In this document: positions 1 to 20,683 of the stretch, piece after piece | Numbering within the stretch: position 1 is the stretch's first letter | Layout: each line of letters starts with the position of its first letter | Origin: a virus | DNA length: 20,683 bases | Reading direction: 5' to 3' (one strand) | IMG/VR virus record: IMGVR_UViG_3300034073_001225 | Location: 1-20,683 of that record | Notes under the pieces: generated by a model | Seen by the model: only the letters and a program-made list of their open reading frames with translations | Databases searched by the model: none | What the model was told of the DNA's origin: nothing | Position numbers and translations under genes: made by a program

Positions 1-1684
1 CTTTGAGTGTCCAGCCTTTGATTTCTTTGCTGCGGAGTCTGATGGTGATGATGTCGTCTAGGTCTTCGACTATGAGGTTGACGGTTTCTGGTACCCAGCT
101 GATGCGTGTGTGGGTGCGTTTGAGGGTGAGGCCATCGTCGGTCTTGTCGAGTCGGTACACGATGTCTACGTCATCGTTCTTGGCTGATGAGCCTCGTTGG
201 CCTTGTTTCTTTCCTCCGTCTTTGCCTGCGTGGTCTGTGCGTACGCAGGCGACGTTGGCTCGCTTCAGGCTGAGTCCTGTGGTTCGTGCGAACTCACGGT
301 AGGAGTCTGCTGAGTTCTCTTCCCCATCGATGGCGCGTCCTGTGGTGTCAATCACTACGACTTCAGCCTTGGTTAGTTCTACGAGCTTCATGATGGCTGA
401 GGCACCTTCGGTGGTGTTGAGTGGGGGGAGGTTGGGGATGAGTGCGTAGTGGAGGTGGGAGAGGTCGTCGTCTTCTGTGTAGCCGAATTGTTCTAGGCGT
501 TCGTAGAGGTCTGATTCAATCATTTCGTAGTCGAGGTACAGACAATGGATGGCTGGTTGGGCTGGTTGTCCGAGGATGGGTTTGCCGGATGCGAGTGCTG
601 CAACGACGTTGAGTGTGAGCCATGACTTTCCTGTTTTTGCTCCAGCGAATAGGGCTGTCTGACGGCCTTTGGCGATGAGTGGTTTGGCTAACCATTCTTC
701 GGTTGCATGTTCGAGTGACCAGAATGTTTTCCAATCCACAAGCATCGACAGCATCTCGTCTGGTGTGGGGATTGGTGTGACTGGTTCAGGTTTGCCTTCA
801 GCGGTGGCTAGGAAGGCTTGGGAGGCTTGTTTCCAGTCGCCTCCGTGTTTGGAGGCTGCATAGTATCCGAAGCGGTTGTAACCACCTTCTGGTAGCCAAG
901 GGATGCTGCTGGTGAAGACGATGAGTGCGTCGTTTCCGTTGTGTCCGATGGTGGCTGATGTTCCGTCTCGTGGGTCTTTGCCTGGTCTAACCCAATGCTG
1001 TTCACCATGACGGTCAGTCTTAGCCAATGTCCAGCCATCAGGGATGAGCAGTTCTTCCCACGTTGTCTTCGCACAGTAGCGGGCTGAGGGGGTGTTGGGG
1101 TCGGTTAGAAATGAATCGGGTTGACCGACGGGTTTGACCATCTCTGGTTGTTTGGTGAGTAGTTTGACGAGCCAGTCTGGTGCTTTGGCTGGTTTGCGTT
1201 CGTGTGGGCTGAGGCCATGTTCCCATTGGTAGGTGCGTCCGTTGGGGTGGATGGTTGGGGCTGCGAGGACTTGTCCTCCTTCACCACGAATGTCGAGTCC
1301 TACTCCGAGGCGTGAGCCTGCGTCGTTGCGGATGTCTTGGTCACAGTAGAAGTACAGGTGTTGTCCACCGGTACCCGTGATTGCTGTGACGGTTTCGGGG
1401 AGTTGACCGTACTTTTCTTGTAGGTCGTGGAGTGTGTCTGAGCCTTTGTATTCTTCACGGTCATCCACGTCGAGGACAAAGATGCGTCCGTGTCGTGTTG
1501 CTCCTGTTGCGATACCTATTCCGTAGCCTGAGTATTGGCTGGTGAACCAGTCGTTGACAACGTGGATGTCGTTGCTGGCTTTGTTTTGCCATTGTGCCAT
1601 CGGTGGATACTTCTGACCAGGCTTAATCGGGATAACCCTGATACCAAGTTCAGCAAGTTTGATTGCTTCTTCACGCATTGTCAT
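1..1684 (-). CDS. Primase-polymerase/RepA-like helicase, 3' end cut by window edge
   Basis: About 561 residues are visible and the frame is still open at base 1. The N-terminal ~175 residues match the bifunctional primase-polymerase (archaeo-eukaryotic primase) fold: an acidic D-V-D-D motif at 72-75, a GGQH motif with H109, and L-D-I-R-G with D131. The second half is a RecA-like ATPase of the RepA/AAA_25 type: Walker A GAKTGKS at 348-354, Walker B EVVVID ending at D446, and T-D-H-A-G at 483-487, followed by a Gly/Lys-rich stretch. It probably primes and unwinds DNA at the phage replication fork. Shine-Dalgarno AGGAGG lies 4 bases before the ATG at 1684; a second ATG at 1678 has 10-base spacing and could be the true start. 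Domain families are recognised from motifs; the helicase polarity cannot be told. Confidence 0.9.
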   Translation of the reverse strand, partial: MTMREEAIKLAELGIRVIPIKPGQKYPPMAQWQNKASNDIHVVNDWFTSQYSGYGIGIATGATRHGRIFVLDVDDREEYKGSDTLHDLQEKYGQLPETVTAITGTGGQHLYFYCDQDIRNDAGSRLGVGLDIRGEGGQVLAAPTIHPNGRTYQWEHGLSPHERKPAKAPDWLVKLLTKQPEMVKPVGQPDSFLTDPNTPSARYCAKTTWEELLIPDGWTLAKTDRHGEQHWVRPGKDPRDGTSATIGHNGNDALIVFTSSIPWLPEGGYNRFGYYAASKHGGDWKQASQAFLATAEGKPEPVTPIPTPDEMLSMLVDWKTFWSLEHATEEWLAKPLIAKGRQTALFAGAKTGKSWLTLNVVAALASGKPILGQPAQPAIHCLYLDYEMIESDLYERLEQFGYTEDDDLSHLHYALIPNLPPLNTTEGASAIMKLVELTKAEVVVIDTTGRAIDGEENSADSYREFARTTGLSLKRANVACVRTDHAGKDGGKKQGQRGSSAKNDDVDIVYRLDKTDDGLTLKRTHTRISWVPETVNLIVEDLDDIITIRLRSKEIKGWTLK

Positions 1685-1721
1685 TATCCCTCCTACAGGA
1701 TTGGTTTGTTGAGTGTAGTTG

Positions 1722-1973
1722 TTATTCGTCTTCGTCTTCGTCATAGCGGTTGTTGAATGACCTGGCGATCCGATACTTCTCTGCTGCGCTCGCTGATTCG
1801 AGTAGGCCGAGACTGGTTGAGGCGGTTTGATTGCGTAGGGTGGTGACCCAGAATGTTTGGTCTCCTGAGATGCGTTCGATGTTGGCGATGACTACATAGG
1901 AGGTGCAGAGTCCTTCTGCGTTGGCTTCTATGTATTCTGCGATTGGGTCTTCATAGTCATTCGTCAAAGTCAT
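1722..1973 (-). CDS. Unknown small acidic-tailed protein (83 aa)
   Basis: No family is recognised. The protein starts MTLTNDYEDP, has a beta-rich middle (SYVVIANIER, TFWVTTLRNQ) and an Ala-rich helical part, and ends in the acidic run DEDEDE. The ATG at 1973 is chosen; an in-frame GTG at 1985 would add four residues (MKRW). It lies just before the primase-helicase gene and ends 37 bases from it. It overlaps the end of a possible 30-aa ORF upstream by 17 bases. The acidic tail could mimic DNA or contact a basic partner, but that is speculation. Confidence 0.65.
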   Translation of the reverse strand: MTLTNDYEDPIAEYIEANAEGLCTSYVVIANIERISGDQTFWVTTLRNQTASTSLGLLESASAAEKYRIARSFNNRYDEDEDE

Positions 1974-2049
1974 CCATCTTTTCACCGCATGACGGGGCTT
2001 GTGGGATGGCTGGTTGAGGTATGCAGGGGCAGAGTTCAGCGACTCTCAT
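1957..2049 (-). CDS. Possible 30-aa Cys/Pro-rich peptide
   Basis: This is a micro-ORF whose ATG (2049) overlaps the stop of the preceding gene in an ATGA junction. It runs 30 codons and holds C7-P-C9 and C22, four Pro residues, and an acidic end (KMDDFDE). It fills what would otherwise be a 72-base gap between two genes in a tightly packed run. The ATGA coupling used at many neighbouring junctions is the main argument for it. No family is recognised, and a chance ORF is quite possible. Confidence 0.35.
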   Translation of the reverse strand: MRVAELCPCIPQPAIPQAPSCGEKMDDFDE

Positions 2050-2216
2050 GCTTGCTCGAAGACTGTGTAGTCGGCATGGCTCATCTTGAGCATTCGTCCG
2101 GTTGGTTGGATAGCAATCCACGAGGGAGAGTCAGGGTCACAGAGGCAGCCTTGAAGGATTTGTGTGTCATGTCTAACCATTGACTGACATTTGTTGCATT
2201 GGACACGGTAGATCAT
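2046..2216 (-). CDS. Small zinc-ribbon-like protein (56 aa)
   Basis: The protein begins MIYRVQCNKC and carries C7-x2-C10 and C24-x-C26 with H16 between them, which suggests one metal-binding knuckle or half-ribbon. The ATG at 2216 is chosen over an in-frame TTG at 2228 because it overlaps the TGA of the 20-aa peptide upstream (ATGA). The C-terminal half (SWIAIQPTGRM) has no recognised domain. The gene belongs to the run of mini-genes between the SSB-like protein and the primase-helicase. Function is unknown; binding nucleic acid or a host protein is a guess. Confidence 0.65.
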   Translation of the reverse strand: MIYRVQCNKCQSMVRHDTQILQGCLCDPDSPSWIAIQPTGRMLKMSHADYTVFEQA

Positions 2217-2275
2217 CGGGTCAACCAATAAAAATAGGCTGACAGGATGATGATGATTGCAATCATGGCTTCCAT
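2213..2275 (-). CDS. Possible 20-aa single-span membrane micropeptide
   Basis: The ORF reads MEAMIAIIIILSAYFYWLTR, almost entirely one hydrophobic helix with a terminal Arg. Its ATG overlaps the TAA of the upstream coiled-coil gene (TAATG at 2277-2273). Its TGA overlaps the ATG of the downstream zinc-ribbon-like gene (ATGA at 2216-2213). Overlapping junctions at both ends and the coherent transmembrane composition argue that it is translated. It is too short for any family assignment. Confidence 0.5.
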   Translation of the reverse strand: MEAMIAIIIILSAYFYWLTR

Positions 2276-2421
2276 TATTTTCCTAACTGTTCTCTAAGAG
2301 CTTCTAGTTCGTTGCGTAATGATTCGATCAACTGATTCGCTTCGTTCAGCATATGTACTAATTCGTTGCGTTCATAACCAAGCATGAATAGGTCGAGTGC
2401 TAACTCGTTGTCACGACTCAT
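2275..2421 (-). CDS. Small coiled-coil protein (48 aa)
   Basis: It starts MSRDNELALDLFMLGYERNE and continues into a Leu/Glu heptad helix (LNEANQLIESLRNELEALRE) to near the end. The ATG at 2421 overlaps the TGA of the gene upstream (ATGA), so it is preferred over an upstream in-frame start at 2463. No family is recognised. It is one of three short coiled-coil proteins in this run and may oligomerise with itself or with the others. Confidence 0.65.
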   Translation of the reverse strand: MSRDNELALDLFMLGYERNELVHMLNEANQLIESLRNELEALREQLGK

Positions 2422-2660
2422 CGTCGTTCCAGTTTGATTGGTGATGACCAGCGTGAATCCCATGCGCTACCTGGCTTGGTTGCGATGGTGACCGTACCGT
2501 CTTCGTCAAGGCTGACGAGGAGGTAGAGGCCGTTGGTGTCGTTGGCTTTGAGGATGTCGTGGTTGGCGATGTGTGCGAACCAGTTCGCTGATTGGTCTCG
2601 GTGTGTGAGGACTGAGATGGTGTGGGGTGCGTCTGGGAAGTTACCGATTTCCGTAGTCAC
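2418..2660 (-). CDS. Unknown protein (80 aa)
   Basis: The sequence (MTTEIGNFPDAPHTISVLTH...) looks mainly beta-stranded, with strands at LYLLVSLDED and TVTIATKP, and ends in the basic KLERR. The start is a GTG at 2660, 20 bases inside the preceding coiled-coil gene; no ATG lies close by. The stop overlaps the next start (ATGA). Two Trp residues sit in polar contexts (NWFAHI, DSRWSS). No family is recognised. Confidence 0.6.
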   Translation of the reverse strand: MTTEIGNFPDAPHTISVLTHRDQSANWFAHIANHDILKANDTNGLYLLVSLDEDGTVTIATKPGSAWDSRWSSPIKLERR

Positions 2661-2829
2661 GGATTCTCTCCCTCAGTTCATCGTTCTCCACGATTAGTTC
2701 TTCAACCTGGTTCTTGAGTTCGTTGATGCGTCGCATCGCTGAGTTGAGTGCAACCTCTTTGATCCCGACCTCAACTTCTAGGTCTTTAATCATGTCGGCA
2801 ACCTTGTCAGACAGGATCATCGGGTTCAT
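2641..2829 (-). CDS. Small coiled-coil protein (62 aa)
   Basis: The protein is almost entirely one charged amphipathic helix, with a clear heptad pattern in the second half (INELKNQVEELIVENDELRE). The ATG at 2829 overlaps the TGA of the coiled-coil gene before it (ATGA). Its 3' end overlaps the next gene by 20 bases. No family is recognised. Similar size and design to the 69-aa neighbour suggests an old duplication or hetero-oligomer partners, but no clear sequence identity is visible. Confidence 0.7.
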   Translation of the reverse strand: MNPMILSDKVADMIKDLEVEVGIKEVALNSAMRRINELKNQVEELIVENDELRERIRDYGNR

Positions 2830-3035
2830 AGTTCGGCTCCTTGGGCTAGATAGATACGAAGGCGTGAGATGTCTGAGTTGGCTTGGGTGAGTGTTACTCG
2901 ACAGGATTCAAGTTCTCGGAAGAGTGAGTCTGCTGTGTCTTTCAGGTTGTCACGTTCCTCGGTGACTCGTGCGAGGGCGTTCTGTAGGTCGTTAACTCGC
3001 AGCTCTAACTCTGCGAACTGGTTTACATCAATCAT
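2826..3035 (-). CDS. Small coiled-coil protein (69 aa)
   Basis: It starts MIDVNQFAELELRVNDLQNA and keeps a Leu/Val heptad spacing through most of its length, including RVTEERDNLKDTADSLFREL. A strong AGGAGG lies 9 bases before the ATG at 3035, inside the end of the 43-aa gene upstream. That gene's TGA also overlaps this ATG (ATGA). No family is recognised. It probably forms a rod-like dimer or trimer. Confidence 0.75.
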   Translation of the reverse strand: MIDVNQFAELELRVNDLQNALARVTEERDNLKDTADSLFRELESCRVTLTQANSDISRLRIYLAQGAEL

Positions 3036-3163
3036 TTTTTTTGCCTCCTAGCAATTTCAATTTTGAGTGCTTCGATGGTTTTGAAGAGTCGTTCTTGGTC
3101 GCCTTGACCGACGAAACTTTTCTCAAGAAACGCTATTGCGTTCTTTAGGTCTTGGATGGTCAT
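3032..3163 (-). CDS. Small helical protein (43 aa)
   Basis: The ORF starts MTIQDLKNAIAFLEKSFVGQ and ends in the basic stretch IARRQKK. CAGGAG lies 7 bases upstream of the ATG, and the stop overlaps the next start in an ATGA junction. It is the first gene after the 3188-3242 inverted repeat, so it heads the mini-gene run that ends at the primase-helicase. Predicted fold is a short helical hairpin. No family is recognised. Confidence 0.7.
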   Translation of the reverse strand: MTIQDLKNAIAFLEKSFVGQGDQERLFKTIEALKIEIARRQKK

Positions 3164-3187
3164 GTTGTCTCCTGGCTGAATAGGTGC

Positions 3188-3242
3188 GACAAGTTGGGTA
3201 CCGCAGGGGGCTGAGGGGGATCAGCTCGATACCCAACTTGTC
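3188..3242. repeat. 13-bp perfect inverted repeat in leader of mini-gene run
   Basis: The arms gacaagttgggta (3188-3200) and tacccaacttgtc (3230-3242) are exact reverse complements with a 29-base loop. The loop holds a second 5-bp inverted repeat, gctga/tcagc at 3210-3214 and 3221-3225, with a 6-base purine loop on the + strand. It lies between the SSB-like gene's stop and the Shine-Dalgarno of the 43-aa gene. No T-run follows on either strand, so it is not a classic intrinsic terminator. An RNA processing, attenuation or protein-binding element is possible. Confidence 0.8.
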
Positions 3243-3261
3243 ACGATTTATTGATGTGGGT

Positions 3262-3663
3262 TTACCACATTGATTCTGAGTCATCCTTCACGGCTGGTTC
3301 AACCTTGGCCTTGTACAGCTTTGGTGCGTTGAAGGCTTTTGATTTCTTTTCGCCATCACCGGTGTACTTGACGGTCAGTTTCGTTCCAACCATTGTGGTT
3401 GCTCCGATTGCTTGAGCTGCTTCACGGATTGCTTTAACCATGTTGCCTCTCGCCCAAAGGTTGCCGATGCCATCGGCTGTGTTCATGGTGAATACGAAGA
3501 CGTATCGCACGTCGCCGTTGTCCCAAGTTTTGACTGTCCCAGATGGATCACGGTCTTCGAGCTTCTTCACTTCGATTACCGTGCCGCTGTGGGTGTCATT
3601 GACATTCTCAAACTTCAAAGCGGGATACTTGCTCCCGCCTTCGGATAGGAATATGTCTGTCAT
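3262..3663 (-). CDS. Putative single-stranded DNA-binding protein
   Basis: This 133-residue protein has an early beta-rich region (ALKFENVND, SGTVIEVKKL, VRYVFVFTMN) compatible with an OB fold, and ends VKDDSESMW. An acidic tail closing on an aromatic residue is the hallmark of phage and bacterial SSB-type proteins, which recruit partners through it. It sits two genes after the RecB/Cas4-like exonuclease, a usual place for an SSB in a phage recombination/replication module. The ATG at 3663 overlaps the preceding stop (ATGA). Fold assignment is from pattern and context only; RecA- or Gp2.5-like homology cannot be checked here. Confidence 0.55.
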   Translation of the reverse strand: MTDIFLSEGGSKYPALKFENVNDTHSGTVIEVKKLEDRDPSGTVKTWDNGDVRYVFVFTMNTADGIGNLWARGNMVKAIREAAQAIGATTMVGTKLTVKYTGDGEKKSKAFNAPKLYKAKVEPAVKDDSESMW

Positions 3664-4085
3664 GATGCTTTCTCCTCTATGTGGAATTGATTGGTTTCTG
3701 GGATATAGATCAGGTTCAGCAGGTCACGTGCGATGCCGTGGCAAGCGTTAGCGAATCGCTGTGCTTGTTTCACGTCAAGGTTTGCTAGTGCTTCACCTGG
3801 TTTGGTGTATTTCTGCATGGTGATTTGGGAACAGATGTCCTTCACCAAGTCTTCATCGAATTGGCCTGAGTCAAACAGAAGGAACAACCCTCTGGCTATC
3901 TCAAACCTTCGAAGAGATTTTGTTTCCTTCAGGCTGATGCTGCGACCAGCGATTTCAGCCTGTGTAATAAGCATCGCCATTCTTGCCCTGTCAGCACCTT
4001 GAATGCTATTCAAGCGTTCACGAATGTAGGTGACCGCTTGGTCATCGCCTGGCTGGTCTAGGTCACGACCCTCAATGGCGTTCAT
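3660..4085 (-). CDS. Unknown helical protein in recombination operon
   Basis: A 141-aa, mostly helical protein (RERLNSIQGADRARMAMLIT, FEIARGLFLLFDSGQFDEDL) with no recognised motif or cysteine cluster. It is coupled on both sides by 4-base ATGA overlaps, to the PD-(D/E)XK exonuclease upstream and the SSB-like gene downstream. In many phages that slot holds a single-strand annealing recombinase, but this protein is shorter than RecT or Erf families usually are, and no motif supports that reading. It may be an accessory or loading factor. Confidence 0.75.
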   Translation of the reverse strand: MNAIEGRDLDQPGDDQAVTYIRERLNSIQGADRARMAMLITQAEIAGRSISLKETKSLRRFEIARGLFLLFDSGQFDEDLVKDICSQITMQKYTKPGEALANLDVKQAQRFANACHGIARDLLNLIYIPETNQFHIEEKAS

Positions 4086-5224
4086 GCTGGCTCCGAATCA
4101 AACGCCTTCGACTTACGCTTGGCAGGCTTGGGTGCGGTTGGGTCAGCGTCAAAGAACGGGATGTCATGTTCAGCCTCTACAACCTGTAACGCTGCAACGA
4201 GTTTGTCCAACTGTGCATTGTCGCATTCAACGAGTTTTGGGCATCCTTCAGGCCATGTCACCTTCAGCATGTTTTGTGCTTTCGGGCTGAGGTTGGCGAT
4301 CCGTGCTTTGACCCAGCCTTGCCTGATGGTGAGTTCGTTTGATGGTGCAGGAATGTCGTCCTGTGGTATCGGATTTACCACAGGCACGACATCTCCCTGC
4401 TTCTCGTCAGAGAACTTGTAAGGCTTGAACAGGTCTTTACGTTTGCGCCAGTCACGGGTTGCAAACGACATCTTCGCTGCTTCCCATCCTGCTTCAAGGT
4501 CAACTGTGTAGAACTTGCAGGTGGCTTCACCTGCTGGGAGATGGCAGATGATGCCTTCTTTCATGTCAAGTCCTGCTGGGAGTGCTGTGCGTTCGCCAGT
4601 TTTCCAATCGTAAATCCAGTCAGCGTGAGCGTACATGGCGAGCTGTACTGCGATTGAACCAAACGAGTATGACAAATCCGTTCCAGTCTTTAGGTCAAAG
4701 ATGCAGATTTTTCCGTCACGGGTGGTGACGATTCGGTCTGCTGTACCAGCGTATTCATATTCGTCATTGATGAGCAGAACTTCAATCCATTCCTTACGCA
4801 TACCGAAGTCCCATGCTGCGATTGAGGCAACATAAGTTTCAATATCAGCCTGTAATCCTTGAAGGATTTGTGGCTTCATCCCAAGGTCTAGTTGTTGGGT
4901 GATTGAGTGAAGTGCTGTACCAAGGTTTGCTCGACTGTATGCGCCTGCTGCTTCAATCGCATCGTTTGCAATCTTGTTCAGTTTGCTTCGATCATCCAAC
5001 GATGTTGATGCTTGAGCAAGCAGATCGGCTCGTTGAACAATCCCTGTGATTGCCATGCGTGTTTTCCAATCAGCAAGTGATGATGAATCATCCAACACTT
5101 TTGCGATTGTTGTGACACGTGTATAACCACGTTCTTTGCCGGTGGCTGGGTCACTAATTTTGTAGCGACCCCAACGGTCTTTTGGTGCTTCCGCTAATAA
5201 ACTGAACTCGTCTGATGTACTCAT
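4082..5224 (-). CDS. PD-(D/E)XK exonuclease, RecB/Cas4-like
   Basis: A 380-aa protein with the RecB-type nuclease core in order: H106 (TALHSI), D163 in G-T-A-D-R-I, D177-L-K179 in IFDLKTGTD, and Q194-x3-Y198 in AVQLAMYAHAD. These fit the metal-binding and catalytic positions of RecB/Cas4-like 5'-3' exonucleases. The C-terminal ~180 residues hold a Lys-rich end (KRKSKAF). It likely resects phage DNA ends for recombination with the SSB-like protein downstream. AGGAGG lies 8 bases before the ATG, and a strong promoter (5266-5293) sits directly upstream, so this gene starts a transcript. No CRISPR locus is nearby, so a Cas4 role is unlikely. Confidence 0.85.
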   Translation of the reverse strand: MSTSDEFSLLAEAPKDRWGRYKISDPATGKERGYTRVTTIAKVLDDSSSLADWKTRMAITGIVQRADLLAQASTSLDDRSKLNKIANDAIEAAGAYSRANLGTALHSITQQLDLGMKPQILQGLQADIETYVASIAAWDFGMRKEWIEVLLINDEYEYAGTADRIVTTRDGKICIFDLKTGTDLSYSFGSIAVQLAMYAHADWIYDWKTGERTALPAGLDMKEGIICHLPAGEATCKFYTVDLEAGWEAAKMSFATRDWRKRKDLFKPYKFSDEKQGDVVPVVNPIPQDDIPAPSNELTIRQGWVKARIANLSPKAQNMLKVTWPEGCPKLVECDNAQLDKLVAALQVVEAEHDIPFFDADPTAPKPAKRKSKAFDSEPA

Positions 5225-5265
5225 TCGCAGGCCTCCTAAAGCTTGGGAATTATGGGTGTGAATTG

Positions 5266-5293
5266 ACCATAGCAGGTTGAACTACTTTGTCAA
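5266..5293 (-). promoter_or_regulatory. Sigma70-type promoter for recombination operon
   Basis: On the minus strand TTGACA (5293-5288) is followed after 16 bases by TATGGT (5271-5266). The -35 is a full consensus match. Transcription would begin near 5259, leaving a leader of about 35 bases that contains AGGAGG before the exonuclease ATG at 5224. It lies in one of the few true gaps of the window. Confidence 0.75.
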
Positions 5294-5316
5294 GCATTAC
5301 TTCTACGGGGCGGGTG

Positions 5317-5670
5317 TTACAAGGTTTGGTTGGGTTGGTCAAGCATGAATAACAGTTCTGCCCAAACCTTCGCAGGCATCACCGCATACCAATCATCCAC
5401 ATTCGTTGACCCCCTACGCTTAATAATGACCGTACCAGTCCACGCTTTAGCGTTCTCCATCTCGACTTCAAGTTCACGCAAATAGCCTGGAATGTCAATC
5501 CGCTTCTCGTTCTTAACTTCGATGCAGACTCCAGGCATCCCGTCAATATCGCCTCTGTCGTCTTGCCATCCGGCACGACTGCGTTCAGCGTGAATCCAGC
5601 CAAGTTTGCGCAACCATTTCGCAACCGCTAACTCTGCTGCGGAACCTTTACGCTTCTGTGATGATGTCAC
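5317..5670 (-). CDS. PD-(D/E)XK endonuclease, Holliday-junction-resolvase-like
   Basis: This small 117-aa nuclease has E13 in a K-G-S-A-A-E-L helix, D41-I-D43 in the RGDIDG turn, and E51-V-K53 in the CIEVKNEK strand. The layout E...D...ExK is that of Hjc-like resolvases and related VRR/PD-(D/E)XK enzymes common in actinophages. It likely resolves branched DNA before packaging or acts in recombination. Its start lies 23 bases inside the WhiB gene and its stop precedes the exonuclease promoter, so it closes the regulatory operon. Substrate is inferred from family, not shown. Confidence 0.7.
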   Translation of the reverse strand: MTSSQKRKGSAAELAVAKWLRKLGWIHAERSRAGWQDDRGDIDGMPGVCIEVKNEKRIDIPGYLRELEVEMENAKAWTGTVIIKRRGSTNVDDWYAVMPAKVWAELLFMLDQPNQTL

Positions 5671-5950
5671 CTGTACGCCTCCTAGACCGTTTCAACCTTT
5701 GACGCTCCATCGTAGTCGTACCACCCCAGATGCCTACCTCGTCGTTGTCTAACGCAAACTTGAGACAGATTCGACGCACGTTGCAACCAGCACAAAACAG
5801 TTTCGCATCAGCGATTGCGTGAGGTGAGCCTTCGTTGAAGAACAGTTCGGTTTCGCCTCTGCATCGTGCCATTTCCTGCCAGTCTGGGCGTTGTGGTCTG
5901 AAGGTGTTGTCACCATCTGACCACATGTCTACGACATGACCGCTGCTCAT
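5648..5950 (-). CDS. whiB: WhiB-family iron-sulfur transcription regulator
   Basis: The 100-aa protein has four Cys in the WhiB spacing, C30, C53-x2-C56 and C62, which bind a [4Fe-4S] cluster. The turn G73-I-W-G-G77 and a basic C-terminal tail (RQRLKRSRRR, 84-93) used for DNA or sigma-factor contacts are also present. WhiB proteins are confined to actinobacteria and their phages, so this is the strongest host marker in the window. In mycobacteriophage TM4 such a protein acts as a dominant inhibitor of host WhiB2 and blocks superinfection; the same role here is inference. Its ATG overlaps the preceding stop (ATGA). Confidence 0.95.
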   Translation of the reverse strand: MSSGHVVDMWSDGDNTFRPQRPDWQEMARCRGETELFFNEGSPHAIADAKLFCAGCNVRRICLKFALDNDEVGIWGGTTTMERQRLKRSRRRTGDIITEA

Positions 5951-6228
5951 TGGTAGTCACGGTTGGTTGGATGGTTGTGACGCGCACGAGTTTCCATGCG
6001 TTGCCAATGGCGTTCCTGTGCTTCGATTCGCAGCTGTCGTTGATGTTCACGCACATTCAGGATGTGGATGTAGATGATTGCAACGAAGTTGAGTACGAAG
6101 AATAGTTTCCATTCGAGCGAGGTTGCTGGTTGCGCGTCTGGTAGGTCTTCGGCTGTTGGTAACAACCAGAAACCCCACATAATCGCCATACCTATCGCTA
6201 CTGTTGCTTGCTTTTGTCTGTTTGTCAT
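5947..6228 (-). CDS. Two-span membrane protein (93 aa)
   Basis: Starting at MTNRQKQ, the protein has hydrophobic helices at roughly 8-24 (ATVAIGMAIMWGFWLL) and 40-57 (LFFVLNFVAIIYIHIL), followed by a long Arg/His/Gln-rich tail that should be cytoplasmic. The ATG at 6228 is chosen because AAGGAGG stands 5 bases ahead of it; an upstream in-frame start at 6249 lacks this. It is coupled to WhiB by ATGA. No family is recognised. Exclusion or signalling roles are possible, but nothing in the sequence decides. Confidence 0.75.
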   Translation of the reverse strand: MTNRQKQATVAIGMAIMWGFWLLPTAEDLPDAQPATSLEWKLFFVLNFVAIIYIHILNVREHQRQLRIEAQERHWQRMETRARHNHPTNRDYQ

Positions 6229-6289
6229 GATGCCCTCCTTTTGGGTCATTCATGAGATTAGGACAAGACTGGAGCGATGTGGTGGATGG

Positions 6290-6760
6290 TCACAAACTCC
6301 AATGACCTAGACCGCCATTGTCGTAAAGATATTTGGCTACCTTTAGGTTGCAGTCCACGTTGAACAGAACAGTCAAATCTCCGTATGGGGATTTGCATAC
6401 TTTGGATGTCACGGTTTTCCAGCTGGAGTTGATTTGGACAAGTCCGAGGTCTTGGCTTTTGTTCCGGTTGAGTGTCGTGTTGTGGGCTTTAATTCGGCAG
6501 CGCGACTCGCGCCAAGCGATATACGAGAACGCTTTAACAGGTAGGCCGTGTTGAGCGAACTTGGGTTCCCATTGTGGGCATCGCTTCGTCTTGTCTTTGG
6601 GGACTCCCGCAGGCAGTATCTCGATGACGGTTGGCATCGGTTCACGGGGTAGTTGGGTTTGGGTGGCTGGGTGGGTTTGGGTGGGGTTTGGTTGGCTCGT
6701 GTAGGCGGTGCCTGCGAGGAGGGTGGATAGGGCGATGAGGCTTGCTGTGATTATGTGCAA
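6290..6760 (-). CDS. Secreted lytic transglycosylase/lysozyme-fold protein
   Basis: A 156-aa protein with an N-terminal signal sequence (MHIITASLIALSTLLAGTAY), a Thr/Pro/Gln linker, and a lysozyme-like domain from about 60. F78-S-Y-I-A-W-R-E85-S-R holds the likely catalytic Glu85; D-L-G-L-V-Q-I-N (104-111) is the conserved SLT motif; the C-terminus matches the final helix of the family. C61, C88, C122 and C137 may form disulfides. The start is TTG at 6760, backed by AAGGA about 7 bases upstream; no ATG lies in the signal region. It probably cuts peptidoglycan outside the membrane. It is far from the endolysin, among regulatory genes. Confidence 0.8.
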   Translation of the reverse strand: MHIITASLIALSTLLAGTAYTSQPNPTQTHPATQTQLPREPMPTVIEILPAGVPKDKTKRCPQWEPKFAQHGLPVKAFSYIAWRESRCRIKAHNTTLNRNKSQDLGLVQINSSWKTVTSKVCKSPYGDLTVLFNVDCNLKVAKYLYDNGGLGHWSL

Positions 6761-6780
6761 GTTGTTTCCTTCCGTTTGTC

Positions 6781-6818
6781 CGATATATATCGCACACCCA
6801 AGGAGGGGGAGGTGTGCG
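6781..6818. promoter_or_regulatory. Palindrome and hairpin ahead of transglycosylase gene
   Basis: A perfect 12-bp palindrome cgatatatatcg (6781-6792) overlaps by two bases a hairpin with arms cgcacacc (6791-6798) and ggtgtgcg (6811-6818) around a 12-base loop. Both lie in the 104-base gap between the ribbon-helix-helix gene and the transglycosylase. No T-run follows, so it is not a plain terminator. The palindrome could be an operator. Confidence 0.5.
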
Positions 6819-6864
6819 GGATGTTCAAGCCCAATGAAGGCGGGCGAACGATCCGTGATTCAGT

Positions 6865-7017
6865 CTAGTGGTTCGGTTGGTACTTGGTTTGGTAGTACAG
6901 ATTTAGTGCTTCTCTGACGACTTCTGCCTTAGACATCTCATATTTGGTGCATTCGTCCTCCACCCAATCAATCGTATATTGGGGGAGGCGAACGGTAAGT
7001 GTTGGGTATTTGGTCAT
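6865..7017 (-). CDS. Ribbon-helix-helix DNA-binding regulator (50 aa)
   Basis: The ORF begins MTKYPTLTVRLPQYTIDWVE: an N-terminal beta strand (TLTVRLP) followed by two helices (YTIDWVEDECTKY and KAEVVREALNLYYQ) separated by the MSKAE turn. This is the MetJ/Arc/CopG layout, which dimerises and inserts the strand pair into the DNA major groove. T6, T8 and R10 are the likely base-contacting strand residues. The ATG overlaps the stop of the 43-aa gene (ATGA). It may autoregulate or control the neighbouring transglycosylase; a perfect palindrome lies 73 bases beyond its stop. No toxin partner is evident. Confidence 0.8.
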   Translation of the reverse strand: MTKYPTLTVRLPQYTIDWVEDECTKYEMSKAEVVREALNLYYQTKYQPNH

Positions 7018-7145
7018 CGTGCGAGGATTTCTGCTTCGTGAGCATCATCTAGGCATTCGTTGCATTCATCGTGCTTATTCATGACGCTTGCGTCCATGTG
7101 GATTGAGCAGACGATGTTGCCGTCTGAGTCTGTGTAGGTGTTCAT
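7014..7145 (-). CDS. Small CxxH/CxxC zinc-binding protein (43 aa)
   Basis: The ORF carries C13-x2-H16 and C28-x2-C31, a complete set of four ligands for one zinc ion. It ends LDDAHEAEILAR. Its ATG overlaps the stop of the preceding gene and its TGA overlaps the next ATG, both as ATGA. The preceding gene has the same CxxH ... CxxC order. No named family is recognised; a treble-clef or knuckle fold is likely. Confidence 0.65.
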   Translation of the reverse strand: MNTYTDSDGNIVCSIHMDASVMNKHDECNECLDDAHEAEILAR

Positions 7146-7372
7146 GCGCTGTACCTGCATGATTCGCAGATGCTCTTGTCGTGACCAACAAGTTCGGCAA
7201 ACTCAGTTACTTCTGCTTGACTCATTTTGTACCATTTGGTCATTGAGGTTGTGATGCTCTTCGCTGACTTGCGAATCTCAAGGGCAAACTTTGCTTCGTT
7301 GCCGATGTGCTTTTCGCAAGCGACCCGACCGTTTAGGTCTTCCCAGAATGCCATTGTCGTTACTGCTTCCAT
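7142..7372 (-). CDS. CxxH/CxxC putative zinc-binding protein (76 aa)
   Basis: Starting MEAVTTMAFWEDLNGRVACE, this protein has C19-x2-H22 and C69-x2-C72 flanking a helical, basic middle (RKSAKSITTSMTKWYK) and a GHDKSICESC end. The ATG at 7372 is chosen because AAGGAGG stands 6 bases upstream and a promoter at 7420-7447 would start transcription at about 7413; a longer reading from 7447 would begin inside the -35 box. It is the first gene of the regulatory operon. Zinc binding is inferred from the ligand pattern; the partner or target is unknown. Confidence 0.75.
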   Translation of the reverse strand: MEAVTTMAFWEDLNGRVACEKHIGNEAKFALEIRKSAKSITTSMTKWYKMSQAEVTEFAELVGHDKSICESCRYSA

Positions 7373-7390
7373 GATGTCCCTCCTTGGACT

Positions 7391-7413
7391 ATCAGCAGGT
7401 GGTTCCTGCCGAT
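7391..7413 (-). other. 5'-end hairpin of the regulatory mRNA
   Basis: On the minus strand ATCGGCAGG (7413-7405) pairs with CCTGCTGAT (7399-7391) around the loop AACCA, giving nine pairs with one G-U. The predicted transcription start lies at or next to the first base of the hairpin, and the Shine-Dalgarno follows about 5 bases after it. Hairpins at the extreme 5' end are known to protect mRNA from 5'-dependent decay; that role here is inferred. Confidence 0.55.
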
Positions 7414-7419
7414 GACTTA

Positions 7420-7447
7420 AGTATAGGGATTGTAAGACAAATTGCAA
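7420..7447 (-). promoter_or_regulatory. Sigma70-type promoter for regulatory operon
   Basis: On the minus strand TTGCAA (7447-7442) and TATACT (7425-7420) are separated by 16 bases, the same spacing as in the promoter at 5266-5293. The region is AT-rich and follows the stop at 7456. It would drive the zinc-binding, ribbon-helix-helix, transglycosylase, membrane, WhiB and nuclease genes. Confidence 0.75.
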
Positions 7448-7455
7448 GCATTATT

Positions 7456-7770
7456 TCAAGATTTTTTTAACCCTTTATTTGCAAGGGTTTCAGGGGCTAG
7501 ACCAGGGATATTCTTAGTCATCACCCGCATATTCTGCACCATTTCGGCTGGGATGCACAGAACCCCATCAACGTCATCGGAGTCGGTCTTCGACTGGAAT
7601 ATGGTGATATGGCCTTCTTTGCCACCATCGCTAATTGGAAGCAGGAACCCTGCACTAACAACGACACACGGGTCTTGACCTATTTCGTCTATCGGTGTCC
7701 ATGAGTCGGTGGCTGCGTGTGCGTCATGCCAGATGACCACCACCATCGTTCGCATCTCATCCTGCGACAT
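7456..7770 (-). CDS. Unknown conserved-looking phage protein (104 aa)
   Basis: The protein reads as a compact beta-rich domain: MVVVIWHDAHA, WTPIDEIGQDPCVVVSAGFL, HITIFQSKTD, GVLCIPAEMV. This W-x-D-A-H-x3-D-x-W-T layout resembles small uncharacterised actinophage proteins, but no function is known to me. The ATG at 7770 is taken (GGAGAGGA upstream); it overlaps the metallophosphoesterase by 14 bases. An ATG at 7755, just after that stop, would give 99 residues. It is the last gene before the promoter at 7420-7447, so it closes the late operon. Confidence 0.7.
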   Translation of the reverse strand: MSQDEMRTMVVVIWHDAHAATDSWTPIDEIGQDPCVVVSAGFLLPISDGGKEGHITIFQSKTDSDDVDGVLCIPAEMVQNMRVMTKNIPGLAPETLANKGLKKS

Positions 7771-8725
7771 AGTCTCGTCCTCTCCACCTAGCCCAACCGT
7801 CACGAATAGGAATCATCTCAAGATTAAACTCCCCGTCACCAGGAATGTATTCAACGACTGAGAGTCCTTGTTGCCAGTCTTCCGCTCGATACAACGGACG
7901 ACCATCCAAGTCATGTCCTCCACGAGTCGAAGGAACAGCACCATCAATTCGAGCCAAGCAACCTGGCGATGCTGCGAGGATTGTTCTCGCTCCGTCATGG
8001 TCGTCCCGTGTGCGTTCTGCCCATTCTCGTCGGTGGATGTGACCGTAGATGACTGAGGTTTTGACTGTCGCAAGATACTTGTGGGCGGTACTTCCACCGG
8101 ATGCAACCTTGTCACCATGAATGACATGGAGTCGCTGGTTGATCCAATGCGCTCCCGTCGGGTATCCAGGCAGATACTCCACGTCATAGTCATCAAGGTT
8201 GCAGAGATACGGCACCGACATCACAGGCCACTCTTCAGGCCTGAGTCCTCGACGCAACCCGAACGCTGCACCAGCACCATCAAGGATGAAGTTGCCGAGT
8301 CGTTCCTCATGGTTGCCTGCGATCCAAACGATTCGAGCATCGGGGGCTAGTTTGCGTAACTGTGCGCACAGCTGGCTGGCACGGTCAATCGCTGCTTGGG
8401 TGGTGCGGGCGAACGCTGGGGTGTACCGGTATTTGCCAAACTCACAGAGGTCTAGGTTGTCACCAACCAACACAATCTGGTCAGGCTTGGATGCTTTAAC
8501 AATCTGTAACGCTACATCTAAGGCTTGCTCGTCGTGGATGGGTTCAAGAGAATTGTCGTGGCTTCTAAAGTATCCGAGTTGCATGTCGGGGAGGATGACC
8601 GCCACCGCATAGTCGCGTTGAGGTGTCTTCGATGTCTTCGTTGCAGGGAGCGCATACTTCTTGCCTTGTGAAACAACAGGCCACGAAGGATAATACGACT
8701 GGCGTATTTCATTTAACAGAGTCAC
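7757..8725 (-). CDS. Calcineurin-like metallophosphoesterase
   Basis: A 322-aa protein with the metallophosphoesterase motifs in order: D47-M-Q49, G88-D89-N-x-D92, G137-N138-H139-E140, H203-G-D, and G228-H229-I-H231. These ligate two metals and hydrolyse phosphomono- or diesters. The first motif is D-M-Q where most members have D-x-H, so one metal ligand is changed. The substrate is unknown; phage members may act on DNA ends, nucleotides or cyclic signals. The start is GTG at 8725, 17 bases inside the upstream gene. A long N-terminal region (1-40) precedes the domain. Confidence 0.85.
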   Translation of the reverse strand: MTLLNEIRQSYYPSWPVVSQGKKYALPATKTSKTPQRDYAVAVILPDMQLGYFRSHDNSLEPIHDEQALDVALQIVKASKPDQIVLVGDNLDLCEFGKYRYTPAFARTTQAAIDRASQLCAQLRKLAPDARIVWIAGNHEERLGNFILDGAGAAFGLRRGLRPEEWPVMSVPYLCNLDDYDVEYLPGYPTGAHWINQRLHVIHGDKVASGGSTAHKYLATVKTSVIYGHIHRREWAERTRDDHDGARTILAASPGCLARIDGAVPSTRGGHDLDGRPLYRAEDWQQGLSVVEYIPGDGEFNLEMIPIRDGWARWRGRDYVAG

Positions 8726-8936
8726 AAGTTGCCCTATATCGTGTGATAACCGAACCAGACAACGTGATTTTTCTAGCCTGCAAAGCCTTAATGATTTGTG
8801 CAGGTCTGATTGTTAAATCGTTTAACGCTTCAATTAAATCTTTACCATCAGGTTCACCGAGTTCGGCAACGATTGCATCAATGCGACCATTCTTCCCAGC
8901 TTGCTGACCTTTAATTTCGTTTAGAAACTTCCCCAC
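8709..8936 (-). CDS. Small possible helix-turn-helix protein (75 aa)
   Basis: A helical protein whose second half (RPAQIIKALQARKITLSGSV then ITRYRAT) looks like a helix-turn-helix or recognition-helix arrangement, as in small DNA-binding phage proteins. The start is GTG at 8936 with an excellent AGGAGG 6 bases ahead. It overlaps the membrane gene upstream by 26 bases and the metallophosphoesterase downstream by 17. DNA binding is inferred from pattern only. Confidence 0.7.
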   Translation of the reverse strand: MGKFLNEIKGQQAGKNGRIDAIVAELGEPDGKDLIEALNDLTIRPAQIIKALQARKITLSGSVITRYRATCDSVK

Positions 8937-9129
8937 CCGTAGCCTCCTTGAGATGCCAGTCGATATGCGAATCTAACTTACTATCAATTCGCTCAACATT
9001 TCCACCGACTGCCCGCAGGATTTCCATGACGTTTGCATGGTCTTCTGTGTTTTCTTTACGGAACATCAACAGAAGCGTAGTAATGATTCCACCAACTGCG
9101 GTGACCAACGCTGCTAGAACCATCTCCAT
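8911..9129 (-). CDS. Small membrane protein, DUF2746/holin-like
   Basis: A 72-aa protein with one N-terminal transmembrane helix (about 4-23, VLAALVTAVGGIITTLLLMF) followed by an amphipathic region with ERIDSKLDSHIDWHLKE. This layout matches small actinophage proteins near the endolysin that are often called holins or accessory lysis proteins. It follows the endolysin stop by one base. It may tune membrane permeabilisation or act as an antiholin. Confidence 0.7.
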   Translation of the reverse strand: MEMVLAALVTAVGGIITTLLLMFRKENTEDHANVMEILRAVGGNVERIDSKLDSHIDWHLKEATGGEVSKRN

Positions 9130-9130
9130 C

Positions 9131-9715
9131 TCAAATCACAACCCTGTCAGCGAGCAATTCCTTCAACCTTGCAGGGGTCTTATCACCGGCAACATACCTG
9201 ATGTGCCAAGGCTCAGACTGCAACTCCCAAGACCAACCCAACGAGGGGGCTTCAGCCAACAAGAACTGCAACCCTGACCGCTTAGCAATCTTAGGTTTCG
9301 TCGTGATTGACACAACCCCACCCTTCTTGCCTTTGGTTTTGACAGCAGCGTCAATAGCCAAACCCCAGCCATGATTGCTGGTACCAGGTGTTGCCACCGG
9401 TGCGCCATTGTGCAGATACCATTTCTCCCCGTTGAACGTGCGCACAACCTGAGTCGGTTTCTTGGCGTTAGGGAATGGTTTCATCCGTGACTCAAACAAC
9501 GCTAACTGCTGTTCATAGGGGCGGTAGTCGCCAACATGAACTAAGTCCAAACCTTCTTTGGCTGCGAGTTCCCGAAGGAGTGTCCACGATATCGCTGCGA
9601 GATGGTGCATCCGTCCCGATGGTGCGATTCGACGTAGCAAAGTTGCGGGAAGTTTCCCGTTCTGACAGCCCTTCAAATCTTTAGGCATCACCAACTTCGC
9701 TATCGGCAACGCCAT
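9131..9715 (-). CDS. Endolysin, VanY-like M15 D,D-carboxypeptidase/L,D-peptidase
   Basis: The 194-aa protein carries the M15 peptidase zinc site: S113-N-H115-G-W-G-L-A-I-D122 and E168-P-W-H171, where His115, Asp122 and His171 bind zinc and Glu168 is catalytic. The family cuts D-Ala or peptide cross-links in peptidoglycan stems. No signal peptide is present, so it needs a holin to reach the wall, and the r1t-like holin gene is directly upstream with a TAATG overlap. There is no obvious wall-binding domain; the first ~40 residues may help. It is the main lysis enzyme by context. Confidence 0.9.
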   Translation of the reverse strand: MALPIAKLVMPKDLKGCQNGKLPATLLRRIAPSGRMHHLAAISWTLLRELAAKEGLDLVHVGDYRPYEQQLALFESRMKPFPNAKKPTQVVRTFNGEKWYLHNGAPVATPGTSNHGWGLAIDAAVKTKGKKGGVVSITTKPKIAKRSGLQFLLAEAPSLGWSWELQSEPWHIRYVAGDKTPARLKELLADRVVI

Positions 9716-9942
9716 TACTTAGCCTTGCCGAACGCTTCAGCGATTTCCTCTTTGGAAAGAACACCATCAGAAGACCATGCACGAAGCAACGATTCAGTCA
9801 CTTTTGCTGCAGCGACGATGCCAGCAATCGCTGCTGCCTTCCACAGTTGCACGTCAAGTACTGCACCACCGGCAACAGCAGCCAAAGCTGATGAACCGAA
9901 TACTGCAACGATACGAAGGATGAGGGTCTTGAGGGTTTCCAT
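9715..9942 (-). CDS. Putative holin, r1t type
   Basis: A 75-aa protein with two hydrophobic helices (7-28, LILRIVAVFGSSALAAVAGG; 32-46, QLWKAAAIAGIVAAA) and a charged end with S-K-E-E-I-A-E-A. The layout and the FGSSALAAVAGGAV segment resemble the phage r1t holin family common in actinophages. Holins open the membrane at a set time to release the endolysin. The stop overlaps the endolysin start (TAATG), which fits a holin-endolysin pair. Confidence 0.8.
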   Translation of the reverse strand: METLKTLILRIVAVFGSSALAAVAGGAVLDVQLWKAAAIAGIVAAAKVTESLLRAWSSDGVLSKEEIAEAFGKAK

Positions 9943-10103
9943 TAGTTGTCCTTATTGGTTAGTGCGCCGATGAAGTGAAGAACGAGAGCTGCGATAGTGA
10001 GCCAGATCACGATCTTTTGTAGCCCACCAGAGAGCGTCAGGATGGTGGTGATTGATGCTGCGATTGTCCATATCAGCGCATGGAACTCACCCCAAAACTT
10101 CAT
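9942..10103 (-). CDS. Two-span membrane protein (53 aa), lysis accessory
   Basis: This ORF starts MKFWGEFHALIWTIAASITT and has hydrophobic helices at about 9-26 and 30-48 (IVIWLTIAALVLHFIGAL), with a short polar C-terminus (TNKDN). Its ATG overlaps the stop of the Thr-rich gene (TGATG), and its TAA overlaps the holin ATG (TAATG). Size, two spans and position directly ahead of a holin suggest a second holin, antiholin or pinholin. No family is recognised. Confidence 0.75.
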   Translation of the reverse strand: MKFWGEFHALIWTIAASITTILTLSGGLQKIVIWLTIAALVLHFIGALTNKDN

Positions 10104-11548
10104 CACTTAATCCTTCGACTCGGTGCAGGGGCTACCGTCAAGAATACAGCACCTAACGCAATCAACGCACGACGAGTACCAACAGGCACAGTCGAGTTGA
10201 GTGGAACATAAGTGTCAGCGAAACCTTCAAAAATATTCAGCACAGATTCAAACGCTTTACGCACTTCTTGGGGTGCTTCCTGCACCGCTTCAACTACCGC
10301 TTCGGCTTCGTCGGGGCTGAGTTCGGTTGGGGTGATTTGGGTGAAGAGTTGTTCGGCTTGGTTGGGGGTGATGTTTTCTAGGACGGCTGGGCTGGTGATG
10401 AGGAGGGTGGCTTGGCTGGTGTCTAGGTCTTTAGCCAGTACTTCATCCACGATGGCTTCTATGGCCTCTGTGGACGCTTCTGAGAGGGCTTCTAGTGTGT
10501 CTAGTAGTTCTGTTTGGGTGAGCGGTTTTGGTTCGTCTGTGGGGGCTTGTAGCGTTGTGGTCACATCAGGTTCAGATGTGGTTACGGGAGGGACGGTTGA
10601 TGTCGTTGTTGGTGGATTTGTTGAAGTTGTGCTGGTTGTTTGTAACGGAGGCGGGAGCGTTGTGGTGGGGGCTGGTTCTGGTTCCGTTGTGGTGGTTGTC
10701 GTTGTTGTTTCGGGAACAGTAGAGGTCGTTGCCGGTGGAACATAAACCGTCGTGGTCGTTGTTGGGGCAACATAGACCGTCGTGGTCGTTACTGGTGGAA
10801 CATAAACCGTCGTGGTCGTTGTTGGGGCTACAGTCGTTGAGGTACTTGTCGTCGTTGAGCTAGTTGAGGTAACCGTTGAAACTGTTTCTTGGATTGTTGT
10901 TGACGTTTGTGGTGGTTCCGTTGTGGTTGATGGGACGGATGTTTGAGGAAGACTCGAAGTCGTAGAAGTTGTTTCTTGAACTGTCGTAGTAGTCGGGTTG
11001 GTGACAGGGACAGTCGTTGACGGGACAGTAGAAGTAGAGGTCGTCGTCGTTGTTGTGGATGAGGTTGTAGATACCCATTCACCCAAGCCTAATGTCAACC
11101 CCGTAATCGTCAGCAGACCTGGTTGGCAGCATGAGTCAATCGAGAACTGTCGGAACGCAAACACATCCCCAGCCTCAACCGTCACCAGCTCTGATCCGGT
11201 GGCATTGTTCTCATTCGTCAGTTGTGTGACAACACCATTAAGGATAATTTGTGGTGGGTCATACCAAGCCCCATCAGTCGTCTGATACTCCCATTGGAAA
11301 CCGAGTTCCGTTGTGTCCTCTGGGATGATGGCCTGCACCTGCACCCAATGAGACTGACCAGCACACGTCCCACCATCAGCACCCGTCAACCTAAACCCCG
11401 CCTCAACCTCCTCAACCTGTCCACCCTCAACAGCGAGGCAAGACTTCGAGAACTCCCACACACCCAAACCGTCAGCCTCAGCTGATGATGATGTGAAAAG
11501 GAAACCTAAAAACGCAGGTAAAAAAACTAGCCAGCGTGAACGGAACAC
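10103..11548 (-). CDS. Secreted Thr-rich membrane-anchored surface protein
   Basis: The 481-aa protein has a signal peptide (1-25, ending SSSAEA), an ectodomain to about 155 with several Cys (one Cys-Cys pair in DSCCQPG), and a Thr/Ser/Pro/Val stalk from about 160 to 345. An acidic helical domain (about 345-440) and a C-terminal hydrophobic helix (about 455-475, ALIALGAVFLTVAP) close it, with a basic end SRRIK. This is a mucin-like stalk-and-anchor plan, unlike a virion fibre. It is transcribed just ahead of the holin and endolysin. Roles could be host-surface masking, exclusion or lysis support. The start is GTG at 11548 with no clear Shine-Dalgarno. The stalk contains three exact-length 30-bp repeats. 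Confidence 0.8.
   Translation of the reverse strand: MFRSRWLVFLPAFLGFLFTSSSAEADGLGVWEFSKSCLAVEGGQVEEVEAGFRLTGADGGTCAGQSHWVQVQAIIPEDTTELGFQWEYQTTDGAWYDPPQIILNGVVTQLTNENNATGSELVTVEAGDVFAFRQFSIDSCCQPGLLTITGLTLGLGEWVSTTSSTTTTTTSTSTVPSTTVPVTNPTTTTVQETTSTTSSLPQTSVPSTTTEPPQTSTTIQETVSTVTSTSSTTTSTSTTVAPTTTTTVYVPPVTTTTVYVAPTTTTTVYVPPATTSTVPETTTTTTTTEPEPAPTTTLPPPLQTTSTTSTNPPTTTSTVPPVTTSEPDVTTTLQAPTDEPKPLTQTELLDTLEALSEASTEAIEAIVDEVLAKDLDTSQATLLITSPAVLENITPNQAEQLFTQITPTELSPDEAEAVVEAVQEAPQEVRKAFESVLNIFEGFADTYVPLNSTVPVGTRRALIALGAVFLTVAPAPSRRIK
10739..10828 (-). repeat. Three tandem 30-bp repeats in the Thr-rich stalk
   Basis: Three units of 30 bases (10739-10768, 10769-10798, 10799-10828) share the core accgtcgtggtcgtt. 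The first and third are identical; the second differs in a few bases. In frame they encode the ten-residue unit TTTTVYVPPV and variants. Unit number is likely to vary by slippage, changing stalk length. Confidence 0.85.
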
Positions 11549-11558
11549 ATCAGATTAC

Positions 11559-11744
11559 TTAGATGAGCGGTGTTTGTGCTGGCTGTTGGTCTGGGTTGTC
11601 TTGATACCAACGCATTAAAGCCCAAGCCTCTACGGCTTCATCGTATTCGGCTTTAGTTAGTTTGCGTGTGACGCCATTTTCGGTGACATGCATTTCGGGG
11701 TTTTCTGCTCGGCATTGTTCGGCGTATTGTTCTTTAGTTGTCAT
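11559..11744 (-). CDS. Unknown small protein after fibre gene (61 aa)
   Basis: A charged, helical 61-aa protein (MTTKEQYAEQCRAENPEMHV ... TKAEYDEAVEAWALMRWYQD) with a Pro/Gln-rich end. The ATG overlaps the stop of the fibre-like gene (TAATG), so the two are translated together. A small protein in this position may help fold or attach the fibre-like protein, but no fibre-chaperone family is recognised. Confidence 0.7.
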   Translation of the reverse strand: MTTKEQYAEQCRAENPEMHVTENGVTRKLTKAEYDEAVEAWALMRWYQDNPDQQPAQTPLI

Positions 11745-12202
11745 TATGCGGCCTCATAAACAAATTGAAACGTAAACTTGTCAGTAGCGGCCCAAGTCAT
11801 CGGGGCTGTTGCGGTAATTGAGCCAAATGAAACATAGGTTCCAGCCGCAAAATCTGCATAAAGAACTACTGCCGTAGTACTTACTCCAACTGTAGTACCC
11901 CAATAGACCTGTGCGCCTGTGTCGTCGATACGACTTTTACCCGCTTGTATTGCTTGAAATCGTGTAGCCGCTATAGGCAAAGTCAAAGTAGGTGCGCCAG
12001 TAACAGAGGAAGTACTACCCAAAGTTTCCTCGACATACACATAAACTAATTTGTTTACGCGCATGTAATACGCAACGCTTGTGCCGTTGCCCCGTGTGTA
12101 GCTGCCAAAAGTCGGAGTGAACGAAACAGCGGTTTCGCCAATGCCGTTCAATTGGGCGGCCTCAAGGATTGACCCTGCTACGAATGGGAATGGGTTAGCC
12201 AT
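11744..12202 (-). CDS. Small tail/fibre-like structural protein (152 aa)
   Basis: The protein begins MANPFPFVAGSILEAAQLN, a start seen in many phage tail and fibre proteins, followed by a Gly/Thr/Ala-rich beta region (LVYVYVEETLG, GTYVSFGSITATAPM) and an end FQFVYEAA typical of a trimeric beta-jellyroll head. It lies between the minor tail protein and the lysis genes, where receptor-binding parts often are. No obvious Shine-Dalgarno is seen in the 18-base gap ahead. It may bind the cell surface or decorate the tail tip. Confidence 0.7.
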   Translation of the reverse strand: MANPFPFVAGSILEAAQLNGIGETAVSFTPTFGSYTRGNGTSVAYYMRVNKLVYVYVEETLGSTSSVTGAPTLTLPIAATRFQAIQAGKSRIDDTGAQVYWGTTVGVSTTAVVLYADFAAGTYVSFGSITATAPMTWAATDKFTFQFVYEAA

Positions 12203-12220
12203 AGTTGTCTAGTGTAACAC

Positions 12221-13483
12221 TCAGGTCAACGCATTCGTAGAGTCCATGACCCCAAACAATAAGTCGTCAAGCAGGAACGCATAAACCAAATCAGCCTGAC
12301 CCAACCCCAAAAACACCTCATGACGTGAAGGCGAAATCTGATGACGAATTGACTCAACAAAAACATTCTGACGAATCACCGAAGGCGAACCAACAGCGAA
12401 CCGTTTCTCCACCGTCAAAATATCACCAATCTCCAACGAAGCGATCAGCTCCTGCTGAGCAGAAGATAACCCGTTCAACAACACACTTGTCTCATTGAAC
12501 ACCACCTCCGGTGTCTGATACCTGTCCAACAAAGACACAGCCAAAGCCGAACCAGCAGCATCATCCACCAACGGCAAATTATTTAAAGCAAAGTTCTTAA
12601 TCCCATACTCAGCCTGCGAAGCCGTACCATTCGCCACACTCAACACCGACGACCCCAACACCTGAACCGAAATACGATTCAACACAGTCTCAGCCCCATA
12701 CAAATTATTCAACGAACGAATCGGAATATCCGTCACCCCAGTCCCACCCAACACCGCCACAGCCGTCCCAAATGAAGTTTCAATACGAGCATCAAACACC
12801 AACATCCCATCACGGGACGCATAGAACCGACCATTCTCCGAAACCTGCAAAGCCTGCAAAGCCTCCAACACATTCGTATTATCCTCATACGCAACCGTCC
12901 CAACCGTTGCCAACCCAGGATTAATCTCACGCAACGCAGTCGACCAAGCCACCTCATTCCTCGACAAAATCTCATCAACCCGCTCAGACGTCAACTGTTG
13001 TGAAGGATTAAACCCGACAAGGTTCGTCTGAGCTAACTGTGCCAAAGCATCAACAGCGAGAATCTGTGCAGATGACAAGTTCGGCTCATCGTATTCAATG
13101 TTCAAGTCATAGACATAACCCTTAAACATCGCAGCTGTACCAGCCGAACCACCATAAACCTCAATCGCTCGACGTGGCGCAATACCTAAATCCCCCTGAT
13201 ACCAAGGTGAGTCTGTGTTCAACGGGTCAAACGACCTACCAGACGCACGGTCATCAGTGAGGATGGCAAGCGTTCCGGTGTTGAACGTATCCAACTGATT
13301 AGACCGTCCACGATTGATCGTGATGTTCTGAACATACTCAGTAATATCTACGAACTCTGTAGAACCATCCAACACAGCGTTAACATCATCAAGTTCGCTG
13401 GTATCCAAAATAAAACGGTTAGCAATAAAACCGACATCCAAATTGACCTTAAGGGTTTCCCCCCAAACCGCTTGCCTAGCCAT
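12221..13483 (-). CDS. Minor tail protein (tail hub/tip)
   Basis: A 420-aa protein in the slot directly after the tape measure, where Dit/Tal or mycobacteriophage-type minor tail proteins sit. It shows an N-terminal beta region with DITEYVQNITINRGRSNQ, followed by a likely DDRASGR-containing domain, and has the feel of the gp27/hub-like family that shapes the tail tip. The ATG overlaps the tape-measure stop (TAATG at 13485-13481). No enzymatic motif or Cys cluster is seen. The tail role is secure from context; the exact subunit is not. Confidence 0.8.
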   Translation of the reverse strand: MARQAVWGETLKVNLDVGFIANRFILDTSELDDVNAVLDGSTEFVDITEYVQNITINRGRSNQLDTFNTGTLAILTDDRASGRSFDPLNTDSPWYQGDLGIAPRRAIEVYGGSAGTAAMFKGYVYDLNIEYDEPNLSSAQILAVDALAQLAQTNLVGFNPSQQLTSERVDEILSRNEVAWSTALREINPGLATVGTVAYEDNTNVLEALQALQVSENGRFYASRDGMLVFDARIETSFGTAVAVLGGTGVTDIPIRSLNNLYGAETVLNRISVQVLGSSVLSVANGTASQAEYGIKNFALNNLPLVDDAAGSALAVSLLDRYQTPEVVFNETSVLLNGLSSAQQELIASLEIGDILTVEKRFAVGSPSVIRQNVFVESIRHQISPSRHEVFLGLGQADLVYAFLLDDLLFGVMDSTNALT

Positions 13484-15519
13484 TATCTAACGCCAACAAA
13501 GTTCCCGATAGAACCAAACGAGAACTGACTACCAGTAAAGTTCAAGTATTCACGCAAGTACTGGTCAATCTCCTGACCGACCTCAATCCCACTCGCACCC
13601 AACCCAGCATTAACCTCGATATTCACATTCGGCATACCGAACTGTCCACCAGGCTGATAAACACCGCTCGTCGCTAAAGTTTGTGCGCCAGTAACCATAG
13701 CCATCGGATTAGGCATCCCACCCAACACCTTCGGATACTTAGCAATCAAATCAGCCGTAGCCTGCAACGCAGCATTGAACTCCTCCTGAGCGTTCTTCGT
13801 ATTAGTGACCGCATCCTCCCAAGCCTCATACGCCGAGACCTGCGCACGAGTCGCATCCTCAACTTGTTCCAACGCTCGGTCATAAAGAATCGAACCAACA
13901 GTCGCACCATAAATCGCCTCATTCAGAGACCGTTGCTGGTCATTCAACTCCTTAGCCGATCTAGCCTGCGAATCAGTAGCATCAGCAACCGACAACTTCG
14001 CCTCAGCCAAATCAATCTCAGCACGACGAATCTCGGTAGCAGAAGACTCAGGGTCTTTACGAACCTCAGCCAGTTTCTTCTCAGCATCAGCAACCGAGAA
14101 CACAGCCTCCTCAACCGCATACGTTGCTCGTTCCTGATTGCGTTGAGCCTTAGCCAACTCAGCCTGCGCAGCCAACGCCTCCGGTGAACCAGCACCAAAG
14201 CCACGCTCAATCTGAGCCAACTTAGCCTTAGCATCAGCCAAGTTCGTATTCGCATCAGTCAACGAAGCAAGCGACTTACTCTCAGCCTTCCCAGCCTTAC
14301 TCAACCGATCCTGCAAACGCTCAGATACACCTAGGCTCTTGTTGTATTCATCCAACTTTTGTGTTGCTGTCTTCAAAGTCTTAGTTACCTTACCTAAGCC
14401 TTTAGTGTCATCAGTCAATTCCTCAACTGAACCCTTGAAACCAGACTGCTCGTTAATGGTGTCACGAATGCTCCGTTTGTAATTATTGATAGGTACAGCG
14501 ATTGCATCAAACTTTTTGCCCACCTCATCAACATTGATGTAGTCGTTGGTTGCTTTGTAGAAGTCTTTTGCTGCGCCTACAAAGTCACGACTGAGAAGTT
14601 TGAAGTTTGCGCTAGTGATGTAATAGGCCTTGGCTATCACGTTTATAGCGGTTGCTGCTGCAACAGCAATCGCTTTGAATACTCCTGCTACGCCTGTTCC
14701 GGCTTTGCCTGATTCGAATAGGAGTTGCTGGAAACCAGCGACCAAACCTTTTTCACCGATGACTGTGGTGACACGTTGAATCGCTGGGGCAACATTTTTA
14801 ACTAAGAAGTCTGTGAACTTTTGTAGATATGGCAGAAGGGCAGCACCAATGGTTTCTAGAATCTCACCGAATTGACCAGACAAAATCTTTAACTGTCCGC
14901 TGAAAGTTCCTGCAGCGGTTTCTGCAGCACCGCCGAACTGATCGTTCAATAGGCCAACAACCTTTTCAAAGTCTTTGGACTTCTTGATGTTGTCGTCAAG
15001 TGGAATACCTAAACGAGATAATGCTGTGAACTGTCCTTGGCTGGCCTTAGCCAACGCCAATGTGACCGACGCAAGGTCTTTACCTGTGGCAGCAGAAATA
15101 TCTTGAGCAGTATTGAGCAGGTCTTGAGATTGAGTCAGGTCACCAGTTGACCGAACTAGTAAGCCCAGCGAAGTTCTAAGCTCCACATCCGACGTTCCGG
15201 TGCGAAGTTGTGTAACCGAAATGTACCGTTCAGCCGAAGCCGTCAACGCCTCATTGGCTCCAAAGGTTTTCTCCAACTGACGCTGTAACTCTGCCTGCGA
15301 TGCTTGGTCTTCGATCGCAGCCTTAACCGATTTAGTTAATCCAACAGCGATAGCACCGAAGGCTGCGGTAGCCCCAACTGCCAAAGCACCAAACAAAGGT
15401 GAGGTCTTAGAAACCTGATTCCCGAAACCCTTGATGTCACCGGATAGAAGTTTCAGCCCTGCTTTGGCTGCAGCGGTATCAGAAATAAACTTAACAACGA
15501 ACGTCCGCTCACCAGCCAT
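13483..15519 (-). CDS. Tape measure protein
   Basis: The longest gene in the window, 678 aa. It starts MAGERTFVVKFISDTAAAKA, has a hydrophobic segment at about 41-61 (PLFGALAVGATAAFGAIAVG), then a helical region typical of tape measures (TSLGLLVRSTGDLTQSQDLL, LASVTLALAKASQGQFTALS). A long charged coiled-coil stretch spans about 415-580. Tape measures set tail length at about 0.15 nm per residue, so the tail would be near 100 nm. It follows the chaperone and gp10-like genes, with one primase-like gene in between. No lytic enzyme domain is visible. Confidence 0.95.
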   Translation of the reverse strand: MAGERTFVVKFISDTAAAKAGLKLLSGDIKGFGNQVSKTSPLFGALAVGATAAFGAIAVGLTKSVKAAIEDQASQAELQRQLEKTFGANEALTASAERYISVTQLRTGTSDVELRTSLGLLVRSTGDLTQSQDLLNTAQDISAATGKDLASVTLALAKASQGQFTALSRLGIPLDDNIKKSKDFEKVVGLLNDQFGGAAETAAGTFSGQLKILSGQFGEILETIGAALLPYLQKFTDFLVKNVAPAIQRVTTVIGEKGLVAGFQQLLFESGKAGTGVAGVFKAIAVAAATAINVIAKAYYITSANFKLLSRDFVGAAKDFYKATNDYINVDEVGKKFDAIAVPINNYKRSIRDTINEQSGFKGSVEELTDDTKGLGKVTKTLKTATQKLDEYNKSLGVSERLQDRLSKAGKAESKSLASLTDANTNLADAKAKLAQIERGFGAGSPEALAAQAELAKAQRNQERATYAVEEAVFSVADAEKKLAEVRKDPESSATEIRRAEIDLAEAKLSVADATDSQARSAKELNDQQRSLNEAIYGATVGSILYDRALEQVEDATRAQVSAYEAWEDAVTNTKNAQEEFNAALQATADLIAKYPKVLGGMPNPMAMVTGAQTLATSGVYQPGGQFGMPNVNIEVNAGLGASGIEVGQEIDQYLREYLNFTGSQFSFGSIGNFVGVR

Positions 15520-15528
15520 ACGCCGATT

Positions 15529-16239
15529 CTACTCAATAACAGACAACCCATTCCGCAAAGCAACAAACTCATCAAGCATCGCATAATACAAAGCCTTCCC
15601 CGACAGGCCGTCCCATCGAGAAATATCTACAGGCGCATCCCACCAAGCATCATCCAAAATCTCTGAACCAGCACGACGCTGACGAGGCTGACGAACCTGC
15701 TTCGAGCGAGGCGAGACAGGATTGATGACAGGTTCAACATCCAACCTGAACGACGAATCCAACAACGCACCATGACCTTCATGGAACTCAAACGGCTGAT
15801 TTGGTGCATGTTGAGGGAGATAGAAAATACGAGCAGGGTCTTTAGTCTGAGGGTCACCGACCAACCCGATACGGTCATGCAACTCAGCCCACACCACACG
15901 CCACAACGAAGCAGGAACTTTCTCCGCTAACGGTAGAACCAGGTGATAGTGAGGATCATCTAAACGATGCGAATAGGTGGAATAGGCAAACCACTCCAAC
16001 CCATCAAGCCGTGCATGGTCAAACGCTTCACCGTCCATGTCCACAACCAATGCCTCAACAAACCTGACATTCCTGTTACCACGAGTCGTACCCTGGTCAT
16101 ACTCAACCGGAGACCACAACGCCCCCGCAGCCTTGACAGCATTCTCCTCATGGAACGACAACAGTTCTTTGAGTTGTTCCCAAGACGAAGCCAACGGCTT
16201 CGGATAAACAGACTTCACATTCTTAAACAGAACTGCCAT
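15529..16239 (-). CDS. Stand-alone primase-like (AEP-type) protein among tail genes
   Basis: The 236-aa protein has the archaeo-eukaryotic primase/Rep layout: V65-V-D67-M-D69-G acidic pair, H97-Y-H99-L-V-L-P-L histidine motif, and D134-P-A-R137-I-F-Y-L-P. These correspond to catalytic metal-binding residues and nucleotide contacts. No helicase or ATPase part follows. The C-terminal 60 residues have a basic linker (SPRSKQVRQPRQRR) and a helical end. It starts with AGGAGGAGG a few bases ahead, and a promoter-like pair lies at 16256-16283. It sits between a gp10-like tail gene and the tape measure, an odd place for a replication enzyme. It may be a mobile primase or a replication initiator. Confidence 0.8.
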   Translation of the reverse strand: MAVLFKNVKSVYPKPLASSWEQLKELLSFHEENAVKAAGALWSPVEYDQGTTRGNRNVRFVEALVVDMDGEAFDHARLDGLEWFAYSTYSHRLDDPHYHLVLPLAEKVPASLWRVVWAELHDRIGLVGDPQTKDPARIFYLPQHAPNQPFEFHEGHGALLDSSFRLDVEPVINPVSPRSKQVRQPRQRRAGSEILDDAWWDAPVDISRWDGLSGKALYYAMLDEFVALRNGLSVIE

Positions 16240-16255
16240 AACCCCTCCTCCTAGA

Positions 16256-16283
16256 AGGGTACAGGAAACCCAGCCAAAGTCAA
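16256..16283 (-). promoter_or_regulatory. Weak promoter-like pair before the primase-like gene
   Basis: On the minus strand TTGACT (16283-16278) is followed after 16 bases by TACCCT (16261-16256). The -35 is strong but the -10 matches only three consensus positions. The predicted start near 16249 leaves a leader of about 10 bases that still keeps AGGAGG. The 16-base spacing equals that of the two better promoters here. Confidence 0.35.
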
Positions 16284-16882
16284 GCCTTATCTTTTAAGGT
16301 GTTCAACACTCGCTGGATAGCGTCCAAATACTCCCTAGCGATATTCTCTTTTTCCTTACGGACAGTAGGCCAGAAGAAATAACCAGAACGCCCACGATGG
16401 CGCAAGAACTGGCTGGTATGCCCGCCACCCTTACGATACCCGTCACGAGACTCACCCTTTTTATTTACCGACCTAGCCCCAACAGAAGTCTTTAACCCTT
16501 TACCGAACTTGCCTCCACCGAACTCGGCGCCAAAGAACACATCACCCCTAGTCACCTTCCGCTTGCGCTTCCTGTTCGGGTTTGATTTAGAAACAAACGC
16601 AGAACTAGAACTCAAAGCAATCGTAGGAATACGGTCAGACCTAGCCTTCATTCCCTTCATCACCTCAGTTGCCTGACTGCTACGTTTCACAGACGTAGCC
16701 TCAGCCTTCGCTTTTTCAACTAGGTTTTGTGCCACACTCTGTGCAGCCTTACGCATCTCAGTATTAAATCTCTCGTCAGCCTTCGCAGCGTCACGCAAGA
16801 AGGCTGCGATACCGATAATTTGAACAGGGTCATTCCCACCAGTAATTGAAACCTGTCCTGCTCTACCTATCGCTTGCGCCAT
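16280..16882 (-). CDS. HK97 gp10-like tail/head-tail protein
   Basis: A 200-aa basic protein with a helical first part (AFLRDAAKADERFNTEMRKA), a very basic middle (KSNPNRKRKRKVTRG) and the motif F-F-G-A-E-F-G-G followed later by QFLRHRGRSGYFFWPTVRKE. FGAEFGG with H-x-GR-x-GYFFWPT is a signature of a small structural protein family in actinophage tail operons, related to gp10-like completion proteins. It lies just after the tail chaperone. Assembly into the head-tail joint or tail is inferred from position and motif. Confidence 0.7.
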   Translation of the reverse strand: MAQAIGRAGQVSITGGNDPVQIIGIAAFLRDAAKADERFNTEMRKAAQSVAQNLVEKAKAEATSVKRSSQATEVMKGMKARSDRIPTIALSSSSAFVSKSNPNRKRKRKVTRGDVFFGAEFGGGKFGKGLKTSVGARSVNKKGESRDGYRKGGGHTSQFLRHRGRSGYFFWPTVRKEKENIAREYLDAIQRVLNTLKDKA

Positions 16883-16891
16883 AAGAACAGA

Positions 16892-17301
16892 CTACTTGTT
16901 TAGATGAATTGCTCTCCAACGCAAATAAGCAAACATCGTGAACAACATTCGAGGGTCTTCTGCCAGCAACACCGATGGAGCGATACCTGTCTCAACAGAC
17001 AGGTATGCAATCATCCAATGCGCTGACTGGTCTCCAAAGGGACGATCACAGCGTCAGCTTGATCCCCTAACTCCAACGCCTCAATCTCGTTAATCCATGA
17101 ATCAAAATCTAAACCCGTCTTCTTCTGACGATGCTCAGAATGCCAAGCCATAAACGCAAGGTCAGTCAAAGTGAGTTCGGCTTCAAACTTCGCAACACTC
17201 TTGCTGAAGTTTTTTTCAAACGCAATAAAGTCAGGGAACGTCGCCATGATTGTTCGCTTGGATTGATCCAAAGCAGAAGTAACTTCCAATGCTATTTTCA
17301 T
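16892..17301 (-). CDS. Tail assembly chaperone, long -1 frameshift product (GT type)
   Basis: The coordinates span a fusion read in two frames. The first 89 codons are the short chaperone (17301 to 17035). After -1 slippage on C-CCT-TTG (17041-17035), 47 further codons run to the TAG at 16894-16892, giving 136 aa. The added part reads GDQSAHWMIAYLSVETGIAP and then LLAEDPRMLFTMFAYLRWRA, a sequence style typical of the T part of tail assembly chaperones. The two products are needed in a fixed ratio to load the tape measure for tail tube assembly. A -1 frame stop (TGA) just upstream limits where the shift can happen. Confidence 0.8.
16983..17006 (-). other. Perfect 10-bp hairpin after the frameshift site
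   Basis: The arms atacctgtct (16983-16992) and agacaggtat (16997-17006) are exact reverse complements around a 4-base loop. In the mRNA the stem begins 28 bases after the slippery heptamer and 4 bases after the short product's stop codon. The usual stimulator spacing is 5-9 bases, so its role is uncertain. Confidence 0.65.
17011..17301 (-). CDS. Tail assembly chaperone, short product (G type)
   Basis: A 96-aa protein between the major tail protein and the tape-measure side of the operon, the fixed place for the chaperone in siphoviruses. It starts MKIALEVTSALDQSKRTIMA and is helical at FIAFEKNFSKSVAKFEAELT and LAFMAWHSEHR. GGAGG lies 5 bases ahead of the ATG. Most ribosomes stop at the TGA at 17013-17011. 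A 40-codon ORF starts at an ATG overlapping this stop (ATGA at 17014-17011) and shares the frame of the frameshift extension, so re-initiation is a second possible route to the T part. Confidence 0.85.
   Translation of the reverse strand: MKIALEVTSALDQSKRTIMATFPDFIAFEKNFSKSVAKFEAELTLTDLAFMAWHSEHRQKKTGLDFDSWINEIEALELGDQADAVIVPLETSQRIG
17035..17041 (-). other. Slippery heptamer C-CCT-TTG for -1 frameshift
   Basis: CCCTTTG on the minus strand fits X-XXY-YYZ, with zero-frame codons CCT (Pro88) and TTG (Leu89). It is the only such heptamer in the short interval between the upstream -1-frame TGA and the zero-frame stop, where a shift would have to occur. Confidence 0.75.
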
Positions 17302-17330
17302 TTTTCCTCCGCAGGGTTAAGGGTTAAAAG

Positions 17331-17756
17331 TTATGCGCCAGTACCGGTCTTAGTTACAGCACCATCAATTGGGTAGGTGACCGATGCAGTAGCAAGATCG
17401 CCAACAGCACCAGCAACAGGAGTCCAAGTCAACGGAAGCACATTGAATGCGTACTGTGGGTTCGTGCTTGAAGCAGCAGCAGTTCCGTTTGGCTTAACTG
17501 TCATTGGTACAGCAGTTCCACCAGCCCAAGCGTCATAGAACAACTTCTCAATCGTTGGATAATCCTGATGCAAATCAATCGTGATCGAGTTGTCTTGAAG
17601 ACCCGAGATACGAGTAACCGCACCAGACGAACCGAACGAAGTTGTAGCAACTTCAGCCTTTGACAGGTTCAGAGTTACTGATGCAACGTATGACGTGATG
17701 TCTGTTGCAGCTGTGCCGAAGGTGACCGCTACGTTTGTGAGAACTTGCTTTGCCAT
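17331..17756 (-). CDS. Major tail tube protein
   Basis: A 141-aa beta-rich protein (MAKQVLTNVAVTFGTAATDI, SVTLNLSKAEVATTSFG, SGLQDNSITIDLHQDY) ending in Thr/Gly. The pattern N-V-x-F-G-T-x-x-T-D-I-T-x-Y-V and the DSITIDLHQDY-like core match small tail tube subunits of actinophages. It is followed by the tail chaperone, as in siphoviruses generally. The upstream 78-base gap may hold a promoter but no convincing boxes were found. Subunits stack as hexameric rings to form the tube. Confidence 0.85.
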   Translation of the reverse strand: MAKQVLTNVAVTFGTAATDITSYVASVTLNLSKAEVATTSFGSSGAVTRISGLQDNSITIDLHQDYPTIEKLFYDAWAGGTAVPMTVKPNGTAAASSTNPQYAFNVLPLTWTPVAGAVGDLATASVTYPIDGAVTKTGTGA

Positions 17757-17834
17757 ATTTGATACTCCTGCCTCACGGCACTCGAAGATTAACTAATAAA
17801 ACTCTACACGCCAGCAAGCCAGCGAATCAATAGA

Positions 17835-18242
17835 CTAAGCGTACACCACCACACGGAAGTCAACCATCAAATAGGTTGCATCGTTGCCATCCATCGTGGA
17901 GATATTTGAGGCAGACTCAACCAAAAGATTCTGCACCACACCACCCAAAGACCGGTCAGCTTCCAACGCTGCACGAACCGAAGTGGAACCCTCATAGGAT
18001 AGAAACCCATCCAAGGCGGTCTGGGCTGTACGTTCCGCAGACCGACCCACAACCACAGACACCACGAAGATATGGGTGACTAGCCCACCACGCATCGCCC
18101 CGTTGTAGGTGATTGAATCCAACATAGGCCAAGCAAACGGAGCATTCAGATTGTCAGGTTGCTGAGCGTAAGCCCTCAGACCTGGGATCGTGGCTAAAGC
18201 GTTAGCGAGACCAGTCTTGATGTCGGTGACAGAGTAACTCAT
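17835..18242 (-). CDS. Tail terminator/completion protein
   Basis: A 135-aa protein (MSYSVTDIKTGLANALATIP, VTHIFVVSVVVGRSAERTAQ) with a mixed alpha-beta plan in the slot between the head-tail connector and the major tail protein. Phage tail terminators of this size cap the tube and join it to the head. The ATG overlaps the connector's stop (ATGA at 18242-18239). Family is inferred from size, order and fold pattern. Confidence 0.75.
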   Translation of the reverse strand: MSYSVTDIKTGLANALATIPGLRAYAQQPDNLNAPFAWPMLDSITYNGAMRGGLVTHIFVVSVVVGRSAERTAQTALDGFLSYEGSTSVRAALEADRSLGGVVQNLLVESASNISTMDGNDATYLMVDFRVVVYA

Positions 18243-18862
18243 GCAAATATCCGCATACGACGATACGGCTCGACTAGCTGAGCCATATCAGGGTCAAGGA
18301 AGCGAGACACACGAATCGCACCCAAGTCACCGAAGCCTGCCACACCGAGCGGAGAGTCGTAGCGTTTGAAGATGCGTGAAGCCTGAATGATTGTGGCTTG
18401 GGTGATTGGCTCCGGCACCGAAGGCCAACCGAACACAGCAGTCACCTGAACCAAAGCCTGCTCACCATAATTGGCATTGACCGTTGGGAACAGGTAGTCG
18501 CCAACAGCACGAATCTTGTCGTAGCTCCATGTCAACCCGTCAAGGTTTCCGTTCAACGGTTCCAACTGGTAGTCAGATACTTTCCATGTCACATCAAAAG
18601 TTCCGTCAGCCTGTGACGATGTTTTGAGTGTGAGTGCTGTACCAGCAACATCATCAATGGAGCAGTAGAACGAATCTTCTGCTTGGAAGACTCGTGCCTC
18701 TGCTGTGCCTGACTGCCAGAACCGACGATTGCAATAGCCATCAATTAGACGTGATGCAGCCCCAACACAGTTATCAATCAAGTCGTCATCAAGGGTGTCA
18801 GCCGTTCCAATTCGGAGAGCTGCTTTGACCTGATTTCTGGTTGCGTAGCCTTGGTTAATCAT
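18239..18862 (-). CDS. Head-tail connector (gp6-like)
   Basis: A 207-aa protein whose first part (MINQGYATRNQVKAALRIGT, DLIDNCVGAASRLIDGYCNR) is the helical region of HK97 gp6/DNA-packaging connector proteins. A beta domain and a final helix (AQLVEPYRRMRIF) follow. It is the head-side joint protein between portal and tail. It lies directly before the tail terminator, as in HK97-type gene orders. The portal, terminase and capsid genes are not in this window and are expected further right. Confidence 0.8.
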   Translation of the reverse strand: MINQGYATRNQVKAALRIGTADTLDDDLIDNCVGAASRLIDGYCNRRFWQSGTAEARVFQAEDSFYCSIDDVAGTALTLKTSSQADGTFDVTWKVSDYQLEPLNGNLDGLTWSYDKIRAVGDYLFPTVNANYGEQALVQVTAVFGWPSVPEPITQATIIQASRIFKRYDSPLGVAGFGDLGAIRVSRFLDPDMAQLVEPYRRMRIFA

Positions 18863-18874
18863 GGTGTTCCGATT

Positions 18875-19540
18875 CTAGTTGATTGAAGCAAAGCCACGAT
18901 ACTGAACACCCTCAAGGCTGTAGTTCACAAACGGGTTCAACGAATACACCTGACATGAGTAGACATCCCACAACCGTTGCTTCATCGCTCGAAGGTGCAT
19001 CTCATATAAAGCCCAAGGAGAATCACCTGGCACATAACCATCCACCCTGTCACGCCCACCAAGCGAACCACAGTCAGCCCCAACAAGGACTATGAACTTC
19101 GCTCCCATGTGCGCTGCCAAGTGCATCGCCCCATGAATGCTTGATGAGCCGATAGTCAACTGTCCTGACAGCACAGCCCAATCTTTTCCATGAGGATCAA
19201 AGGTTGTTCCTGGTCTGCCGGTGCGAGTGCCGAAGGTGGTGATGTTCGGCATAAACCCACCGAACGACCCATCAGTTCCGTGTTCCCTTTCAGGGGTGAA
19301 AACACCGATACAGTCCTCACGCACAGCCTCACTCTTAGCGTCCTCGTGGTAATGGCTGAAACAGTAGTAACCCTTCAGCCCGAATACTGAGCCAACGAAG
19401 TTGACTGCGATGGTGAGTTTGTCGTCAAAGAAGTCTGGTGTCAGATAGTCGAGTGTTGCTCCTGATCCGAGAACATAGATGGTCTCGCCTTCATGCAGAT
19501 TCTCATAATCATCCATCGGGTCGTATTCTCTTAGTCCCAT
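18875..19540 (-). CDS. MptE/DUF115-like sugar or pterin-type transferase
   Basis: Starting MGLREYDPMDDYENLHEGET, the 221-aa protein has a Rossmann-type opening I-Y-V-L-G-S-G-A-T-L (21-30) with a loop to N47, then a later strand FIVLVGADCGSLGG. This is the pattern of the MptE-like/DUF115 family, some members of which act in sugar or surface-polysaccharide modification. The ATG at 19540 overlaps the GT2 stop by 10 bases; a longer in-frame start at 19600 would read through the GT2 gene. With two glycosyltransferases next to it, a glycan step is the best guess. Confidence 0.65.
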   Translation of the reverse strand: MGLREYDPMDDYENLHEGETIYVLGSGATLDYLTPDFFDDKLTIAVNFVGSVFGLKGYYCFSHYHEDAKSEAVREDCIGVFTPEREHGTDGSFGGFMPNITTFGTRTGRPGTTFDPHGKDWAVLSGQLTIGSSSIHGAMHLAAHMGAKFIVLVGADCGSLGGRDRVDGYVPGDSPWALYEMHLRAMKQRLWDVYSCQVYSLNPFVNYSLEGVQYRGFASIN

Positions 19541-20196
19541 CCCAATTCCCTTCTCCGTGTTAAATCCCAATGACCCGCATCGGGAAGACCTGACTGCCAT
19601 CGCATCGCATGAAGCGCAGCATTGGAGGCGAAGCTCTTGCCGTTGCGTTCCTGAAACTCTGGTGCCGAGTTAATCGTAGACGAGTTATCATGAACCACCC
19701 CAGCGTCAGAAGTCCAGAACTTTATATTCAACCGTTGCGCACGTTCCTGAAAATCGTTGTCCTCAAAATATGCGGGGACATAACACTCGCTGAACAACCC
19801 AACCTTGGCAACCACCTCAGACCCAATCCACGCACAACACCAACCAGGCTGAGCCTCAGTCAACGTCACCGAATCAGGTTGACAATCCTTGTAGAAAACT
19901 TCTAACTGTCCAAGCTCAAAGTACGCATCCGAGTTCAGCAGTATCCAGCCGTCAGCGTGAGGAGTTGCCTTGATGCCGAGGTTCCATGATGGAGCAACAC
20001 CGAGGTTCGTAGGCATTGACCAGACGTAATAGTTCTTTACATGGCGACGGTCAATCACCCAAGGGTAATCATGCAGGGTGGACTGCCCGCCGTTATCAAT
20101 GACGATGAGTGTTTCCACCGGATAGTCGATGGACTGCAAGCAGCGTTCTAGTAGGTCATACCTGTTTAGGACGGGGACGACGATGACTGGCACCAT
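19531..20196 (-). CDS. Family 2 (GT-A) glycosyltransferase
   Basis: The 221-aa protein has the GT2 layout: V32-I-D-N-G-G37 nucleotide-sugar turn, N-L-G-V-A-P-S-W-N-L-G-I at 64-75, N88-S-D90 in place of the D-x-D metal site, and F144-E-D-N-D148 for the catalytic base. The set resembles rhamnosyl- and related transferases. It overlaps the GT-B gene's end by 31 bases and the MptE-like gene's start by 10. The acceptor is unknown; virion or host-surface glycans are both possible. Confidence 0.85.
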   Translation of the reverse strand: MVPVIVVPVLNRYDLLERCLQSIDYPVETLIVIDNGGQSTLHDYPWVIDRRHVKNYYVWSMPTNLGVAPSWNLGIKATPHADGWILLNSDAYFELGQLEVFYKDCQPDSVTLTEAQPGWCCAWIGSEVVAKVGLFSECYVPAYFEDNDFQERAQRLNIKFWTSDAGVVHDNSSTINSAPEFQERNGKSFASNAALHAMRWQSGLPDAGHWDLTRRRELGWD

Positions 20197-20683
20197 GCAG
20201 TCAACTCCTTCATGATTGGCTTCCAGTAAGCGTCATAAACCTTGTCTGCTCGGTATTGGTCAGCAAAGGCCACAGCCTCGTCAGACACGCCTCTAGGAGC
20301 CTCGTAGGCGTCAATCAGAGCCTCTACGATGGACGGCACCTGTGGGGTGCAGAACCAAGACTTCTGATGACTATCCCAGAACGGCTGAATCGCCACAGCT
20401 GACCCAACCCCAACCAACTCAGGCTGAGCGGTGTAGTCAGAAACGATGACCCGTGTACCGCAGGCCTGAGCCTCGATAACAGGGATACCGAAACCCTCAC
20501 CCATCGAGCAAGCCAACAACACATCCGAAGCCGTGTACAACGCAGCCAACGCCTGCTGAGGGAAACCAGTCCGATACGCATACGGGTCAACAATCTTGTA
20601 TTGCTCAGGCTTCACACCACACGCATCCAACAGATGCACAAGGTTGATACCACCCATCGCACCATCACGCTCCGTGTGTAGAT
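20166..20683 (-). CDS. GT-B glycosyltransferase (GT4-like), 5' part cut by window edge
   Basis: The C-terminal half of a GT-B enzyme, open through the window edge at base 20683, so the ATG at 20657 is only an internal Met. It shows L-Y-T-A-S-D-V-L-L-A-C-S-M-G-E-G-F-G-I-P followed by VIEAQACGTRVIVSD, the nucleotide-sugar binding site of GT4-type glycosyltransferases; the two Glu are the E-x7-E-like pair. It heads a sugar cassette with the GT2 and MptE-like genes downstream. Confidence 0.85.
   Translation of the reverse strand, partial: LHTERDGAMGGINLVHLLDACGVKPEQYKIVDPYAYRTGFPQQALAALYTASDVLLACSMGEGFGIPVIEAQACGTRVIVSDYTAQPELVGVGSAVAIQPFWDSHQKSWFCTPQVPSIVEALIDAYEAPRGVSDEAVAFADQYRADKVYDAYWKPIMKELTAWCQSSSSPS

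Follow-up and report, generated by a model that had tools for sequence, protein, structure and literature searches.

The window, as we call the whole 20,683-nt stretch of viral DNA analyzed here, encodes on its minus strand a stand-alone 236-residue protein of the AEP primase fold (AEP236), which has conserved metal- and nucleotide-binding residues and no fused helicase, lies in the tail-gene block behind a promoter of its own, occupies the same slot throughout its clade, and is retained by phages with two unrelated replication modules. We propose that AEP236, as a lone AEP domain with its catalytic site intact, would act on phage DNA as an accessory nucleotidyl polymerase or primase, that its transcription starts within the late operon at a host-type promoter belonging to the gene itself, and that it would be neither a part of the tail nor the dedicated primase of the phage replisome; we give this reading as a whole a probability of roughly 0.5. 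A non-structural role on nucleic acid, with expression from the gene’s own promoter, is fairly probable in itself; that the particular task is repriming, the filling of gaps, or the bypass of lesions is put forward tentatively. Catalytic activity, early expression, and a job on DNA are what we infer from the features described below. The gene, its neighbors, and the gene bearing on the host are as follows:

15529..16239, minus strand: AEP236, stand-alone AEP-fold protein of 236 aa (ORF, PHROG profile, fold model)
16280..16882, minus strand: p200, gp10-like gene, 5′ neighbor of AEP236 (ORF and profile matches)
13483..15519, minus strand: tape measure protein of 678 aa, 3′ neighbor of AEP236 (ORF)
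5648-5950: WhiB gene (PF02467, E 4e-18)

Read along the minus strand, the genes are ordered head-tail adaptor, tail terminator, tail tube, p96, p200, AEP236, tape measure, and p420, with 40 nt from the p200 stop codon to the AEP236 start and 9 nt from the AEP236 stop codon to the tape-measure start. The first-pass annotation had placed a primase-like gene here, flanked by a gp10-like gene and the tape measure, and had left out the strand; the reading frame and both neighbors are real, although the gp10-like label of p200 is weakly based (PHROG 5, E 0.35; profile match to phiPsal1_017-type proteins, probability 90.8 over 48 columns). Since the GC content (0.505) and GC3 (0.502) of the gene match those of the window, recent horizontal insertion was dropped as an explanation by composition. 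The WhiB gene, a type of gene used elsewhere as a marker for an actinobacterial host (PMC6802176), and the relationship to Pontimonas phage phiPsal1 both point to an actinobacterial host, and the phage is a member of a common and abundant freshwater group. Elsewhere in the window, positions 10103-11548 encode a protein of 481 aa whose long repeats are rich in Thr and Ser and which is probably a fiber or surface protein; the tail protein p420 (12221-13483) exists as two allelic types (77-95% vs. 26-33% identity) among otherwise near-identical phages; and two glycosyltransferase-like genes (GT2 and GT4 types) with a third, weakly MptE-like one lie at 18875-20657, just before the head-tail adaptor, where phiPsal1 has GT1 and GT2 genes at the matching place.

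The likeness to AEP primases that had been proposed from the letters alone was borne out by both profile and fold. AEP236 matched the PHROG 9765 ‘DNA primase’ profile over residues 31-163 (E 2.6e-16), and a 39%-identical ortholog matched a PHROG DNA primase at E 8.7e-22. Searches of Pfam, NCBIfam, and PADLOC with AEP236 gave no match; neither the BT4734-like AEP model PF08800, for which the T4-type homolog L168 reached a sub-threshold E of 0.014, nor Prim-Pol PF09250, the family of the replicase at the left edge of the window, was matched over the cut-off. The best phmmer hit among PDB sequences (E 0.14) was an unrelated synthase and was taken as chance. An AlphaFold (AF2) model built from 34 homologs had pLDDT >90 over most of the core (residues 1-160), followed by a disordered linker (165-197) and a C-terminal helix. 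Its best PDB match was the AEP domain of S-2L PrimPol, a cyanophage protein (Foldseek E 3.5e-5, probability 1; VIA-align Z 9.7, rmsd 3.3 over 136 residues at 13% identity), and the next were HP0184, CAPP, PriS, and LigD, all AEPs; the model has the fold that defines the AEP superfamily. The catalytic residues of S-2L PrimPol are Y63, E85, D87, H118, D146, and R157 (PMC8065100), and mapping by spacing against these, without coordinate superposition, suggests the following roles in AEP236:

16101-16099, minus strand: Y47, putative steric gate
16041-16039, minus strand: D67, putative motif I
16035-16033, minus strand: D69, putative motif I
15945-15943, minus strand: H99, putative motif II
15855-15853, minus strand: D129, putative motif III
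15831-15829, minus strand: R137, putative motif IV

Among the 34 homologs D67, D69, D129, D134, and R137 are invariant and Y47 is kept in >90%. Motif I (hhhDhD/E) reads LVVDMD, containing the two invariant aspartates, and motif III (hD/E) is represented by D129, spaced like D146 of S-2L. The first-pass annotation had singled out D67-x-D69, H97-x-H99, and D134-P-A-R, all of which are present in the protein; D134 is nevertheless disfavored as the metal ligand of motif III, D129 being likelier because its spacing agrees with that of S-2L PrimPol (PMC8065100), and H97-x-H99 was dropped as a family-wide motif, these positions being His only in the tail-slot clade and mostly Lys and Arg elsewhere among the 34 homologs. 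Motif II (sxH) is allowed to vary from family to family; H99 occurs in all tail-slot orthologs and is mostly Arg in the T4-type homologs, its motif II place following from spacing only. A motif II His and a motif IV Arg mark PrimPol-PV1/All3500-like proteins, and the invariant R137, too, is assigned to motif IV only by spacing. Judged from its sequence and model, AEP236 is very probably an AEP-fold enzyme with an intact active site, without the C-terminal region of its longer relatives. In the 39% orthologs (L175, 4003-4725; L192, 5977-6699), a four-cysteine motif, C-x-C...C-x2-C, follows the AEP core and precedes the last helix; the window’s clade lacks it there.

The slot between p200 and the tape measure is common to ∼100 viral contigs, with AEP orthologs of 39-100% identity. 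In every one of the 80 contigs with a protein at least 91% identical to AEP236, p200 directly adjoins the gene, and the tape measure lies on its other side wherever the contig reaches; a further search yielded orthologs of 39-73% identity (L175, L176, and L192; L212; L177-L190) in the identical slot. No isolate with the gene turned up in the phage collection that was searched. This subfamily of p200 was found only in phages having the AEP gene. The AEP protein is conserved better than both of its neighbors (81 close sequences), with dN/dS of about 0.08-0.15 against orthologs of 87-97% identity. Its pairwise distances, which are descriptive because pairs are non-independent, track those of the head-tail adaptor (Pearson 0.95) and the tail terminator (0.97), and in rank they do so as well as these two virion proteins track each other; by this measure, AEP236 is inherited with the virion module. 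In one contig (L003) the window’s adaptor, tail tube, p96, and AEP have counterparts of 97-99% identity, whereas the two genes flanking the AEP gene, p200 (56-58%) and the tape measure (33%), have been exchanged.

In phiPsal1, which has the same module, gene 017 abuts the tape measure with no AEP between them. A further 80 loci were fetched with adaptors 45-57% identical, of which 34 span the whole interval; in all 34 of these distant relatives the tape measure directly adjoins a protein of 170-290 aa, with no AEP present, and no AEP match was found anywhere in 16 gene-less records searched whole. In the suggested comparison of gene order, the slot is empty in 34/34 distant relatives and occupied throughout the clade; this is not the outcome named as refuting in the first-pass annotation, namely the gene in one slot in all relatives with a structural role shown, as the slot is common to members of the clade and the catalytic residues persist. 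Morons, as known from tailed phages, have their own promoter, are set between two late genes, and are absent from related phages. The moron-like insertion raised in the first-pass annotation stands insofar as AEP236 is absent from 34/34 relatives, in which its flanks abut, and has its own promoter (100/106 orthologs); morons are sporadic, however, whereas AEP236 is old, fixed within its clade, and co-diverges with virion genes, and a terminator of its own is not established.

A tree of structural genes groups phages of the G015 type, which carry the AEP gene, with the gene-less ones, leaving a single clean gain in one clade unsupported. Their placement is explained by block exchange, because the tape measure of G015 is mosaic, with residues 4-262 matching that of the window (41%, E 2e-47) and the last 78 residues matching gene-less phages (up to 68%). 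This mosaic makes it probable that p200, the AEP gene, and the N-terminus of the tape measure travelled together as a block; ancestral gain with losses is a possible alternative. That the gene is strictly linked to p200 and the N-terminus of the tape measure counts against an accessory polymerase, as it would also fit a tail-linked role. In one such role the AEP would be built into the particle along with the tail or neck and be ejected together with the DNA, filling gaps or priming on the incoming genome, as suggested by the position of the gene between a gp10-like gene and the tape measure, by the seeming mobility of these three elements as a unit, by retention whatever the replication module, and by the examples of packaged polyvalent proteins near late genes and of conjugative primases transferred with DNA (PMC5512222). 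We consider delivery in the virion rather unlikely: the gene of a virion component would not need a promoter of its own, yet AEP236 alone in the late region has one, and neither a packaging signal nor a fusion to a virion protein was seen. The conjugative primases TraC1 (RP4) and SogL (R64), which are delivered with DNA (PMC5512222), are comparable to AEP236 as primases in a DNA-transfer setting outside the replisome, but they have the Toprim fold, unrelated to AEP, and delivery of AEP236 is a candidate only. That the virion module includes a minimal AEP polymerase, delivered or separately expressed, which is inherited with the gp10-like and tape-measure genes and would serve as a ‘starter’ or repair polymerase for incoming DNA and be interchangeable across unrelated replication systems, is an unlikely, if wider, version of the same thought. 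Catalytic exaptation of the domain for tail assembly or regulation would also suit the fixed place beside the tape measure and the linkage to p200; it is very improbable given that the metal-binding residues and the motif IV Arg are invariant even at 38-39% identity, and that 34/34 relatives with the same tail module do without the AEP.

A phage primase would be looked for in the replication module, most often as the neighbor or fusion partner of a helicase, and the window has such a protein:

2..1744, minus strand: Prim-Pol + AAA_25 replicase, open at the left edge (PF09250, E 4.8e-39; AAA_25, E 1.6e-21)

By these matches the primase-polymerase/helicase already recognized at the left edge is the phage’s main replication protein, and it is of an AEP family other than that of AEP236. 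A second, helicase-free AEP, which had been called unexpected, indeed accompanies the Prim-Pol/AAA replicase in the window and in six other contigs (G001, G003, G006, G016, G017, and G021), and Prim-Pol was found in 0/16 records without the tail AEP. The strict coupling that these counts made attractive at first is broken by G015. The ends of this 33.8-kb genome overlap over 132 bp with one mismatch, which marks it as complete; it carries a 39% ortholog and an O-like/DnaD-like initiation protein (PHROG 391, E 1e-25; PHROG 2514, E 3e-21) but has no Prim-Pol and no AEP-like ORF besides the tail-slot ortholog. Two contigs without Prim-Pol, G007 and G009, are uninformative, both ending before that gene. 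AEP236 could nonetheless be the dedicated partner of the Prim-Pol/AAA replicase, with two primases sharing the work at one fork, as the joint occurrence of the genes would have it; we hold this to be distinctly unlikely, because G015 keeps the tail AEP with its O/DnaD-like initiator and because the AEP gene never adjoins replication genes and co-diverges with virion genes. G015 likewise leaves the previously suggested second replication mode unsupported as such, the AEP gene being kept there without a Prim-Pol replicase, and a plasmid-derived initiator, also suggested, found no backing among plasmid matches, which are 23-32% identical and on megaplasmids or in larger proteins, none of them a small initiator. 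As far as gene content goes, the tail-slot AEP follows the tail block, not the replication module, and it serves phages that probably rely on the helicase and primase of the host as well as phages that encode these functions themselves. Its retention with either machinery suggests an accessory job on DNA, as in the preferred reading, not a tail part or the main primase.

The region upstream of the gene contains the strong Shine-Dalgarno sequence and the promoter-like pair with 16-nt spacing that the first-pass annotation had reported:

16256..16283, minus strand: AEP236 promoter, −35 TTGACT (16283-16278), 16-nt spacer, −10 TACCCT (16261-16256)
16242..16252, minus strand: Shine-Dalgarno AGGAGGAGGGG, 2 nt before the ATG at 16239
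5266..5293, minus strand: exonuclease-operon promoter TTGACA-16-TATGGT, with the architecture of the AEP236 promoter
16241..16260, minus strand: possible hairpin of the −10 region and Shine-Dalgarno in read-through mRNA, predicted from pairing

A single site of this kind could be chance, yet it recurs: a rule of TTGAC(T/A), exactly 16 nt, and TACCCT was satisfied in 100 of 105 upstream regions of AEP orthologs (57 of 62 distinct ones), with 0.045 expected in shuffles. The five strict exceptions hold look-alikes such as TTGAT-16-TACCCT or, in the 39% clade, TAGACA-17-TAGAGT and TAGACA-17-TATGGT. Applied more widely, the rule found the site upstream of 100/106 AEP genes, of none of 11 other late-region genes (37-98 loci each), and in 0/34 gene-less relatives over the 150 nt preceding the tape measure; by this survey, AEP236 carries the sole conserved promoter of the tail block. 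Such a promoter within a late operon would allow AEP236 to be made at a time or level other than that of the tail proteins, and since the exonuclease operon has a promoter of like architecture, AEP236 may be expressed together with the early set. Terminator-like matches inside the gene were generic and no more than shuffles give, and none was established between the AEP236 promoter and the tape measure, so that this promoter may also drive tail genes, a point against the preferred reading. The invariant −10 TACCCT is able to pair with the Shine-Dalgarno in read-through mRNA in 20/20 distinct variants, reminiscent of the hairpins known to hide this element in T4 late genes, with a z of only −0.98 against dinucleotide shuffles; a transcript from the AEP236 promoter would lack the 5′ arm of the hairpin, which we offer as an idea only. 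The moron-like setting, the promoter, the absence from distant relatives, and the independence of the replication module would also suit a function in host takeover or counter-defense, in which the AEP domain would consume nucleotides, make a signal, or act on host nucleic acid or defense proteins. This is quite improbable, as no match to PADLOC models or known anti-defense families was found and the orthologs are steady in sequence, unlike fast-changing counter-defense genes.

Outside the clade, AEP236 is closest to stand-alone proteins of 305-370 aa from T4-type phages and to the N-terminal part of an AEP-DUF3987 protein of 906 aa. The T4-type ‘DNA primases’ (C48C1 WJE87912; L167, L168, L169, and L196) resemble AEP236 in matching PHROG 9765, in being encoded by an unfused gene, and in sharing D67, D69, D129, D134, and R137; they differ in length (∼305-370 aa), with roughly 100 extra conserved C-terminal residues, in having Arg in place of His in motif II, and in lying in a replication cluster beside DNA polymerase B, UvsX, and a DnaB-like helicase. 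The 906-aa protein (L166), from an element in a Chloroflexi MAG, is 41% identical to AEP236 over its N-terminal 157 residues but is fused to a DUF3987 putative helicase (E 2e-107) and is encoded near an integrase-like gene, without a tail-gene setting. Both settings speak for primer synthesis by the family together with a partner helicase. The longer C-terminus was either lost by AEP236 or never present in it. The closest solved fold, the AEP domain of S-2L PrimPol (6ZP9; All3500-like, PrimPol-PV1 supergroup), has comparable catalytic spacing; S-2L PrimPol, unlike AEP236, is extended by PriCT-2 and VirE-type helicase domains, and it is the sole possible replicative polymerase of S-2L (PMC8065100). 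For priming, most AEPs depend on an accessory domain such as a helix bundle (PMC12205980). No such domain was recognizable in AEP236, which may therefore need a partner, extend chains instead of starting them, or only extend or transfer nucleotides; this weighs against the preferred reading.

In the literature searched, with partial coverage, nothing relevant was found on primases encoded among tail genes or present in virions. AEP236 is, by sequence, a catalytically intact AEP that belongs to the tail block in evolution and gene order, not to the replication module. If active, it would be a natural minimal AEP, and it would mark an early or accessory step of DNA synthesis, not described in that literature, in abundant freshwater phages. 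Two AEPs of different families in a genome of ∼32 kb would also provide a simple test case for phages with more than one primase.
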